Source of the DNA: Salegentibacter mishustinae
Lineage (GTDB): Bacteria; Bacteroidota; Bacteroidia; Flavobacteriales; Flavobacteriaceae
Assembly (NCBI RefSeq): GCF_002900095.1
Contig: NZ_LLKN01000001.1
Location: 186,001-250,000, forward strand
Length of the DNA stretch: 64,000 bases
Reading direction: 5' to 3'
Under the pieces are notes generated by a model. That model was not told the origin of the DNA, searched no databases, and worked only from the letters and a program-made list of their open reading frames with translations. Both the position numbers and the translations under genes were made by a program. Positions 1 to 64,000 of the stretch are shown here, in pieces; position 1 is the first letter of the stretch, and each line of letters starts with the position of its first letter.

Positions 1-5
1 ACAAA

Positions 6-674
6 ATGAGAAAATCAATTTTAAGCACTTTTGTGATTGCAGCTTTCTTAACTGTAGTTGTAGGATGTAAAAACGATAAAAATAAGGCCGAAACTTCTGA
101 AGCTAAAGATGCAGCAACTGCGCAAGCCGAAGCTATGGAGTTTAAAGTAGATACTGCCGCTTCTGTTATTGAATGGAAAGGAAGTAAACCAACCGGAAAA
201 CATACCGGAACTATTAAGCTTGCTGAAGGTACTTTTAGCGCTAATGATAGCATTATTGAAAGCGGAAGTTTTGTAATTGATATGCAATCTATTAACGTTA
301 CCGATCTTGAAGGTAAAGACAAAAAAGACCTTGAAGCTCACTTGATGGGAACTGTAGAAGGTAAAGAAGGTGACTTCTTTAACGCTACAAAATATCCTGA
401 GGCTACTTTTGAAGTAACCGAAATTACTGAAAAAGACGGTCAAAAAATGTTATCTGGTAACCTTACAATTAAAGAAGAAACTAAAAACATAACTTTCCCG
501 GTTAGCATTAACCAATCTGACGATAGTATGGAAATTACCAGTGAAGAGTTTAGTATAGACAGAACAAACTGGAACGTAAACTTTGGTTCTAAATCTGTTT
601 TTGACGGATTAGGAGATAACTTTGTAAGTGATGATATTACTTTAAAGATCAACCTTAAAGCTACTAAAGCTTAA
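6..674 (+). CDS. YceI-family lipoprotein
   Basis: Encodes a 222-aa exported lipoprotein of the YceI family, lipocalin-like barrels that bind isoprenoid or other amphipathic ligands in the periplasm or outer membrane. Residues 1-21 form a lipoprotein signal ending in a lipobox (VVVGC, Cys21), followed by a charged, low-complexity linker to about residue 45. The YceI domain follows, with its usual pattern of D-T-A-x-S-x-I-E-W near its start and the late N-F-G-S-K-S-V-F-D-G-L-G segment. The ligand is not predictable from sequence. The start lies five bases from the window edge, so its promoter is not visible. A strong terminator follows, so it ends its transcription unit. Confidence 0.9.
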   Translation: MRKSILSTFVIAAFLTVVVGCKNDKNKAETSEAKDAATAQAEAMEFKVDTAASVIEWKGSKPTGKHTGTIKLAEGTFSANDSIIESGSFVIDMQSINVTDLEGKDKKDLEAHLMGTVEGKEGDFFNATKYPEATFEVTEITEKDGQKMLSGNLTIKEETKNITFPVSINQSDDSMEITSEEFSIDRTNWNVNFGSKSVFDGLGDNFVSDDITLKINLKATKA

Positions 675-700
675 GAAGAATCATAATTTGAATACAAAAA

Positions 701-731
701 GGGCTGTCAAAATTTTTGACAGCCTTTTTTT
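701..731 (+). terminator. Rho-independent terminator after the YceI gene
   Basis: The arms GGCTGTCAAA and TTTGACAGCC (702-724) form a perfect stem followed by seven T residues. It lies about 30 bases after the YceI stop codon. Confidence 0.9.
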
Positions 732-841
732 ATGCTTATACATTTCTAATTTACTGGATAATCGAAATTAAGGTCCAAGGCTTAATTTGAAATTATATTT
801 TCCAATAACAATCTTAATGAACTTGCTCCCAAGTAATTCAT

Positions 842-1744
842 TTAAATAAGATCTTCCAGGGCTTTGGCAAGATTTACATATTCAAAGGTGTAACCCTCCT
901 CCTCTATTTTGTCACTACTCACCAACTGACTTGACAGCACAATATGAGACATTTCGCCAAGCACTAATTTGAGGGCTACTTTAGGAACATTGGGCAACCA
1001 AACCGGTTTTCCCATTTGGGAAGCCACCTCGTTCACTAATTCTTTATTGGTAACAGGGTTTGAAGCTACGGCATTGTAAATACCTGTTAGGTGATTTTCT
1101 AAGGCAAAGAGGAAAATCCCGCTTATATCATCTATATGAATCCAGGATTGCCATTGTTTTCCACTACCCAGCGGTGAACCTACATTAAAATTTACCGGTT
1201 CTTTTAATTTTTGAAGCACTCCTCCATTTTCGGCTAGTACAAGTCCAATTCTAATCTTAGCGACCTCAATTCCCAGGTCTTTAAAATTATCTACAGCTTC
1301 TTCCCATTTTACAACAACTTCGCCTACAAAAGAATCATCTACGCCTTTATCTTCTTCGGTATATAGCTTTTCTAGAGAACTGGGGTAAATTCCAATGGCA
1401 CTGGCAGATACAAGGTTTTTTACCTGGTGTTCGTTTTCCTGCAAGCATTTGTAAAGTAAGTGAGCCGTTTCAGTTCGGCTTTTAAGAATGGCCTTTTTCT
1501 GTTCTGCAGTCCATCTTTCGGCAATGCTGGCTCCAACCAGGTTTATAATAGCATCGACACCTTTTATAGCTTCACTATCAATTTCATTGTTATTGGGATT
1601 CCAGTAAAAACCTTTATAATCTTCCTTGTTTTCTAACTTATCTTTACTGGTAGAGAGATAATGAACTTGCATTCCTTTATCTCTACATAATTGGCTAATT
1701 TTTGATCCAATTAAGCCTGTGGCACCTGTAATTAATACTCGCAT
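842..1744 (-). CDS. TIGR01777-family NAD(P)-dependent epimerase
   Basis: A 300-aa extended short-chain dehydrogenase/reductase of the TIGR01777 (YfcH/SulA-like) type. The Rossmann dinucleotide motif G-A-T-G-L-I-G is at residues 7-13. The C-terminal 45 residues (from about L-P-N-V-P) match the family's DUF1731 tail. Substrate is unknown for most members; cofactor binding is the only safe prediction. It is the last gene of a minus-strand run (DUF4920 gene, mnmD, this gene) with a 70-nt gap after mnmD, so co-transcription is possible. Confidence 0.9.
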   Translation of the reverse strand: MRVLITGATGLIGSKISQLCRDKGMQVHYLSTSKDKLENKEDYKGFYWNPNNNEIDSEAIKGVDAIINLVGASIAERWTAEQKKAILKSRTETAHLLYKCLQENEHQVKNLVSASAIGIYPSSLEKLYTEEDKGVDDSFVGEVVVKWEEAVDNFKDLGIEVAKIRIGLVLAENGGVLQKLKEPVNFNVGSPLGSGKQWQSWIHIDDISGIFLFALENHLTGIYNAVASNPVTNKELVNEVASQMGKPVWLPNVPKVALKLVLGEMSHIVLSSQLVSSDKIEEEGYTFEYVNLAKALEDLI

Positions 1745-1814
1745 TTTTCTTTACAAGATAGCAACAAGTATAAATCTCAACTAAAAATTTTTACTCATTT
1801 AACAGCAAAACCTG

Positions 1815-2489
1815 CTACTTTTTTAATGCTCTTAACATTTCGCGTTTTCCTGGCGGACCTGGTAGCCGTTCGACGATAAAACCTGCCGTTTGCATAGAAC
1901 GTCTCACACTTCCTTTTGCTGAATATGTCACTAAAACCCCATTGTTTTTCATCGCGGCATACATTTTATCGAAAATTTCTTCCGTCCACAGTTCCGGTTG
2001 AACCCTGGCACCGAAAGCATCAAAAAACACTAAATCGTATTTGTTGACATCTTCAATTTCTTCAAAACGCTTTTGTTGTTTTTCCAGTTGAAAATTTTCG
2101 GCGATAGCTTCTTGCGTATTCCACGGAATTTGATGCATTTTTTGAAAAGCATCTAGCTGATTTTCTGCGGAAAGCATTTCTGCATAATTAAGCTCACCTA
2201 TTTCATTTTCAGAAACAGGATAGGCTTCTACACCAATATAATTTATATTCAGCTGAAGCTTTTTAGCCTCAAGAAAAGTGATAAATGCATTTAGACCGGT
2301 ACCAAAACCAATTTCCAGAATAGAAATTTGCTTCTCTTTATTTAGGCCAACCCAATATTCTAAACCCATTTTTATAAACACATGCTGCGCTTCCTGTATC
2401 GCGCCGTGTTTGGAATGATACTGTTCGTCCCACTCACTTAAATGTATAGTTACCGAACCATCGCCGGTTCTTATGATTTTTCTTTCCAA
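1815..2489 (-). CDS. mnmD: tRNA 5-methylaminomethyl-2-thiouridine methyltransferase
   Basis: A 224-aa stand-alone MnmD methyltransferase, equivalent to the N-terminal half of enterobacterial MnmC. It performs the last methylation (nm5s2U to mnm5s2U) at tRNA wobble position 34 using SAM. The SAM-binding loop is I-L-E-I-G-F-G-T-G-L-N, and the family's Y-D-L-V-F-F-D-A-F-G-A segment follows near residue 150. There is no FAD oxidase domain, as is usual in Bacteroidetes. The start lies one base from the stop of the upstream DUF4920 gene, so the two are co-transcribed and probably translationally coupled. Confidence 0.88.
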   Translation of the reverse strand: MERKIIRTGDGSVTIHLSEWDEQYHSKHGAIQEAQHVFIKMGLEYWVGLNKEKQISILEIGFGTGLNAFITFLEAKKLQLNINYIGVEAYPVSENEIGELNYAEMLSAENQLDAFQKMHQIPWNTQEAIAENFQLEKQQKRFEEIEDVNKYDLVFFDAFGARVQPELWTEEIFDKMYAAMKNNGVLVTYSAKGSVRRSMQTAGFIVERLPGPPGKREMLRALKK

Positions 2490-2490
2490 G

Positions 2491-2997
2491 TTATTCTTTT
2501 AAAAGTACACCTTCTGCTATAAAAGTCCTGGTAATTTCAGGAGCAGTAATCGCCGCTATTTCAGCTTCAGATTTCCCTTCATCTTCAGCATAGTGTTTTT
2601 GATCTTCAACAGACATTTCATTTAAAAAAGCCTTTCCTTCTACAACAACCTCTGTGTTTTCGCTGTCTTTAGGCACAAAAAAACCATAATCTTTAAAGGT
2701 AACCCTCACCTCTTCCTCTTCCGGAAGTTCCAGGATTATCCAGCAGCCTTTCATTTTACAAACGCTATTAATTTTTGAAGAAAATTTAAGGTCTAAGGTA
2801 TCGCCCGGTTTTAGCGAATTAAATTTCTCCAAAGCCTCGGCCTTGGTTAAAGTATTTTCAGCTGAAATTTCGGCGCCAAAAGAATTATAAGTTTCAGGCT
2901 TTGCTTCAGCTAAAACTTCATCTTCCTTATTAGATTTTTCGTTTTTACAAGCTGTAAAAATTAGGGATAAACCAAGTATAAATACAATTTTTCTCAT
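2491..2997 (-). CDS. DUF4920-family lipoprotein
   Basis: A 168-aa lipoprotein with a DUF4920 domain. I chose the ATG at 2997 because it opens a classic signal with lipobox (F-T-A-C, Cys17). The longer frame to 3042 adds 15 residues with no export logic. The domain covers roughly residues 45-165 and contains the C-K-M-K-G-C-W pair of cysteines typical of the family, followed by a V-T-F-K-D-Y-G-F-F-V-P segment. Such proteins resemble OB-fold envelope proteins, but no biochemical role is established. It begins an operon with mnmD and is divergent from ilvE. Confidence 0.82.
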   Translation of the reverse strand: MRKIVFILGLSLIFTACKNEKSNKEDEVLAEAKPETYNSFGAEISAENTLTKAEALEKFNSLKPGDTLDLKFSSKINSVCKMKGCWIILELPEEEEVRVTFKDYGFFVPKDSENTEVVVEGKAFLNEMSVEDQKHYAEDEGKSEAEIAAITAPEITRTFIAEGVLLKE

Positions 2998-3052
2998 TTT
3001 CTTATTTTTAGTTAAAACCTTGCAGGCAAACAAATTTACCAAAACTTTAGAT

Positions 3053-3082
3053 TTTGATTCTGTTTTAATTTAGGTAAATTTG
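3053..3082 (+). promoter_or_regulatory. Bacteroidetes-type promoter of ilvE
   Basis: TTTG at 3053-3056 and TAAATTTG at 3075-3082 are separated by 18 bases, fitting the Bacteroidetes TTTG-N(17-20)-TAnnTTTG consensus. Transcription would start near 3089. That argues against the upstream TTG at 3080 being the ilvE start, and for the ATG at 3095 or 3101. Confidence 0.7.
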
Positions 3083-3100
3083 TTAACTAAACTAATGATA

Positions 3101-4168
3101 ATGAAATACGATACTAACCAGCTTGAAATTAATAAAGTCCAAAAATCTAAAATTGAAGAAGTAAACTTTGATAACCTGGTTTTTGGCGAGATTTTCACAG
3201 ATCATATGTTTGAATGTGATTATGCTAATGGGGAATGGCAAAATCCAAAAATAAAGCCTTACGGCCCAATACAATTAGCCCCTTCAGCAAAAGTATTTCA
3301 TTACGGCCAGGCTGTTTTTGAAGGAATGAAGGCCTATAAAGATGAAGATGACCAAATTTGGCTCTTTAGACCAGACGAAAATTTTAAACGAATCAATAAA
3401 TCCAGTGCAAGGTTAGCAATTCCTGAATTTCCGGAAGAATTTTTCTTTAACGGATTGGAAGAATTATTAAAACTTGAAAAAGACTGGATCAAAAAAGGTT
3501 TTGGAAATTCGCTATACATTCGTCCTTTTGTAATTGCTACCGAGGAATGCGTTTCAGCAAATCCTGCTACTAAGTATAAATTTATGATTATTTGTTCTCC
3601 TGCCCAGGCCTATTATAGCGGTGAAGTGAGGGTTCAATTTTCAGAAAAATACAGCCGAGCTGCCGATGGTGGTGTTGGGGCTGCAAAAGCTGCCGGAAAC
3701 TATGCGGCACAATTTTATCCAACAAACCTTGCAAAAGAAGCCGGTTTTCAGCAAATAATCTGGACCGATGCCAATACACACGAATTCCTTGAGGAAGCCG
3801 GAACAATGAATATTTTCTTTAGAGTGGGCGACAAACTAATTACTGCGCCAACCAGTGATAGAATTCTAGATGGTGTTACCCGAAAAAGTGTAATAGATCT
3901 TGCTAAAGACCTTAATATTGAAGTAGAAATAAGGAGAGTAAAAGTTTCTGAAATTGTTGAAGCTGCTAGAAAAGGCGAACTAAAAGAAATCTTTGGCTCT
4001 GGTACCGCAACGGTAATTAATCCTATTTCTGGTTTTGGCTATAAAGGGGAAAAATTTGAGCTTCCAAAACTTGAAGATTCCTACGGAAAATCTTTTAAAG
4101 ACCGACTAATGAAAATTCAATACAACCAGGCAGAAGATAAGCATGGTTGGAGACACCTGGTAAAATAA
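3101..4168 (+). CDS. ilvE: branched-chain amino acid aminotransferase
   Basis: A 355-aa fold-type IV PLP aminotransferase that interconverts Leu/Ile/Val and their 2-oxo acids. The PLP lysine lies in the segment around G-G-V-G-A-A-K-A-A-G-N-Y. Other family marks are H-Y-G-Q-A-V-F-E-G-M-K-A-Y near the N-terminus, E-A-G-T-M-N-I-F-F, and the late E-I-F-G-S-G-T-A-T-V phosphate-binding segment. Length is normal for the BCAT-II group. Two in-frame ATGs (3095 and 3101) lie just after the predicted transcription start; 3101 is used here. The gene stands alone between a divergent lipoprotein operon and a terminator. Confidence 0.93.
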   Translation: MKYDTNQLEINKVQKSKIEEVNFDNLVFGEIFTDHMFECDYANGEWQNPKIKPYGPIQLAPSAKVFHYGQAVFEGMKAYKDEDDQIWLFRPDENFKRINKSSARLAIPEFPEEFFFNGLEELLKLEKDWIKKGFGNSLYIRPFVIATEECVSANPATKYKFMIICSPAQAYYSGEVRVQFSEKYSRAADGGVGAAKAAGNYAAQFYPTNLAKEAGFQQIIWTDANTHEFLEEAGTMNIFFRVGDKLITAPTSDRILDGVTRKSVIDLAKDLNIEVEIRRVKVSEIVEAARKGELKEIFGSGTATVINPISGFGYKGEKFELPKLEDSYGKSFKDRLMKIQYNQAEDKHGWRHLVK

Positions 4169-4194
4169 TATTACCGATATTTAAAAAAAAAATA

Positions 4195-4231
4195 AACCTC
4201 ACAGACTCTCGAAATCTGTGAGGTTTTTTTA
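4195..4231 (+). terminator. terminator after ilvE
   Basis: The stem AACCTCACAGA / TCTGTGAGGTT (4195-4225) is followed by seven T residues, 27 bases beyond the ilvE stop. An A-tract on its left side means it may also stop transcripts from the minus strand. Confidence 0.9.
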
Positions 4232-4303
4232 TAAAGTATTCTACGTAAAATCTTTAAATTTCTTTGAGTATAGAACCTGAAGTAAATTCAGGTTGGACGT
4301 AAA

Positions 4304-5335
4304 CTATTTTGGCGGAAACAATACTGGTAAGGTATATTTTCCATCCAGTTCAGGCTTGCCAGAAGCATTAGATTTCTCAAAGATTAAATAACCTCTTTCA
4401 TCATCTGGAGCGTTTTCGAAGTTTATTTTGCCAGAAAATGACACAAAATCGTTTGTCATCCATTTTCCTTCGGTTTTTACGGAGGTTTTGGCCAAAACTT
4501 TATAATCTTTATCTACCAGTTTCACTGGAGCTTCGGCTTCAAAAAACCAGCTTCCACGAGCTTTCCCTTTAATTTCTAAAGGAGAAGTAATTTCGATATT
4601 AGGCAGAGGCTTTTCCACATTAATAAGATCGGAAAAATCTTTACGTTCCTCAGCATCTTCTCTCATAAAGTAAAGTGACTCCAAAACCATATTCAACTTG
4701 TTCTTGCTTTCCTCTTCTACTTTTCCCGAAAAACTAACCTTATCTTCTCCCATAGGATCGCATTGCTCCATAGGTTTGCTTTCACCCATTGCAGAAACAC
4801 AGGAAGCCTTAAAGTTGGATAATGCATAATGCACAAAAATTCCTCCGGTTTCGTTCCATTTTTCCGGCGGTTGGTTAAACCTTAGAAAATAGGCCCAAGG
4901 CTCGCCGTTTTCCAGAAGATAAACCTGGGATTCAATTTCATTGATATTAAAAGATAAATTTAGATTAGCATCCCAATCTTTTATAGATTTTTTGCTACCC
5001 GAAGGAGCATCTACACCAAAACCTTTTGGTAAGAAAGCGATGTAGGGAATTTCTGGTTTTTCATGAATTGCCAGCGGTTTTGAAATATTCAAGTTTTCTG
5101 GATAGACATTTATTACCACGCTATTGCCGGGTAATTTCCCTTCAGAAACCATTAGATCTTCTGGGTATTCAAAAGCGAAATTCCAGGTATCGTCCTTATA
5201 CTTTTGAATTTCTGCTGGTGCTTCAATTAGGGTATCTTGTTCTACTTCACCACTGGAATCTTTTTCAGTTTTCTTAGGGTTTTTACAGCCTAAACCCATA
5301 AGAATTATTATAAGAGAAATAACCGAAAGTTTCAT
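4304..5335 (-). CDS. lipoprotein with C-terminal Gmad2 immunoglobulin-like domain
   Basis: A 343-aa predicted lipoprotein: signal peptide with G-L-G-C lipobox at Cys17, then a Glu/Asp/Lys-rich linker. A roughly 200-residue middle domain carries an F-A-F-E-Y-P-E-D-L-like start, as in proteins that bind cell-wall or surface ligands. Residues about 250-340 look like Gmad2, the Ig-like domain first noted in spore germination proteins (I-T-S-P-L-x-I-K-G-K-A-R-G-S-W-F-F-E). Enzymatic function is not apparent; a structural or surface role is an inference. It is monocistronic as far as can be seen. Confidence 0.72.
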   Translation of the reverse strand: MKLSVISLIIILMGLGCKNPKKTEKDSSGEVEQDTLIEAPAEIQKYKDDTWNFAFEYPEDLMVSEGKLPGNSVVINVYPENLNISKPLAIHEKPEIPYIAFLPKGFGVDAPSGSKKSIKDWDANLNLSFNINEIESQVYLLENGEPWAYFLRFNQPPEKWNETGGIFVHYALSNFKASCVSAMGESKPMEQCDPMGEDKVSFSGKVEEESKNKLNMVLESLYFMREDAEERKDFSDLINVEKPLPNIEITSPLEIKGKARGSWFFEAEAPVKLVDKDYKVLAKTSVKTEGKWMTNDFVSFSGKINFENAPDDERGYLIFEKSNASGKPELDGKYTLPVLFPPK

Positions 5336-5391
5336 TTTTTAAGTTTTGCTTTAAAATAAAAAACTGCTTTCGTTTTAAAAAATCAACAAAA

Positions 5392-5778
5392 TTAGTCTCT
5401 AAGCGCTTTTGCAATATTCGGCTTAACATAGGCTGGCCCTTTAATTACTTTGCCCATTTTATTATATATTGGATTTCCGTTTTCATCCAGCTTACTCATA
5501 TTACTCTGCTGGATTTCATCAAAAATTGCTTCAATTTTATGTTCCAGTCCGTGTTCAATAATGGTTCCGCATAAAACATATAACATATCGCCCAGGGCAT
5601 CAGCTACTTCGGTAAGATCTCCATTATTTGCTGCCTCCAGGTATTCCTCGTTCTCCTCTTTCATTAATTCGTAACGCAACCGGTTTTTTTGGTCTCCCAG
5701 GGAAGCTATTGGATCGTCAGAAATTCCTAATTTAAAGCTGGTATGAAATTGCTTTACTGCGGCGAGTCTTTTCTTCAT
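5392..5778 (-). CDS. MazG-like / all-alpha NTP pyrophosphohydrolase
   Basis: A 128-aa all-alpha nucleotide pyrophosphohydrolase. The metal-binding pattern of the superfamily is visible: E-x-x-K-E-E-N-E-E near residues 40-48, and D-A-L-G-D-M-L-Y about 20 residues later. Family members hydrolyse non-canonical or excess (d)NTPs to monophosphates, or phosphoribosyl-ATP; the substrate here is not predictable. It ends with a K-G-P-A-Y-V-K-P-N-I tail common to flavobacterial homologues. It is divergent from the small membrane protein gene that follows. Confidence 0.8.
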   Translation of the reverse strand: MKKRLAAVKQFHTSFKLGISDDPIASLGDQKNRLRYELMKEENEEYLEAANNGDLTEVADALGDMLYVLCGTIIEHGLEHKIEAIFDEIQQSNMSKLDENGNPIYNKMGKVIKGPAYVKPNIAKALRD

Positions 5779-5844
5779 TTTTATATAATTTAAATCAATT
5801 ACAGGTTAAGCCTAAAACCTTAACTTTGCATAAAAGTAAATAAA

Positions 5845-6033
5845 ATGTTTAGCACAGGCCAACTCGTTTTCGCAGGCTTATTTGTAGTCGTTTTTGTAAT
5901 AATTATTGTGATTAGTTATAAAAAAGATACTTTATTACATAAAAAACAATATAAAGGTAGTATTTGGGTACTTCTGGCATTTCTTGCCTTTATAGGCTTA
6001 CTGTTTATACTTAAAACCTTTTTAAATCCCTAA
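5845..6033 (+). CDS. small two-helix membrane protein
   Basis: A 62-aa protein that is mostly two hydrophobic helices (about residues 7-25 and 40-58) separated by a short Lys-rich loop (Y-K-K-D-T-L-L-H-K-K). No characterised family is recognised. It reads as a real gene because it fills the space between two expressed genes, has flavobacterial codon use, and lies in the same direction as the SRPBCC-type gene 57 bases downstream. Confidence 0.6.
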   Translation: MFSTGQLVFAGLFVVVFVIIIVISYKKDTLLHKKQYKGSIWVLLAFLAFIGLLFILKTFLNP

Positions 6034-6090
6034 ATATCTTGTTTACCAAATATTGTTAAAATAAGTATCTTCGTTTCTAAACCAACCTAT

Positions 6091-7122
6091 ATGAAAATTT
6101 TAAAATACCTTTTCTTTCTACTTTTAATAGTGATAATTGCGGGTTCTATCTATATCGCCACAAAAGATGGAGATTACCAGGTAGAAGAAACCAAAGTAAT
6201 TACCGCACCGGTAGAAATGGTTTTCCAGGAAGTTAATGAACTTAAAAACTGGGAAAATTGGGAGCCCTGGTCTGCTGAAGCCGATGATATGATCATAGAA
6301 TACGGAGCGAAAACAAGTGGAGACAGCGCTACTTATTCCTGGAAAAGCGAGAGTGCCGGTGATGGAGAAATAAAGACTATTGCGGCTAAACCTTATTCTG
6401 AAATTGAACAGGAAATCACTTTTAAAACTTCTTTTGGAGAATCTACAAGCGATGTCTACTGGGAGTTCAAGGAGATTGAAAACGGGACGGAAGTTACCTG
6501 GGGAATTACAGGTCATCAAAGTTTTATGGAAAAGTTAGCTTTCACCTTTCAGGAACAAAGTATTTCAGAAATGATGCGTCCAAAGTTTCAAAAAGGTCTT
6601 AATAATATGGAAAGCGTCATTTTAAATAAAATGGATAAATACACCATTAATGTAGATGGTGTTATTCAGCACGGTGGCGGTTATTATATGTACACTACTA
6701 CTGCCAGCAAAATTAGCCAGGTAGATGAAAAGATGGCTCCGATGTTTACCGAAGTCTCTACCTATATGGATGAAAACGGGATTGAGAAAAACGGAAATCC
6801 TTTTGTTCTTTACAATGATTGGAACGAAACATCGGGAACAGCTATTTTTTCAGCAGGAATATTTACCTCCAGCGAAGTAATTACGCCCGCTGAAAGTGAG
6901 ATCTTAAATGGATTCATACCCAACCAAAAGGTCTTAAAAACCACTTTAAAAGGTGATTATAAAAACCTTAAAGAAGCCTGGGACACCGCCTATAATTATA
7001 TTGCAGAGAACGATCTTGAAGTTATAGAGGATGCTCAAAATTTTGAAGTTCATTTAACTTCCCCAGAACAAGTGGCTAATCCTGCTAAATGGATCACACA
7101 CCTTTACATTCCTGTTAAATAA
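6091..7122 (+). CDS. SRPBCC / GyrI-like effector-binding protein
   Basis: A 343-aa protein with an N-terminal membrane anchor or signal (residues 1-25). An SRPBCC/polyketide-cyclase-type domain (about 30-180) carries the typical start V-I-T-A-P-V-E-M-V-F and a W-x-x-W-x-P-W stretch. The C-terminal half (about 190-343) is GyrI-like, related to the effector-binding domain of AraC/MerR regulators, but there is no DNA-binding domain. This two-domain form is common in Bacteroidetes and probably binds small hydrophobic molecules outside the cytoplasm. It is followed by crcB after six bases, so the two form an operon. Confidence 0.78.
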   Translation: MKILKYLFFLLLIVIIAGSIYIATKDGDYQVEETKVITAPVEMVFQEVNELKNWENWEPWSAEADDMIIEYGAKTSGDSATYSWKSESAGDGEIKTIAAKPYSEIEQEITFKTSFGESTSDVYWEFKEIENGTEVTWGITGHQSFMEKLAFTFQEQSISEMMRPKFQKGLNNMESVILNKMDKYTINVDGVIQHGGGYYMYTTTASKISQVDEKMAPMFTEVSTYMDENGIEKNGNPFVLYNDWNETSGTAIFSAGIFTSSEVITPAESEILNGFIPNQKVLKTTLKGDYKNLKEAWDTAYNYIAENDLEVIEDAQNFEVHLTSPEQVANPAKWITHLYIPVK

Positions 7123-7128
7123 ACACTT

Positions 7129-7503
7129 ATGTTTAAACAACTATTATTGATTTTTCTGGGTGGCGGCCTTGGCAGTGTTTTGCGCTACCTAATCAGTAAA
7201 AGTTTAAATTCTGAAACCTTTTTTCTACCCTACGGAACTTTTACCGTAAATATCCTTGGAAGTCTATTGCTTGGCCTAATTTTAGGCCTCGCTGCCCGGC
7301 ACGAATTCTTTAGTTCTAATCTCGTATTATTCCTGGCCGTAGGTTTTTGCGGCGGTTTCACTACTTTTTCAAGTTTTGCTCTTGAAAATCAAGCACTTTT
7401 ACGTTCGGGCGACTACCTAAATTTCTTCTTTTATGCTTTTGGAAGCATAATTCTTGGAATTTTAGCTGTCTTTTTAGGTCTTTTTCTCTCCAAACTAACC
7501 TAG
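7129..7503 (+). CDS. crcB: fluoride channel FluC/CrcB
   Basis: A 124-aa four-helix membrane protein of the FluC family, dual-topology dimeric channels that export fluoride. Signature segments are the start G-G-G-L-G-S-V-L-R-Y, the G-T-F-x-V-N-I-L-G-S motif carrying the pore Asn, and G-F-C-G-G-F-T-T-F-S-S-F at the Na+/Phe-box region. It lies six bases after the SRPBCC gene and before a terminator. I see no fluoride riboswitch upstream. Confidence 0.93.
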   Translation: MFKQLLLIFLGGGLGSVLRYLISKSLNSETFFLPYGTFTVNILGSLLLGLILGLAARHEFFSSNLVLFLAVGFCGGFTTFSSFALENQALLRSGDYLNFFFYAFGSIILGILAVFLGLFLSKLT

Positions 7504-7549
7504 CCGGCACCCCAAAATTTACAAACAAAGTAAAACTTAGCCTTTTATA

Positions 7550-7583
7550 AAAACAACCCCTAAAAAATTAGGGGTTGTTTTTG
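7550..7583 (+). terminator. terminator after crcB
   Basis: AACAACCCCTA (7552-7562) pairs with TAGGGGTTGTT (7569-7579), followed by T residues. Confidence 0.88.
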
Positions 7584-7607
7584 TTTTATTCGCATTAATT
7601 AAGCATG

Positions 7608-7630
7608 ACACCCTATTTTTTTATGGGTGT
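7608..7630. promoter_or_regulatory. inverted repeat upstream of glnK
   Basis: ACACCC (7608-7613) and GGGTGT (7625-7630) flank an AT-rich spacer about 45 bases before the glnK start. Its position upstream of a nitrogen-control operon makes an operator plausible. It could also be a weak hairpin. No regulator is known from this window. Confidence 0.3.
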
Positions 7631-7674
7631 TATGATAATTTTATACTTTTATAACCATTAAAAATCAAGTTTTT

Positions 7675-8013
7675 ATGAAAAAAATAGAAGCAATCATTAG
7701 AAAGTCCAGGTTTGACGAAGTCAAGAAAGCACTTCACGAAACCGAAGTCAATTTTTTTAGCTATTGGGATGTTACCGGAGTAGGTAATGAGAAACAAGGC
7801 CACGTTTATCGCGGAGTATCTTATAGTACCAGCGATATTCAACGGCGCAAGATCTCCTTAGTGGTATCAGATCACAATGTAGAAAGCACAGTAGAAACAA
7901 TCTTAAAAGCCGCCCATACAGGTTCTGTGGGAGATGGAAAAATATTCGTAACACCGGTGGATGAAGCCTACCGCATAAGAACTAAAGAAAAAGGAACAGA
8001 CTCTCTTTCTTAA
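7675..8013 (+). CDS. glnK: P-II family nitrogen regulator
   Basis: A 112-aa P-II signalling protein that senses 2-oxoglutarate and ATP/ADP and gates the AmtB channel. It begins K-K-I-E-A-I-I-R-K and has the T-loop G-H-V-Y-R-G-V-S-Y-S. Tyr50 corresponds to the uridylylated Tyr51 of E. coli proteins; the loop around it differs (R-G-V-S-Y rather than R-G-A-E-Y). The G-x-V-G-D-G-K-I-F-V and Y-R-I-R-T segments near the C-terminus complete the nucleotide site. It is directly upstream of amtB (30-base gap), the standard glnK-amtB arrangement. Confidence 0.92.
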   Translation: MKKIEAIIRKSRFDEVKKALHETEVNFFSYWDVTGVGNEKQGHVYRGVSYSTSDIQRRKISLVVSDHNVESTVETILKAAHTGSVGDGKIFVTPVDEAYRIRTKEKGTDSLS

Positions 8014-8043
8014 AATATCAACTCATTATAAAAAATCACTTTT

Positions 8044-9285
8044 ATGGAATTACTTACTACAAATAATGTTTGGATGATGGTGTGCACCGCCCTGGTCTTT
8101 TTTATGCACCTGGGCTTCTCACTTCTTGAAGTTGGACTTACAAGACAAAAGAATGCCATTAATATCTTATTTAAAAACGTATTTATAATTTGTGCCGGCT
8201 TACTTACCTATGCTATTCTTGGATTTAATTTAATGTATCCGGGCTCATTTTTAGCCGGAGTAATTCCGGATTACTTCTTTGACCTTTTCGGGTTAAGTGC
8301 GCCTGTTGCAGATGGTTCTTTAGACTTAGCCTATAATGAAGGCTACACTTACTGGACAGATTTTCTATTCCAGGGCATGTTTGCGGCAACTGCGGCAACT
8401 ATTGTTTCCGGGGCGGTAGCAGAACGAATAAAGCTGGGAAGTTTTATGCTTTTCTCGGTAATTTATATTACGATAGTTTACCCGATTGTAGGTTCCTGGA
8501 AATGGGGCGGTGGATTCTTAGACGGTCTTGGCTTTTATGATTTTGCCGGTTCTACCCTGGTACATTCAGTAGGTGGATGGGGAGCTTTAATAGCTATCTA
8601 TTTACTGGGAGCTCGTTTAGGTAAATTTGGAAAAGATGGGCAGTCTCATGCAATTCCGGGTCACAATATTCCTTTGGCAACAGCAGGAGTTTTTATCCTT
8701 TGGTTAGGTTGGTTCGGGTTTAACGGAGGCTCAGTTCTTTCAGCCGATCCTTCTTTGACCTCTATTACTCTGGTAACAACCTGTCTTGCTGCAGCAGCCG
8801 GTGGTATTTCAGCTTTTTTAGTTTCAACAATTGCTTATAAAAATTATGATCTAACCATGTTTCTAAACGGAATTCTAGGTGGGCTGGTAGGTATTACTGC
8901 AGGTGCAGACCTTATGTCTCCTTTTGATGCGGTGCTTATTGGTCTAGTAGCAGGAGGAGTTATTGTTTTTGGGGTGTCGCTTATTGATAAACTAAAACTG
9001 GATGACCCTGTTGGTGCAGTAGCTGTTCACCTGGCTTGCGGAATTTGGGGCACCCTCGCCGTAGGAATTTTTGGAAGTATGGCCGGTTTTGATCAATTCC
9101 TTACCCAATTGGCGGGCGTGGGAATAATTGGTGCTTTCTGCTGTATTTCTGCATTCGTAATTCTTTCTATTATTAAAGCAACTATGGGCTTAAGAATGGA
9201 AGAAAAAGAAGAAACCGAAGGCCTGGACGCTCATGAACACGGTATGGATGCCTATGCCGAATTTGGAACGGTCCACGAAAGATAA
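8044..9285 (+). CDS. amtB: ammonium transporter
   Basis: A 413-aa Amt/Rh-family ammonium channel with about eleven membrane helices. The twin pore histidines are seen in S-T-L-V-H-S-V-G-G-W and V-A-V-H-L-A-C-G-I-W-G. The N-terminus (A-L-V-F-F-M-H-L-G-F-S-L-L-E-V-G) is the variant found in cyanobacterial and eukaryotic Amts rather than the enterobacterial form. The C-terminal cytoplasmic tail is acidic and contains the family's E-x-x-G-L-D-x-x-E-H-G segment. It sits between glnK and a porin-like gene, and P-II control of the channel is expected. Confidence 0.95.
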   Translation: MELLTTNNVWMMVCTALVFFMHLGFSLLEVGLTRQKNAINILFKNVFIICAGLLTYAILGFNLMYPGSFLAGVIPDYFFDLFGLSAPVADGSLDLAYNEGYTYWTDFLFQGMFAATAATIVSGAVAERIKLGSFMLFSVIYITIVYPIVGSWKWGGGFLDGLGFYDFAGSTLVHSVGGWGALIAIYLLGARLGKFGKDGQSHAIPGHNIPLATAGVFILWLGWFGFNGGSVLSADPSLTSITLVTTCLAAAAGGISAFLVSTIAYKNYDLTMFLNGILGGLVGITAGADLMSPFDAVLIGLVAGGVIVFGVSLIDKLKLDDPVGAVAVHLACGIWGTLAVGIFGSMAGFDQFLTQLAGVGIIGAFCCISAFVILSIIKATMGLRMEEKEETEGLDAHEHGMDAYAEFGTVHER

Positions 9286-9312
9286 ATAAAGATTAAAGCT
9301 TATAAAAGAAAA

Positions 9313-9336
9313 AGGAGCGCTTGGCGGAGCGCTCCT
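9313..9336 (+). other. stem-loop between amtB and the porin gene
   Basis: AGGAGCGCT (9313-9321) pairs with AGCGCTCCT (9328-9336). No T-tract follows, so it is more likely a processing or partial-attenuation hairpin within the glnK-amtB-porin unit than a full terminator. Confidence 0.6.
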
Positions 9337-9400
9337 ATAAAGTAAACCTCTCATAAAGCTTTGCTCAACACATTTCAACTTATTAAACAAGACTTTTATT

Positions 9401-10516
9401 ATGAAAAAATTTACCATTACAAATATCCGAAAAATATTCCTTTTAGGAATCTGTTTTGCTGCCGGAAATAACTTGCAGGCGCAGGAAACCGAAGAAACTA
9501 AAGTTGAAAGCTTTATGTCTAATTTTAGTATTAGTGGCTCTGTAGATACTTACTTCAGAACAAATTTTAATGGACTAAATAAGTATGAGTACAATGAAGC
9601 CGGTGATATTATTGCAGGCCCACAAGCTCCAGCTTCTTCTTTTGCAAACGATCCCGGTTTCGCTATTGGAATGGCGAATGTAATTTTAGGTTACGAAGGA
9701 GAAAAAGTAGGTTTTGTGGCCGACCTGGTTTTTGGACCTCGTGGAGAAGATGCTGTATTCGCATCAGGCGCTCCCAGCAATATCGTAAATCAATTATATG
9801 CTTACTGGAATGTGTCAGATGCAGTTACTTTAACACTGGGGAATTTCAATACCTTCCTGGGATACGAAGTGATTTCCCCGGCTGCCAATTTCAATTATTC
9901 CACTTCCTATATGTTTTCCTATGGCCCTTTTTCGCATACCGGAATTAAAGCAGACTTCACGATAGATGATAATTGGAGCGCAATGTTGGCCATTATGAAT
10001 CCCACAGACTGGACTGAATTTAATCCCTACGGAAAATATTCTTTTGGCGGACAGTTAGGCTATTCTAACACAAATGGAAGCGCATACCTAAACCTATTAT
10101 ACGGTGAGCAAATGCCAATTTCAGACGAGGCAACGTTTCAGATAGATTTGACTACAGGTTGGGATTTTACCGATGCTTTCTATTTAGGCCTTAACACCAC
10201 TTATAACACTACAGATGGCGCGGGATTTTACGGAGCAGCACTGTATCCGCAGTTTCAAACTTCCGATAGTTTTGCTATTGGTTTAAGAGCTGAATATTTT
10301 AAAGAACTGGAAGATGGCGGCCCTGTTTACGGCACTGATGCTGAAGCAATAGATTTTACGCTTACCGGTAATTACACTGTGGGAAACCTAACTATTAAAC
10401 CGGAACTACGCCTGGATAAAGTTTCTAATACTCCATCGCCGGTCTTTATTGATTCAGATTTAGATGGTACCGATAATCTTTCCTCTTTTGTACTGGCTGC
10501 GGTTTATGCGTTCTAA
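9401..10516 (+). CDS. porin-2/OmpL-like outer membrane beta-barrel
   Basis: A 371-aa exported protein: signal peptide to about residue 28 (Q-A-Q end), then a sequence of alternating amphipathic strands rich in aromatics and Gly/Asn. It ends in an aromatic residue (A-A-V-Y-A-F) as outer-membrane barrels do. It resembles the bbp2/OmpL-like porin family, including the L-G-N-F-N-T-F-L-G-Y-E-V strand. Placement 115 bases after amtB suggests that it feeds nitrogen compounds or other small solutes under nitrogen limitation; this is inferred from context. Confidence 0.82.
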   Translation: MKKFTITNIRKIFLLGICFAAGNNLQAQETEETKVESFMSNFSISGSVDTYFRTNFNGLNKYEYNEAGDIIAGPQAPASSFANDPGFAIGMANVILGYEGEKVGFVADLVFGPRGEDAVFASGAPSNIVNQLYAYWNVSDAVTLTLGNFNTFLGYEVISPAANFNYSTSYMFSYGPFSHTGIKADFTIDDNWSAMLAIMNPTDWTEFNPYGKYSFGGQLGYSNTNGSAYLNLLYGEQMPISDEATFQIDLTTGWDFTDAFYLGLNTTYNTTDGAGFYGAALYPQFQTSDSFAIGLRAEYFKELEDGGPVYGTDAEAIDFTLTGNYTVGNLTIKPELRLDKVSNTPSPVFIDSDLDGTDNLSSFVLAAVYAF

Positions 10517-10517
10517 A

Positions 10518-11159
10518 TCAATTAAAGTTCTTAACGCCTGCTGTAACTGCAATTTCCAAATTATTTTCAGCAGGAACTATAGGACATGAAAAATCACCAT
10601 TATAAGCACAATAAGGATTATATGCTTTATTAAAATTTAAAAAAATGGAATCACCCTCCGGTATCCTTAAGTCCAAATACCGTCCGCCGGAGTAGGTGGT
10701 TTCACCATTGGTAAGATCTGTAAAAGGTAAAAACAGGTAATTATAATATTCAGGATCTGAGATTAGCTCCTGATTTTGAAAGACATCCAGTTTAAAATCT
10801 TTCCCTTTAATACTAAAATACAATTCTCCGTATTTCACATAAACAGGTTTTCTATTAGTGGTAGTTTCCATTTTAAAAGGAGCTTCAGCCGGAGTTCTTA
10901 AAAAATGAGCTTTCACTAGAAAAGCTGAATCAATCTCGAAAAAATCCAGCTTCTTAAATTGAGCTAAATCATCTTTTGAAAGCGGAGTACGGTCGGGATC
11001 ACTAAATTTTTCATTCATATCCCGCTGAAATTCCTCCAAATTTTCTTCCTGAGCAGTAGCTGAAACAGAAAGCATTAAGGAAACCAGAAAAAATAATTTC
11101 AGACTAACTATCAGCGTTATAATATTTGGCTTCCCCAAGATATTCCCTGATTTTCTCAT
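10518..11159 (-). CDS. DUF1684 exported protein
   Basis: A 213-aa protein with a signal sequence ending around A-T-A-Q and a DUF1684 domain. Family marks visible are L-R-T-P-A-E-A-P-F-K-M, F-L-P-F-x-D-x-T-N-G-E-T-T-Y-S-G-G-R-Y-L-D and the ending F-N-x-A-Y-N-P-Y-C-A-Y, with a C-P-I-P-x-x-E-N-x-L-like tail. The function of DUF1684 is unknown. The only in-frame ATG giving a signal peptide is at 11159, so it overlaps the upstream gene by 56 bases. This suggests translational coupling, though a shorter alternative-codon start cannot be excluded. Confidence 0.82.
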   Translation of the reverse strand: MRKSGNILGKPNIITLIVSLKLFFLVSLMLSVSATAQEENLEEFQRDMNEKFSDPDRTPLSKDDLAQFKKLDFFEIDSAFLVKAHFLRTPAEAPFKMETTTNRKPVYVKYGELYFSIKGKDFKLDVFQNQELISDPEYYNYLFLPFTDLTNGETTYSGGRYLDLRIPEGDSIFLNFNKAYNPYCAYNGDFSCPIVPAENNLEIAVTAGVKNFN

Positions 11160-12528
11160 TATAAGCTTTACTTAATTTTAAATCTAAAATTCCTTCAATA
11201 TCGTATAATGCGTCCATATTATCAAAGCCGGTTTTAAGCAAATCTTCAAGATACAGGAGCGCTGTCTCGTGATCGCCATCGTGGCCAGCAATTTTAATGA
11301 TGTTAAGATATGCTTCAGGATCATCCTTATCGAAAATGGTACGGAGAATACTCACAAATACTTTTGATCTGGCATTAGCCTTGGAATTCACATAAGTATC
11401 GTAGTAACTCTTACTAAGAGCATCTAAAAAGCCAAGAAGCCGGATTGCTTTATTTTGCTTTGGTCCACTAAATTTTTCTTCATTTTCCTTTAATTCCTGC
11501 ACCTGGGCGGCCCACCAACCAACATTTTCAAAATTAGAAGTCATAACATCGCCATCCATATAATAAATATAATCCTCTCGTTTGGCATTTTCCGAAGCGA
11601 TAGCATTGCGATAATCTCGTCTTTGCTGCCTGAATGCTTTATTTCGTCTAATATTCTTTATCTGGTCTCTCAAATCTATTTCCAGTCCAAAATCATCATA
11701 CTTATCTTCAATCTGTTTCAGTTTTTCAAATGCCTGGTAATAATTACGCGTGCGTCTCAAAACCTGGGCATATTCCACTTCAGCATTATAAAGTTGCTTT
11801 ATTAAATCTAGATTTTTAGGCCTTTTCCCCTCCTTTATCGCATTCAAGGTAAAACCTGCAACTGCATTTTGAATTACATCGGCAGCAGGCCATTCCACTC
11901 CATCTTCACAAGTATAGAAATTCATCTCTGTAGGGTAATCCTCTTTATCGAAATAATTTTCTATTTCCTTTAGAATCCCCATTGTACTCCTGCTTTCGCA
12001 GGCTATTGCACTAAACATAAACTTATTGCCAGAGTTCAAATAATCAGTATTTAACCAGGCATTTTCCACAGCTAACACTCCAGATATATTATTGTATATA
12101 AATGGCAGTGCTGTAGCCAGTCGACCACCTTCAGAAAGACCAGCTAAATAAACCTGTTCCCTATCAATAGCCAACATTCCATCTACCTGGTTAATAAAAG
12201 GTCCTATTTTAGTAAGGTTATTTTTTAAAGAATCTTTCTCTAAGTTTAAATTGGAGGCGGCGATAACATAAGATTGCTCTTCTGCCACCGTTCTGAATAG
12301 TTGAGTAGCCGCCCTTCCTCTACCTTGAGGGTCAAATACAAAAATTACCGGCCATTCTTTTTTTTCATCAAAATCTTGCGGGAGATATAAAGCAAAACTA
12401 CTTGCAATAGAATCTTTAGTTGGAATTGAATCTACAATTCTACCTAAAGGAATTTCAATTTCCTGGGTATTTCCTAATTGAGGTATAAAACTTAAGAGTA
12501 AAATTAAAAAAGGTATCTTTTTCATCAT
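11104..12528 (-). CDS. exported alpha/beta-hydrolase-like protein with helical C-terminal repeat region
   Basis: A 474-aa secreted protein. A signal peptide (about 1-21) is followed by an alpha/beta-hydrolase-like domain to about residue 240. This has P-V-I-F-V-F-D-P-Q-G-R-G and a nucleophile elbow G-L-S-E-G-G (Ser132), as in PHB-depolymerase or esterase-like proteins. The C-terminal half is helical and TPR-like, with many Tyr/Asn/Lys residues. Substrate is unknown. It is the first gene of a two-gene minus-strand operon with the DUF1684 gene. Two adjacent ATGs (12528 and 12525) open the frame. Confidence 0.75.
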   Translation of the reverse strand: MMKKIPFLILLLSFIPQLGNTQEIEIPLGRIVDSIPTKDSIASSFALYLPQDFDEKKEWPVIFVFDPQGRGRAATQLFRTVAEEQSYVIAASNLNLEKDSLKNNLTKIGPFINQVDGMLAIDREQVYLAGLSEGGRLATALPFIYNNISGVLAVENAWLNTDYLNSGNKFMFSAIACESRSTMGILKEIENYFDKEDYPTEMNFYTCEDGVEWPAADVIQNAVAGFTLNAIKEGKRPKNLDLIKQLYNAEVEYAQVLRRTRNYYQAFEKLKQIEDKYDDFGLEIDLRDQIKNIRRNKAFRQQRRDYRNAIASENAKREDYIYYMDGDVMTSNFENVGWWAAQVQELKENEEKFSGPKQNKAIRLLGFLDALSKSYYDTYVNSKANARSKVFVSILRTIFDKDDPEAYLNIIKIAGHDGDHETALLYLEDLLKTGFDNMDALYDIEGILDLKLSKAYNEKIREYLGEAKYYNADS

Positions 12529-12579
12529 AACATCACGTTATTACTATAAATATAAGCATAGATATCAAAGATCGTGCAT

Positions 12580-12611
12580 AAAAAAAGCCTTCATCAAAGA
12601 GGAAGGCTTCA
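12580..12611 (-). terminator. terminator after the DUF1328-like gene
   Basis: On the minus strand AAGCCTTCC and GGAAGGCTT-type arms (12585-12609) form a stem ahead of a run of T residues, about 25 bases after the stop of the small membrane protein gene. Confidence 0.75.
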
Positions 12612-12632
12612 TAAACATATAGGCGGTAGATT

Positions 12633-12827
12633 TTATTTTTTAACGCGTTGTAGTCTAAGATTGTCATCTCTAAAGAAAAGACGGGCAACTAACGAGACTA
12701 CAAGTAAATCTGCAAAGATTAAAAACAACACCCTCACTACTTCAATACCGGCAAAATTTAATCCGGAAAATCCTATCGCACCGGTTAAAGCCGCAACGAT
12801 TAGGAATAATGTACTATACTTTCTCAT
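12633..12827 (-). CDS. small DUF1328-like membrane protein
   Basis: A 64-aa two-helix membrane protein resembling DUF1328/YtjA: F-L-I-V-A-A-L-T-G-A-I-G-F-S-G-L followed by an A-G-I-E segment and a second helix V-L-F-L-I-F-A-D-L-L-V-V-S-L, then a short basic tail. The ATG at 12827 is preferred over 12872. It gives the typical family N-terminus, and the extra 15 residues (L-Y-L-F-L-Q-K-R-N) lack conservation. Homologues are often stress-induced, but no molecular role is known. Confidence 0.75.
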   Translation of the reverse strand: MRKYSTLFLIVAALTGAIGFSGLNFAGIEVVRVLFLIFADLLVVSLVARLFFRDDNLRLQRVKK

Positions 12828-13036
12828 AATGCAATTTCTTTTTTGTAAAAATAGGTACAGTATAGTCGTCATGCTATTAATAAAATTACAATTTGCTATT
12901 ATTTAACTAAACCAAATATAGCTTTAAGAAATTAGTTAAAATAGCCTCAAAAAAGAAGGTATTTTAACTGAATTTAAAAAAAACAGCACAAAAATCATCT
13001 ATTTAGAAATCGCCGGAAATAGCTATACATAAGAAT

Positions 13037-13492
13037 TTAAGATAATTTTGTGGCATTTTTATTTATTGGTGCAAATTCTACCACCTGAGACAGTACAATA
13101 TGGGTTTTGGTTTCGCCATAAGTGATAAGTTTGTCTATAAATTCTTCTAGATGAGCTTGGTCTCTTAAAACGACTTCCATAATAATATTTTCATTTCCCG
13201 TAATACGATAGCAATTACTAACCTCTTTAAATTCCTTTACCTTTTCAAGAAAGGGTTTTAATCTTCCCATAAAAGCCCGAAGAGTTATTATAGCTTTTAA
13301 TTGATGGCCGGTTTGATGATAAGAGATTTGAGTTTTATAGCCTTTTATAATTCCGGCATCTTCCATTTTCTTCACCCTTTCTGCCACAGCCGGTGAGCTT
13401 AATCCTATCTCCCTGCCAATTTCCGCAAAAGAGTACCTGGCGTTTTCTTGCAAGCGAGTTAAAATAGCCCAGTTAAGTTCATCAATTTGCAT
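13037..13492 (-). CDS. Lrp/AsnC-family transcriptional regulator
   Basis: A 151-aa feast/famine regulator. An N-terminal helix-turn-helix (about 20-45, S-F-A-E-I-G-R-E-I-G-L-S-S-P-A-V-A) is followed by a RAM ligand-binding domain (about 65-145). Members bind amino acids and often regulate neighbouring or distant metabolic genes. No obvious target lies next to it: it is flanked by a small membrane protein and a divergent helical protein gene. Ligand is not predictable. Confidence 0.92.
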   Translation of the reverse strand: MQIDELNWAILTRLQENARYSFAEIGREIGLSSPAVAERVKKMEDAGIIKGYKTQISYHQTGHQLKAIITLRAFMGRLKPFLEKVKEFKEVSNCYRITGNENIIMEVVLRDQAHLEEFIDKLITYGETKTHIVLSQVVEFAPINKNATKLS

Positions 13493-13608
13493 ATTAAAGT
13501 TTTATATGAATAATACCTTTTAATCAAAGGTAAAATATATTTTCAAGCTTAAAACCCGAAGTTAAGCTATTTATTTTCTCTTTAATTTTATGCTGAAATT
13601 TATTACTA

Positions 13609-14013
13609 ATGTCACAGGCTTTTTCTTATAAATCTTATCATACACCGGTTTACCGGAAAGCTTTGGAAATTTTTAAACTTTCCAGGGCTATGGCTGTACA
13701 TTTTACACAAGATAAACACGTGCTGGAAATGGGCTTTTCAGCCTGTCCAAAAGACAGATATGCGGGAGACCTTGTAAATGAATCTCTTCAACTTGCCCCG
13801 GGTGTTGCTTCTGTAGTCTCTGCAAAAAACTACGGCTCGCGATTAGAACGAATTCGAAAAATTAGAAAGGCAAGTAAAAGTTTAAAAACGCTTTGTAGAA
13901 ATCTGGAGTTCTCTGGAGTAAGAGAGAGTGAGTTTTTAGAGCTGCTAAAGAAAGAAATTCATCTTTTTGATAAAATGATCGCAGATTGGATTCAGCAACT
14001 TAGAAAAGCTTAA
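13609..14013 (+). CDS. helical protein, four-helix-bundle-like
   Basis: A 134-aa soluble protein predicted to be all-helical. It has Y-R-K-A-L-E-I-F-K-L-S-R-A, a second segment Y-A-G-D-L-V-N-E-S-L, and two later Lys/Arg/Leu-rich helices, a layout like the S23/four-helix-bundle proteins. Sequence similarity to that family is too weak to name it securely. It is divergent from the Lrp-type regulator gene and convergent with marC. Function is unknown. Confidence 0.6.
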   Translation: MSQAFSYKSYHTPVYRKALEIFKLSRAMAVHFTQDKHVLEMGFSACPKDRYAGDLVNESLQLAPGVASVVSAKNYGSRLERIRKIRKASKSLKTLCRNLEFSGVRESEFLELLKKEIHLFDKMIADWIQQLRKA

Positions 14014-14028
14014 TTTAAGCTTAGCTAT

Positions 14029-14643
14029 CTATTCAAAGAAAGCGAGCTTCACACCTTCAATAAGCATATTGGTTCCAATAATTGCGATAATTAATCCCAT
14101 TATCTTCTCTATTACAATAATCTTATTCTGACCTATAAATCGCACTAAATATTCACTCGAAATAAAAGCGAGATGATTTAAAAACATTATTAAAGCAAAC
14201 ATCGCAACTATAATTCCCATATCCATATAGCTGGCCGTGGTAGTATAGTTTACTGCTGTCACGATGGTTCCCGGACCGGCTAAAATTGGAATTGCCAGCG
14301 GAGAAATGGAAATGCCTTCATTAAAATCCACTTCTGTCTGGTTATCAATACTGGATTGTTGTGCTCTTATCATTTCAAAGCCCACAAAAAACACCAAAAT
14401 CCCACCCGTTATTTTAAAGGCAGGAATAGTTAATCCAAAAAGTTGGAAGATATATTTACCCAATAACACAAATCCTGTAACAATCACAAAAGCCGTGAAA
14501 GTCGCTTTTTTAGAAATAAAACGCTTTCTTTTTCCATCGGCCTGCTTGGTTAAGCTAAGGAAGATCGGAATATTCCCCACCGGATTATTAATCGCGAAAA
14601 ATGCGGTAAACGCACCTATGGCATATAACCAGATATTTTCCAT
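14029..14643 (-). CDS. MarC-family integral membrane protein
   Basis: A 204-aa six-helix membrane protein of the MarC/UPF0056 family. Family segments are F-x-I-N-N-P-V-G-N-I-P-I-F at residues 17-30 and P-L-A-I-P-I-L-A-G-P-G-T-I-V near the middle. Despite the old name, no role in multidrug resistance is established and the transport substrate is unknown. It stands alone, convergent with the helical-protein gene (15-base gap). Confidence 0.9.
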   Translation of the reverse strand: MENIWLYAIGAFTAFFAINNPVGNIPIFLSLTKQADGKRKRFISKKATFTAFVIVTGFVLLGKYIFQLFGLTIPAFKITGGILVFFVGFEMIRAQQSSIDNQTEVDFNEGISISPLAIPILAGPGTIVTAVNYTTTASYMDMGIIVAMFALIMFLNHLAFISSEYLVRFIGQNKIIVIEKIMGLIIAIIGTNMLIEGVKLAFFE

Positions 14644-14857
14644 AGATTTATAATTTTGGTACTTACGAAGTTACAGGTTAAATTTTAGAAGCTGCAAAAC
14701 TAATCTGAAATTTTAGCCCCACCCAATAAAAAGGATAAAAGTTTTAGGCAGCTTAAAATCTGATAATTAAAATATCACTTTTTCAGAGTTGAAGGAATGA
14801 CCAGGACCGTTCATCCAATAATATTATTGAAACCCGGAGATAAAAAAATTCATAAAT

Positions 14858-14890
14858 AAAAAACCCCAATGAGGCTTTCGCCTATTGGGA
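14858..14890 (-). terminator. terminator-like stem-loop downstream of icmF
   Basis: CCCAATGAGGC and GCCTATTGGG form a stem with a one-base bulge around a TTTC loop (14865-14889). On the minus strand a T-tract follows. It could stop read-through from icmF about 270 bases upstream. Confidence 0.6.
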
Positions 14891-14988
14891 TAATTTATCA
14901 GTAACTCTATAATATTAGAGCGGTGATTCGCAAGGCTCATCGCTTCATTTTTTTTCAATAAACTGCTTTAACGACATTTCCTTTTAAA

Positions 14989-15130
14989 GATCCCGATTTC
15001 GCTCCGCTTATCGGATAAGCGATTCGCACGCCTTCTCAAAGCGAAACAAATTCAACAACACTTTACTAGTAGAGATCCCGATTTCGCTCCGCTTATCGGG
15101 GATAAGCGATTCGCACGCATTCTCAAAGCA
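14989..15130. repeat. two direct repeats with internal palindrome
   Basis: Copies at 14989-15042 and 15074-15130 share GATCCCGATTTCGCTCCGCT and continue through a small palindrome (CGCTTATCGG..ATAAGCG) and GATTCGCACGC to TTCTCAAAGC. They differ by two inserted G residues and a few substitutions. This looks like a tandem copy of a short palindromic intergenic repeat (REP-like). No transposase is nearby. Confidence 0.7.
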
Positions 15131-15147
15131 AAAAGCTTTGAGAATGC
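15117..15147 (-). terminator. perfect 13-bp stem-loop just after icmF
   Basis: GCATTCTCAAAGC (15117-15129) pairs exactly with GCTTTGAGAATGC (15135-15147) around a five-base loop, 11 bases beyond the icmF stop. No T-run follows on the minus strand, so it may be a transcript-stabilising or weak terminator hairpin. Confidence 0.6.
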
Positions 15148-15157
15148 GGCTCTCTGC

Positions 15158-18100
15158 TTACATATTTCTTCTATACTGTCCGCCAACCTCAAACATAGCC
15201 TGGGTTATTTGTCCAAGGGAACAAACTTTGGTGGCTTCCATTAATTCTTTAAAAATATTCTCATTTTTAATTGAGGCCTCTTTAATTTTCTCTAAAGCTG
15301 CTTCAGCTGAATCTTCTTTGGCTTTGTGAAGCGTACTCAAAGTTTTAAGCTGGTGCTGCTTCTCTTCTTCTGTAGCTCTAATCACTTCGCCCGGAGTTAC
15401 CGTTGGCGAACCGGTAGAACTTAAGAACGTATTTACCCCAATAATTGGATAATCCCCATTATGCTTTAGAGTTTCATAATGCAGACTTTCCTCCTGGATT
15501 TTTCCACGTTGATACATTGTTTCCATTGCACCAAGAACTCCACCTCTTTCTGTAATTCTATCGAATTCGGTTAAAACGGCTTCCTCTACAAGATCGGTTA
15601 GTTCTTCGATAATGAAAGATCCCTGAATTGGATTCTCGTTTTTCGCAAGTCCCAGTTCTTTATTGATAATTAACTGAATAGCCATCGCTCTTCTTACCGA
15701 AGCTTCGGTTGGCGTGGTGATCGCTTCATCATACGCATTGGTATGTAATGAATTACAGTTGTCATAAATCGCGTAAAGTGCCTGAAGCGTAGTTCTAATA
15801 TCGTTAAAGTCGATTTCCTGGGCGTGTAGCGACCTACCTGAAGTTTGAATATGGTATTTCAGCATTTGCGCCCTTGGATTTGCGCCATATTTATGTTTCA
15901 GTGCTTTAGACCAAATTTTTCGTGCCACTCTTCCTATTACTGCATATTCCGGATCAATTCCGTTAGAAAAGAAGAACGAAAGGTTTGGACCAAATTTATT
16001 AATATCCATTCCCCGGCTTAAATAATATTCCACGTAAGTGAAACCATTAGCCAAAGTAAATGCTAACTGTGTAATTGGGTTTGCTCCTGCTTCAGCAATA
16101 TGATAGCCGGAAATTGAAACCGAATAAAAATTCCGTACTTTTTCTTTTATAAAATGTTCCTGAACATCTCCCATTAAACGCAAAGCGAATTCGGTAGAAA
16201 AAATACAGGTGTTTTGCGCCTGGTCTTCTTTTAAAATATCAGCCTGAACGGTTCCGCGAACCACGCTAATAGTTTTTTCTTTGATGTCTTCGTAAACCTC
16301 TGCCGGAAGAACCTGGTCTCCGGTAAGTCCTAAAAGCATCAAACCAAGTCCGTTGTTTCCTTCGGGTAGTTCACCGCGATAAACGGGACGGTCTAGATCT
16401 CGGTCATCATAAAGTTCTTTATATTTTGCTTCAACTTTATCTTCAAGTCCGTTATCTTTAATGTATTTCTCACATTGCTGATCTATAGCGGCATTCATAA
16501 AGAAACCAAGCAACATAGGCGCCGGGCCATTTATCGTCATACTTACCGAGGTCATAGCGTCTGCCAGATCAAAACCGGAATAGAGCTTTTTAGCATCATC
16601 TAAACAGCAAATAGAAACCCCGGAATTTCCGATTTTTCCATAAATGTCGGGACGTTCATCTGGATCATTTCCGTAAAGCGTTACCGAATCGAAAGCGGTA
16701 GAAAGTCTTTTTGCGGGTAAGCCCATACTCACATAATGAAATCGGCGGTTGGTACGCTCTGGCCCACCTTCACCGGCAAACATTCTTGTTGGATCTTCGC
16801 CCTGTCTTTTAAACGGATAAAGACCTGCGGTATATGGAAATTCTCCCGGAACATTTTCCTGAAGGCACCATTTTAATATATCGCCCCAGGCTTTATATTT
16901 TGGAAGCGAAACTTTTGGAATTTGTGTATGTGAAAGCGACTCGGTATGTGTATCTATTTTTATCTCTTTATCACGAACCTTAAAGGAATAAACAGGTTCT
17001 ACATATTTATTCACCTTCTCCTGCCAGCTCTGTATCACTTCCCAGTTATAAGGATCTAAATCCATTTTTACACGATCAAACTCTGCGAAAAGTAGTTTTA
17101 GAAAATCTTTTTGGGAATCTTCAGCATACTCATTTATCTCCTCTTGATTAATTCCGTGTTTTTCTAAATATTTAGATTGATTGTTTGTCATTTCCAAACC
17201 AGAAACCGACTCGATGGTTTTAAAAACGCCGTAAAGCTTTTGAGCTACCTCAGCCTGGTTTAAAGCTTTCTCATCGTAGCTTCTGTTATTTTCAGCAATT
17301 TCTGAAAGATAACGAGTACGTTTTGGTGGAATCACGAAAATCTTTTCACTCATTTCTGCTGAAATCTCAAAGGTAGAATTAAGATCGGCTTTGGTTTTTT
17401 CAGCAATCTTATCCATAATTTGACGATACAGGGTGTTCATTCCCGGATCGTTAAACTGAGATGCGATGGTACCAAAAACAGGTAATTTTTCAGCATCTTT
17501 ATGCCATAACTGGTGATTTCGCTGATACTGCTTTTTTACATCACGCAAAGCATCCTGTGCCCCACGTTTATCGAATTTATTGATCGCTACTAAATCGGCA
17601 AAATCAAGCATATCGATTTTCTCTAACTGGGTGGCCGCACCAAATTCCGGCGTCATCACGTATAGCGCAACATCAGAGTGATCCATAATTTCGGTGTCGC
17701 TCTGTCCAATTCCGGAAGTTTCCAGAATAATTAAGTCGAATTCAGCAGCTTTTAAAACTTCAACAGCCTCAGCCACGTGTTTAGAAAGTGCCAGGTTGGA
17801 TTGGCGAGTAGCCAGGGAACGCATATAAACGTGTTTGTTGTTTATGGCATTCATCCTAATTCTATCGCCCAACAAAGCGCCGCCGGTCTTTCTTTTAGAG
17901 GGATCTACCGAAATAATCCCGATGTTTTTCTCAGGAAAATCGCCTAAAAACCGGCGTACTAATTCGTCTACCAAACTGGATTTTCCTGAACCACCGGTTC
18001 CCGTAATTCCAAGAACTGGAATTTCACTTTTGTCTGTGTCTTCTCTTAAAGGTTCAAAATGCTTCAGAAAAGAATCGTGTTTATTTTCTGCAAGGGAAAT

Positions 18101-18613
18101 TAGCCTTGAAATGGTATTTACATTCTTATTTTTTAAATCTTCAGCAACAGATTTTTCTTCAACCAAATCGCGAGTTTCAGTATCTACCCGCTTCACCATA
18201 TCATTGATCATTCCCTGGAGCCCCATTTCACGACCATCGTCTGGCGAGTAAATTCTGGTTATTCCGTAGTCCATCAATTCTTTGATTTCTTCAGGAAGAA
18301 TTACTCCACCACCACCGCCAAAAATAGCGATATGACCGGCGTTTTTCTCCTGAAGCAGATCGTGCATATATTTAAAATACTCGGTGTGACCTCCCTGATA
18401 GGAAGTCATCGCGATAGCCTGCGCATCTTCCTGTATAGCGCAATTCACCACCTCGTCTACACTGCGGTCGTGACCAAGATGAATTACCTCAACTCCTGTA
18501 GACTGAATAATGCGGCGCATTATATTAATTGCTGCATCGTGCCCATCAAAAAGCGAAGCTGCGGTAACAATTCTTATTTTATTTTTAGGCGAATATGGCT
18601 TTTGTTGTTCCAT
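15158..18613 (-). CDS. icmF: fused isobutyryl-CoA mutase
   Basis: A 1151-aa adenosylcobalamin-dependent acyl-CoA mutase of the fused IcmF type, interconverting isobutyryl-CoA and n-butyryl-CoA (some act on other acyl-CoAs). The order is a B12-binding domain (about 10-145, with D-G-H at 23-25), a MeaB-like G-protein chaperone domain (P-loop G-T-G-G-S-G-K-S-S at 205-213, N-K-F-D later), and the substrate-binding TIM barrel to the end. The fused chaperone loads and protects the cofactor. Length and domain order match IcmF rather than methylmalonyl-CoA mutase. No B12 riboswitch is seen upstream. Confidence 0.93.
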
Positions 18614-18754
18614 TGCTAATTATTTCTGAAATTTGAACCTGCAATTTACGAAAATTGTAATTCTAAAGCTCCTACTGTGCTATTATTATAATTCTGAATT
18701 CTGCTATTTTGTATCTTCCCGAAATGCTTAATTTTAGACTCCTAAAGCTGTATT

Positions 18755-19606
18755 ATGTCAAAAATTACACTCCTTATTCATTGTCCCGATACTTCAGGAA
18801 TTATTGCCCACGTTACTTCATTCTTTTACAAAAGGCAGGGTAATATTATTTATATAGACCAATACGTAGATGTAGAGAATACCGTTTTTTTTATGCGGTT
18901 GGAATGTGAGTTCAATTCGCAAACCAGTATAAAAATTACTAAAGATGAATTTAGGGAAACGGTGGCTAAACAATACAAAATGTCCTGGCAAATGTATTCA
19001 GCCAGTGCAAAACCACGTATGGCCGTTTTTGTTTCTAAATATGATCATTGCCTTTATGATATTTTAAGCAGGTACAAATCTAACGAGCTAGAGGTAGATA
19101 TTCCTTTAATTATTAGTAACCATATAGATCTTGAACACGTAGCTCAAAGTTTTGGAATTCCTTTTTATCATATTCCGGTAACAGCCAGGAACAGAGAAAA
19201 AGCTGCTGAGAGCCAGCTTGCTTTACTGCAAAAAGAAAAAGTAGATTTTATTGTCCTGGCCAGGTATATGCAAATAATTCCAAAATCTTTAATAGCTGCC
19301 TTCCCCAATCGAATTATAAATATTCATCACTCATTTTTACCTGCCTTTGCAGGAGCGAAACCATATCATCTAGCCTATAAACGAGGTGTAAAAATAATTG
19401 GAGCGACCAGTCACTATGTTACTGAAGAACTTGACGCCGGCCCTATAATTGAACAGGATATTACTCGTATTTCTCACAGTCATTCAATTAAAGACCTTAT
19501 TTTAAAAGGTAGGGATTTAGAAAAAATTGTTTTAGCGAAGGGAATCAAATATCACATCGAGAGAAAAACTTTGGTTTTTAACAACAAAACTATAGTCTTC
19601 ATCTAA
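18755..19606 (+). CDS. purU: formyltetrahydrofolate deformylase
   Basis: A 283-aa enzyme that hydrolyses 10-formyl-THF to formate and THF, balancing the one-carbon pool. An N-terminal ACT domain (about 5-80) precedes a formyltransferase-like catalytic domain. The latter has I-N-I-H-H-S-F-L-P-A-F and the downstream G-A-T-S-H-Y-V-T-E-E-L-D-A-G-P-I-I segment, which hold the catalytic Asn/His/Asp. Length is standard. It is divergent from icmF. An alternative, phosphoribosylglycinamide formyltransferase, is excluded by the ACT domain. Confidence 0.94.
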   Translation: MSKITLLIHCPDTSGIIAHVTSFFYKRQGNIIYIDQYVDVENTVFFMRLECEFNSQTSIKITKDEFRETVAKQYKMSWQMYSASAKPRMAVFVSKYDHCLYDILSRYKSNELEVDIPLIISNHIDLEHVAQSFGIPFYHIPVTARNREKAAESQLALLQKEKVDFIVLARYMQIIPKSLIAAFPNRIINIHHSFLPAFAGAKPYHLAYKRGVKIIGATSHYVTEELDAGPIIEQDITRISHSHSIKDLILKGRDLEKIVLAKGIKYHIERKTLVFNNKTIVFI

Positions 19607-19646
19607 CAAGTATTTTCGCGGTCAAATCAGCTTAAAACAAAAATGA

Positions 19647-19654
19647 TACATTTG
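19647..19654 (+). promoter_or_regulatory. -7 promoter box ahead of the DUF4197 gene
   Basis: TACATTTG fits TAnnTTTG and lies 16 bases before the ATG. No clear TTTG -33 element is present, so this is a partial match. Confidence 0.4.
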
Positions 19655-19669
19655 TAAAAAAGCTACGTT

Positions 19670-20377
19670 ATGAAAAAATTATGTCTTGTCCTTAGTATTT
19701 TCTTATTTACATCCTGTGCTGAACTTCAGGAAATCGCCAGTCAATATCCGCAAGTTGGCGTTAGCAATACCGAAATAGCTTCAGGTTTACGCCAGGCGTT
19801 AGATATGGGGATTGAAAAGCAGGTAACTAAACTTACCGAAGAGAATGGGTTCTACAGCAATGAGTTGGTTAGGATAACCTTGCCTCCAGAATTACAAAAA
19901 GTAGATAAAACCCTACGAGATGTTGGTTTAGATGCTTTAGCCGATGAAGGCTTAAAAGTATTGAACAGAGCTGCGGAAGAAGCAGTTAAAGAAGCTACGC
20001 CAATTTTTGTAAATGCCGTACAAGAGATCACCTTTAATGATGCCAGAAATATTTTATTAGGCCAGGATAATGCCGCCACTTTATATCTTACCGCTAAAAC
20101 CGAAGAACCACTTTACAGCAAATTTAATCCTGTAGTGACCAATTCACTCGAAAAAGTTCGTGCCACGCAAGTTTGGAGCAATATTATTAATCGATACAAT
20201 AGCCTGCCTCTTACCAGCAATGTAAATCCAGACCTTGCAGATTATGTTACCAACCAGGCACTTGAAGGAGTTTACACCATGATCGCGGTTGAAGAAAAAG
20301 AGATAAGGGAAAAAGTTTCAGCAAGAACTACTAATCTTTTACAACGAGTTTTCGCCTTACAGGACAGTCAATATTAG
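19670..20377 (+). CDS. DUF4197 lipoprotein
   Basis: A 235-aa lipoprotein: signal with lipobox F-T-S-C at residue 16, then a DUF4197 domain spanning nearly the whole mature protein. Typical features are I-A-S-G-L-R-Q-A-L-D-M-G at its start, V-R-I-T-L-P-P-E-L-Q-K-V, A-R-N-I-L-L-G-Q-D-N-A-A-T, and the ending V-F-x-x-x-D. The protein is probably all-helical and periplasmic. Family function is unknown. It appears to be monocistronic. Confidence 0.88.
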   Translation: MKKLCLVLSIFLFTSCAELQEIASQYPQVGVSNTEIASGLRQALDMGIEKQVTKLTEENGFYSNELVRITLPPELQKVDKTLRDVGLDALADEGLKVLNRAAEEAVKEATPIFVNAVQEITFNDARNILLGQDNAATLYLTAKTEEPLYSKFNPVVTNSLEKVRATQVWSNIINRYNSLPLTSNVNPDLADYVTNQALEGVYTMIAVEEKEIREKVSARTTNLLQRVFALQDSQY

Positions 20378-20518
20378 GATGAATGATGTATGCTAAAAAA
20401 TTAGTGAAATCTTCTTGAGAATTCATTTGTCTAATTTTTTTAACATATTATCGAATCAGCTAAATTATTTTACACTAAGATTAACTCAGACTTAGCAATC
20501 CTTTGCGGTTGTGCGCCT

Positions 20519-20526
20519 TATATTTG
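20519..20526 (+). promoter_or_regulatory. -7 promoter box supporting the short Lacal_2735 start
   Basis: TATATTTG matches TAnnTTTG. Transcription from it would begin near 20533, downstream of the possible start at 20503 but upstream of the ATG at 20548. Confidence 0.5.
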
Positions 20527-20547
20527 TACAAAGAAGAAAACAGTTTT

Positions 20548-20730
20548 ATGTTCAAAATCTTTGAGACAAAATCTACAGAAGAATGCCTTTGTGATAAGTA
20601 CACCCATCTTATGCACAAATCTTATAAATTGGCTCTTACCGATAAAGAGGAAAGTGACCGATTGAATGAGAGAGCACAAAAAATTCTTGATGAGCTTAGA
20701 AGAATGAAGTACGATAAAATAGATTATTAA
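20548..20730 (+). CDS. Lacal_2735-family small protein
   Basis: A 60-aa cytoplasmic protein of the Lacal_2735 family, a small Bacteroidetes group named after a Lacinutrix protein. It is charged and helical: K-Y-x-H-L-M-x-K-S-Y-K-L-A, D-R-L-N-E-R-A-Q-K-I-L-D-E-L. The ATG at 20548 is chosen because it matches the family N-terminus and lies after a -7 box. Function is unknown. Its stop overlaps the convergent BtuF-like gene by four bases. Confidence 0.75.
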   Translation: MFKIFETKSTEECLCDKYTHLMHKSYKLALTDKEESDRLNERAQKILDELRRMKYDKIDY

Positions 20731-21500
20731 TCGCGAAGCGTTTTAAAATAGTCTATTGCTTCTACCAATCGCGATCCATACCAACTAAAATACTCACCAT
20801 CTACCAGTTTAATTTCAACATTTAAAGTTGAAAAATATTCTTTATGCTTTTCCTTAAAAGGAAATGGTTCAGACGAAAGCAAGATTAAATCAGGATTTTT
20901 ATCCTTTAATACTTCAAGAGTGGTTTCTGGATATCTTGCTTCCCTGAAGATATTTTCAAACTTATTCAGTTTTAAAAGTTCATCTATAAAAGTGTCTTTC
21001 CCAGCAACCATTAAAGGTTTTTTCCAAATAAAATACGCTACTTTTCTAATCGGTTTATTCTGAATTTGTTTCTGAAGAACACCAATCTTATCTCTAATAG
21101 AATTCACCATTGTCCCCACCAAAGCTTTTTTTTGAAAGATTTCACCGTATTGATGCATCAAATCAAAAGCATCTTCAATTTTCACAATATCTGAAACGTG
21201 TACGGGAGCAATTTCTTCAAGCTCCGCTACCATCTCTTGAGTGTTCTCCTCTTTATTACAGAGAATAATATCAGGATCCAGTGCTTTTATTTTTTCCAGC
21301 TTTACTTGTTTTGTGCCACCAACAATGGTTTTGTTCTTCCTAAGATGTTTAGGATGAACGCAGAATTTAGTAATACCCAAAATATTTTCTTCAAGTCCCA
21401 GATCAACAAGAAGTTCGGTTTGACTGGGCACTAAAGAGATAATTCGCCTGGGAATGTTTGGAAGAGAAATCTTTCTTTGTAATTGATCTATCACTTCCAT
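20727..21500 (-). CDS. BtuF-like substrate-binding protein without signal peptide
   Basis: A 257-aa helical-backbone binding protein of the BtuF/FhuD type: R-R-I-I-S-L-V-P-S-Q-T-E-L-L near the start, and E-x-I-x-A-L-D-P-D-I-I-L-C-N in the first lobe. Family members bind vitamin B12, siderophores or haem outside the cell, but no signal peptide or lipobox is present at the start used here. No earlier export signal is visible. No permease or ATPase is adjacent. B12 salvage would fit the nearby B12-dependent IcmF, but ligand specificity is inference. It lies nine bases downstream of pyrF, so an operon is likely. Confidence 0.78.
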   Translation of the reverse strand: MEVIDQLQRKISLPNIPRRIISLVPSQTELLVDLGLEENILGITKFCVHPKHLRKNKTIVGGTKQVKLEKIKALDPDIILCNKEENTQEMVAELEEIAPVHVSDIVKIEDAFDLMHQYGEIFQKKALVGTMVNSIRDKIGVLQKQIQNKPIRKVAYFIWKKPLMVAGKDTFIDELLKLNKFENIFREARYPETTLEVLKDKNPDLILLSSEPFPFKEKHKEYFSTLNVEIKLVDGEYFSWYGSRLVEAIDYFKTLRD

Positions 21501-21509
21501 GTTAGAATT

Positions 21510-22328
21510 TTAAAGTTTACTCAACTCTTCTGCCATTTGTTGCTGAAGTACTTCAGCTTTGGCTCCGGCAATTTCAGCAAAATTTGAAGATTCTGAAGCG
21601 TAAATAATCTTTCGAGAAGAATTCACCAGTAATCCCACATTTTTTGTCATTCCGTATTTACATACGTCTTCCAGTTTTCCGCCCTGCGCGCCAACACCTG
21701 GAACCAAAATAAAGTTTTCAGGAATTATTTCTCGTATTTCTTTTAAGTATTCAGCTTTAGTAGCGCCCACCACATACATTAACCTCTCGGAATTCTTCCA
21801 TGTTTTAGAAGTTTTCAACACCTTTTTGTAAAGCTCTTCTCCGTCAATTTGCTGCGTTTGAAAATCGAAAGCGCCCTCATTAGAAGTCAAGGCCAATAAA
21901 ATTGCCTGCCTATTTTCAAACTCCAGAAATGGCTCTACTGAATCTTTCCCCATATAAGGCGCTACAGTTACCGAATCAAATCCAAGATCCTGAAGAAAAG
22001 TTTTGGCGTACATCCTGGAAGTATTTCCTATATCACCGCGTTTAGCATCAGCGATAGTATAGATTTCAGGATATTCGTGGTGAAGATAATTTATCGTCTT
22101 TTCTAAAGCCTGCCAGCCTTCTACACCGTTAGCTTCATAAAAAGCGATATTCGGCTTATAAGCAACGCAAAATTTATGGGTAGCGTCTATAATCGCTTTA
22201 TTGAATTCAAAAATAGGATCGTCTTCAGATAATAAATAGGTAGGGATCCTGTCTATATCTACATCTAGTCCCACACATAAAAACGATTTCTTTTTAAAGA
22301 TCTGTTCAGTTAATTCTTGCGGGGACAT
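21510..22328 (-). CDS. pyrF: orotidine 5'-phosphate decarboxylase
   Basis: A 272-aa subfamily-2 OMP decarboxylase, last step of UMP synthesis. Visible marks are F-L-C-V-G-L-D-V-D near the N-terminus, the catalytic [11 protein letters not shown] segment with its Lys/Asp pair, and the phosphate-binding V-P-G-V-G-A-Q-G-G region. Length fits the longer subfamily (PyrF-2). It lies downstream of prfA (132-base gap with terminators), so it probably has its own promoter. Confidence 0.95.
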
Positions 22329-22375
22329 AGGTTAGTTTTTTTGTAATTAATATGGTTTAAAATATAAAAAGAAAA

Positions 22376-22455
22376 TTCCGCTTTCGCGGAAAGTAATTCT
22401 TAAAATAAAGTATTTGTCATACTTAAAAAAAGAGACCTCCGCCTTAGCGGAGGTG
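22376..22455 (-). terminator. tandem terminators between prfA and pyrF
   Basis: On the minus strand a stem ACCTCCGC / GCGGAGGT (22435-22454) is followed by a T-run just after prfA. A second stem TTCCGC / GCGGAA (22376-22391) is followed by T-rich sequence. They should insulate prfA from pyrF. Confidence 0.8.
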
Positions 22456-22460
22456 ACAGT

Positions 22461-23537
22461 TTAAAATATATCTGAATTTTCTTTAAGCTTCTCTGTATTT
22501 TCTACAAATCGCAATTCGTCCAGTATTTTCTGGATATCCCCATTTATGATATTTGAAAGATCATAAAGGGTAAGATTTATACGGTGATCTGTAACTCTTC
22601 CTTGGGAATAATTATAGGTTCTAATTTTCGCACTACGGTCACCACTGGAAACCATAGAGTTTCTTTTGGCGGCATCGGCTTCCTGTTTTTTAGCAAGTTC
22701 CATCTCGTATAAACGGGAACGTAATACTCTAAAAGCCTTCTCCTTGTTCTTATGCTGTGATTTTTGATCCTGGCACTGTGCCACCAAACCTGTTGGTTCG
22801 TGAGTTAAACGCACGGCAGAATAGGTTGTGTTTACTGATTGCCCACCGGGACCGGAAGAACAGAAATAATCTATTCTTACTTCTTTTGGATCTATCTCTA
22901 CATCAAATTCTTCAGCTTCAGGTAACACCATTACGGTAGCGGCCGAAGTATGCACACGACCCTGGGTTTCAGTTTGCGGAACACGTTGCACGCGGTGTAC
23001 ACCGGCTTCAAACTTCATTGTTCCATAAACATCTTCACCGGTAACTTCAAAGATCATTTCTTTAAATCCGCCACTTGTACCTTCACTATAATCTACAATA
23101 TTATGCTTCCAACCTTTGCTTTCAACATATTTAGTATACATTCTATAAAGATCTCCGGCAAAAATACTGGCCTCATCACCACCGGTACCGGCTCTAATTT
23201 CAATTACTACGTTTTTGGCATCGTCTGGATCTTTAGGAACCAGCATCATTCTTATCTTCTCTTCCAGCTGCGGCACTTCCTTTTCGGCCTCTTCCAACTG
23301 CATTTTGGCCATTTCGGTCATCTCCGCATCACTGCCATCGGCAATAATTTCCTTAGCTTCTTCAATATTGTTGGTAAGCTCCAAATATTTCTCGCGCTCA
23401 TCCATTAAAGCCCTAAGGTCTTTATATTCTTTATTTAGTTCTATATATCGCTTTTGATCTGCTATCACATCGGGCTGAATAATTAAATCATTCACCTCAT
23501 CAAAACGCTGCTTTACTATATTAAGCTTCTCGATCAT
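22461..23537 (-). CDS. prfA: peptide chain release factor 1
   Basis: A 358-aa class I release factor recognising UAA and UAG. It shows the codon-recognition PxT tripeptide (P-Q-T in [10 protein letters not shown]) and the peptidyl-tRNA hydrolysis motif G-G-Q ([11 protein letters not shown]). The N-terminal helical domain is full length, as in RF1 and unlike the stop-codon-independent rescue factors. No frameshift is present, as expected for RF1 rather than RF2. Confidence 0.96.
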
Positions 23538-23636
23538 ATAATCACTCTGATTTTTAGGAACACAAATTTACGATAAATTGATTGATTTATAAGATTGAAA
23601 AAAGAATTGTAAATTGAAATCCTCCAAGAGGACTAA

Positions 23637-23924
23637 ATGATAAGCAAAACCAGAGCGATCTTATATTTTTACCGGCAATTTATTTTGGGGTCTATTTTAT
23701 TGAATTTCTTTTTCCTGCTTTTCGGAAATCCTGTAGTATTTATCGTGCTATTCAAACTCTTTCTTGGTGCCCTGATATTCTATTTATATAAAACTTCTTA
23801 TAAACATCAGCTTTACTTTTACCAAAACCTTTCGCTAAGCACAGTAAAGCTTTTTTCCTTCGCCTTTCTCCTGGATTTTATTTTCATCATACTTTCTGCT
23901 GAAATTTATTCTCTAATATTATGA
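23637..23924 (+). CDS. small membrane protein, partner of an ABC ATPase
   Basis: A 95-aa protein with three predicted membrane helices (about 15-32, 34-50 and 70-92) joined by short basic/aromatic loops. It overlaps the following ABC ATPase gene by four bases (ATGA), a strong sign of coupled translation. No known family is recognised. It is too small to be a standard ABC permease alone but could oligomerise with the ATPase. Confidence 0.62.
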   Translation: MISKTRAILYFYRQFILGSILLNFFFLLFGNPVVFIVLFKLFLGALIFYLYKTSYKHQLYFYQNLSLSTVKLFSFAFLLDFIFIILSAEIYSLIL

Positions 23925-24583
23925 TCTTCGAAATTGATAACGTTGAGCTTTATTTTGCCGAAAAACAAATCCTGAACGGGGTTTACCTAAAAGCTGAAAC
24001 AGGAAAGCTAACCGGCATACTGGGAGCTAATGGTTGTGGAAAAAGTAGTTTGCTCAATATTTTCTTCGGAAGTTTACAACCTCGGCACAAACTAATTAGG
24101 ATTGATAAAAAACCTTATCTAAAGCCACTTTTTAAATACGGAATCGTAATATACTTACCACAGGAAAATTTTATTCCGCCAAAAATGAAACTTGAAACCT
24201 GCTTTCAACTTTTTAAGGTAGATATTACAGAATTTTTACAGGTTTTCCCTGAATTTAAAACCTACAAAAGAGCTAAAATGCGTGAACTTTCGGGAGGACA
24301 ACGGCGTGTTATAGAAATTTACATCTGCTTAAATAGTAGAGCTAAACTTATTCTTTTAGATGAGCCTTTTTCACATCTTTCTCCACTTTATATTGAAAAA
24401 ATTAAAAACTTAATTCAGGAATTAAAAAAAGAAAAAGCAATAATTCTTACCGATCATATGTACCGGCATATTTTAGATACCAGCGACGAGCTTTACCTGC
24501 TAAAAAATGGCAGTACCAAATTGATTAGCCAAACTAGCGAGTTAGAAGATTACAATTATCTTAAAGCAGGAACACTGTATTGA
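23921..24583 (+). CDS. ABC transporter ATP-binding protein
   Basis: A 220-aa single-domain ABC ATPase. Walker A is G-A-N-G-C-G-K-S-S, the signature is L-S-G-G-Q-R-R, and Walker B is L-I-L-L-D-E-P, with an H-loop His in L-T-D-H-M. All catalytic elements are intact. It is encoded right after a three-helix membrane protein, with overlapping stop and start codons. No substrate-binding protein is nearby. Transport direction and substrate cannot be assigned. Confidence 0.85.
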   Translation: MIFEIDNVELYFAEKQILNGVYLKAETGKLTGILGANGCGKSSLLNIFFGSLQPRHKLIRIDKKPYLKPLFKYGIVIYLPQENFIPPKMKLETCFQLFKVDITEFLQVFPEFKTYKRAKMRELSGGQRRVIEIYICLNSRAKLILLDEPFSHLSPLYIEKIKNLIQELKKEKAIILTDHMYRHILDTSDELYLLKNGSTKLISQTSELEDYNYLKAGTLY

Positions 24584-24624
24584 ATTCAATTCATCTAAGA
24601 CAACTACTCAAGTAAAACTTGAGC

Positions 24625-25347
24625 TTAAACCTCTCTTTGCTCCAAATTATTGTTGTTAGAATCTTCTATAGGTTTTATCCAAAAGAGAAGTAGCAAGCCT
24701 AAAGCGAGAATATGGAAAAACCTATCTGGGTAGTAAAATACCGGTACATCCAGGTAGATTGCAATAAAAAAATTAAAATCAGAAAAGGCCAGAAAAAGTG
24801 CAGCCAGTAAAAAATAAAAACTTCTTTTATTGCTCACTATATTATTATATGTAAATGCAACACCAACTAATAATATGGTCAATAGCGTGAGCGCTAAATA
24901 TACGGGATAGAAATAATCGTAAATAAAAGCTTCAGGAACCATAGCTAGCAATTTAAATAATAAATAAATATTAATAGCCACCACGGCAATTCCCAGCATC
25001 AATTCAAAAAACTTAAATTTTACAGAACGAATCTTAGGAAAGACAATAAAAATTAATAAAGAGAAAATGAGCGACCTGGCGAGAAATGTTATAAAATTAA
25101 AAACCTGAATTTCATAATACACTAACGAGATGTCGCAAAGTAAATAGGACACTAAAACATAGTCCATTTTAGACTTGAAAATTCCGGAGGAAAAACTCCA
25201 TATTACAAAATAAAGGGAACTTGCTACTCTAAACCATCTACTAATTTCTTCACCTAAAAAATAGATACTGAGTAGATTAATAACAACCCAGAATACTGTA
25301 GATATAATTATAAATTGAGAGCTATAGAGATTCCGTGTTTTCGCCAA
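24625..25347 (-). CDS. multi-helix membrane protein, YhhN-like
   Basis: A 240-aa integral membrane protein with about seven or eight hydrophobic helices across its length and short loops. The pattern, including F-L-A-F-S-D-F-N-F-F and a final helix ending L-L-F-W, recalls the YhhN/lysoplasmalogenase (TMEM86) family, but similarity by eye is partial. If correct it would act on lysoplasmalogens. Treat as a hypothetical membrane protein. Confidence 0.5.
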   Translation of the reverse strand: MAKTRNLYSSQFIIISTVFWVVINLLSIYFLGEEISRWFRVASSLYFVIWSFSSGIFKSKMDYVLVSYLLCDISLVYYEIQVFNFITFLARSLIFSLLIFIVFPKIRSVKFKFFELMLGIAVVAINIYLLFKLLAMVPEAFIYDYFYPVYLALTLLTILLVGVAFTYNNIVSNKRSFYFLLAALFLAFSDFNFFIAIYLDVPVFYYPDRFFHILALGLLLLFWIKPIEDSNNNNLEQREV

Positions 25348-25547
25348 AAGGATATATTTTTAAAGTTTAAGAAGCACAAATATTTTTTTAAAATATTTGA
25401 AAATCAACTAAATAATCCGGTTTTAAGCCCCAACGCCCGAAATAAGTTTAATTCAAAGAAAGACGGATTATAATTTCCGTGTCACAAAAAGTAAGCCATA
25501 AGTCTGTTTGAAATTTAAGCTCGAATAGTGAGAATTACAAACAGAAG

Positions 25548-26726
25548 TTAATATTGAAACTCCCCGAACTCACTTTTTATTGTGAGTTTCTTTTCTACTG
25601 AAGCTTCCACCCTACCCACAATTTGCGCGTCTACGTTAAAAGATTTGGAAATCGCAATAACCTCATCAGCAATCTCAGGATTTACATAAAGCTCCATTCG
25701 ATGTCCCATATTAAAAACCTGGTACATTTCTTTCCAATCGGTTTTACTTTCCTGCTGAATAAGTTTGAAAAGCGGCGGCACATCAAACATATTGTCTTTT
25801 ACAATATGCAAATTATCTATAAAATGAAGAATTTTGGTTTGTGCACCCCCACTGCAATGCACCATCCCATTAATTTCTTTATTTCCTAATTTAGAAAGTA
25901 TCTTCTTAATAATTGGCGCGTAAGTTCGGGTTGGCGAAAGCACTAATTTCCCCGCATCTAATGGTGAATTTTCAACCTTATCGGTTAAAGATTTATTACC
26001 GGAATAGATCAAGTCTTCAGGAATATCGTTGTCAAAACTTTCGGGATACTTTTCGGCTAAGATCTTAGAAAAAACATCGTGCCGCGCAGAGGTAAGTCCG
26101 TTACTACCCATTCCGCCGTTATATTCCTTTTCGTAAGAAGCCTGCCCTGCAGAAGATAAACCAACAATTACATTCCCGGGTTTAATATTTGCATTATCAA
26201 TTACCTCAGCTTTATTCATCCTGGCGGTTACGGTAGAATCTACAATAATAGTTCTCACCAAGTCACCAACATCGGCAGTTTCACCACCGGTAGAATGAAT
26301 TTCAACACCAAATTCTTTTAATTCAGCAATCAACTCTTCAGTACCATTTATTATAGCTGAAATCACCTCCCCGGGGATTTTATTTTTGTTGCGACCAATG
26401 GTTGAAGAAAGCATAATATTATCTATAGCGCCCACACAAAGCAGGTCGTCTATATTCATAATCAAAGCATCCTGGGCAATTCCTTTCCAAACCGAAAAAT
26501 CTCCGGTTTCTTTCCAATACATATAAGCAAGGGAAGATTTAGTTCCGGCGCCATCGGCGTGCATAATTAAGCAATGCTCGTTGCTCCCGGTAAGATAATC
26601 GGGCACGATTTTACAAAATGCTTTAGGAAATAACCCTTTATCTACATTTTTAATGGCATTGTGCACATCTTCTTTTCCGGCTGAAACTCCACGCTGGGCG
26701 TATCTTTTGCTTACTTCCTGACTCAT
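25548..26726 (-). CDS. purM: phosphoribosylformylglycinamidine cyclo-ligase
   Basis: A 392-aa AIR synthetase performing step five of purine synthesis (FGAM to AIR, ATP-dependent). Family segments are H-A-D-G-A-G-T-K-S near residue 55, D-A-L-I-M-N-I-D-D-L-L-C-V-G-A, G-G-E-T-A-D-V-G-D, and G-L-S-S-A-G. It is about 45 residues longer than the E. coli enzyme, as in many Bacteroidetes copies. It is not clustered with other pur genes. Confidence 0.93.
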   Translation of the reverse strand: MSQEVSKRYAQRGVSAGKEDVHNAIKNVDKGLFPKAFCKIVPDYLTGSNEHCLIMHADGAGTKSSLAYMYWKETGDFSVWKGIAQDALIMNIDDLLCVGAIDNIMLSSTIGRNKNKIPGEVISAIINGTEELIAELKEFGVEIHSTGGETADVGDLVRTIIVDSTVTARMNKAEVIDNANIKPGNVIVGLSSAGQASYEKEYNGGMGSNGLTSARHDVFSKILAEKYPESFDNDIPEDLIYSGNKSLTDKVENSPLDAGKLVLSPTRTYAPIIKKILSKLGNKEINGMVHCSGGAQTKILHFIDNLHIVKDNMFDVPPLFKLIQQESKTDWKEMYQVFNMGHRMELYVNPEIADEVIAISKSFNVDAQIVGRVEASVEKKLTIKSEFGEFQY

Positions 26727-26782
26727 AATTCCTGAATTAAAACCCCAAAGATAAACAGATTAGATTAGTCACTGAAGTATTA

Positions 26783-26824
26783 TAAAATAAAAAAGCGATA
26801 GCAAATAATCCGCTACCGCTTTTC
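26783..26824 (-). terminator. terminator of the csg operon
   Basis: On the minus strand AGCGGTAGC pairs with GCTATCGCT (arms at 26794-26802 and 26812-26820, one wobble), followed by a T-run. It lies 30 bases after the last gene of the curli operon. Confidence 0.8.
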
Positions 26825-26849
26825 AGCCTAAATTATAAAAACATTTTTT

Positions 26850-28343
26850 TTACTCCCAATCGGGCATAAATGCATTTTCGTACAATAAGGTTCGGTTCTC
26901 GTCCACACTACCAGGATTTATTTCTACCGTGTATATATTATTCTGAGAAATACCATCATTAGAAGTATTTACAAAAATAACTTCGGCTTCGTTTGGAGAA
27001 AACCTGGGGTCTAAATCGTTTGTTCCATCGGGTTTATTATCACTAATATTTAAAGCTTCCTGGGTGTTTATATTGTAAACAAATAATTGCGAGTTAAGCT
27101 GGCGATAATCTTCGCTTTCAAAACCGGAAACATCTCTTGCATATAATACCATATTATTATTAACCGAGAGGTTTAGGCCACCAAGTGCCCCATCTACATT
27201 TGAAACAACTGTACTTGTTTTCTGCCCTTCATTGTTTATTAAATAAATAGAAGCATTGTATCCATTAGCATCGTTTACCAATAGTGCCATCCTTGAATTA
27301 TCATTACTCACATCTACTTCTGTAATAAATTTGCCATTAGGCTCACTATAAATTTGCGTAGTACCATCACCGGTTGCATTTACTCTATAAAGTTTACTAA
27401 AATTCGGATAAACAAGGCTTGCACCATCATTGGCCCAGGAAAAATCAACTTTATCTAAATTGAAACCGTTCACAGGTATATTGCTGGTAATTTGTTTTTG
27501 GCCCGAGCCATCTAAATTCATCGTAAAAAGATGAGTTTGACTACCAATAGTTCTTAAAAATGCAATTTTATCGGTGCGATGATTTTTTCTAGGCCTAAAA
27601 CTATTATGATCTGCCGAGGTCAATTGATATTCATTTTCATTAAGATCACGAGAAAAAATTACGTTGTTACCGTTAATTTTCTTTACGTAAGCGATCCTAC
27701 TTTTAGGAAATTCTAGCGTACTAAAAGTATTCACTTCACTTAACACATCTTCGTTTACACTATCACTAACTCTTACCTGCCAAAAATATTTATAACCATA
27801 ATTTAGATCATCTACCGTATAAGTAGTGTCGGTTATATTAGAATATGTTTGTACATTATTATTACGGTCGTTTCTAATTTCTAATTGATAATTTAGATCG
27901 TCATCGTCCACATTTTCTGAAGTCCAGGTGAATGTGATATTTCGAGAAAGCCCTTCGCTATTATTTTCGGGAGAGACCAGCATTGGAGCTTTAGGAGCAA
28001 GGTTATTGGCCGTTTCGGGTTTCATTTCAAAAACTATATTCACCTCACCATCGGGAATTACCTCCACGCCCTGAAATTGAGTAAGTAAGCTATCTTTACG
28101 GGCCTGGACAGAGTACTCTGCAGCCGGTACATTTCTTAATTCAAATTCTCCATTTTCATCTGTAAACACTGTGGAGCTAGCAGGATTGGTTGAGATCCTA
28201 ACATTCTCTATGGGTTCAAAATTTCCTTCGGTTACTACTGTACCGGTAATAGTGCCAATTTGAACATTATCTATAGTTTCTTCACTACAACCCAAAACTA
28301 CTATCGCTAAAAAAAGCGTGAAAATATATTTTATGCTTTTCAT
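26850..28343 (-). CDS. curli-operon lipoprotein: carboxypeptidase-like, Fn3 and beta-propeller domains
   Basis: A 497-aa lipoprotein (Cys19 in V-L-G-C). Residues about 28-110 are a carboxypeptidase-regulatory-like beta-sandwich (G-T-V-V-T-E-G-N-F-E-P-I-E-N-V-R). Residues about 120-210 are fibronectin-III-like, ending W-Q-V-R-V-S-D-S. The rest is a TolB/PD40-type beta-propeller with repeats such as I-A-F-L-R and A-L-L-V-N-D, and a last blade F-S-P-N-E-A-E-V-I-F-V. It is the last gene of the curli export operon, five bases after csgG, so a role at the cell surface near the curli pore is inferred. I know of no named csg counterpart. Confidence 0.75.
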   Translation of the reverse strand: MKSIKYIFTLFLAIVVLGCSEETIDNVQIGTITGTVVTEGNFEPIENVRISTNPASSTVFTDENGEFELRNVPAAEYSVQARKDSLLTQFQGVEVIPDGEVNIVFEMKPETANNLAPKAPMLVSPENNSEGLSRNITFTWTSENVDDDDLNYQLEIRNDRNNNVQTYSNITDTTYTVDDLNYGYKYFWQVRVSDSVNEDVLSEVNTFSTLEFPKSRIAYVKKINGNNVIFSRDLNENEYQLTSADHNSFRPRKNHRTDKIAFLRTIGSQTHLFTMNLDGSGQKQITSNIPVNGFNLDKVDFSWANDGASLVYPNFSKLYRVNATGDGTTQIYSEPNGKFITEVDVSNDNSRMALLVNDANGYNASIYLINNEGQKTSTVVSNVDGALGGLNLSVNNNMVLYARDVSGFESEDYRQLNSQLFVYNINTQEALNISDNKPDGTNDLDPRFSPNEAEVIFVNTSNDGISQNNIYTVEINPGSVDENRTLLYENAFMPDWE

Positions 28344-28348
28344 AATTC

Positions 28349-29734
28349 TTAATTATTATTTTTAGAACCTCCTAAATAGAAATTTACGCCAATACCAAAA
28401 TTGAAATAATGGTCGTCTCTAGTTCCATTTATTGTATAATCTAATTCGTCACTAAGGGTAATATTATGTGTCCCAAAAGCTTTTATACCCAAATTATCTT
28501 TAATTAGATATTCCATTCCGAGACCATATTGAAACTTGAAAAAGTTATTTTTCGCATCAGGTACATCGGTTTCTGAAAGCCTGGTCAAAAATCCAGCACC
28601 GGCCTGAGCATATGGAGTCAATCTATCATTGGGTAATAAAGTATAGTTTAAGCCTGCATCAAGCCCTGCAAAGGTTTCGGCAAAAGCTTCTCCGCTATTT
28701 AACTCAAATACACTTCCACTTAACTGAAGGGCTAACGAGCGATAAATATCGTTTTTATAATCTATAGTTAATTGAGGTGCTAAATTATTATCAGAAAAAT
28801 CAGCACTTAATAAAGAGCCTCCTAAACTAACCCCTATGGCGCTACTGTATTTTCTTTCAAAATACTTTCTATTATAAAGTCCTGTTAACTCTTCTTCATC
28901 CTTATCACTTCTATACTCGGCAATTAGTTTTTGCGATGCCGCCTCCCCTTCTTTTGGAAGCCATATCTTGTCTTCTATACCTTCTACAATTAACCCCTCA
29001 ACAGCCTTCTCTATAGCTTCTTTTACAGCTATTTGTACAGGTTCATTTCTAGTGAAACCGGTTTCAGCTTCTAACAAGCGCTGAAAGCTCACATATTTAA
29101 ATAAACTTGCATCAAGAGCTTGAGAAAGGATAGTTTTAGAAATATATACGTTTTTTAAAATTTTACCGCTAGAAGTAGAAATAGCTCTTAAATAAATAGT
29201 CACTCTATCCTGTCTATATTGAGTAGAGGCGCCTACACCAAGGTAACGGGCACCTAAACCACCGGTCATAATATTGGTATCATAAGATACAATTCCACCT
29301 TCCAATAATATTCCTGCATATAATAGCGGTGGCAGTTGTGGTTCGTTACTATTTCCTCCCTGGTATTCCTGCCGGGTAGACCTAATAATATTTCTTTCGT
29401 TTAATAGATTTCCGATATTTTCTCTTTCAATAGCGGTAAACCAGCCTGAATCTTCCAGAGCTTTTACCAAAATGGAAGTGGCTCCCTGGGTTACTGCGGT
29501 ACTAAAAGTACTACCCACATCAGAAGGCTTATATTGTCCCGTAAGATCTCTAAAATTATAAACCCCTACCACCACTTTTTCTTCAGGGGCAGGCAATTTT
29601 CTTAGCCTTTTGGTCGTCTCCGATATTTCTCCTGCACGAGGAGCTTCAAAATCTACAGGCTGACTCAAATATGAGCCACAGGAAGTGGAAAGACATACCA
29701 ATACAGCCATGAACGATAATTTGTATAAATTCAT
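28349..29734 (-). CDS. csgG: CsgG-type curli secretion pore with C-terminal barrel extension
   Basis: A 461-aa outer-membrane lipoprotein (lipobox L-S-T-S-C, Cys19). Residues about 30-275 match CsgG, the nonameric pore that exports curlins. Marks include V-V-V-G-V-Y-N-F-R-D-L-T-G-Q-Y-K, G-A-T-S-I-L-V-K-A-L, and R-E-N-I-G-N-L-L-N-E-R. The region from about residue 300 is an extra outer-membrane beta-barrel-like domain (alternating strands, G-L-G-M-E-Y-L, final N-F-G-I-G-V-N-F-Y-L-G) absent from E. coli CsgG (277 aa). The gene follows csgF after six bases. Confidence 0.9.
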   Translation of the reverse strand: MNLYKLSFMAVLVCLSTSCGSYLSQPVDFEAPRAGEISETTKRLRKLPAPEEKVVVGVYNFRDLTGQYKPSDVGSTFSTAVTQGATSILVKALEDSGWFTAIERENIGNLLNERNIIRSTRQEYQGGNSNEPQLPPLLYAGILLEGGIVSYDTNIMTGGLGARYLGVGASTQYRQDRVTIYLRAISTSSGKILKNVYISKTILSQALDASLFKYVSFQRLLEAETGFTRNEPVQIAVKEAIEKAVEGLIVEGIEDKIWLPKEGEAASQKLIAEYRSDKDEEELTGLYNRKYFERKYSSAIGVSLGGSLLSADFSDNNLAPQLTIDYKNDIYRSLALQLSGSVFELNSGEAFAETFAGLDAGLNYTLLPNDRLTPYAQAGAGFLTRLSETDVPDAKNNFFKFQYGLGMEYLIKDNLGIKAFGTHNITLSDELDYTINGTRDDHYFNFGIGVNFYLGGSKNNN

Positions 29735-29740
29735 AGTTGC

Positions 29741-30148
29741 TTAATTTGGAATGATTACCTGGGTTTGTTCTCCTGTTTCTGTATCTAGAATATTTATTAC
29801 CAAACCTTCATTAGATGGGTAAATATCTACCGCCAAACTTCCAAAAGAATAGGTGCCTTCTTCAAGTGCTCCCTGCCCAAATTGATCGGTAAATAATCTT
29901 CTGGTAACCTGTCCTAATAATTGCGAATTTAAACTGGAAGTGAACCTTTCTAATTCTGATTGTTGCTCTCTTCCTGAAGTGGCATTGGGATCTTTAAAAC
30001 TATTTTGTGCCTCGGCCGAACTTAAAAGCCATTGATAGTTGTAAGGATTTCCTCCAAAAGCGGGGTTAGTAGGTCGATAAACTAAATCCTGGGCATTTGA
30101 TGTAAAAAAACACCCCAGAATAAAGATTAATGATAAAATTGGTTTCAT
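29741..30148 (-). CDS. csgF: curli assembly protein CsgF
   Basis: A 135-aa exported protein: signal peptide (about 1-19, ending S-N-A-Q), then the CsgF hallmark L-V-Y-R-P-T-N-P-A-F-G-G-N-P-Y-N. In E. coli this N-terminal stretch inserts in the CsgG pore and forms a second constriction. The C-terminal part (G-S-L-A-V-D-I-Y, L-V-I-N-I-L-D-T-E-T-G-E) is the helix-strand domain that helps position the nucleator. It lies between csgE and csgG with gaps of 15 and 6 bases. Confidence 0.93.
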   Translation of the reverse strand: MKPILSLIFILGCFFTSNAQDLVYRPTNPAFGGNPYNYQWLLSSAEAQNSFKDPNATSGREQQSELERFTSSLNSQLLGQVTRRLFTDQFGQGALEEGTYSFGSLAVDIYPSNEGLVINILDTETGEQTQVIIPN

Positions 30149-30163
30149 TTATAATAGTTTGGA

Positions 30164-30904
30164 TTAGTATTGCATAATTTGCTGTTTCTGTCTTCTCAAA
30201 TTCTGAAAATAACGGTTAACTCTTTGCAGGGCTACTCCAGCCATTTCTTCTAGATAATCCAGTTTTGGCCGGGAATAAAATTGAAATACTATTTGATTTT
30301 CAATCTTTACCATAATCTTTGTAGTTCGTCCAAAACTTATCATTTCGTCTATTTCAATTATTTTATTCTCTGGATTCTGACTTAACTGGTATTTTTGATA
30401 GAAGAAATCATAAAAATCTTTTCCGGGTTTGGTTTTTGTATTTTCAGTAACCAAACCATAAAGTTGAATACCTTCGTTGTCTTTTTTATAAGACAACTTT
30501 TCATTTTTAGCAGCCTGGCTCATAGGCTCGTATACCTTTCTGGCTGTACCAAGTAATTTATCTTCCTCATCATAGATAAGCAATAAGATAATGGTTTGCA
30601 TTTGTGGATTTATGGAAACAGAAGTAGTGGAAAGAGAACTGGTTTCATAAGGCTCTAAAGTAAAGAAGCCTGACTGTGCATTTTTTGATGAATTATTGGA
30701 AACTTTAGGATTGGAGGTAATCACAGATAATTCGTACCGTAGCCCATAACTCACATTAGTTTTATTTTGTGCTATTCCCGTAACCTCCAGAATATCGTTT
30801 TTATTATCGTTGGTATTAATGATTGCTTCTACCTCAGAATTAAAGTTTTGACCACACAAAAATGCAGGCATACATAAGCATATTATGCAAACAAAAACTT
30901 TCAT
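30164..30904 (-). CDS. csgE: CsgE fused to an N-terminal CsgH-like domain
   Basis: A 246-aa exported protein, about twice the length of E. coli CsgE. Residues 146-240 form the CsgE domain (D-F-Y-D-F-F-Y-Q-K-Y, I-E-I-D-E-M-x-S-F-G-R-T-T-K-I-x-V, Y-L-E-E-M-A), the periplasmic adaptor that caps CsgG. Residues about 23-125 align with the small CsgH-like protein at 35452-35841, sharing the nine residues L-R-Y-E-L-S-V-I-T (here 55-63), a following F-T-L, and a T-S-x-S-x-N-P segment. So the cap carries its own putative amyloid chaperone domain. It is in the operon between the minor curlin and csgF. Confidence 0.88.
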   Translation of the reverse strand: MKVFVCIICLCMPAFLCGQNFNSEVEAIINTNDNKNDILEVTGIAQNKTNVSYGLRYELSVITSNPKVSNNSSKNAQSGFFTLEPYETSSLSTTSVSINPQMQTIILLLIYDEEDKLLGTARKVYEPMSQAAKNEKLSYKKDNEGIQLYGLVTENTKTKPGKDFYDFFYQKYQLSQNPENKIIEIDEMISFGRTTKIMVKIENQIVFQFYSRPKLDYLEEMAGVALQRVNRYFQNLRRQKQQIMQY

Positions 30905-30915
30905 AAACTAAAAGC

Positions 30916-31407
30916 TTAATTAAAATTTCTCACCACTATAGTCCGGGATTCCCCCGTCATATTAAATTGTAAGTTATCTCCTATATCGTTAGACCCAAAT
31001 CGCTCAAAATGTAGGTTATTACCGGTTTGAGTAAGCTCAATTGAAGCAGCGGCATTGGTATTATATATTTGATCAAAAAAGTTATTGTTATTACCCTTTT
31101 GGCTTATAGTGCTTGTATAATCTTCAACATTTACTTTTATTCCAATATAATTAAAGTCCCCATTTTGATTATAGGAAACATTACTACTTTGAGATCTAAT
31201 AGTAGCATCTATATTATTCCCCTCTCCTACCTGCTGAATAAAAACTCTATTTTCATTTAAAGTTTTTGCTGAAGTAGTTTTTACCGGATCAAAGTTTTCC
31301 GAAAACATTTGCATTTCCAATAATGAAGACCTGGGAATATTTTCAATTTGAGAAAAAACCCCTAGCGTACAGAATAAAAATATAATATTTAGTATAGTTG
31401 TTTTCAT
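30916..31407 (-). CDS. CsgB-like minor curlin subunit 1
   Basis: A 163-aa exported curlin-like protein. The ATG at 31407 starts a good signal peptide (ends V-F-S-Q); an ATG at 31449 gives an implausible extension. After a roughly 40-residue unique segment come irregular curlin repeats (I-Q-Q-V-G-E-G-N, Y-N-Q-N-G-D-F-N, I-S-Q-K-G-N-N-N, L-T-Q-T-G-N-N-L). The C-terminus H-F-E-R-F-G ... T-G-E-S-R-T-I-V-V-R-N-F is shared with the other minor subunit at 35838-36362. Few repeats and a conserved end suggest a nucleator or cell-anchor role. It lies directly after a major curlin and before csgE. Confidence 0.82.
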   Translation of the reverse strand: MKTTILNIIFLFCTLGVFSQIENIPRSSLLEMQMFSENFDPVKTTSAKTLNENRVFIQQVGEGNNIDATIRSQSSNVSYNQNGDFNYIGIKVNVEDYTSTISQKGNNNNFFDQIYNTNAAASIELTQTGNNLHFERFGSNDIGDNLQFNMTGESRTIVVRNFN

Positions 31408-31427
31408 TTTCTTTATAAAAATATTAA

Positions 31428-31460
31428 AAAAAAGCGGCATGTTTAACATACCGCTCTTTT
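31428..31460 (-). other. intercistronic stem-loop between major and minor curlin genes
   Basis: AGCGG..ATGT and ACAT..CCGCT (31433-31455) form a stem followed on the minus strand by A/T-rich sequence, in the 65-base gap after the 300-aa curlin. It could partly terminate transcription or protect the upstream mRNA, making the major subunit more abundant than the export proteins. Confidence 0.6.
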
Positions 31461-31472
31461 TAATTTAAAATT

Positions 31473-32375
31473 TTAATTTGCAATCATTCCACTACCATTA
31501 CTTTGAAATACTGTAGAAGCATTTCGTCCTCCGGTTTGGAATACATCGCTATCGTGGTTGCTTCCAAATTGAGTAACCACAGAATCATGACCCCAACCGT
31601 TTTGCTCTACCATACTTAAGTTATCCATTCCAGACTGCATTACTAAAGATTCTTCGCCAGCTCCTTTTTGAAGATCATGAGCCTCGTTTCCAATCCCAAA
31701 TTGCATTTGTACAGAAACATGATTATTACCTTGCTGCTCTATCTTTGCATAGTTATCCTCACCCATTTGAACCTGTGCAGCTGTAGAATTATTAGTGCCA
31801 TTTCCATACTGAGATGCCTGATAGATATATGCTCCGTTATCTTCTCCAACCTGAACCTGGTAGCCTTCATTAGAACCTCCGGCTCCAAAATGGTTTTGGT
31901 TTAGCTGACCAAAGTTACCGGCACCTGACTGCATTTGTACGGCAAGGTTATCCCCCTGGTTTTGTACTACCACTCCCTGGTTACGATCTCCCATTTGCAT
32001 TTGGGATGATGTATTTTCCCAACCTCTTTGGAAAGTATTAGCTCGGTTATTATCCCCGTTTTGTTCCTGGGAAGCATCATGATCTGTACCTGCCTGATCA
32101 ATACGTGCATCATTCATCGCCCCATCTTGAGTTGCAACCGCAGCATTTGATGTGCCGGCCTGAAGGATCACCGCTATATTAGCATCACCTTCCTGATTTA
32201 TATCTGATGCATTATTTGTACCATCCTGGTCTGTAGTTGCATTGTTACTCATTCCTACCTGATTAACGATGGCTGAATTTAAATCACCATTTTGATCTAC
32301 ATCACTTTCGTTAGATTGCGCGAACATCGCAGCACTAATAGTTAAAGCACTTAAGCTTAAGATTAATTTTTTCAT
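31473..32375 (-). CDS. CsgA-like major curlin, 300 aa
   Basis: A 300-aa secreted curlin. The ATG at 32375 opens a signal peptide ending A-M-F-A-Q; three residues of the longer frame are dropped. The mature part holds about 20 Q-x-G motifs in a roughly 11-residue period (pattern x5-Q-x-G-x2-N), the beta-strand-turn repeat of functional amyloids. It is Met-rich compared with its paralogues (V-Q-M-Q-S-G, Q-M-Q-M-G-D, Q-M-Q-F-G). It is the first gene of the csg export operon reaching to 26850, and follows the 367-aa curlin after an 83-base gap with a hairpin. Confidence 0.88.
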   Translation of the reverse strand: MKKLILSLSALTISAAMFAQSNESDVDQNGDLNSAIVNQVGMSNNATTDQDGTNNASDINQEGDANIAVILQAGTSNAAVATQDGAMNDARIDQAGTDHDASQEQNGDNNRANTFQRGWENTSSQMQMGDRNQGVVVQNQGDNLAVQMQSGAGNFGQLNQNHFGAGGSNEGYQVQVGEDNGAYIYQASQYGNGTNNSTAAQVQMGEDNYAKIEQQGNNHVSVQMQFGIGNEAHDLQKGAGEESLVMQSGMDNLSMVEQNGWGHDSVVTQFGSNHDSDVFQTGGRNASTVFQSNGSGMIAN

Positions 32376-32412
32376 AATTGTCATTATTATTTTTTTTAAA
32401 ACTAATGTTCGA

Positions 32413-32454
32413 ACTTAGATTCCAGTTAGCGATCTCGCTTCTGGAACATCTAAA
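32413..32454 (-). other. stem-loop between two major curlin genes
   Basis: TTAGAT-TCCAG (32415-32425) can pair with CTGGA..ATCTAA (32441-32453). It lies immediately after the 367-aa curlin stop on the minus strand and may act as a partial terminator ahead of the csg export operon. Confidence 0.55.
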
Positions 32455-32458
32455 CTTT

Positions 32459-33562
32459 CTACATATCTTGAAATACAGATGCACTGTTATTATTACCTAC
32501 CTGATTGATGTCGCTATTATGCATATCTCCAACCTGGTCAGTGCTTGCTCCGTTAGATAATCCATTTTGTCTGTGCATTGCCCAGTTATTATCACCAAAC
32601 TGAGTTAGCACAGAAGTATTAAATCCTGCTCCAGCTCCTGTTTGAACGGTATTCGCATAGTTATCGTCACCCGTTTGTTCTTGTAAAGAAATATTACTAC
32701 TAAAATATTGTTGGGTATTAGCATAGTTACCATTTCCAGTTTGTACCTGGCGTGAGAAATTATTGTCATTCCCCTGGTAAGCATTCATTTCATTATCGTC
32801 ACCTTCTTGATACTGAATTGCGAATTGAGAATTTCCTCTTTGTGTAACTTTAGCGTAATTAGCTTCTCCGTATTGCTCCTGTTGTGCAAAACTATTTTGT
32901 GCACTTTGCCAACCAGTTAGAGCCTCACCTTGTTCAATTATTGCAGTATTATCTGTACCTAAATCTACAAGCGGATTCCCTTGAAATTGGAAAGCGGAAT
33001 TATCATCTCCCCACTGTTTAATATCTCCTGAATTACCGGATCCAATTTGTTGAACTTGAGCCCCATTTGAATTACCCTCCTGAAGAATTACCGAGGAATT
33101 TAATTCTCCATCCTGAAGCACACTGGCACCATTAAAGAAACCAATTTGATCAATATCAACTACGTTATTTGGCTCGGTTGAACCGGCATCACCCATTTGG
33201 GTTGCAGTTGCTGAATTTAAAACCCCAGTTTGATCTACGTTGGCCAAATGTGAAGACCCATCCTGGGTTACATCAGATGTATTAAGGTCTCCTGTTTGAT
33301 TAATGTATGCAATATTATCATCGTCTATTTGATTAAGAAAAGACTCGTTACTCACTCCAGACTGGTTAACCGTTGCTTCGTGATTTGCATTTTCACCACT
33401 GTCCCCACCTTCTTGAGTGATTTCTGAAAGGTTAGTTGCTCCAACCTGTGTAACAGCAGCAGAGTTGGCATTTCCGTTTTGATTTACATCGCTATCATTG
33501 TTTTGAGCGAATGTTACAGCACCACATAATAAAGCTGCTGTTCCTAAAATTACTTTTTTCAT
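32459..33562 (-). CDS. CsgA-like major curlin, 367 aa
   Basis: A 367-aa secreted curlin: signal peptide of 19-20 residues (ends T-F-A-Q), then about 23 Q-x-G-type motifs spaced 11 residues apart (for example V-T-Q-V-G-A-T-N, V-D-Q-T-G-V-L-N, I-N-Q-V-G-N-N-N). The start of the mature chain, N-N-D-S-D-V-N-Q-N-G, closely matches the 422-aa paralogue. Its upstream region is also duplicated there. It is expected to polymerise outside the cell into amyloid fibres once exported by CsgG. Confidence 0.88.
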   Translation of the reverse strand: MKKVILGTAALLCGAVTFAQNNDSDVNQNGNANSAAVTQVGATNLSEITQEGGDSGENANHEATVNQSGVSNESFLNQIDDDNIAYINQTGDLNTSDVTQDGSSHLANVDQTGVLNSATATQMGDAGSTEPNNVVDIDQIGFFNGASVLQDGELNSSVILQEGNSNGAQVQQIGSGNSGDIKQWGDDNSAFQFQGNPLVDLGTDNTAIIEQGEALTGWQSAQNSFAQQEQYGEANYAKVTQRGNSQFAIQYQEGDDNEMNAYQGNDNNFSRQVQTGNGNYANTQQYFSSNISLQEQTGDDNYANTVQTGAGAGFNTSVLTQFGDNNWAMHRQNGLSNGASTDQVGDMHNSDINQVGNNNSASVFQDM

Positions 33563-33624
33563 TTTTGAAGAATTAAAAGATTAATAAATAATGGTTTTTT
33601 AACACATTTATTAATATGTGTCAA

Positions 33625-33770
33625 ATAATACTTGAATGTAATTTGTGGGGCAGCGCTTGGGAAGAAGTAGGGTTATTCCTTATTGCATAACTAAATTAAA
33701 CTATTTTAAAGAAGCATCGCAAAGTTTTCGACAGACGACCTAAAAAATCGTTATTCCGATATTTTTAACA
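33625..33770 (-). promoter_or_regulatory. conserved curlin upstream block, copy A
   Basis: Shares with 35232-35376 the plus-strand words GGGGCAG (33647), GGGAAGAAGTAGGGTT, GTTTTCGACAG (33724) and ATCGTTATTCCGATATTTTT (33747), in the same order and almost the same spacing (GGGGCAG to ATCG is 100 bases here, 99 there). ATCG-N6-CGAT is a small palindrome. It probably contains the promoter and regulator sites of the 367-aa curlin. Confidence 0.7.
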
Positions 33771-33852
33771 AAAAAATCCTGAAAAATTAAAACAAGGATC
33801 AAGTTTAAATCTGGTAAAAAAGCTATCCATCTATTTTCATCGATTTAAAACA

Positions 33853-33890
33853 ATAAAAAAAGGATAGCTATTAAAACTATCCCTTTTTTA
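33853..33890 (-). terminator. terminator after the 422-aa curlin
   Basis: GGATAG (33862-33867) pairs with CTATCC (33877-33882), flanked by A and T runs on both sides, so it can act on the minus strand just beyond the curlin stop. Confidence 0.8.
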
Positions 33891-33902
33891 TTAATTTTTA
33901 TC

Positions 33903-35171
33903 CTAGTTGCTTTGAGTAACTACAGAACTATTATTATTTCCAATCTGGTTTACAGTACTCATATGATTTGCGCCAGTTTGAGTAGAAGAACTCATATTCA
34001 TATCACCAATTTGTTCAGAAAATGCGGTATTACCCATTCCATCCTGGAAAATAGTTGCAGAGTTACCATCACCTTCGATGATAACACCATCATTTTTATA
34101 CCAAGCAGTACCAACCATATTACCATTACCCAATTGATCAACATCAATAGTGTTATTTGATCCAGCGATTCTACCTGTAGCTGTATTTTGATTACCGTCT
34201 ACTTTTACATTTAGAATATTTCCATTAGCAGAAGGCTCCCAACCATCAGAATTATCAGCGATTGACCAATCACCTTTATTTTGATCTCCGTCTGTATCGA
34301 TGTCCACATCATTATTATCACCGTTTACACCAACACGATTTAAATTACCATTACCAAAGTGATTCGCATCAATATCATTATTATCCCCTCCTTTTACTCT
34401 GGCTTCCATTCTATTACCATTACCTTCCTGATATATCGTAATATCATTATCATCTGAGAAATAAGAATTTCCCGATTTTGTAGCGTTGGCAACAGCCGTA
34501 TTTAAATCTCCAATCTGGTCAACATCTACCATATTACGATCCCCTTCAATTGTCTGATAAGAATTATTCATACCACCAACCTGGTCTGTATAATTTTCAT
34601 TAAGATCACCTGTTACAGTGACAATAGAAGAATTCATACCTCCTAAACCTCTAACCGGACCGTATCTCTGATTTGTTTTAGCCACGTTATTATCTCCAGT
34701 TTGGTAAATAATAGATGAGTTATCATCACTAAAAGTTACCGTTGATCTGGCAGTGTTACCATCACCTAATTGATCAATCATACTTCCGTTACGGCTACCA
34801 ATTTGCTTTACATAAGCATCATTATCGTTTCCTACTGAAGTTGTAGTTATTATATTGTCTTCTCCGTCTTGAGATCTTGCGAAAGAAACATTGTCGTTCC
34901 CGGTTTGAACAATTGTTGCCAGGTTACGCTTCACTTTGAAAGGTTGAGAACCAGCTTGCTCTATTACCGATTCATTAATTACACCAGATTGAGTAGCGTT
35001 AGCTTCGTTTTCAGTACCGTTTTGAAGAACATCAGAATCGTTGCTGGTACCAGTTTGTGTAACTGCCGCGGAATTTGAATTTCCAATTTGATGAACATCG
35101 CTGTCATTACTTTGTGCGAATACTACAGCACCACATAATAAAGCCGCTGTTCCTAAAATTACTTTTTTCAT
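33903..35171 (-). CDS. CsgA-like curlin, 422 aa, Asp-rich
   Basis: A 422-aa secreted curlin. The start is the ATG at 35171, giving a signal peptide nearly identical to that of the 367-aa curlin (M-K-K-V-I-L-G-T-A-A-L-L-C-G-A-V); the frame is open 41 codons further without export logic. About 18 Q-x-G motifs are present. The central part departs from the pattern: Gln is often replaced and Asp/Asn dominate (N-D-V-D-I-D-T-D-G-D-Q-N, W-S-I-A-D-N-S-D-G-W). It ends with canonical repeats. A specialised fibre subunit or a calcium-sensitive segment is possible but unproven. Confidence 0.85.
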   Translation of the reverse strand: MKKVILGTAALLCGAVVFAQSNDSDVHQIGNSNSAAVTQTGTSNDSDVLQNGTENEANATQSGVINESVIEQAGSQPFKVKRNLATIVQTGNDNVSFARSQDGEDNIITTTSVGNDNDAYVKQIGSRNGSMIDQLGDGNTARSTVTFSDDNSSIIYQTGDNNVAKTNQRYGPVRGLGGMNSSIVTVTGDLNENYTDQVGGMNNSYQTIEGDRNMVDVDQIGDLNTAVANATKSGNSYFSDDNDITIYQEGNGNRMEARVKGGDNNDIDANHFGNGNLNRVGVNGDNNDVDIDTDGDQNKGDWSIADNSDGWEPSANGNILNVKVDGNQNTATGRIAGSNNTIDVDQLGNGNMVGTAWYKNDGVIIEGDGNSATIFQDGMGNTAFSEQIGDMNMSSSTQTGANHMSTVNQIGNNNSSVVTQSN

Positions 35172-35211
35172 TTTTAAAGAATTTGATAAAATTAATAAAT
35201 AAAGATTGTTA

Positions 35212-35230
35212 CGCATTATTTTAATGCGTT
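35212..35230 (-). other. 5'-leader stem-loop of the 422-aa curlin
   Basis: ACGCAT and ATGCGT form a short stem about 40 bases before the start codon. A comparable stem lies about 40 bases before the 367-aa curlin (33602-33621). Confidence 0.5.
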
Positions 35231-35231
35231 G

Positions 35232-35376
35232 AGTAAAACTTGCAAGTAATTTTGGGGCAGTGAGTGGGAAGAAGTAGGGTTTTCCCTTACACACTGCTAA
35301 TCTATATTATTTTTTAGCTGTATTGTAAAGTTTTCGACAGGGCACGAAAAAAATCGTTATTCCGATATTTTTTAAC
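35232..35376 (-). promoter_or_regulatory. conserved curlin upstream block, copy B
   Basis: Second copy of the block at 33625-33770: GGGGCAG (35254), GGGAAGAAGTAGGGTT, GTTTTCGACAG (35330) and ATCGTTATTCCGAT (35353). It lies upstream of the 422-aa curlin. Conservation over about 145 bases outside the coding sequence suggests duplication of a gene with its control region, or selection on shared regulator sites. Confidence 0.7.
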
Positions 35377-35393
35377 TTAAAACATATAAAAAA

Positions 35394-35425
35394 CAAAAAA
35401 AGTCCAGGTTAAGACCTGGACTTTT
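35394..35425 (-). terminator. terminator after the CsgH-like gene
   Basis: AGTCCAGGT (35401-35409) pairs with ACCTGGACT (35414-35422). The A-run on the left becomes a T-run for minus-strand transcripts ending after the CsgH-like gene. Confidence 0.85.
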
Positions 35426-35451
35426 GTAAGAAAAAACTTATAATTGTTGGG

Positions 35452-35841
35452 TTAGAATTGAAAATTCAGGGAATCTCGGGCTACCACTTTATCACTATTA
35501 AAAATATAGAGTTTGATTATGGTGTTATTGCCAGGGTTATGGGAAATAGAAGTATTAGATAATATTTTGATAGCTGAAGCGGGAAGTGTAAAATTACCCA
35601 ATTGTTTATTTTGGGAAGAATTGCTGTTGTTTTTATTTCCGGTAATTACCGAAAGTTCATAACGCAACTTGTATGCTTGCGAAGTATTATTTATTGCCTG
35701 GCCTGAAATATTTAATAACCTATTTTTGGCTTCCAGGTTTATTTTTGCTTCAATATTATTCTTTTTGCCATCCTGACCAAAAGCAGCACTAAAACAAAAA
35801 AGTAATAAAAATAAGGCCGGGATGTTTAAACAATTTCTCAT
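35452..35841 (-). CDS. CsgH-like curli chaperone
   Basis: A 129-aa exported protein (signal peptide about 1-23, ending F-G-Q) with one beta-sandwich-like domain. It resembles CsgH, the periplasmic protein that keeps curlin unfolded in alphaproteobacteria, where it replaces CsgC. It shares L-R-Y-E-L-S-V-I-T (residues 59-67), G-N-F-T-L and a T-S-I-S-x-N-P segment with the N-terminal domain of the local CsgE. It overlaps the upstream minor curlin gene by four bases (ATGA), tying it to curlin biogenesis. CsgH assignment is by fold-pattern and context. Confidence 0.7.
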   Translation of the reverse strand: MRNCLNIPALFLLLFCFSAAFGQDGKKNNIEAKINLEAKNRLLNISGQAINNTSQAYKLRYELSVITGNKNNSNSSQNKQLGNFTLPASAIKILSNTSISHNPGNNTIIKLYIFNSDKVVARDSLNFQF

Positions 35842-36362
35842 TGAAAATTTCTTATAATTATAGATCTGGTCTCCCCGGTTTGTATAATTTTTAAATTGTT
35901 ACTTATAGAATTAGCGCCGTATCTTTCAAAATGAAGGTTATCGCCTTGCTGTAATAAATCAGCTGAAACATCCTGATCTGGATTAACTGTAAAATCGAAA
36001 GATTTATTATTATTACCATCCTGGATAATCGTGCCGTCTATATTTTGCGCATCGGTTATAAAGGAAATATAATTCCCATCACCATATTGTAATAATTTTA
36101 AATCGCTATTCTGAGAAGATGTCCTTGCATTAACATTGTTTTGCGAACCTATTTGCTCTATAAATATTTGATTACCAGAAGGTGATGCATTTCCGACTTC
36201 AGGTTTTTCAGAATTTAAGGTTAAAGAACTTAATCCAACAAAGTTTCCAAATTCCCTCTTTTCCGCTAAAACTTTTTCTTCAGTTAGGGTAGCTGGATTT
36301 TGGGAAAATGAAAAATTTCCGCAAAACAGTAATAGGATTAAGATATAACTGGCATATTTCAT
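35838..36362 (-). CDS. CsgB-like minor curlin subunit 2
   Basis: A 174-aa exported curlin-like protein: signal peptide to about S-F-S-Q (residue 21), a unique roughly 45-residue N-terminal part, then a few curlin repeats (I-E-Q-I-G-S-Q-N-N, L-Q-Y-G-D-G-N, I-Q-D-G-N-N-N). The shared minor-subunit ending is H-F-E-R-Y-G ... Q-T-G-E-T-R-S-I-I-I-R-N-F. It is paralogous to 30916-31407. It follows the 311-aa curlin after a stem-loop and is coupled to the CsgH-like gene, so this is a second, export-less curlin operon. Confidence 0.82.
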   Translation of the reverse strand: MKYASYILILLLFCGNFSFSQNPATLTEEKVLAEKREFGNFVGLSSLTLNSEKPEVGNASPSGNQIFIEQIGSQNNVNARTSSQNSDLKLLQYGDGNYISFITDAQNIDGTIIQDGNNNKSFDFTVNPDQDVSADLLQQGDNLHFERYGANSISNNLKIIQTGETRSIIIRNFQ

Positions 36363-36381
36363 AATAAATATTAATATTAAA

Positions 36382-36417
36382 ATAAGTAGGCCTTGAAAGA
36401 AATCAACACCTACTTAT
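36382..36417 (-). other. intercistronic stem-loop between 311-aa curlin and minor subunit
   Basis: ATAAGTAGG (36382-36390) pairs perfectly with CCTACTTAT (36409-36417) around an 18-base loop, with T-rich sequence following on the minus strand. It has the same placement as the hairpin at 31428-31460 in the other curlin operon. Confidence 0.65.
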
Positions 36418-36450
36418 CTCCTTTAAAAATTAACCTAATTTTTTTAAGGA

Positions 36451-37386
36451 TTAGTTAGATTGAGTTATTGTACCAGAATTTTGACTACCATGTTGAGTTA
36501 GTGTACTAACATTGCCCGCTCCAGTATTATCGGTTTGTATTACCCTCGCGGTGTTATCGGCATTTCCATAAAATCCAATAGCTGCATCATCCTGAGTGAT
36601 AAAAGATCTGTTGTTATCACCAGTTTGCGTAACATTGGCATAGTTACTATAACCTGTCCAAACATTATTGAGATTACCTGACTGTGTTACTCTAGAAAGG
36701 TTATCTTCACCAATTTGTGATAATTTAGAATAATTATGATTATCATCTTGATCTACATATTCACGGTTACTCAAAGGACCTGCTCCCTGATCTCTAGTTT
36801 CTTGATAACTAATTGCGGTGTTATCATTACCATCTTGATTTATCTGGGAATAGTTGCCTCGTGAATGGTTAGGTCTTGCAGCCTGTTCCAAATTCACATA
36901 GTTACCATCTCCTAATTGGTCAATATCCGCGACATTATTGTCCCATCTTTGTAATACACGAGATCTATTATCGTTGCCATCTTGCTTAATATTAGCCTTG
37001 TTATCCTCTGCCTTGGCATTGTTACCCTGTTGTAACCAGGAGTTGTTTCTATTTCCATCCTGTTCCACATTTGCATTGTTACGGTCTCCTCCCTGTTCTA
37101 CATAGGAAACCTGATCATGCCCGGCTTGATCTACTATAGCGCGATTAGAATCACCACTTGTAGGACTATTGTCCCCATGTTGATCCACAGTAGATTTATT
37201 CTTCCCTACCTGGTCAATAATAGCCGTGTTATCTGTAAACTCCTGATCTACTTTACTGTTATTGTTCCCTGTTTGAGTAATAGTTGCAGTGTTACCGGAG
37301 CCTGTTTGTGTGCCGGTACTGGTGTTCTGTGCAAATCCAATTGCTCCAAACATTAGCGCTGCTGCGCAAAAAATCGCTTTTTTCAT
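36451..37386 (-). CDS. CsgA-like major curlin, 311 aa
   Basis: A 311-aa secreted curlin. The ATG at 37386 opens a signal peptide ending G-F-A-Q, close to that of the 368-aa curlin; an upstream ATG adds ten unlikely residues. About 14 Q-x-G motifs are recognisable; repeats are richer in Arg/Asn than in its paralogues (N-N-R-S-R-V, D-G-N-R-N-N-S-W). It heads a three-gene unit: this curlin, a CsgB-like minor subunit, a CsgH-like protein. Confidence 0.86.
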   Translation of the reverse strand: MKKAIFCAAALMFGAIGFAQNTSTGTQTGSGNTATITQTGNNNSKVDQEFTDNTAIIDQVGKNKSTVDQHGDNSPTSGDSNRAIVDQAGHDQVSYVEQGGDRNNANVEQDGNRNNSWLQQGNNAKAEDNKANIKQDGNDNRSRVLQRWDNNVADIDQLGDGNYVNLEQAARPNHSRGNYSQINQDGNDNTAISYQETRDQGAGPLSNREYVDQDDNHNYSKLSQIGEDNLSRVTQSGNLNNVWTGYSNYANVTQTGDNNRSFITQDDAAIGFYGNADNTARVIQTDNTGAGNVSTLTQHGSQNSGTITQSN

Positions 37387-37764
37387 AATAAATAAATTTA
37401 GATTAGTATTAAACATTAATAAATTACGTACTCAGCGGGGGGAATTAATATTTCGCGGGAATAGAGCAAGACTTAAAAGCCTAACTATATTAATTAGCTA
37501 AAGGGTGTAAGGATAAAATGTTTAGGGAATGTACCTAGAACTTAAAATCACAAGGGAATGATTTCCTTCTTAGCACATTGCTAAAGTATATAATTTTTTA
37601 AATCAAAAATTCATTTTTTATATATTTTCGATGAAATACAAGTAGGAAAATTCACATATTCGCAAAAAAATCAATAAATTTAATATCCAGAGAGGGATTC
37701 TATAAACATGGATATTTTTGGACTAGGGAAATCCCCTAAAGAGTATTCTTACATTATATAAAAC

Positions 37765-37797
37765 AATAAAACCACGCGATTTAAAACGTGGTTTTGT
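37765..37797 (-). terminator. distal terminator after the 368-aa curlin
   Basis: AAACCACG and CGTGGTTT arms (37768-37795) with A/T runs on both sides, about 100 bases after the stop. Confidence 0.7.
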
Positions 37798-37838
37798 TGT
37801 TATTTAATTGAAAAATGCGTTTGACTTTATAAAATAGT

Positions 37839-37871
37839 AAAGCAGACATAAAAAGTATTCATGTCTGCTTT
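37839..37871 (-). other. proximal stem-loop after the 368-aa curlin
   Basis: AAAGCAGACAT (37839-37849) pairs perfectly with ATGTCTGCTTT (37861-37871), 27 bases after the curlin stop. It lacks a strong T-run and may protect the mRNA 3' end. Confidence 0.65.
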
Positions 37872-37898
37872 GATTAAATAGTAGTTTTTTTTATTTGC

Positions 37899-39005
37899 TT
37901 AATTCTGGGTTACGTTCGCATTATTCCCGTTTCCAATTTGATCTACAGTACTCATATTTCCATTACCCGATTGATAAACCGTATGTATGTTATAATCACC
38001 ATCTTGTAATAATGTTGAGGAATGTTGGCCACCGGTTTGGTAAACATCACTATTATTCCAATCTCCTAATTGCTCAACTTTAGAATAGTGTCCAAATCCA
38101 TTTTGAAGGCTTGCACTTATGTTATGGTCTCCTTCCTGGATCACGTGTGATTTCTGGCTAGCACCTTTTTGAAAATCATCTGCCCAGTTACTGTCTCCAA
38201 CCTGGTCCTGGAGTGCAAAATGGCCACTGCCCTCTTGCCTAACAGAAGCTTCGTTATAATCTCCAATTTGAGTCTGGGAAGCTTCGTTATAGTAACTACC
38301 TAAGTTGAGGCTACCTTGCGGGTATTGCCCCGCTTGTACAATACTGGCTTCGTTCTCATCCCCAGCCTGAAAAATATTGGCATAATTTTCTGTACCACCG
38401 GCTGGATTAATATTCGCCTGTTCTATACGTGCATCGTTTTCATGACCACGTTGCTCAACAAATGAAACATTTAGAGTATTATCCTGAATAACTAAAGAGT
38501 TATTCTCTCTTCCCCTTTGTTTAACATATGCCTCATTATTTGGCTCAATACTACCTGCATCACCAGATTGTATTACAGAGGACATATTTCCATTTCCCCT
38601 TTGGGAAACATCAGCAAGGTTGGAAGAACCTATTTGATAAACATCACTATCATTATTTTTTCCCCTTTGTGATACCACCGCAATATTATCGTCATCCAGT
38701 TGCTCGACCATCGAGTTATGGTTTTCACCTCTTTGGGTTACTGTAGCTCTGTTGTTCTCGTTTTCTCCGTCTCTACCATCAAATTGTTTTACTGTAGACG
38801 TACTGGAACCTTTTTGATCAATAATTGCATTGTTAGAGTAAGCTAGATTGCTAGCTACTCCTTGTAGTACAGTCGAAGTATTGGAACCTACCTGATTAAT
38901 AGAAGCAGAGTTGTCATTCCCTTCCTGATCTACATCACTGGTATTCTGGGCAAAAGCAACTGCCCCAAACATTAGCGCTGTTGCGCAAAAAATCGCTTTT
39001 TTCAT
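37899..39005 (-). CDS. CsgA-like major curlin, 368 aa
   Basis: A 368-aa secreted curlin. The ATG at 39005 gives the signal peptide M-K-K-A-I-F-C-A-T-A-L-M-F-G-A-V-A-F-A-Q; a further 17 upstream codons lack export logic. About 23 Q-x-G motifs follow (V-D-Q-E-G-N-D-N, V-S-Q-R-G-K-N-N, V-Y-Q-I-G-S-S-N, V-D-Q-I-G-N-G-N), several with Arg after Gln. It is monocistronic, with its own long upstream region and two downstream stem-loops. Confidence 0.88.
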   Translation of the reverse strand: MKKAIFCATALMFGAVAFAQNTSDVDQEGNDNSASINQVGSNTSTVLQGVASNLAYSNNAIIDQKGSSTSTVKQFDGRDGENENNRATVTQRGENHNSMVEQLDDDNIAVVSQRGKNNDSDVYQIGSSNLADVSQRGNGNMSSVIQSGDAGSIEPNNEAYVKQRGRENNSLVIQDNTLNVSFVEQRGHENDARIEQANINPAGGTENYANIFQAGDENEASIVQAGQYPQGSLNLGSYYNEASQTQIGDYNEASVRQEGSGHFALQDQVGDSNWADDFQKGASQKSHVIQEGDHNISASLQNGFGHYSKVEQLGDWNNSDVYQTGGQHSSTLLQDGDYNIHTVYQSGNGNMSTVDQIGNGNNANVTQN

Positions 39006-39866
39006 AATAATAAATATTAAATGGTTAAAAAATTGATTAATTAAATTCTCTTTCAACTTAAGTTTGGGGCAGGATTTGTTGTGCCAAAAGACACATTAAA
39101 CACACACTATTCTAAATGAATGTCTAATTAAAAGGGGCTAAAAAATAGGGATATAAAATGTAGGTTATAGAGAATTATCGAGGCCGTGGGGGTGACAATT
39201 CTAACGCTAAAATAGAGGGTTTTCACCCAAGAAATTATTTTTTTCGATAAATAGCTGCATTTTTTGATGAACAGCGAAATACGCAATATTTAAGGGAAAA
39301 CCCTCTAAAACTATTAGTATTTTCATTTACTTTGAAAGAATTATCTTACTTTTTGAACAATATATAAATCATCCCTGTATGTGGATAATTAAGCACTAGT
39401 TCCCACAAATACAGGTCTAACTTTAATTCTGAAAAGAAAATTTAAGAAATCTAACTTTTAAAAAGACAGCAAGAGCAATCTTTAAAAAGTTCAATTAATC
39501 GATATTGTGAGAACCACAAAATTGAATATTAATAAATTGTACAATTCAAGTAAAAACAGATAATTCCACTACAAATAGCTCAAAATCAATTTGTTAAAAA
39601 CTCATTAGTGAAATTAAAAAACGAGATAAAATTCCTGTGCTTTTATTCAACTAAACAAAAAATCCCAAAAAAGAATAGATAAGAAATACCTTACAAAATC
39701 CAAAGTTCAAACCTTTATACCTTAGTCTAACTTGCCATCACTTTGAGCGCTATAAACCAATTAATAACTTGAGAATTAAAAATTTGATACAGCGCTTCAG
39801 TTTTAATAAAACAAAAAACCACGTGTATTATACACGTGGTTTTTTATACTTATTTAATTCAACGAA
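39006..39866. other. 861-base intergenic region upstream of the curlin locus
   Basis: AT-rich. The part nearest the 368-aa curlin carries the element TTTGGGGCAG (39063-39072), shared with copy B at 35251, and two AGGGTTTTC/AAGGGAAAACCCT-type motifs (about 39214 and 39291). The distal part has a terminator for glutamine synthetase. No gene or RNA is recognised between about 39320 and 39810. Confidence 0.65.
39813..39846 (-). terminator. terminator after glutamine synthetase III
   Basis: AACCACGTGTA pairs with TACACGTGGTT (within 39813-39845) around a three-base loop, with A and T runs on either side. It lies about 20 bases after the glnN stop and can work in both directions. Confidence 0.9.
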
Positions 39867-42053
39867 TTATCTGGTAAAAAGTAACTCCCTGTATTTAGTT
39901 AATGGCCAAAGCTCATCATCTACTACAAGCTCTAACTTATCACAGTGATATCTTATTTCGTCAAAGTATGGTTTTACATCATCACAATAAGCGAAGGCAC
40001 GTTTTTCAGCATCTTCAATCTTATTGGCAACTTTTCTAGCCTCGATCATTGCTTTAACACCACTATTGATTTTCGCAATATGTGCAGATATCTCTTCAAT
40101 TATTTCTAATTGCTCGTTAGAGTGTTTTTTGAAGTCTTCATTATAAATATGCTTCAAACCTTCTACATTCTCAATAAGAATGTTTTGATATCTAACCGCA
40201 GTTGGGATCACGTGATTTCTGGCAATATCCCCAAGAATTCTACCTTCAATCTGGATACGCATCGCATAATCTTCAAGCTGAATTTCATGACGGGCTTCCA
40301 ATTCGATCTTATTCATCACTTTTAAATCTTTAAAAAGTGACCTCGTCTTTTCAGAAACAAGTGCTTTAAGTGCTTGAGGCGTTGTTCTGTTATTACTTAA
40401 CCCACGCTTTTTAGCTTCTTTCTCCCAGGCTTCGCCATAACCATCTCCTTCAAAACGAATATTCTTTGATTTCTTGATATATTCTCTAAGAACGTTAAAG
40501 ATGGCGTCATCTTTCTTCATCTTTTCGCCCTTTATCAATGCGTCAACTTCAGTTTTAAACTCAATAAGTTGCTTGGCTAGAATAGAATTTAGAATTGTCA
40601 TTGGGTTACCACAGTTAGCGGTAGAACCTACTGCTCTAAATTCAAATTTATTACCGGTAAAAGCAAAAGAAGAGGTACGGTTACGGTCGGTATTATCCAG
40701 TAATATTTCTGGAATTTTACCAACTACGTTAAGTTTTAATTCTGTTTTTTCCTTTGGAGACAATTTCCCATCGGTTACTTTTTCTAATTCATCCAACACT
40801 TCGGTTAACTGAGAACCAATAAAGGCTGAAATAATTGCTGGTGGTGCTTCGTTAGCTCCTAACCTATGATCATTAGATGCACTTGCGATCCCGGCTCTTA
40901 GAAGTTCTTCGTTATCGTGAACTGCTTTAAGAATATTGATAAAGAAGGTAAGAAACTGAAGATTCTTCATTGGCGTAGTACCTGGAGCTAATAAATTAGT
41001 ACCAGTATCTGTAGACAGTGACCAGTTATTATGTTTCCCACTACCGTTAATTCCAGCAAATGGTTTTTCGTGTAAAATCACCTTAAAATGGTGTTTTTCA
41101 GCAATTTTGCTCATAATATCCATAATTAATGAATTATGGTCTACGGCAAGGTTTCCTTCTTCAAAAATTGGAGCCAGCTCAAACTGATTTGGCGCTACCT
41201 CGTTATGACGTGTTTTTACCGGAATACCAAGTTTCATACACTCAATTTCCAGGTCACGCATATAAGCCAATACCCTTGATGGTATTGAACCAAAATAATG
41301 ATCGTCTAATTGTTGTCCTTTTGCAGGAGAGTGACCAAGCAAAGTACGTCCGGCCAAAGTAAGGTCCGGGCGGGTTGCTGCTAAAGCCGAATCAATAAGA
41401 AAGTACTCCTGCTCCCATCCTAAGGTAGCCGTTACTTTAGAAACATTTTTATCAAAATATTTAGCTACAGAAGTTGCAGCCTGATCAACAGATTGAAGCG
41501 CTCTTAAAAGTGGCGTTTTAAAATCTAGAGCTTCACCGGTATAAGAAACAAAAATAGTTGGAATACAAAGGGTTGTTCCCCAAAGAAAGGCAGGAGAAGT
41601 AGGATCCCAGGCGGTATATCCTCTAGCTTCAAAAGTATTTCTTATCCCTCCACTAGGAAAACTTGAGGCATCTGGCTCTTGTTGCACTAAAGCACCTCCA
41701 CCAAATTTCTCTATTGCAGTACCGTCACCCTGAGTTTCAAAAAAGGCATCGTGTTTTTCTGCGGTTGCCCCTGTTAGTGGCTGAAACCAGTGCGTATAAT
41801 GTGTTGCACCTTTAGCAATAGCCCATTCTTTCATCCCGGTAGAAATATGGTCTGACACTCTACGGTCAATTTTCTTACCGGTTTTAATAGCTTCCATCAC
41901 ATTTTCATAAGCTTCCTTGGTAAGGTATTGCTTCATGGAGGCTTCGTTGAACACATTTGTTCCAAAAAGCTCAGACCTTCTGGCCGGCTCTTCAATTTTA
42001 ACCGGCTTACGGTTAAAAATTTCTTTTAAAGCTTCAAATCGTAAAGTTGACAT
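39867..42053 (-). CDS. glnN: type III glutamine synthetase
   Basis: A 728-aa type III glutamine synthetase, the long form typical of Bacteroidetes and cyanobacteria, making glutamine from glutamate, ammonia and ATP. Visible marks are an early F-x-P-L-T-G-A-T-A-E-K-H-D-A-F segment, G-W-E-Q-E-Y-F (active-site Glu), N-G-S-G-K-H-N-N-W-S, and the E-A-P-P-A-I-I-S-A-F-I-G region. Length is normal for the family. It uses the ammonia that the glnK-amtB unit would import. A TAnnTTTG promoter precedes it. Confidence 0.95.
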   Translation of the reverse strand: MSTLRFEALKEIFNRKPVKIEEPARRSELFGTNVFNEASMKQYLTKEAYENVMEAIKTGKKIDRRVSDHISTGMKEWAIAKGATHYTHWFQPLTGATAEKHDAFFETQGDGTAIEKFGGGALVQQEPDASSFPSGGIRNTFEARGYTAWDPTSPAFLWGTTLCIPTIFVSYTGEALDFKTPLLRALQSVDQAATSVAKYFDKNVSKVTATLGWEQEYFLIDSALAATRPDLTLAGRTLLGHSPAKGQQLDDHYFGSIPSRVLAYMRDLEIECMKLGIPVKTRHNEVAPNQFELAPIFEEGNLAVDHNSLIMDIMSKIAEKHHFKVILHEKPFAGINGSGKHNNWSLSTDTGTNLLAPGTTPMKNLQFLTFFINILKAVHDNEELLRAGIASASNDHRLGANEAPPAIISAFIGSQLTEVLDELEKVTDGKLSPKEKTELKLNVVGKIPEILLDNTDRNRTSSFAFTGNKFEFRAVGSTANCGNPMTILNSILAKQLIEFKTEVDALIKGEKMKKDDAIFNVLREYIKKSKNIRFEGDGYGEAWEKEAKKRGLSNNRTTPQALKALVSEKTRSLFKDLKVMNKIELEARHEIQLEDYAMRIQIEGRILGDIARNHVIPTAVRYQNILIENVEGLKHIYNEDFKKHSNEQLEIIEEISAHIAKINSGVKAMIEARKVANKIEDAEKRAFAYCDDVKPYFDEIRYHCDKLELVVDDELWPLTKYRELLFTR

Positions 42054-42088
42054 ATTGATGTTGTTTGATAATTTTGAATTTCAGCTAA

Positions 42089-42122
42089 CAAATGTATGTA
42101 TTTTTAAATACACCCCACCAAA
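42089..42122 (-). promoter_or_regulatory. promoter of glnN
   Basis: On the minus strand TTTG (42122-42119) is followed after 22 bases by TACATTTG (42096-42089), within the spacing range reported for Flavobacterium promoters. The leader is about 30 bases. Confidence 0.5.
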
Positions 42123-42175
42123 CAACTAGGCTCTGATTCTAATTTTTATGTTTTTCTTAATACACCCCCTTAAAA

Positions 42176-43123
42176 TTAACCCAAAAATGCAAGACCCGTA
42201 AAAATTACATAGCTCACAAATAAAATCGCACCTTTATATCTGCTGAAAAGGAACTTTTTTGGCAGAAAAGCCAGTGGAGCAATTGCAAAAGCAACTCCAA
42301 TCATCCAAAGAATGTCGTTGGTAAGTATTTGATCTGATTGAATATAGATAGGTTGAATCATAGCCGTAATTCCTAAAACCGAAGCAATATTAAAAATATT
42401 TGAGCCAATAAGGTTTCCTAATGAAAGCGCTTTTTCTTTTTTCAATGCAGCAATAACCGAAGCAGCAAGTTCGGGAACACTGGTTCCAATAGCAATCATT
42501 GTAACCGAAATTACTCTCTCACTCACGCCAAGCATTGTGGCAAGGTCTACCGCACCATCTACCAGCAATTCTGAACCTCCCCAAAGCGAAACACCTCCAA
42601 TAAGCAACCAAATAATCATTTTAAAGTTAGATGTGTCTTTTAAAGAATCATCTATACCTTCTACTGCTATCTCAGTCTTTCTGCGAGATCTTCTTATTAA
42701 CAAAAACAAAAAGAGGATTAGTCCAACAAATAATATAACACCTTCTAAACGAGAAATATTTCCACCGGTACTTAAAAAATAATAGAGTGCAATGGAAAAT
42801 ATCATCATTGCCGGCCAGTTAAATCGGTAGAATTCTCTATCTACCGCTATAGACGAAATTATTGCGGTAATACCCAGTACCAAACCTAAATTAGCGATGT
42901 TAGAGCCTATTACGTTTCCCAGCGAAATATCAGAAAAACCACTTAAGGCAGCCTGTAGACTCACTAAAAGTTCAGGGGCCGAAGTAGCAAAAGAAACTAC
43001 CGTTAACCCAATGACCATTCGGGAAACGTTTAATTTGAAAGATAAAGCGACGGAAGCTCTAACCAAAAATTCTCCTCCTACTACCAATAAAACAAGCCCA
43101 ATAAGAATAAAAGCAATACTCAT
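42176..43123 (-). CDS. Na+/Ca2+ antiporter, YrbG-like
   Basis: A 315-aa CaCA-superfamily cation exchanger with about ten helices arranged as two inverted repeats. Each repeat has its alpha motif: S-F-A-T-S-A-P-E-L-L-V-S with G-N-V-I-G-S-N-I-A-N-L, and A-I-G-T-S-V-P-E-L-A-A-S with G-N-L-I-G-S-N-I-F-N-I. The acidic residues in these repeats bind the cations. It most likely exports Ca2+ in exchange for Na+ or H+. Divergent from the blaI-type gene. Confidence 0.92.
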   Translation of the reverse strand: MSIAFILIGLVLLVVGGEFLVRASVALSFKLNVSRMVIGLTVVSFATSAPELLVSLQAALSGFSDISLGNVIGSNIANLGLVLGITAIISSIAVDREFYRFNWPAMMIFSIALYYFLSTGGNISRLEGVILFVGLILFLFLLIRRSRRKTEIAVEGIDDSLKDTSNFKMIIWLLIGGVSLWGGSELLVDGAVDLATMLGVSERVISVTMIAIGTSVPELAASVIAALKKEKALSLGNLIGSNIFNIASVLGITAMIQPIYIQSDQILTNDILWMIGVAFAIAPLAFLPKKFLFSRYKGAILFVSYVIFTGLAFLG

Positions 43124-43193
43124 CTAAAAATTTTTTTGCGAAGATAAAATAATCCTGCCACCTAAACTTAAAAGCATCATAAATCAAAAATAA

Positions 43194-43210
43194 ACTACTA
43201 AATTAGTAGT
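43194..43210. promoter_or_regulatory. BlaI-type operator
   Basis: ACTACTAAATTAGTAGT is a perfect 17-base palindrome (odd centre at 43202). Its ACTAC...GTAGT ends match the TACTAC/GTAGTA half-sites of BlaI/MecI operators. It lies where the -33 region should be, 18 bases before the -7 box of the blaI-type gene, so repressor binding would block its own operon. Confidence 0.75.
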
Positions 43211-43227
43211 TAAACTATTTATTTCGT

Positions 43228-43235
43228 TATATTTG
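43228..43235 (+). promoter_or_regulatory. -7 box of the blaI/M56 operon
   Basis: TATATTTG fits TAnnTTTG, 16 bases before the start codon. The -33 region overlaps the palindromic operator. Confidence 0.6.
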
Positions 43236-43251
43236 TAATAAACATAGAAAG

Positions 43252-43617
43252 ATGAAACGATTAACCAATAAAGAAGAAGAGGTAATGCGTATTCTCTGGC
43301 AATTAGAGAAAGCCTTTGTAAAAGAGATCTTACCTAAAATTAAAGACCAGAAATTGCATTACAATACCGTATCTACCATTGTACGACATTTAGAAGATAA
43401 AGGTTTTGTATCTCACAAGGCTTATGGCAATACTCACCAGTATTTTCCCGTGATCTCTAAAGAAGAATATAGAAAACATATTATGAGTTTAACCTCTAAA
43501 CGTTTTTTTGATAATTCTTATAAAAGCATGGTTTCATTTTTTGCAAAAGAAGAAAAAATTAGCGCCGAAGAACTCCGGGAAATACTTGATATTATAGAAA
43601 AGGAAAAGAATACATAG
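43252..43617 (+). CDS. BlaI/MecI-family transcriptional repressor
   Basis: A 121-aa winged-helix repressor: L-T-N-K-E-E-E-V-M-R-I-L-W at the start, and the recognition region H-Y-N-T-V-S-T-I-V-R-H-L-E-D-K-G-F-V. The C-terminal helices serve for dimerisation. Family members are inactivated by cleavage when the partner M56 protease senses a signal. The partner gene begins three bases after the stop codon, and a palindromic operator sits upstream. Confidence 0.93.
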   Translation: MKRLTNKEEEVMRILWQLEKAFVKEILPKIKDQKLHYNTVSTIVRHLEDKGFVSHKAYGNTHQYFPVISKEEYRKHIMSLTSKRFFDNSYKSMVSFFAKEEKISAEELREILDIIEKEKNT

Positions 43618-43620
43618 GAT

Positions 43621-45759
43621 ATGGAAGCATTACTAATCTATATCCTTAAAAGCGCCGGGCTGTTAAGCATTTTTTACCTGGCTTACCTTATTTTACTTAA
43701 AAGAGACACAAGTTTCCAGGCCAATCGTAAGTTTTTACTGGGCGGTATTTTGGCTTCTGCAGTTTTACCAGCTATTTATTTTACCCGAAAGGTAGTTGTG
43801 GAAGCCAACAATTTTTCAGTAAATCAATTCCCGGTAACTACCCAGGAAATTTCGGCAGATTTATCTTCAAGTTTTGGAGTATGGGAAGGGCTCGGACTAA
43901 TTTATGCTTTGATCGCTACTTTCCTGGTAGGCCGAATTGCAGTACAGCTATACAGCGTTTTTAAACTTATTTCTAAGAGTAGGGTTTATAAAAGCGAGAA
44001 GTATAAGTTTATAAAAACCAACAAGACCCTAAGTCCGTTTTCATTTTTCAAGTTTATCGTTTACAATCCCGTAGAGCATTCAGCAAAAGATCTTGAGATG
44101 ATCTTACAGCACGAAAAAATTCACGCTTCTCAACAACATTCTATAGATATAATAATTGCCAACCTTACTACTGCCCTACTATGGTTTAATCCATTGAGCT
44201 GGTTGTATAAGAAAAGCGTAGAACAAAATTTAGAATATATAGCCGACAGGGAGACCGTGGTACTTTCAGGTGCAAAAAAGTCGTATCAGCAAGCGCTGGT
44301 AAAAGTTTCTATTGCAAATTTAAAACCTGCGCTCACCAATAATTTTTATCAATCATTTATCAAAAAACGAATTCTAATGCTGAATAAAAAATCTACTCAA
44401 AATCCGGGTCTTTGGAAGATAAGCCTGGTTTTTCCCGCAATTTTGGCCTTTATGCTAACTTTTAATGTAAAGACCGAAGCACAAACCAAAACCAACTATC
44501 CTGTGAGTAATGTTGATTATCAGGATGGTTTAAAAATTTCAGCGGTTATCACAAAATTTTCAGAAAAGGAAAGTTTTAAAAGGTTTTCTAAACTTTTTAA
44601 GAAGTACAATGTACAGCTGGAGTTTTCAGAAATTGAATATTCCAAAGACTTACTTACCGGTATAAAAGTCTCTTTTTTAAATACCGAAACCAACGAAACC
44701 GGTGTTTTTTCAGCAACAAATAGTGATGGAATAGAATCTTTTGAGTTTTATAAGAACGAAGGTAAAACCGGGTTTAGAAAAGTAAACGCGCTTATGGGCA
44801 AAGATGCAATTTCTACAAACGGAAGTCTTCTTAATAAACTTGGAGAAAATCCTCTTTTTATTATCAATAATAAAAAGTACAGCAGTAAAGAACTGGACGG
44901 AAAAAACCTGGATATTTCCAAAAGTGGAATTAGCATTAGTATTGAAGAGGAAGCTATTCAAAAATTTGGAAATGAAGCTAAAGACGGAGTTATTATTGCA
45001 AACAATGCCCGTATTTTTGATGATCTAAAAGCAGAATTTAAAAGAATTGATAAGGTAAATAGCAATTTAAAAAAGGAATTTTTACAGATTAAGCACGGTC
45101 AAACTCCAAGCTTAATTTCCCTTAAAGCCAGGGTTGAAAAAAATATAAAGAAGAAGAAAAAACCAAAAAGCAAGGTTACTTCTCAAGACACTAAAGAAAT
45201 TCCAGGCAACCCAATTTATATTTTAAACGGTGAAAAAAGCGAAAAGGAAATTATAGAACTTATAGATAACAAATTAATAGAAGGCGTAACCGTACTAAAA
45301 GGTGAAAGTGCTGTTTCCCTGTATGGCCAAGAAGCCAGAGACGGCGCGGTGATTATTACTACGAAAGTATTGGATAAATCTAAAAAAGAAGATTCCCAAA
45401 AAAAGGTAATTAAAGCAAAAGCCCATTCGATTGGATTTCAAACATTTGAAAAGAAAAGCGATTATGAAATCATAAAACCAGAGAGGATTAGCTTTCGAAT
45501 AGGAAAGGACATCAATGCTTTTCAGTGGAATACAGAACCTGCCGAAAAAATCAATTTATACCTAAATGAGAAAGAAAAAGTTGGTCCAGTAGTAATTATT
45601 GATGGTAAAAAGTCAAATGAAGCAGGTTTAAAAGAACTTGAGCCCAAGAATATTGAAAGAATAAAAGTGCTTAAAGGTGCAAACGCGATTGAAAAATATG
45701 GAAAAGAAGCTAATTATGGAGCTATAGAAGCTACTACCAAAAAAGAAACCAAAAAATAA
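43621..45759 (+). CDS. M56 (BlaR1-like) membrane metallopeptidase with TonB-plug-like repeats
   Basis: A 712-aa sensor-protease. Residues 1-290 hold four membrane helices and the zinc motif H-E-K-I-H (164-168), followed by the M56 region to F-M-L-T-F. The extracytoplasmic part lacks a penicillin-binding domain. Instead it has three repeats resembling TonB-receptor plug segments (about 410-462, 529-582, 654-706), each with an I-x-N/D-G/N-K core and Y/F-G-x-E-A-x-x-G-A/V. The middle linker is very Lys-rich. The signal sensed is unknown; beta-lactam sensing should not be assumed. Confidence 0.88.
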   Translation: MEALLIYILKSAGLLSIFYLAYLILLKRDTSFQANRKFLLGGILASAVLPAIYFTRKVVVEANNFSVNQFPVTTQEISADLSSSFGVWEGLGLIYALIATFLVGRIAVQLYSVFKLISKSRVYKSEKYKFIKTNKTLSPFSFFKFIVYNPVEHSAKDLEMILQHEKIHASQQHSIDIIIANLTTALLWFNPLSWLYKKSVEQNLEYIADRETVVLSGAKKSYQQALVKVSIANLKPALTNNFYQSFIKKRILMLNKKSTQNPGLWKISLVFPAILAFMLTFNVKTEAQTKTNYPVSNVDYQDGLKISAVITKFSEKESFKRFSKLFKKYNVQLEFSEIEYSKDLLTGIKVSFLNTETNETGVFSATNSDGIESFEFYKNEGKTGFRKVNALMGKDAISTNGSLLNKLGENPLFIINNKKYSSKELDGKNLDISKSGISISIEEEAIQKFGNEAKDGVIIANNARIFDDLKAEFKRIDKVNSNLKKEFLQIKHGQTPSLISLKARVEKNIKKKKKPKSKVTSQDTKEIPGNPIYILNGEKSEKEIIELIDNKLIEGVTVLKGESAVSLYGQEARDGAVIITTKVLDKSKKEDSQKKVIKAKAHSIGFQTFEKKSDYEIIKPERISFRIGKDINAFQWNTEPAEKINLYLNEKEKVGPVVIIDGKKSNEAGLKELEPKNIERIKVLKGANAIEKYGKEANYGAIEATTKKETKK

Positions 45760-45786
45760 TTTCATTTTTTATTTGAATTTGAATTT

Positions 45787-45812
45787 AAGGCAGGCTCACA
45801 CCTGCCTTTTTC
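45787..45812 (+). terminator. terminator after the M56 gene
   Basis: AAGGCAGG (45787-45794) pairs with CCTGCCTT (45801-45808) around a six-base loop and is followed by T-rich sequence. Confidence 0.85.
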
Positions 45813-45939
45813 TTTTACCTGATTTTCAATATCTTTGATATAACAACTTTCAGGGAAGCTCACGAATTCAGCTTAGAATAATTTATTTTTTGAGTTGAGC
45901 ATCACGGCAGTTAAGTCTCGAGGATCTAGTAAACCAATC

Positions 45940-46092
45940 ATGAAAAAGAAATTCTTTAAAGCGCTATCTAAGATCAATAAAAAGATCCTTCCAAATTATA
46001 CCAAAAAAGAACTGGACCTAAGAAAAGCCAGCAAGATACAGATGGCCATTATTGGCTGGAAATCCTGGGTTACAAAAAATTCTTTGGACTAA
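45940..46092 (+). CDS. small basic conserved protein
   Basis: A 50-aa, strongly basic protein (M-K-K-K-F-F-K-A-L-S-K-I-N-K-K-I-L-P, then L-D-L-R-K-A-S-K-I-Q-M-A-I-I-G-W). I chose the ATG at 45940 because the 15 residues upstream look unrelated. Small proteins of this kind occur in other Flavobacteriaceae and are sometimes labelled SsrA-binding protein, which the length does not support. Function unknown; nucleic-acid or membrane-surface binding is possible given the charge. Confidence 0.6.
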   Translation: MKKKFFKALSKINKKILPNYTKKELDLRKASKIQMAIIGWKSWVTKNSLD

Positions 46093-46338
46093 TTAAAGAA
46101 TCCTTCCTATCCTTATATCTTAAGATGAATTATTTTCAGAAGCGCTTTAGCTCCGATTCCGAATTGAAACTTCAATTTTATAAATTAAATTTTATGCTTT
46201 GTCTAGGCTGTTAGCCCAAAAACTAGCTAAGTTAAGCCTTCCAAAATCAATCAAACAAAGAATTAAAGCAGTTAAGCCCTGGTTAAACCTAAGCTTAGTT
46301 TTATTAGAAGCCTTATATTTATTCTTCAAAGCATTATT

Positions 46339-47616
46339 ATGATAAAAAAATACCTACTGCTAAGCCTTTTCTGTTTTTCTGCCATTAGCCTTAACTCACA
46401 ATCCTGGAAAAAACTTCCTGCCAATGGAGCTGCACAGGAAAGACATGAGAATGCTTTTGCACAGGCCGGGAAACGCTTTATTTTAATTGGTGGCCGCGGC
46501 AATAAACCTATAGATATTTATAACACCGAAGATCAAACCTGGAAAAAAGGTGCACAACCTCCATTAGAAATGCATCATACCCAGGCTGTAAGCATTGACG
46601 GACTGGTTTATATTCTGGGAGCCTTTACGGGTGGCTGGCCAGAAGAAGACCCTATTCCTAATATTTATATCTACGATCCTTTAGAAGACATTTGGATAAA
46701 AGGCCCCGAAATTCCCGAAGATAGAAGACGTGGAGCTGCCGGAGTGGCCGTAAAAGATAAAAAGATCTACTTGGTAAACGGTATTACTAATGGGCATACT
46801 TCTGGTTGGGTAAACTGGTTTGATGAATATGATTTATATAAAAACAAATGGAATATTTTGCCAGATTCTCCAAATAAGAGAGATCATTTTCAAGCTGCAA
46901 TTATTGGAAATATTCTTTTTGTTGCCGGCGGAAGAAAATCGGGAAGCGTGGAAGGCAATGGCTTTGCAGGAACCGTAAAACCAACCGATATCTATAATTT
47001 TGATGCTAAAAAATGGACCTCTACCGCCAATATACCTACGCCAAGAGCTGGAACCTCAATTGTAATTATAAATGAGAAACCGGTAATTATAGGAGGAGAA
47101 AGTGATGCACAGGAAGCAGCACATAATGAAGCTGAAGTCTTTAATTTCACAGAGGAAAAATGGGATAGTTTACCGCCTTTAAAACAGGGAAGACACGGTA
47201 CACAGGCTATAAGTTTGAACAAACAAATTATTATTGGCGCCGGCAGTGGGAACCGTGGTGGCGGCCCTGAATTAAATACTTTTGAAATCTTTTCTCAAGA
47301 CAATACACTTAATTTTAGTACCGAAGCAATTTTGGCTGGAGCTTTAAAAGCTTCTGAAAGCAATTTAGATTTCTCTAAAAAGAACATCCGGAGTGTGCGT
47401 ATATCGCACAAAGGAGGAAATCAGGCTATTGTGATTACCGATATTGAGGCGAGCGATAATTTTAAAATTCTGAATAAAAAAAGTTTACCATTTGTTTTAG
47501 CTCCGCGTTCAGAATTTGAATTAACAATAGAAGGAGATCAGAATCGAGGGAAACTTTCAATTAAAAGAACAGGCAAAAAAGAAGCTCTTACGGTTAATTT
47601 GAATTATAAGGATTGA
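46339..47616 (+). CDS. exported Kelch-repeat protein with C-terminal Ig-like domain
   Basis: A 425-aa secreted protein. The signal peptide (about 1-20, ending N-S-Q) is followed by a Kelch-type propeller to about residue 330, with repeats such as R-F-I-L-I-G-G-R-G, L-V-Y-I-L-G-A-F-T-G-G, I-L-F-V-A-G-G-R and P-V-I-I-G-G-E. A final roughly 90-residue beta-sandwich resembles DUF1573-like domains (I-R-S-V-R-I-S-H-K-G-G-N-Q-A-I-V-I). It is likely periplasmic or surface-associated; ligand unknown. It ends 200 bases before the secretion operon and may be independent. Confidence 0.78.
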   Translation: MIKKYLLLSLFCFSAISLNSQSWKKLPANGAAQERHENAFAQAGKRFILIGGRGNKPIDIYNTEDQTWKKGAQPPLEMHHTQAVSIDGLVYILGAFTGGWPEEDPIPNIYIYDPLEDIWIKGPEIPEDRRRGAAGVAVKDKKIYLVNGITNGHTSGWVNWFDEYDLYKNKWNILPDSPNKRDHFQAAIIGNILFVAGGRKSGSVEGNGFAGTVKPTDIYNFDAKKWTSTANIPTPRAGTSIVIINEKPVIIGGESDAQEAAHNEAEVFNFTEEKWDSLPPLKQGRHGTQAISLNKQIIIGAGSGNRGGGPELNTFEIFSQDNTLNFSTEAILAGALKASESNLDFSKKNIRSVRISHKGGNQAIVITDIEASDNFKILNKKSLPFVLAPRSEFELTIEGDQNRGKLSIKRTGKKEALTVNLNYKD

Positions 47617-47817
47617 AAAATAGAATACCTCAAAGCTTTTGCTCCATAAATAATTCAAAACATAGCTTTACCCACTAAATCTCATTTTTTTAATTTTCTG
47701 TTTATATTTTATGGCTTAAAACAAGCGTTAAAATTTAACTAAATCTTAAAGAAACATATTTCTGTAAATTATTTTTGTGCCGCATATTAAATTATTAAAC
47801 GTCCTTAGTATAACTTG

Positions 47818-49482
47818 ATGAAGAAACCCGAACCAGGCAAGACCGTAAAACGACTTTGGAACTTACTTAAATTAGATAATCGTGATGTAAAACATATACT
47901 TTTTTATGCACTTTTTGCCGGTCTAATTAACCTCGCCGTGCCTTTAGGCATACAGGCTATTGTTAATCTTATTCAGGGAGGCAGAGTAAGCACAAGCTGG
48001 ATTATTCTCGTTATTCTTGTAACCCTTGCGGTAGGCATGGTTGGCGTTTTTGAACTGCTACAACTTAGACTTGCCGAAAATATTCAGCAAAAGATCTTTA
48101 CACGCTCTAGTTTCGAATTCGCTTATCGGTTTCCAAAAATTAAGAGTGAATCTCTGCAAAATATCTATCCGCCAGAATTAGCAAACCGTTTTTTTGATAC
48201 CATTACCGTTCAAAAAGGAGTAAGTAAAATTCTATTGGATTTACCTTCTGCCACAGTTCAAATTATTCTAGGAGTTATACTGCTTTCGCTTTACCACCCG
48301 TTTTTTATCCTTTATGGATTACTGCTAGTTTTACTCCTCTACCTCGTATTTAAATTTACGGCAGCTAAAGGTTTAAAAACCAGTTTAGATGAGTCTAAGA
48401 ATAAATACCAGGTAGCTTATTGGATCCAGGAGATTGCACGGAATTTAAACAGCTTTAAAATTTCCGGGCGCAGTAGATTAGCAATTCAAAAGAACGATCG
48501 TTTAACCGCTTCCTATTTAAAGGAAAGAGAAGATCACTTCGGTATACTTAAAATTCAATATATCAAATTAATTGTTTTTAAAGTACTCGTGGCCGGTGGC
48601 TTATTAGCTATTGGAGGAATATTGGTTCTAAATCAACAAATGAATATTGGTCAGTTCGTTGCGGCCGAAATCATTATCTTATTGATAATTTCTTCCGTAG
48701 AAAAACTAATACGTGGCCTGGAAGATGTTTATGACACTTTAACATCACTGGAAAAACTTGGGCAGGTAGTGGACAAGCCATTAGAAGCATTTGAAAATCA
48801 GAATTCTGTTGATGCCTCTAACGGAATTAAATTAGAATTGAAAGACGTAGCCTTTGAGCCAGAAGGCCATACAGTTTTAAAGGGAATCAACCTCACTTTA
48901 GATCCGGGGAAAAGCTTATTGATAACAGGACCTGCCGGAAATGGCAGAACCAGTCTTCTAAAGCTTATTTCGGGTATTTTTACTCCTACCAAAGGAAAAA
49001 TTTATATTAACGATACCGCCAGGCATACTTTAGTTCTAAATGAATACAGGCAACATCTTGGTACTATGTTACCGGAAGAAATTCCATTTGAGGGCAGTCT
49101 TTGGGAAAATATCACTTTTGGCGACGAATCTATTTCAGATCAAAATATAGACTGGGCCCTGGAGCATTCTGGCTTAAAAGAATTCGTAAAAGATCAACCC
49201 GAGGGCATCTTTTCACAAATTCATCCAGAAGGCAGGTACCTTTCTACCTTAATAGCAAAAAGGATAATTTTAGCACGAGCTATAGTAAGAAAACCTTCAG
49301 TATTAATCTTAAAACAGCCGCTTGAAAAATTTGAACTCCAGGAAAAGAAAAGAATATTAAAATTCTTAACCGATCCTAAAAACAAATGGAGCCTTATAGT
49401 GGTAAGTAATGATGAGTTATGGAAAAATACTAGTGATGAAACCCTGGAGTTGCAGGATGGTAGAATCGTTAAATCTCTGTAG
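47818..49482 (+). CDS. ABC exporter-like protein with degenerate ATPase domain
   Basis: A 554-aa ABC exporter half-transporter: six-helix membrane domain (about 25-300) then a nucleotide-binding domain. The ATG at 47818 is used rather than the preceding TTG. Canonical ATPase residues are replaced throughout: Walker A is G-P-A-G-N-G-R-T-S (371-379, Lys to Arg), the signature is L-S-T-L-I (475-479) instead of L-S-G-G-Q, Walker B is V-L-I-L-K-Q-P-L (Asp to Lys, Glu to Gln), and the H-loop His is Asn531. The gene leads an operon with HlyD and TolC genes, so it sits where a type I secretion ATPase is expected. A non-hydrolysing role is inferred. Confidence 0.85.
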   Translation: MKKPEPGKTVKRLWNLLKLDNRDVKHILFYALFAGLINLAVPLGIQAIVNLIQGGRVSTSWIILVILVTLAVGMVGVFELLQLRLAENIQQKIFTRSSFEFAYRFPKIKSESLQNIYPPELANRFFDTITVQKGVSKILLDLPSATVQIILGVILLSLYHPFFILYGLLLVLLLYLVFKFTAAKGLKTSLDESKNKYQVAYWIQEIARNLNSFKISGRSRLAIQKNDRLTASYLKEREDHFGILKIQYIKLIVFKVLVAGGLLAIGGILVLNQQMNIGQFVAAEIIILLIISSVEKLIRGLEDVYDTLTSLEKLGQVVDKPLEAFENQNSVDASNGIKLELKDVAFEPEGHTVLKGINLTLDPGKSLLITGPAGNGRTSLLKLISGIFTPTKGKIYINDTARHTLVLNEYRQHLGTMLPEEIPFEGSLWENITFGDESISDQNIDWALEHSGLKEFVKDQPEGIFSQIHPEGRYLSTLIAKRIILARAIVRKPSVLILKQPLEKFELQEKKRILKFLTDPKNKWSLIVVSNDELWKNTSDETLELQDGRIVKSL

Positions 49483-49484
49483 TT

Positions 49485-50849
49485 ATGCTGAATATTTCTG
49501 AAGAAAAATTAAACGAGCGTATAGATATAACTGATTCCGCATCGGGTAAATTAGTGTTTTTTAGAAAACACTACGCCATATTTAATAAAGTACTTATCGG
49601 GCTTTTTGTTTTATTCCTGATCATTCTCTTTTTACCCTGGACACAAAATATTAGGTCCACCGGAAATGTTACCACGCTAAGCCCTGAACATAGACCTCAA
49701 ACCATTCAATCTCCAATTCCCGGGCGTATTGAACAATGGTATATCAGCGAAGGGGATTTCGTAAATAAGGGAGATACAATTTTAAGAATTTCTGAAGTAA
49801 GCAGTGATTATTTTGATCCGCAGCTTATTAGCAGAACTTCAGGCCAAATCGATGCCAAAAACCAATCAGCACTTACCTACGATGAAAAAATCAACGCGTT
49901 AAGGCAACAATTGGAGGCCCAGGAGAATGAACGGGAATTAAAGCTAAGTCAGGCGATCAATAAAATAGAACAGGCGCGTTTAAAAGTAAGAAGCGACAGC
50001 ATAAAGCTTGAAGCCGCCCAAACACAGGTAGAAATTGCCAAATCACAGTTTGAAAGATTGCAAACTTTACAGGAAGAAGGTCTATATTCCCAAACCGATC
50101 TGGAAGCAAGGCGCTTAAAGTTGCAGGAAGCGCAGGCAAAATTAATTGCCCAACGAAATGATCTTTTATCAAGCAGAAATCAGGTAATTAATGCCGAGAT
50201 AGAGATCAATAGAATTCGCGCTGAATATGCTGACAAGATTTCAAAAACAAAACAGGAAATTTTCACCTCACAAGGCAATCAGTTTACTACCCAGGCTGAA
50301 GTAGATAAACTTGAAATTGAACTTTCTAATTACGAACAACGCAGTGAATTATACTATATAGTTGCACCACAAGATGGCTACGTAAATAAGGCATTACGGG
50401 CCGGTTTAGGCGAAACTTTTTCACAAGGAGAACAATTGGTAGGTATAATGCCTTCAAATTACCAAATGGCAGTAGAAACCTATGTTAGACCATTAGATTT
50501 ACCTTTAATTCACGTGGGTGAAAAAGTACAGATACAATTTGACGGTTGGCCGGCTATTATATTTAGCGGTTGGCCTAATCTTTCCTATGGTACTTATGGT
50601 GCGAAGGTGGTAGCGGTAGAAAATTATATTTCTCCCAATGGCAAATACCGGGTATTATTGGCCCCCGATCCTGACGATAATCCATGGCCAGAACAAATTG
50701 GTATTGGCAGTGGGGCTCAAACTATTGCGCTGCTGGAAAATGTTCCAATCTGGTACGAACTGTGGCGAAATTTAAATGGTTTCCCACCTAATTACTATTC
50801 GCCAAATAATGGTACACAAGAAAAACCGACAAAAAGTAATAGTAAATAA
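49485..50849 (+). CDS. HlyD-family periplasmic adaptor
   Basis: A 454-aa membrane-fusion protein: a single membrane anchor at about 34-56, a biotinyl-lipoyl-like half (T-I-Q-S-P-I-P-G-R-I-E-Q-W), and a long coiled coil (about 130-270, Gln/Glu/Lys/Arg-rich). The second lipoyl half (Y-Y-I-V-A-P-Q-D-G-Y-V-N-K-A) and beta-barrel parts follow. It bridges an inner-membrane exporter to TolC. It starts two bases after the ABC-like gene stop, so the pair is tightly coupled. Confidence 0.9.
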   Translation: MLNISEEKLNERIDITDSASGKLVFFRKHYAIFNKVLIGLFVLFLIILFLPWTQNIRSTGNVTTLSPEHRPQTIQSPIPGRIEQWYISEGDFVNKGDTILRISEVSSDYFDPQLISRTSGQIDAKNQSALTYDEKINALRQQLEAQENERELKLSQAINKIEQARLKVRSDSIKLEAAQTQVEIAKSQFERLQTLQEEGLYSQTDLEARRLKLQEAQAKLIAQRNDLLSSRNQVINAEIEINRIRAEYADKISKTKQEIFTSQGNQFTTQAEVDKLEIELSNYEQRSELYYIVAPQDGYVNKALRAGLGETFSQGEQLVGIMPSNYQMAVETYVRPLDLPLIHVGEKVQIQFDGWPAIIFSGWPNLSYGTYGAKVVAVENYISPNGKYRVLLAPDPDDNPWPEQIGIGSGAQTIALLENVPIWYELWRNLNGFPPNYYSPNNGTQEKPTKSNSK

Positions 50850-50955
50850 CTTCGGGGCGAGCCTTCGAAGCGTTATTACTGGAAAATATAGTTTGATTTC
50901 GAGGCAAACCTCGGAGGATGTAATCTCGATTATCGAGTAAAAAGTAGACCGAAAA
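50849..50955. other. gap with short palindromes between HlyD and TolC genes
   Basis: Contains a small hairpin (CGAGG 50900-50904 / CCTCG 50909-50913) and the 13-base palindrome CTCGATTATCGAG at 50925-50937, one of three copies of a short dispersed repeat. It could form a processing site within the operon. Confidence 0.5.
50925..50937. repeat. dispersed palindrome, copy 1
   Basis: CTCGATTATCGAG, a perfect odd-centred palindrome followed by TAAAAA. Related copies are at 53579-53591 and 57493-57504; all three lie just upstream of efflux or secretion genes. Confidence 0.6.
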
Positions 50956-52332
50956 ATGCGCTTAGCACACTATTTCTTAATGCTATTTTTTGTTTGTTCT
51001 TCTGCATTCGCACAAACAGACAGTTTAAGTTATACCGAATTTCTAAATAAGGTAATAAACGAACATCCCGTGGTACGGCAGGCAACACTGGTAAGAAATA
51101 TAGGTGATGCAGAAGTTCAGTCGGCCAGAGGGGCTTTTGATCCGCGCTTTGTGGTAGATTATAAAGAAAAGGAATACAAGGGAACAGAATACTACGATCT
51201 TCTGGACGCTCAATTGCAGGTACCTATGTGGTACGGCTTAAAATTGAAGGGCGGATTTCAACAAAGCCAGGGCGCTTATGTAAATCCTCAAAACCAGGTG
51301 CCTGAAGCTGGTCTTTACCAGGCCGGGGTAATTTTATCCCTTGGCGAAGGCTTGTGGATAAATAAACGAATGGCCGGCTTACGTAAGGCCCAGGCGTATA
51401 GAGAACAAAGCAAAGCTGAACAGCAACTTTTAGTAAACGATATTCTTTTAGAAGCTTCTTTCACTTATTTTGAATGGTTAAGGGCTCACGAAAAACTGGA
51501 TATTTTTGAAGATTTTCTAACAAATGCCAACGAGCGTTACCGTGGAATTAAAAGAGGCGCTGAAACAGGAGAAGTAGCAGGAATAGATACCGTAGAAGCC
51601 AGGCTTAATATTCAGCAACGTAAATTGCAAGCCAACCAGGCAGCAGTAGATCTTAGAAAGGCCAGGTTAAAACTATCTACCTATTTATGGAGCCAGGATC
51701 AACCTCTGCTCTTACAGGAAGAAGTGGTCCCCGTAGAAACCGACATAATTTTGGGAAACCTGCTTTCAGAAAGACCCGAAACAAATTTTGAAACACATCC
51801 GCAATTGGCTTTTTATCGTCAAAAAATAGAAGCACTGCAGATAGAAAAACGCTATCGTTTCAATAAATTATTGCCAAAAATAGATCTGGAATATAATTTT
51901 CTATCAGAAGAACCCGATAATTTCGAAACTTTTAATTCAGGCGCCTATAAAGCAGGGTTAAAATTTTCTATGCCTTTATTCCTAAGAAAAGAACGTGGAG
52001 ATCTTAAAGTTGCAGAATATGAGCTACAAGACGCCAAATTGGAACTAAATCTAAAAGATAACCAGTTGCAGGCTCGCATCAATGCTATAGAACAACAGCT
52101 TCAGGCGTTTTTAGAACAAATTGAAATGACCCAGCAAATGGTAACCGATTCTAATACCTTGCTGGATGCTGAAGTACGAAAGTTTAATTTTGGTGAAAGT
52201 TCTATCTTTCTAATAAACACTCGCGAAAGTAAATTTATTGAAGCCAGGCTTAAGCAATTAGATCTTCAGATTAAATTTCTAAAAACCCAGGCTGAGTACT
52301 TACAAGCCCTTGGTAGCAATGCGGTGCAATAA
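50956..52332 (+). CDS. TolC-family outer membrane channel (secretion operon)
   Basis: A 458-aa TolC-like protein: signal peptide ending A-F-A-Q (about residue 20), then two long helical-hairpin halves separated by strand segments. The adjacent ABC and HlyD genes point to a tripartite exporter. The family's N-V-x-x-A-R-like second-half repeat is recognisable in shape rather than exact sequence. It is the last gene of the operon. Confidence 0.87.
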   Translation: MRLAHYFLMLFFVCSSAFAQTDSLSYTEFLNKVINEHPVVRQATLVRNIGDAEVQSARGAFDPRFVVDYKEKEYKGTEYYDLLDAQLQVPMWYGLKLKGGFQQSQGAYVNPQNQVPEAGLYQAGVILSLGEGLWINKRMAGLRKAQAYREQSKAEQQLLVNDILLEASFTYFEWLRAHEKLDIFEDFLTNANERYRGIKRGAETGEVAGIDTVEARLNIQQRKLQANQAAVDLRKARLKLSTYLWSQDQPLLLQEEVVPVETDIILGNLLSERPETNFETHPQLAFYRQKIEALQIEKRYRFNKLLPKIDLEYNFLSEEPDNFETFNSGAYKAGLKFSMPLFLRKERGDLKVAEYELQDAKLELNLKDNQLQARINAIEQQLQAFLEQIEMTQQMVTDSNTLLDAEVRKFNFGESSIFLINTRESKFIEARLKQLDLQIKFLKTQAEYLQALGSNAVQ

Positions 52333-52401
52333 AAATTGCAGCAGCTTTTAAAAGGAAAATGATTTCTAAATTTCAGTATTTCTTTTAAGCATTTAAACCC
52401 A

Positions 52402-52409
52402 TAAATTTG
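52402..52409 (+). promoter_or_regulatory. -7 box ahead of the small lipoprotein gene
   Basis: TAAATTTG fits TAnnTTTG and lies 40 bases before the start. No clear -33 TTTG was found. Confidence 0.4.
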
Positions 52410-52449
52410 TAAGTTAGCTTAAATATAAATAACTCTTAAAATCAAAATT

Positions 52450-52767
52450 ATGCTGACTAAAACTTTAAAATCAGTTGCTTTTCTAGGTATTTTTCTTTTT
52501 ATGGTTTCCTGCGGAGAAAGTACAGATACTGTAGAATCTGGAACTTACCAGGGAACAATAGAAGAAGTTGAAGCTTCTAAAGATGAGATTTACGTAAAAA
52601 CAGACGACAATAAGACTTTAGAGCTGTATTTCAAGGAAAATACCGAGTTAACCAGAAATGGTAGCACCGTAGATTTTTCAGAATTGAAAGAAGGTCAAAA
52701 AGTAGAAGTTGAAGTTGAAAAAGTAGGAAAACGTTTAGATCCTATTTCTGTAAAAATTATGGAATAA
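52450..52767 (+). CDS. small lipoprotein with OB/DUF5666-like domain
   Basis: A 105-aa lipoprotein (lipobox V-S-C, Cys21) with one small beta-barrel-like domain: G-T-Y-Q-G-T-I-E-E-V-E, then K-T-L-E-L-Y-F-K-E-N-T-E-L, ending L-K-E-G-Q-K-V-E-V-E-V-E-K. The pattern resembles DUF5666/OB-fold proteins. Function is unknown. The DUF2231 gene starts one base after its stop, so the two are co-expressed. Confidence 0.72.
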   Translation: MLTKTLKSVAFLGIFLFMVSCGESTDTVESGTYQGTIEEVEASKDEIYVKTDDNKTLELYFKENTELTRNGSTVDFSELKEGQKVEVEVEKVGKRLDPISVKIME

Positions 52768-52768
52768 C

Positions 52769-53263
52769 ATGAATCAGTTACCTGATTTTTGGCGGACAGA
52801 GGTTTTTCATCCCCTGTCCGTTCATTTTCCTATCGCCATTCTATTAGTTGCATTTTTATTTAAACTAATAGCCCTGGGCTCGGCAAAAGACCTCTGGAAA
52901 CAAGGAGGAACTTTTTTACTTTTACTAGGCACGATAGGAGTTTGGATTGCAATTTATACAGGTAATCTTGCCGACGGAATTGTTTCAAGAAAAATTTGTG
53001 ATCCCACTGTGCTTAAAGAACATCAAAACCTGGCCTATGTAACCGCATGGCTATTTACCGCCTCCCTCCTTATTGATCTATTAAAGTTCTCTAAAATTCG
53101 ATTTCTTACCAAAAAGAAGAGTATATTATCTATTCTCTGTATTATTACTTTGTCGATAGGTTCCGGTTATCTTATGTATGTTGGGCACTTAGGCGCTACC
53201 CTGGTTTACCAGCAGGGAGCAGGTGTTTATCAGCCTTCGGAAGATTGCGCTGAATTTAATTAA
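52769..53263 (+). CDS. DUF2231 membrane protein
   Basis: A 164-aa membrane protein with four helices and the DUF2231 start F-H-P-L-S-V-H-F-P-I-A-I-L-L. A second conserved stretch H-x-x-L-A-Y-V and a G-H-L-G-A-x-L-V-Y segment near the end fit the family. The histidines may bind haem in some relatives (inference). It is coupled to the preceding lipoprotein gene (one-base gap). Confidence 0.85.
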   Translation: MNQLPDFWRTEVFHPLSVHFPIAILLVAFLFKLIALGSAKDLWKQGGTFLLLLGTIGVWIAIYTGNLADGIVSRKICDPTVLKEHQNLAYVTAWLFTASLLIDLLKFSKIRFLTKKKSILSILCIITLSIGSGYLMYVGHLGATLVYQQGAGVYQPSEDCAEFN

Positions 53264-53578
53264 ATAATTTCGGCTGCAGAATAACCATTTTGCCTTTTGC
53301 CATTTCTCAACCCAAGTTTAAACTTTTTTATTTCCCCACTAATCTGATTCTCCGTTTTCCTAAAACCCGGGAACTAGTTTTCGCATCCACTACTCCAACT
53401 TTCAATACCGAATTATTTTCCAGCCCTTTCTTAGATAAATATTAAGCTATTCCTACTGAATATTTCCATTTCAAAATTCTGCCATTTACCCCGCTTAGGT
53501 GTTATCCTTCCCAGCTCACTAATATTTATTCAGAATTTTCATTAAATCAACTTCAGGCAAGCCCTGATGTATTTAAAT

Positions 53579-53591
53579 CTCGATTATCAAG
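53579..53591. repeat. dispersed palindrome, copy 2
   Basis: CTCGATTATCAAG, preceded by ATTTAAAT and followed by TAAAAA. The 18 bases ATTTAAATCTCGATTATC also occur before the RND permease gene. Confidence 0.6.
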
Positions 53592-53680
53592 TAAAAACTG
53601 AACTCTTCCAGCGAAACCTGATCTTCATCATAGCATACTATTTATTATTCCACTATAGCCTTCTATTTATCAATCCCTTA

Positions 53681-53725
53681 TGTAACAAATGTTGCTGTAA
53701 AGAGGCGACTTTGTTTCTAATTTTG
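53681..53725 (+). promoter_or_regulatory. Crp/Fnr-like site and -7 box before the SQR-like gene
   Basis: TGTAACAAATGTTGCTGT (53681-53698) is a near-palindrome of the Crp/Fnr type. A -7 box TAATTTTG lies at 53718-53725, 37 bases from site start to box start. There is no good -33 TTTG, and the site would centre near -42, the usual place for an activator that replaces the -33 contact. The same arrangement recurs at 61411-61455. Confidence 0.65.
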
Positions 53726-53888
53726 TGCTGTAATTCAAAAACAAATTGACTTAGCTATTAGCTGAACAATAGGTTAAATAGGTTTTGCTGCAATCATAGA
53801 AAACCAGGTAAAAGAGGCCAATTAATGTTTGCAAAACCTCAACTGCTCAGGTAATAAATTAATAAAAAACAACCTTAAAAAATTATTT

Positions 53889-55040
53889 ATGAAAACTGTT
53901 TTAGTTTTAGGAGCCGGCACAGGCGGAATCGTAACCGCCAGGGAATTAAGTAAACATAGCGGCAACGAAGAAGATATCAACCTGGTAAAGATCCAGGTTT
54001 TTGAAAAAGGAGAAAACAGTCTTTTTTCGCCTTCGCTACCCTGGGTAATGGTTGGCAACCGAAAACAGGAAGAGGTAACAAAAAGTATTAACAAACTGCA
54101 GGCCTCGGGACTTGAAGTTATCCAGGGAGATATTGAAAATATTGATCCAGAAAATATAAGCATTACCGTAAAAGGAAAACAATATAAGGGAGACCATATG
54201 GTAATTTCCCTGGGGGTTGACCAATCAGATATTTATAACCTGGAACAATTTGGGCATAACTTCTTTACGCTAAAAGGCGCTGAAGATTTCCATTCAAAAC
54301 TTAAAAATTTTGACGGAGGCGAGATTGCTATCCTAGTTTCTTCCCTTCCTTTTAAGAGTCCGGCGGCACCTTATGAAGCTGCTATGCTTATAGAAGATTT
54401 TGTAACAAAAAACAAGCTCAATAATAAAACCACTGTTTCACTTTTTACTCCTGAAGCCGGCCCTATGGAATTTGCAAGTGCTGAAGCTTCTGAGGAATTA
54501 AAGGAGTTACTGGAAAAGAAAGGGATCAGGTATTACCCAAATCATCAGCTTACTAAGGTTTCTGCTAATAAATTAGAATTCAATAACGGCAAAAAATACT
54601 CCTATAATCTGCTGGCCTATACTCCAAAACACCAATTGCCTGAGGTGATCAGAAAGACCGACTTAGCCGGAAAATCTGGTTGGGTTGAAGTAGATAATCA
54701 AACCTTAGAAACCAAATTTCAAAATGTATACGCTATTGGTGATATCACTCACCTCAAAACTGAAACCGGCACCATACTTCCAAAAATAGGAGTTTTTGCA
54801 AGGCAACAGGGAGAAGTAGTAGCTCACAATATTAGTAGAAAAATAGGCAATCAAGAACCAGATCAAATCTTTGTACCCGAAGGAAAATACTTCATCGAGG
54901 CAGGAGAAGGAAAAGCCAGTGAAAGCGGCGGAAAATTTTCCGGTGAAGAAAATAAAAAGGTAAAGATGAAAGATCCAGCCCAGTGGAGCCATTTCTCCAA
55001 ATGGTGGGATGAAAAATTCTGGTTCTTCAAAAACTTTTAA
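53889..55040 (+). CDS. SQR-like FAD/NAD(P) oxidoreductase lacking cysteines
   Basis: A 383-aa flavoprotein of the sulfide:quinone oxidoreductase/FCSD-like group: FAD-binding V-L-V-L-G-A-G-T-G-G near the N-terminus and the second FAD segment F-Q-N-V-Y-A-I-G-D-I-T. The sequence S-S-L-P-F-K-S-P-A-A-P-Y-E (151-163) aligns with the family's P-x-K-C-P-P-A-P-Y-E, but Ser157 replaces the redox-active Cys. No cysteine occurs anywhere in the protein, so canonical persulfide chemistry is not possible. The start at 53889 fits the Rossmann motif; 20 upstream codons are dropped. It heads an operon with an RND efflux system. Confidence 0.8.
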   Translation: MKTVLVLGAGTGGIVTARELSKHSGNEEDINLVKIQVFEKGENSLFSPSLPWVMVGNRKQEEVTKSINKLQASGLEVIQGDIENIDPENISITVKGKQYKGDHMVISLGVDQSDIYNLEQFGHNFFTLKGAEDFHSKLKNFDGGEIAILVSSLPFKSPAAPYEAAMLIEDFVTKNKLNNKTTVSLFTPEAGPMEFASAEASEELKELLEKKGIRYYPNHQLTKVSANKLEFNNGKKYSYNLLAYTPKHQLPEVIRKTDLAGKSGWVEVDNQTLETKFQNVYAIGDITHLKTETGTILPKIGVFARQQGEVVAHNISRKIGNQEPDQIFVPEGKYFIEAGEGKASESGGKFSGEENKKVKMKDPAQWSHFSKWWDEKFWFFKNF

Positions 55041-55059
55041 TCCGAAATATAAAAGCGAA

Positions 55060-56370
55060 ATGATGAAAATCAAATATATAATTATGCTGGTAAGTTTACT
55101 TCCGGGACTGTGGTTACAGGCCCAGGAAGTGCGGCCAATTTCCAAAAGTGAAGCCATAGAATTGGTGAAACAAAATAACCGGGAGATCAAAATATCTCAA
55201 CAGGAATTCCTGGAATCCAGGGGAGATTTTAGGCAAACCAATTCCATCTTTTTACCCAATGTAGCAGTATCACATTCGGGAATAACTACCACGAATCCTC
55301 TAATGGCATTTGGTTCTAAACTCAACCAGGGAATAGTTACCCAAAGCGATTTTAACCCGGAGCTCTTAAACAATCCGGATAGGATCAACAATTTCGCCAC
55401 TAAGATTGAAGTAGAACAACCGCTTATCAATGTAGATGGGATCTTTCAACGTAAAGCTGCGAAAAGCAAGATGGCTGCAACGGCTTTAAAGAGAGACCGC
55501 ACCATAGATCATATGGTCCTGGAGGTTGAAAAAGCTTATATGGAGTTGCAACTGGCCCAAAAGGCTGTAGCTGTTCTGGAAAGTGCTCAAAAAGCAGCTC
55601 TCGCCAACAAAAAACTGGCAGATGATAATTATGAGCAGGGTTACCTGCAAAAATCTGATTTATTATCTGTGGAGATAAGGGTTTCTGAAGTCAATAATCA
55701 GCTTCAATATGCAAAAAGCAACGTGGTCAATGCATCAGATTATCTTGCTTATTTACTAAACGAACCCGTTAATACCATTTTTGAACCGACAGATTCCCTG
55801 GAGGTTTCCCTTCCTCTACAGGAAGATCAGGAATCGGTTTCCTTAGAACGTGCAGATATTCGAGCAAAAAAACTGGCAACAGAAGCCTATGGCGAAATCT
55901 TACAGGCAGATAAAATGTCTTTCCTGCCTAACCTGAATGCTTTTGGAAGTTACGAACTCTATGATGATGAGCTCTTTAACGGGGACGCCAGTGGATATAT
56001 CGCAGGTATACAATTAAAGTGGGATCTCTTTGAAGGTTATAAACGCTTCGGAAAACTTCAAAAAAGCCAGGCAACTTACGAGAAAGCCAGGCTTGAATAT
56101 GAAGCTTATGTTTCCCGCAGTGAAATGGAAAGAAACAGGGCCAGTCGCGCCGTTAAGGATGCTGAAAATAAGCTTGAACTTACTCGTTTAGCTCTGGAAC
56201 AAGCCGAAGAATCTTTGAGAATACGCGCCAATAGATTTGAGCAGGGACTCGAAAAAACAAGTGACTTACTAGCAGCAGAAGCTCAATACTCCCAAAAACA
56301 ACTCGAATACGCACAAACAATTTATGAATACAATTATGCCCAGGCACAATTGGAATTTCTAATAAACTAA
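55060..56370 (+). CDS. TolC-family outer membrane channel (RND operon)
   Basis: A 436-aa TolC-like protein. The ATG at 55060 is chosen because it starts a signal peptide ending L-Q-A-Q; the longer frame overlaps the previous gene by 32 bases and lacks export logic. The chain shows the family's paired helical hairpins, including the repeat A-x-L-E-Y-E-A-Y-V. It provides the outer-membrane exit duct for the RND pump encoded downstream. Gap to the adaptor gene is 11 bases. Confidence 0.88.
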   Translation: MMKIKYIIMLVSLLPGLWLQAQEVRPISKSEAIELVKQNNREIKISQQEFLESRGDFRQTNSIFLPNVAVSHSGITTTNPLMAFGSKLNQGIVTQSDFNPELLNNPDRINNFATKIEVEQPLINVDGIFQRKAAKSKMAATALKRDRTIDHMVLEVEKAYMELQLAQKAVAVLESAQKAALANKKLADDNYEQGYLQKSDLLSVEIRVSEVNNQLQYAKSNVVNASDYLAYLLNEPVNTIFEPTDSLEVSLPLQEDQESVSLERADIRAKKLATEAYGEILQADKMSFLPNLNAFGSYELYDDELFNGDASGYIAGIQLKWDLFEGYKRFGKLQKSQATYEKARLEYEAYVSRSEMERNRASRAVKDAENKLELTRLALEQAEESLRIRANRFEQGLEKTSDLLAAEAQYSQKQLEYAQTIYEYNYAQAQLEFLIN

Positions 56371-56381
56371 ACTATCAACTT

Positions 56382-57461
56382 ATGAATACTAAATTATATA
56401 TAATAGGTCTCCTTGGTGCAACAAGCCTCTTTTTTAGTTGCGGAGATTCTCAGGTGAAAAATTCCACTGAAAATACAGCGCCTGTAAACGTCACCGTAAA
56501 TACTCCTACAGAATCAGATCAATCGTTTATCACTTTCAGCGGAAAAGTAGAAGCGGTTGAAAATGCCACTTTAAGCACTAGAAATATGGGTTATGTTACC
56601 CAGATAAATGCTAAAGTTGGAGATAAAGTAAAAAAAGGCGAATTGCTTATCGCGATCAATAATGCAGACTTACAGGCAAAACGTGCCCAGGTAAATGCAG
56701 GGATCACAGAGGCCCAGGCGGCATTTAACAATGCCAGGAAGGATTATGAACGTTACCAGGCCTTATTTTCTAAGAATAGTGCTACCCAAAAGGAAATGGA
56801 TGATATTACCTCCAGGTATGAAATGGCCAAAGCCCGACTTGAAGCAGCTAAGCAACAAAAGAATGAGATCAATGCTCAATTTGCCTATTCAAATATTACA
56901 GCTCCCTTTAGCGGTGTGGTAACTGATAAAAATGTGGAAGTTGGTGATATGACCAATCCCGGGATGCCACTGCTTAGCCTGCAGGTACCCGGCAATTTTG
57001 AAGTGAGAGCAAGTGTACCGGAATCTGAAATAGCTTCAGTAGAACAAGGAAAAAAAGTAGATGTACTCATTAAATCTTCCGGGGAAACCCTTGAAGGAGT
57101 AGTTTCAGAAATAAGTACTTCCGCCAGTAATTCCGGAGGACAGTATACCGTGAAAATAGCTTTAGATCAAAACCATGCCGAGATCTATTCAGGAATGTAT
57201 GCCAGTATTCAATTTCCTACCACCGCCGGTGATAAAAGAGAAATGATATTGATACCCGAAACCGCAATAATTAACCGTGGTGATTTGCAGGGCATTTATA
57301 CGCCAAGCGAACAGAACACCGCTATTCTAAGATGGGTAAGACTGGGCAGAAAAGTGGGTAATAAAGTGGAGGTACTATCTGGTCTTAGTGCCGGGGAATC
57401 TTATATCACCTCAGCCGAAGGAAAATTATATAATGGCGCAAACCTAAGTATTCAGCAATAA
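56382..57461 (+). CDS. RND efflux periplasmic adaptor lipoprotein
   Basis: A 359-aa membrane-fusion protein anchored as a lipoprotein (lipobox F-F-S-C, Cys20). Typical parts are the lipoyl halves (T-R-N-M-G-Y-V-T-Q-I and S-N-I-T-A-P-F-S-G-V-V), a short helical hairpin between them (about 105-160), and the beta-barrel segment E-V-R-A-S-V-P-E-S-E-I. The substrate class is not shown by the sequence. It is in order TolC, adaptor, pump. Confidence 0.9.
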   Translation: MNTKLYIIGLLGATSLFFSCGDSQVKNSTENTAPVNVTVNTPTESDQSFITFSGKVEAVENATLSTRNMGYVTQINAKVGDKVKKGELLIAINNADLQAKRAQVNAGITEAQAAFNNARKDYERYQALFSKNSATQKEMDDITSRYEMAKARLEAAKQQKNEINAQFAYSNITAPFSGVVTDKNVEVGDMTNPGMPLLSLQVPGNFEVRASVPESEIASVEQGKKVDVLIKSSGETLEGVVSEISTSASNSGGQYTVKIALDQNHAEIYSGMYASIQFPTTAGDKREMILIPETAIINRGDLQGIYTPSEQNTAILRWVRLGRKVGNKVEVLSGLSAGESYITSAEGKLYNGANLSIQQ

Positions 57462-57492
57462 GCCTACACGGTTAAGTTTGAATCATTTAAAT

Positions 57493-57504
57493 CTCGATTA
57501 TCGG
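57493..57504. repeat. dispersed palindrome, copy 3
   Basis: CTCGATTATCGG within ATTTAAATCTCGATTATC, 18 bases before the RND permease start. Same core as the copies at 50925 and 53579. Confidence 0.55.
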
Positions 57505-57521
57505 ATAAAAATTACTACAAA

Positions 57522-60500
57522 ATGAAAGAAGGATTAGCAGGCAAAATTGCCAAAGGCTTTATGGATTCTAAACTTACGGTGCTTCTTATGATCGTTTTTA
57601 TGGTCATAGGAGTATATAGTTCGTTCCTTATTCCCCGAGAAGAAGAGCCACAAATAGACGTTCCAATGGCCGACATTTTTGTTGGTTATCCTGGTGCAAG
57701 CCCCACAGAACTTGAATCGCGGGTAATAAAACCCCTTGAAAAAATGGTTTCCAATATTCCTGGAGTAGATTATATCTATTCTACTTCTATGAAAGAACAG
57801 GGAATGGTAACCGTTCAGTTCCTGGTGGGAGAAGATATTGAACGCTCCTATGTAAAGCTTTATAATGAACTTATGAAGCATATGGACCAGATGCCAAAGG
57901 GAACTACAATGCCATTGGTGAAAACACGGTCTATAGACGATGTTCCGGTATTGGGACTTACGCTTTGGAGTGAAAATTATGACGATTACCAGCTTAGGCA
58001 GATAGCCAATGAACTCACCCACGAGATAGAAAAAGTACCCGATGTTTCGGTGACCAATGCAATTGGTGGCCGTAGCAAGCAGGTACGTGTGGTTCTTGAT
58101 AAAGAAAAGATGGCTGCCAGCGGTGTTGATTTCCTTGGTGTTTCTGAAAAAATTCAGACGAACAACCAACAACTTTCCTCAGGCAGTTTTGACCGGCATG
58201 ACACCGAATTTTTGGTAAGCACCGGGAGTTTTCTTGAATCTGCCGAAGATGTAGAGAATCTTATTATTGGAATACAACAGCAACAGCCTGTTTATTTGTA
58301 TCAGATAGCAGAAGTAATTGAAGGACCTGAATTGCCTAAGGAATATGTTTCTTTTGGTTATGGTCAGGGCTCTGAAGCAGGAAATAATTTCTCTTCTGAA
58401 TATCCTGCAGTAACTATTTCAGTAGCCAAGATCAAGGGAGCCGATGCTATGCAAATTGCCGATGTGATCATCGCTAAAGTAGACAAACTAAAAAGCAATC
58501 TAATTCCAGATGATGTGCACGTTGAAATCACCCGGAATTACGGGGAAACAGCTTCTCATAAAGTAGGCGAATTGCTACTGCATTTAATTGGAGCTATAGT
58601 TGCAGTTACCCTGGTGGTAATGCTGGCTATGGGCTGGCGCGGCGGTTTGGTGGTTTTCTTATCGGTGCCGGTAACCTTTGCTCTTACCCTACTTAGCTAC
58701 TATCTTTTAGATTATACGCTTAACCGGATAACTCTATTCGCTTTAGTATTTGTAACAGGAATCGTGGTAGATGATTCCATCATCATTGCCGAAAATATGC
58801 ACCGGCATTTTAAAATGAAAAGGCTGCCCTTTAAACAGGCTGCTTTATATGCCATCAATGAAGTTGGAAACCCAACCATTCTTGCAACCTTTACAGTAAT
58901 TGCTTCAGTATTGCCCATGGCCTTTGTAAGCGGATTAATGGGACCATATATGAGCCCTATGCCCATTGGAGCTTCTATTGCAATGATTCTTTCCTTATTT
59001 GTGGCACTTACCATTACTCCTTACCTCGGACTTATTTTCCTTAGGGAGAAAAGCAGTGGAAAAGAGAAAAAAGAAGAAGAATCTGCAGAAAATATAGAAG
59101 ATACACGTATTTATAAACTCTATAACAAATTAGAAAGACCGCTTATTACTAATAAAAGTACCCGATGGATCTTTTTGGGAACAACTATAGTATTGTTACT
59201 GGGTTCTGTGGCCTTATTCTTTACAAAATCTGTGGCCGTAAAGATGTTGCCGTTTGATAATAAAAATGAATTCCAGGTGGTGATAGATATGCCAGAGGGT
59301 ACAACTTTAGAACGTACCGCGATGGTTACCAGGGAAATTGGCCAGTATCTGGCTCAAAGGCCGGAAGTGGTGAATTACCAGAGTTATGTAGGGACTTCGG
59401 CCCCGATCACCTTCAATGGCCTGGTTAGGCATTATGATCTTAGGGGGGCAAGCAATACTGCCGATATACAGGTTAATCTGAAGGATAAAACCGAAAGAAG
59501 TGCCCAGAGTCACGATATTGCAAAATTGCTAAGACCTGGGATACAAAAGATCGCTAAAAAATTTGACGCCAATGTGAAGATCGTGGAAGTACCACCGGGC
59601 CCTCCGGTAATGTCCACCATCGTAGCCGAAGTTTATGGCCCCGATTATGAAAAACAAATTCAAATTGCAGACGAAATTCAGGGTATCCTAAACCAAACCT
59701 CAGATGTGGTAGATGTGGATTGGATGGTAGAAGCAGATCAGCAGGAATTTCACTTCGAGATAGATAAGGAAAAGGCAATGCGCTACGGGGTCGCTCCGCA
59801 GCAAATTGTACATACGATGAACGCTGCTTTAGGCGATAGGGCCGTGACGCATCTTTATGATGAAAATGCTACCCAAAGAGTAGCCATTGTTTTAGCCTTA
59901 GCCGAACAGGAAAAATCAACTCCTTTGGATATTTCTCAAATCAAGATCGCTTCGCAAACCGGTGAAATGGTAAGTATAGCCGATCTTGTTCAGATAGATA
60001 AAAAGGTAAAAGAGAACAGCATTTTTAGAAAGAACCAAAAACGAGTGGTTTATGTACTGGCTGATATGGCGGGAGAGTTAGAAAGCCCGGTTTATGCCAT
60101 TTTAGGAATGGAAGAAAAATTAAAAGAAATAGATCTTCCTCCGGGTTACGAGCTCAACGAGCTTTATATAGAACAACCACAAATGGAAGACGATTATACC
60201 GTGAAATGGGATGGAGAATGGCAAATTACCCTGGAGGTTTTTAGAGACCTGGGAATAGCCTTTCTTGGAGTGATCTTTATTATCTACATCTTAATCGTAG
60301 GCTGGTTCCAGAATTACAAAGCACCAATCGTAATGATGGTAGCAATTCCGCTATCACTTATTGGGATTGTACTGGGGCACTGGATTATGGGAGCTTTCTT
60401 TACCGCAACCTCCTTTATTGGTATGATCGCCCTGGCAGGGATCATGGTGAGAAACTCGGTATTACTTATTGATTTTGTAAACCTAAGGCTGGAAGACGGA

Positions 60501-60722
60501 ATTCCTTTAAAACAGGCCGTGATAGAAGCAGGTGCAGTGCGTACCACTCCTATTCTTTTAACCGCAGGAACGGTAGTAATAGGAGCTTTCGTTATCCTTT
60601 TTGATCCAATTTTCCAGGGACTTGCGATCTCATTAATGGGTGGGACCATTGTTTCAACAATACTTACGTTGCTTGTTGTGCCATTGGTTTATTATATGAT
60701 AGAAAAGAAAAATCACGAGTAA
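57522..60722 (+). CDS. RND efflux permease
   Basis: A 1066-aa AcrB/MexB-like RND transporter with two repeated halves, each a periplasmic loop and about six helices. It starts with the usual I-P-R-E-E-E-P-Q-I-D-V-P and Y-P-G-A-S-P-T-E-L-E. The proton-relay pair lies in G-I-V-V-D-D-S-I-I-I-A-E-N in helix 4. The second half ends with F-I-G-M-I-A-L-A-G-I-M-V-R-N-S-V-L-L-I-D-F. Substrates may be sulfur-linked metabolites, metals or toxicants; only operon context hints at this. It is the largest gene of the operon. Confidence 0.92.
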   Translation: MKEGLAGKIAKGFMDSKLTVLLMIVFMVIGVYSSFLIPREEEPQIDVPMADIFVGYPGASPTELESRVIKPLEKMVSNIPGVDYIYSTSMKEQGMVTVQFLVGEDIERSYVKLYNELMKHMDQMPKGTTMPLVKTRSIDDVPVLGLTLWSENYDDYQLRQIANELTHEIEKVPDVSVTNAIGGRSKQVRVVLDKEKMAASGVDFLGVSEKIQTNNQQLSSGSFDRHDTEFLVSTGSFLESAEDVENLIIGIQQQQPVYLYQIAEVIEGPELPKEYVSFGYGQGSEAGNNFSSEYPAVTISVAKIKGADAMQIADVIIAKVDKLKSNLIPDDVHVEITRNYGETASHKVGELLLHLIGAIVAVTLVVMLAMGWRGGLVVFLSVPVTFALTLLSYYLLDYTLNRITLFALVFVTGIVVDDSIIIAENMHRHFKMKRLPFKQAALYAINEVGNPTILATFTVIASVLPMAFVSGLMGPYMSPMPIGASIAMILSLFVALTITPYLGLIFLREKSSGKEKKEEESAENIEDTRIYKLYNKLERPLITNKSTRWIFLGTTIVLLLGSVALFFTKSVAVKMLPFDNKNEFQVVIDMPEGTTLERTAMVTREIGQYLAQRPEVVNYQSYVGTSAPITFNGLVRHYDLRGASNTADIQVNLKDKTERSAQSHDIAKLLRPGIQKIAKKFDANVKIVEVPPGPPVMSTIVAEVYGPDYEKQIQIADEIQGILNQTSDVVDVDWMVEADQQEFHFEIDKEKAMRYGVAPQQIVHTMNAALGDRAVTHLYDENATQRVAIVLALAEQEKSTPLDISQIKIASQTGEMVSIADLVQIDKKVKENSIFRKNQKRVVYVLADMAGELESPVYAILGMEEKLKEIDLPPGYELNELYIEQPQMEDDYTVKWDGEWQITLEVFRDLGIAFLGVIFIIYILIVGWFQNYKAPIVMMVAIPLSLIGIVLGHWIMGAFFTATSFIGMIALAGIMVRNSVLLIDFVNLRLEDGIPLKQAVIEAGAVRTTPILLTAGTVVIGAFVILFDPIFQGLAISLMGGTIVSTILTLLVVPLVYYMIEKKNHE

Positions 60723-60795
60723 AACTAAGTCAATAGAAAGCTGAAAAGGAACCAAAACCTCTTCAGCTTTCTACCGACTACTAAATATTATTCAA

Positions 60796-61101
60796 ATGAA
60801 ATTATTAATTGTAACAAGTGTGTCGGAATTTCAGAAGGAAATTCTCAACATATTTAAAATGGCAAGGATCGAAGCCTTTAGCCGCAGTGAGATTGATGGC
60901 TGTAAGAACCCCAACAAGGTAATCGCTACACTAAGCTGGTTCCCGGGAGAGAAAGGCGGGAATGAATCTCTTATGTTCTTTTCTTTTACCGAAAAGGAAA
61001 AAATAGACCGATTGTTTGAACTGGTTTCAGAATTCAATGAAAAATTGGAAACCAATAATCCTATAAGGGCGGCCGTGGTAAACATCGAAAATTTTATTTA
61101 A
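60796..61101 (+). CDS. small PII-like (ferredoxin-fold) protein
   Basis: A 101-aa protein with a beta-alpha-beta pattern (K-L-L-I-V-T-S-V-S-E-F, I-L-N-I-F-K-M-A-R-I-E-A-F, S-L-M-F-F-S-F-T, ending A-A-V-V-N-I-E). It resembles PII/CutA/DUF3240-type small proteins that accompany metal or RND efflux systems. No ligand residues can be named. It is 73 bases after the pump gene and 18 before a YgaP-like membrane protein. Confidence 0.55.
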   Translation: MKLLIVTSVSEFQKEILNIFKMARIEAFSRSEIDGCKNPNKVIATLSWFPGEKGGNESLMFFSFTEKEKIDRLFELVSEFNEKLETNNPIRAAVVNIENFI

Positions 61102-61119
61102 CCCAAAAACTATATCAAA

Positions 61120-61329
61120 ATGAAAAATAGAATAGTACGTGGTGTGGCAGGAAGCTTTGTACTTATAAGTCTTCTTTTGGCCGTTTATGTAAATATTAAC
61201 TGGTTATGGTTTACCGCATTTGTGGGAGCAAATCTTCTTCAATCCTCACTTACCCATTGGTGTCTTATGGATAAAATCCTTGAAAAACTGGGAGTTTCAG
61301 ATGAAGTAAAGTCCGGTCAAAAATGCTAA
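61120..61329 (+). CDS. DUF2892/YgaP-like membrane protein
   Basis: A 69-aa protein with two membrane helices and the DUF2892 pattern: R-I-V-R-G-V-A-G-S-F-V-L-I at the start, a second helix W-F-T-A-F-V-G-A-N-L-L-Q-S-S-L-T, then W-C-L-M-D-K-I-L-E-K-L-G. Such domains are fused to rhodanese in E. coli YgaP, which handles sulfane sulfur. Here they are separate, with rhodanese genes next in the cluster. Confidence 0.82.
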   Translation: MKNRIVRGVAGSFVLISLLLAVYVNINWLWFTAFVGANLLQSSLTHWCLMDKILEKLGVSDEVKSGQKC

Positions 61330-61410
61330 TTTCAGCAGAGATCTATCTGAACGAATTGGCGCTGAAGTCGCCTCGCCCCTATCTTAAAACCTTTGTATTC
61401 CAATAGATTA

Positions 61411-61455
61411 TGTAACAAAAGTAACTGTGGGCAGAGGGTCTTAAGTTTATTTTTG
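61411..61455 (+). promoter_or_regulatory. Crp/Fnr-like site and -7 box before the rhodanese unit
   Basis: TGTAACAAAAGTAACTGT (61411-61428) and TATTTTTG (61448-61455) repeat the arrangement at 53681-53725, with the same 37-base offset and a matching upstream CAATnnnTTA. This supports one activator controlling both transcription units. Confidence 0.65.
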
Positions 61456-61502
61456 CGACTGGAAATCCGTCAGTTATTTATACTGAATTAAAAAATAACG
61501 CA

Positions 61503-61787
61503 ATGAATAGAGAAGAAATAATTAGAAATAACGAAGGTACAATCGTAGATGTACGTACACATAGCGAATTTATGGGCGGAAGTGTTTCCGGAGCAGTAAA
61601 CATTCCACTGAATGAAGTTCCACACCGAATAGACGAACTTAAAGAAATGAAAGCACCATTGATCTTATGCTGTGCTTCTGGAAACAGAAGTGGCCAGGCA
61701 GAGAATTTCTTAAGTCGGCAGGGCATTAATTGTATTAATGGCGGATCATGGCTTGAAGTTAATTATCTAACATCAGAAACAGCATAA
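61503..61787 (+). CDS. rhodanese-domain sulfurtransferase 1
   Basis: A 94-aa single-domain rhodanese that moves sulfane sulfur through a cysteine persulfide. The active-site loop is C-A-S-G-N-R, with catalytic Cys57 preceded by another Cys. D-V-R-T-H-S-E-F near the N-terminus is the family's CH2A-type segment. It is short but complete. Four bases separate it from the second rhodanese gene. There is no signal peptide, so it is cytoplasmic. Confidence 0.9.
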   Translation: MNREEIIRNNEGTIVDVRTHSEFMGGSVSGAVNIPLNEVPHRIDELKEMKAPLILCCASGNRSGQAENFLSRQGINCINGGSWLEVNYLTSETA

Positions 61788-61791
61788 AAAT

Positions 61792-62106
61792 ATGATTGCA
61801 AAACTTAAAGAGCTTTTAGGAATAAAACCTGCTCCAAATTACAATGAACTCCTGCAAGAAGGTGGTATGATCATAGATGTGAGAACTAAAGCAGAGTTTT
61901 CAAATGGTCATATTAAAGGATCAAAGAATATTCCTCTACAAGCGCTACCTTCGAATCTTAATAAACTAAAAAAAGATAAACCAATAATAACCTGTTGCGC
62001 CTCGGGAATGCGAAGCGCTTCAGCAAAAAGTATGTTGAAATCTAACGGATTTTCGAACGTGTACAATGGCGGAAGCTGGGCCAGGCTAAATAGCCGAATT
62101 TCCTAA
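61792..62106 (+). CDS. rhodanese-domain sulfurtransferase 2
   Basis: A 104-aa single-domain rhodanese with active-site loop C-A-S-G-M-R (Cys69, again preceded by Cys), I-I-D-V-R-T-K-A-E-F near the N-terminus and Y-N-G-G-S-W-A near the end. It differs from its neighbour by an amphipathic N-terminal extension (residues 1-15). Pairs of rhodaneses with YgaP-like proteins are common in sulfide-detoxification clusters. It lies five bases before the last gene of the unit. Confidence 0.9.
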   Translation: MIAKLKELLGIKPAPNYNELLQEGGMIIDVRTKAEFSNGHIKGSKNIPLQALPSNLNKLKKDKPIITCCASGMRSASAKSMLKSNGFSNVYNGGSWARLNSRIS

Positions 62107-62111
62107 TAATT

Positions 62112-62333
62112 ATGAAAGAAAGAATTTTTACACGTTGGACCTGGATTCGAGCGGCCTATTTTTTAATAGGTAGCTGGGTAATTGTACAAAGCGCCCTGGA
62201 AGGCGAATGGATTGGCATTGCCCTTGGTGCCTGGCCGGCTGCTATGGGACTATTCGGACTTGCCTGTGCAGGTGGAAATTGTGCAAATGGAGCTTGTGAA
62301 GTAAAATCAGATCCAGCAGATACCCACCAGTAA
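62112..62333 (+). CDS. Cys-rich YgaP-like membrane protein
   Basis: A 73-aa two-helix membrane protein (about 12-30 and 35-52). After the second helix come cysteines in C-A-G-G-N-C-A-N-G-A-C, a candidate metal- or sulfur-binding patch. It resembles the DUF2892/YgaP transmembrane part. Being in the operon after two rhodaneses, it may hold or pass on sulfane sulfur at the membrane (inference). Confidence 0.65.
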   Translation: MKERIFTRWTWIRAAYFLIGSWVIVQSALEGEWIGIALGAWPAAMGLFGLACAGGNCANGACEVKSDPADTHQ

Positions 62334-62631
62334 TCTTAAAAACTGGTTATAAATAAGTCGATTTTAGATATTCTTAAAATACTATATAAGAATAGGTATC
62401 AATATTAAATGCCACAACGCCGCTATACTGCTTTTATTTTGGGCACAGTTTCCCTTATACTATAAAAATAGCATAGGATCTGCCGCAGGTAAGATATACT
62501 AAATTAGGGGTACTCAATTATTTAAAAGATAAGAAAGAACAGCGGAAAGCCAACAAATACAATCTCCAATAAATAATTATGAGCGCAATCATATAAAAGA
62601 TTTCACATGGAGGTTTATCTTTGTATTCTAA
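62334..62631. other. 298-base AT-rich gap
   Basis: No gene or terminator is recognised. Its right end has a -7 box TATCTTTG at 62616-62623, only nine bases before the next start codon, so that gene may have a very short or absent leader. Confidence 0.5.
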
Positions 62632-63006
62632 ATGAAAAACCATCATTCCATAGTAGTATCGCTTTTTGTGTTATTGATCTCCTTCAATAGCATCAAAAGT
62701 GGTATTATGATAAGTTTTTATATGGTAGATACTAAGAACTTTGTAGAATTGTTTTGTGTTAATAAAGAGAAACCAGAATTGGAATGTAATGGTAAATGCG
62801 AGCTTTCAAAACTAGCCGAAAGTGATACCTCCAAAGAAAAACCAAGCTATTTAGACATTCTTCAAAAAGAAATTGCTTTATTCTATTCTGCTTCTTATTC
62901 ACCACAACCTAAAATACTTGCACAAAATTCTCTTGTAGACAATGAGTATTTAAATAATTATCGATTTCTTTTTACATCGGAGTTCATTCTTCCCCCCATC
63001 GTATAA
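62632..63006 (+). CDS. small exported protein with Cys pair
   Basis: A 124-aa protein with a hydrophobic N-terminus (about 8-28, signal or anchor) and the segment E-L-F-C-V-N-K-E-K-P-E-L-E-C-N-G-K-C. It resembles short Bacteroidetes proteins found beside copper or redox-related surface genes, but I know of no named family. Three cysteines close together suggest metal binding or a disulfide. It precedes the Met/His-containing lipoprotein gene by 85 bases. Confidence 0.55.
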   Translation: MKNHHSIVVSLFVLLISFNSIKSGIMISFYMVDTKNFVELFCVNKEKPELECNGKCELSKLAESDTSKEKPSYLDILQKEIALFYSASYSPQPKILAQNSLVDNEYLNNYRFLFTSEFILPPIV

Positions 63007-63091
63007 ATTTCCCTTTAATAAAACTACCTAATAGCTGGAGACTTATTTTTCCAGCAGGGACACTTATATAATTACACCAAATTTTTATACG

Positions 63092-63928
63092 ATGAAACTA
63101 TTAAAATATTTCAGCGTTTTCGCTGTAGCATTACTTTTCTCCTGCTCGTCAGACGACGATACTCCTATTCAGATTAATGAAACTGAAGATCTAATTTTTG
63201 TTCAGGAAATACAAAATGAAACACATACTATTACGCTTTTCACAGAAGACGGAAGCCTTAAGCAAGGTTATAATAAAATATATTTCCAGATAAAAGATGG
63301 AGATGATTTTATTAATAATGCAGACGTTTCATGGATGCCGGTAATGCACATGACAGCAATGTCGCACAGTGGGCCGCATTCAGAAATTAATAAGAAGGCT
63401 AATGCAGAAACCCTTTACGAAGGCTATATCATAATCCAAATGGCTCAGAATGATTCCGAATATTGGGAATTAAGCTTTAATTATAATGTTGAAGGGGCGG
63501 AATATGTTGCAAAGGATATTATTGAGGTAACACCTACCGACAAAAACTGGGTAAGTGTGTTCACCGGAAATGACGATACGCGCTATATCGCGGCCTTAAT
63601 AGAGCCAGATTCCCCCAAAGTAGCCGTGAACGATATCACAGTAGCCATTCACAAAATGGAGAACATGATGAGTTTCCCAATAGTTAACGATTATCAGTTA
63701 AAGATAGATCCGCGAATGCCAAGTATGGGAAACCACAGTTCGCCAAATAATGAAGATCTTCTTCAGTCTGATTCAGATAATCTTTACCACGGAAAACTAA
63801 GTCTTACCATGACGGGTTATTGGAAGATCAACCTGCAATTAATCGATGAATCAGGAGAAGTCTTAAAAGGGGAAGAAGTCACTGAAACAAATGAATCCAG
63901 TAGCATTTACTTTGAAATTGAATTTTAA
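63092..63928 (+). CDS. lipoprotein with two FixH/YtkA-like domains
   Basis: A 278-aa lipoprotein (lipobox F-S-C-S, Cys18, followed by an Asp-rich linker). Two similar beta-sandwich domains are visible: the first with W-M-P-V-M-H-M-T-A-M-S-H-S-G-P-H-S, the second with D-P-R-M-P-S-M-G-N-H-S-S-P-N-N-E-D. The arrangement recalls YtkA/FixH-type domains. Met and His clusters in each repeat suggest copper or heavy-metal binding, which is inferred only from residue content. Confidence 0.65.
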   Translation: MKLLKYFSVFAVALLFSCSSDDDTPIQINETEDLIFVQEIQNETHTITLFTEDGSLKQGYNKIYFQIKDGDDFINNADVSWMPVMHMTAMSHSGPHSEINKKANAETLYEGYIIIQMAQNDSEYWELSFNYNVEGAEYVAKDIIEVTPTDKNWVSVFTGNDDTRYIAALIEPDSPKVAVNDITVAIHKMENMMSFPIVNDYQLKIDPRMPSMGNHSSPNNEDLLQSDSDNLYHGKLSLTMTGYWKINLQLIDESGEVLKGEEVTETNESSSIYFEIEF

Positions 63929-63933
63929 TTTTT

Positions 63934-63966
63934 GCCGGGTGATACTCTCTTATCACCCGGTATTTT
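63934..63966 (+). terminator. terminator after the FixH/YtkA-like lipoprotein
   Basis: CCGGGTGATA (63935-63944) pairs perfectly with TATCACCCGG (63951-63960), followed by T-rich sequence. Confidence 0.88.
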
Positions 63967-63977
63967 AAATAACAGCT

Positions 63978-64000
63978 ATGGAAAAATATATATATTTCGG
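63978..64000 (+). CDS. start of a truncated gene at the window edge
   Basis: ATG at 63978 opens M-E-K-Y-I-Y-F and runs off the window. Seven codons are too few to name a product; the placement after a terminator and the open frame are the only evidence. Confidence 0.35.

Follow-up and report, generated by a model that had tools for sequence, protein, structure and literature searches.

CsgC and CsgH are told apart by their cysteines: in the sections of PMC4838910 available to us, CsgH is defined by a distant cysteine pair and CsgC by a CxC motif, and Bacteroidetes are described as having CsgH sub-families. CsgC is a separate protein in E. coli, as stated in the accessible part of PMC3521004, and the solved chain of E. 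coli CsgE (PDB 2NA4) consists of CsgE without an extra domain. The csgE gene analyzed here, which lies within a 64,000-nucleotide stretch of Salegentibacter mishustinae DNA (hereafter, the window), is unlike that chain. It occupies 30164..30904 on the minus strand and its 246-aa product, identified with BLASTP, Pfam and NCBIfam and 85% identical to a Salegentibacter salinarum protein, carries a CsgH-like domain in front of CsgE. A preliminary description of this DNA had proposed such a fusion, together with a stand-alone relative of the N-terminal half at 35452..35841; both genes were found at these positions on the minus strand.

The fused protein could be divided into four parts. Residues 1-19 (30848..30904) form a signal peptide, recognized by eye from a hydrophobic N-terminus ending in CGQ, with a helix at residues 2-16 in the predicted model. 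Residues 20-128 (30521..30847) make up the CsgH-like domain, a seven-stranded Ig domain by its NF041112 match, by model strands lying within residues 25-125 and by Foldseek. A linker follows at residues 129-148 (30461..30520), with pLDDT below 50 at residues 130-144, and the CsgE domain spans residues 149-241 (30182..30460), all on the minus strand. The Pfam CsgE profile PF10627 matched residues 149-241 with an E value of 3.6e-13 and 50.1 bits, against a curated cut-off of 25, and the fused window protein also qualifies as CsgE by its fold. Weak matches to PhoQ and gp120 profiles were read as chance.

Evidence on the identity of the N-terminal half came from profiles and from predicted structures. 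The CsgH profile NF041112 matched residues 34-102 of the fused protein (E 3.6e-7, 30.1 bits) and residues 33-121 of the stand-alone protein (E 6.5e-8, 32.5 bits), in both cases below its curated cut-off of 35 bits. Three of eight proteins scanned passed this cut-off, namely a fused protein (L146, 44.2 bits), a stand-alone one (L045, 39.0 bits) and a split one (L145, 35.6 bits), and a further one (L144) missed it with 34.4 bits. Across 31 aligned proteins, matches to the CsgH profile (E up to 0.1) were obtained in 24 and to CsgC in nine, and a profile built from the fused domains alone matched solved CsgC with an E value of 0.0011. A seven-stranded Ig-like sandwich was predicted for both window proteins, although generic Ig domains tied in one comparison. 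When the models were compared with the PDB by Foldseek, CsgC (2xsk) came first and CsgH (2n59) second for the fused protein, and the same two structures came in the reverse order for the stand-alone protein; a difference between the two predicted folds, or a lack of any resemblance to CsgH/CsgC, would have overturned the preliminary description, and neither was found. With sequence profiles, predicted fold and the Pfam CsgE match in agreement, these results indicate, at the level of sequence and model, that an Ig domain of the CsgC/CsgH type forms the N-terminal half and is joined to a genuine CsgE domain.

The domain resembles both known proteins and departs from both. It shares with CsgH of R. 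palustris (PDB 2N59; NF041112) the seven-stranded Ig fold, the profile match and a gene placed among curlin genes, and with CsgC of E. coli (PDB 2XSK/2Y2T) the fold and the positions S-x3-Q-x5-L-x-A-N, as seen in the profile alignment. Unlike CsgH, it is cysteine-free and often acidic, and in the Flavobacteriales examined it is joined to CsgE; unlike CsgC, it lacks the CxC motif: none of the 31 sequences contained a cysteine in the domain, and hence neither the distant pair of CsgH nor the CxC of CsgC was present. The isoelectric point was 4.55 for the fused domain of the window, 9.93 for the stand-alone protein and 4.05-4.46 for the window curlins. The CsgH domains of genes split into two frames (see below) had a median pI of 4.88, with 0 of 36 above 7, whereas single-frame domains exceeded pI 7 in 15 of 37 cases in the split-gene genus and in 12 of 42 elsewhere; both known stand-alone copies were above 7. 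The lack of cysteines and the frequent acidity depart from the reported rules for CsgC/CsgH, among them a pI well above that of curlin, and the tethered domain may therefore serve to hold curlin or to position it, and not to inhibit it in the manner of CsgC. The same properties of the window's fused domain, acidic and cysteine-free, would also fit a role as anchor or adaptor in positioning CsgE on CsgG, CsgF, a curlin partner or the cell wall, with the anti-amyloid activity of the domain lost or never present. Some other Bacteroidota lend this idea support, since their CsgE carries a different N-terminal domain, LysM, suggesting that extra N-terminal parts may serve for positioning. Nonetheless, we consider a pure anchor rather unlikely: the profiles favour CsgC/CsgH over a generic Ig domain, and a free form, which an anchor does not need, is encoded apart in the window's genome and apparently in the split genes. 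The LysM-CsgE fusions themselves were represented by 18 loci; eight of the 13 proteins scanned passed the curated LysM cut-off (L125, L128, L129, L130, L136, L137, L138 and L139), and L131 just missed it.

The gene lies in a curli locus transcribed entirely from the minus strand, where csgG, csgF and curlin-repeat genes adjoin csgE. The order is curlin-repeat genes, a curlin-like 174-aa gene with the stand-alone csgH, more curlin genes, a curlin-like 177-aa gene, csgE, csgF and csgG. The curlin-repeat genes encode fibre subunits, recognized by their repeats by eye, at 37899..39056 (pI 4.29), 36451..37416 (pI 4.46), 33903..35294 (pI 4.21; the start of this ORF is probably placed too early), 32459..33562 (pI 4.05) and 31473..32384 (pI 4.05). 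Just upstream of csgE, the 177-aa gene (30916..31449) encodes a CsgB-like curlin-repeat protein with a weak Curlin_rpt match below the cut-off. On the other side of csgE lie csgF (29741..30148; PF10614, E 3.5e-45) and a csgG (28349..29734; PF03783, E 9.1e-68) with an additional C-terminal outer-membrane barrel domain (PF13505, E 3.6e-8). Barrel and CsgG shared one ORF in 81 of 81 loci, the window included, of a set biased by its selection as described below. Directly downstream of csgG, a gene at 26850-28343 encodes a lipoprotein-like product with a carboxypeptidase-regulatory-like domain.

The stand-alone csgH-like gene (35452..35841, minus strand) was identified by BLASTP, NF041112 and Foldseek and encodes 129 aa, with a pI of 9.93 after removal of the signal peptide. 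The alignment between its product and the N-terminal half of the fused protein, which the preliminary description had pointed out, was confirmed by BLASTP, with LRYELSVIT shared exactly and 45 of 108 residues identical (42%, E 1e-13). After removal of the signal peptides the local score of the pair was 175, and 1000 shuffles reached 76 at most (z 21.8). A search of the whole genome with the fused-domain profile found two places, the fused and the stand-alone genes; one further row (E 0.87) was taken as noise. The domain was present in eight of the 15 genomes of the genus, two of which also have a second, stand-alone copy. A terminator-like hairpin with a T-run, seen by eye, lies directly 3′ of the stand-alone gene (35395..35425, minus strand), and no CsgE-like ORF was found downstream of it in the window.

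Regarding the origin of this second copy, the 174-aa gene on its 5′ side (35838..36362, minus strand), which overlaps the start of csgH, is a paralogue of the 177-aa gene located 5′ of csgE (38% identity, E 4e-32), and, in the biased set, a homologue of the latter stands ahead of each of the 84 fused csgE genes. Since the stand-alone gene and csgE thus have the same kind of upstream neighbour, duplication of a segment followed by loss of the CsgE half would account for the arrangement. In the domain tree, the two known stand-alone copies formed a single clade, which sits at the end of a long branch within the fused domains; the tree had few columns, carried a long-branch warning and was built without proteobacterial CsgH, and the branching point that it gives for this clade is therefore provisional. 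A stand-alone ancestor of the fused domain was unsupported because both copies nest together among fused domains. As judged from these comparisons, the stand-alone gene is probably a derived copy, a truncated duplicate of csgE. In the S. salinarum locus (L045:2100-2760), the stand-alone csgH is open, while the curlin-like gene that accompanies it could be recognized, by eye, in broken frames only.

The preliminary description had called for a survey of CsgE lengths; the survey supported long fused frames across the family, and the idea of a fusion newly arisen in this genome was rejected. In the draw from Flavobacteriaceae, CsgE was present in 31 of 149 genomes; all 31 frames measured 238-280 aa and all 30 proteins with a locus aligned in the extra domain. 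Fused or split genes also turned up in draws from the class and the phylum, within Flavobacteriaceae and in one further family of its order (L146-L148). In contrast, a domain profile built from the family-draw alignment matched 0 of 26 CsgE genes inspected from outside the order, these being the class- and phylum-draw rows with a retrieved locus, L033 and L037 included. The CsgH-CsgE architecture hence looks standard in the family, and it is the stand-alone copy, not the fusion, that is the oddity in the window's genome. We did not count as a survey the 84 of 84 fused frames in the set of 80 loci, since these loci were chosen as the best 80 of 368 relatives of the fused query. In three of the loci examined (L056, L098 and L109), two fused csgE genes lie within a single 18-kb locus, and each has a separate curlin-like gene upstream. 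The L033 and L037 genes, from another family, have an N-terminal part that is Ig-like by eye and that gave no match in either library scanned.

A different arrangement was found in genus g127, taken to be Flavobacterium on account of its size and of the tree, where Flavobacterium endophyticum (L107) is placed among its members. CsgE was present in 72 of its 299 genomes, with frames of 241-275 aa in 37 and of 112-129 aa in 35; in these 35 genes the split falls between the two domains. No internal stops occurred in any of the 72 CsgE matches, in a search that reads through stops. Together with one gene from the phylum draw (L145), the 35 formed a set of 36 split genes (L144, L145, L149-L164, L166-L171, L173, L175 and L178-L187). 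In all 36, a CsgH-like ORF comes first, followed by exactly ten A's in the same phase and then a G, with CsgE at offset 2 (equivalent to -1); the CsgH frame stops 0 to 10 codons past the run. The position of this A10 run corresponds to the linker of fused csgE, and the window's csgE is single-frame and contains no A-run of at least eight. A single copy of the domain per genome was found in 18 checked g127 genomes, 12 of them with split genes.

Such genes might be plain separate genes or decaying pseudogenes, with A10 arising by accident in the lysine-rich linker of A-rich genomes. In line with this, 83% of lysine codons outside the run are AAA, A-runs occur in linkers outside this genus as well (16 of 36 runs of at least eight) and most split genes belong to one clade, with 35 of them in a clade of 40 that includes five single-frame genes. 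A possible start codon (ATG, GTG or TTG) ahead of the CsgE domain in its frame was present in eight of the 36 split genes and absent from 28, and none of the 11 CsgE frame starts inspected had a hydrophobic signal. Conservation of the junction argues against accident: the run is exactly A10 followed by G in 36 of 36, and its codons keep their third base (one row being gap-shifted), compared with 2 of 31 other lysine/glutamate/glutamine-rich columns. Restricted to pairs with dS between 0.2 and 1.5, median dN/dS was 0.102 for the CsgH half (147 pairs, maximum 0.45) and 0.096 for the CsgE half (204 pairs, maximum 0.42), so that, by this measure, both halves of the split genes are under purifying selection. 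The split state needed three changes on the tree, at least two of the changes being forced by branches with support of at least 95, and L187 lies apart from the large clade, as a separate origin. Altogether, separate genes or pseudogenes are a quite improbable explanation. Within the clade of 40, the single-frame genes L174, L188 and L107 have A10, L176 has A11 and L200 has no such run. Eight other A/T runs of at least ten were found in 185 kb of split loci. Among 114 distinct fused genes, nearly all from other genera, five of five A10 runs fell in the linker, which makes up 10.7% of the gene.

The arrangement recalls tssM1 of Citrobacter rodentium, in which, in the portion of PMC4256274 at hand, a poly-A tract (A11) gives short and full-length products from one gene by transcriptional slippage, both products being reported as needed. 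As in tssM1, a long A-run joins two conserved frames, here in many species. Unlike in tssM1, which belongs to type VI secretion, the tract is found in a curli gene, where one domain gives way to the next, and slippage is predicted from the DNA sequence. We infer that slippage on A10 in the split genes would yield both free CsgH and CsgH-CsgE. A variant that overlaps with this explanation is a -1 ribosomal frameshift instead of RNA polymerase slippage. We regard it as less likely than not: AAG closes the run in all 36 genes, which places the heptamer A AAA AAG in the zero frame, yet no conserved stem-loop follows (consensus energy about -0.16). Downstream folding gave a mean z of -1.64 (13 of 36 under -2), compared with -1.04 (9 of 37) in single-frame controls, a weak difference. 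The only synonymous position of the run that lies beyond the heptamer, at the third base of the Glu/Gln codon, is likewise A in all 36 genes, and low frameshifting at prfB is reported for F. johnsoniae in the available section of PMC12421855. Because of the lack of conserved RNA structure, the invariant synonymous site and the poor prfB frameshifting, we slightly prefer polymerase slippage to a ribosomal frameshift.

The explanation that we find best, and somewhat probable as a whole, is that of a two-domain periplasmic curli chaperone, complemented by free CsgH that comes from a duplicate gene or from A10 slippage. The CsgE part of the fused product would dock under the CsgG pore, capping it by analogy with E. 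coli, and, with CsgE docked there, several CsgH domains would hang at the periplasmic mouth of the pore, where they might keep acidic curlin chains unfolded and pass them to the pore. Some lineages would also require free CsgH, a step better supported than the one at the gate; the main argument for it is that two lineages point to the same need, one through a duplicate gene and the other through a candidate slippage site. In the window's genome, free CsgH would be supplied by the truncated duplicate, and in many Flavobacterium-like species free CsgH and CsgH-CsgE would both derive from one gene through slippage on the conserved A10 run. Whether the balance of free and gate-tethered chaperone is in fact set by slippage in much of Flavobacterium and by a duplicated, truncated csgE in the window's lineage, with the ratio as a control point of export, we regard as evenly poised.

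By title, no CsgH-CsgE fusion was found in the literature, for the broadest topic among the matches listed, and no slippage in csgE was reported among the matches listed. The words 'fusion' and 'fused' are absent from the available parts of PMC3521004, PMC4838910 and PMC5135000, and curli and CsgE go unmentioned in those of PMC3711429 and PMC5009743. The novelty is the family-wide architecture and the conserved A10 junction, more than a single gene. Two curli chaperones that are separate proteins in the papers cited are here joined in one chain, and this bears on how unfolded curlin is handed over to the CsgG pore. If the slip is confirmed, recoding in the split genes would determine how much chaperone is free and how much is tethered, and such genes may be misread as pseudogenes or as bare CsgE without a signal peptide. 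If the proposal is true, the proportion of CsgH that is free rather than tethered would act as a control point in the export of functional amyloid.
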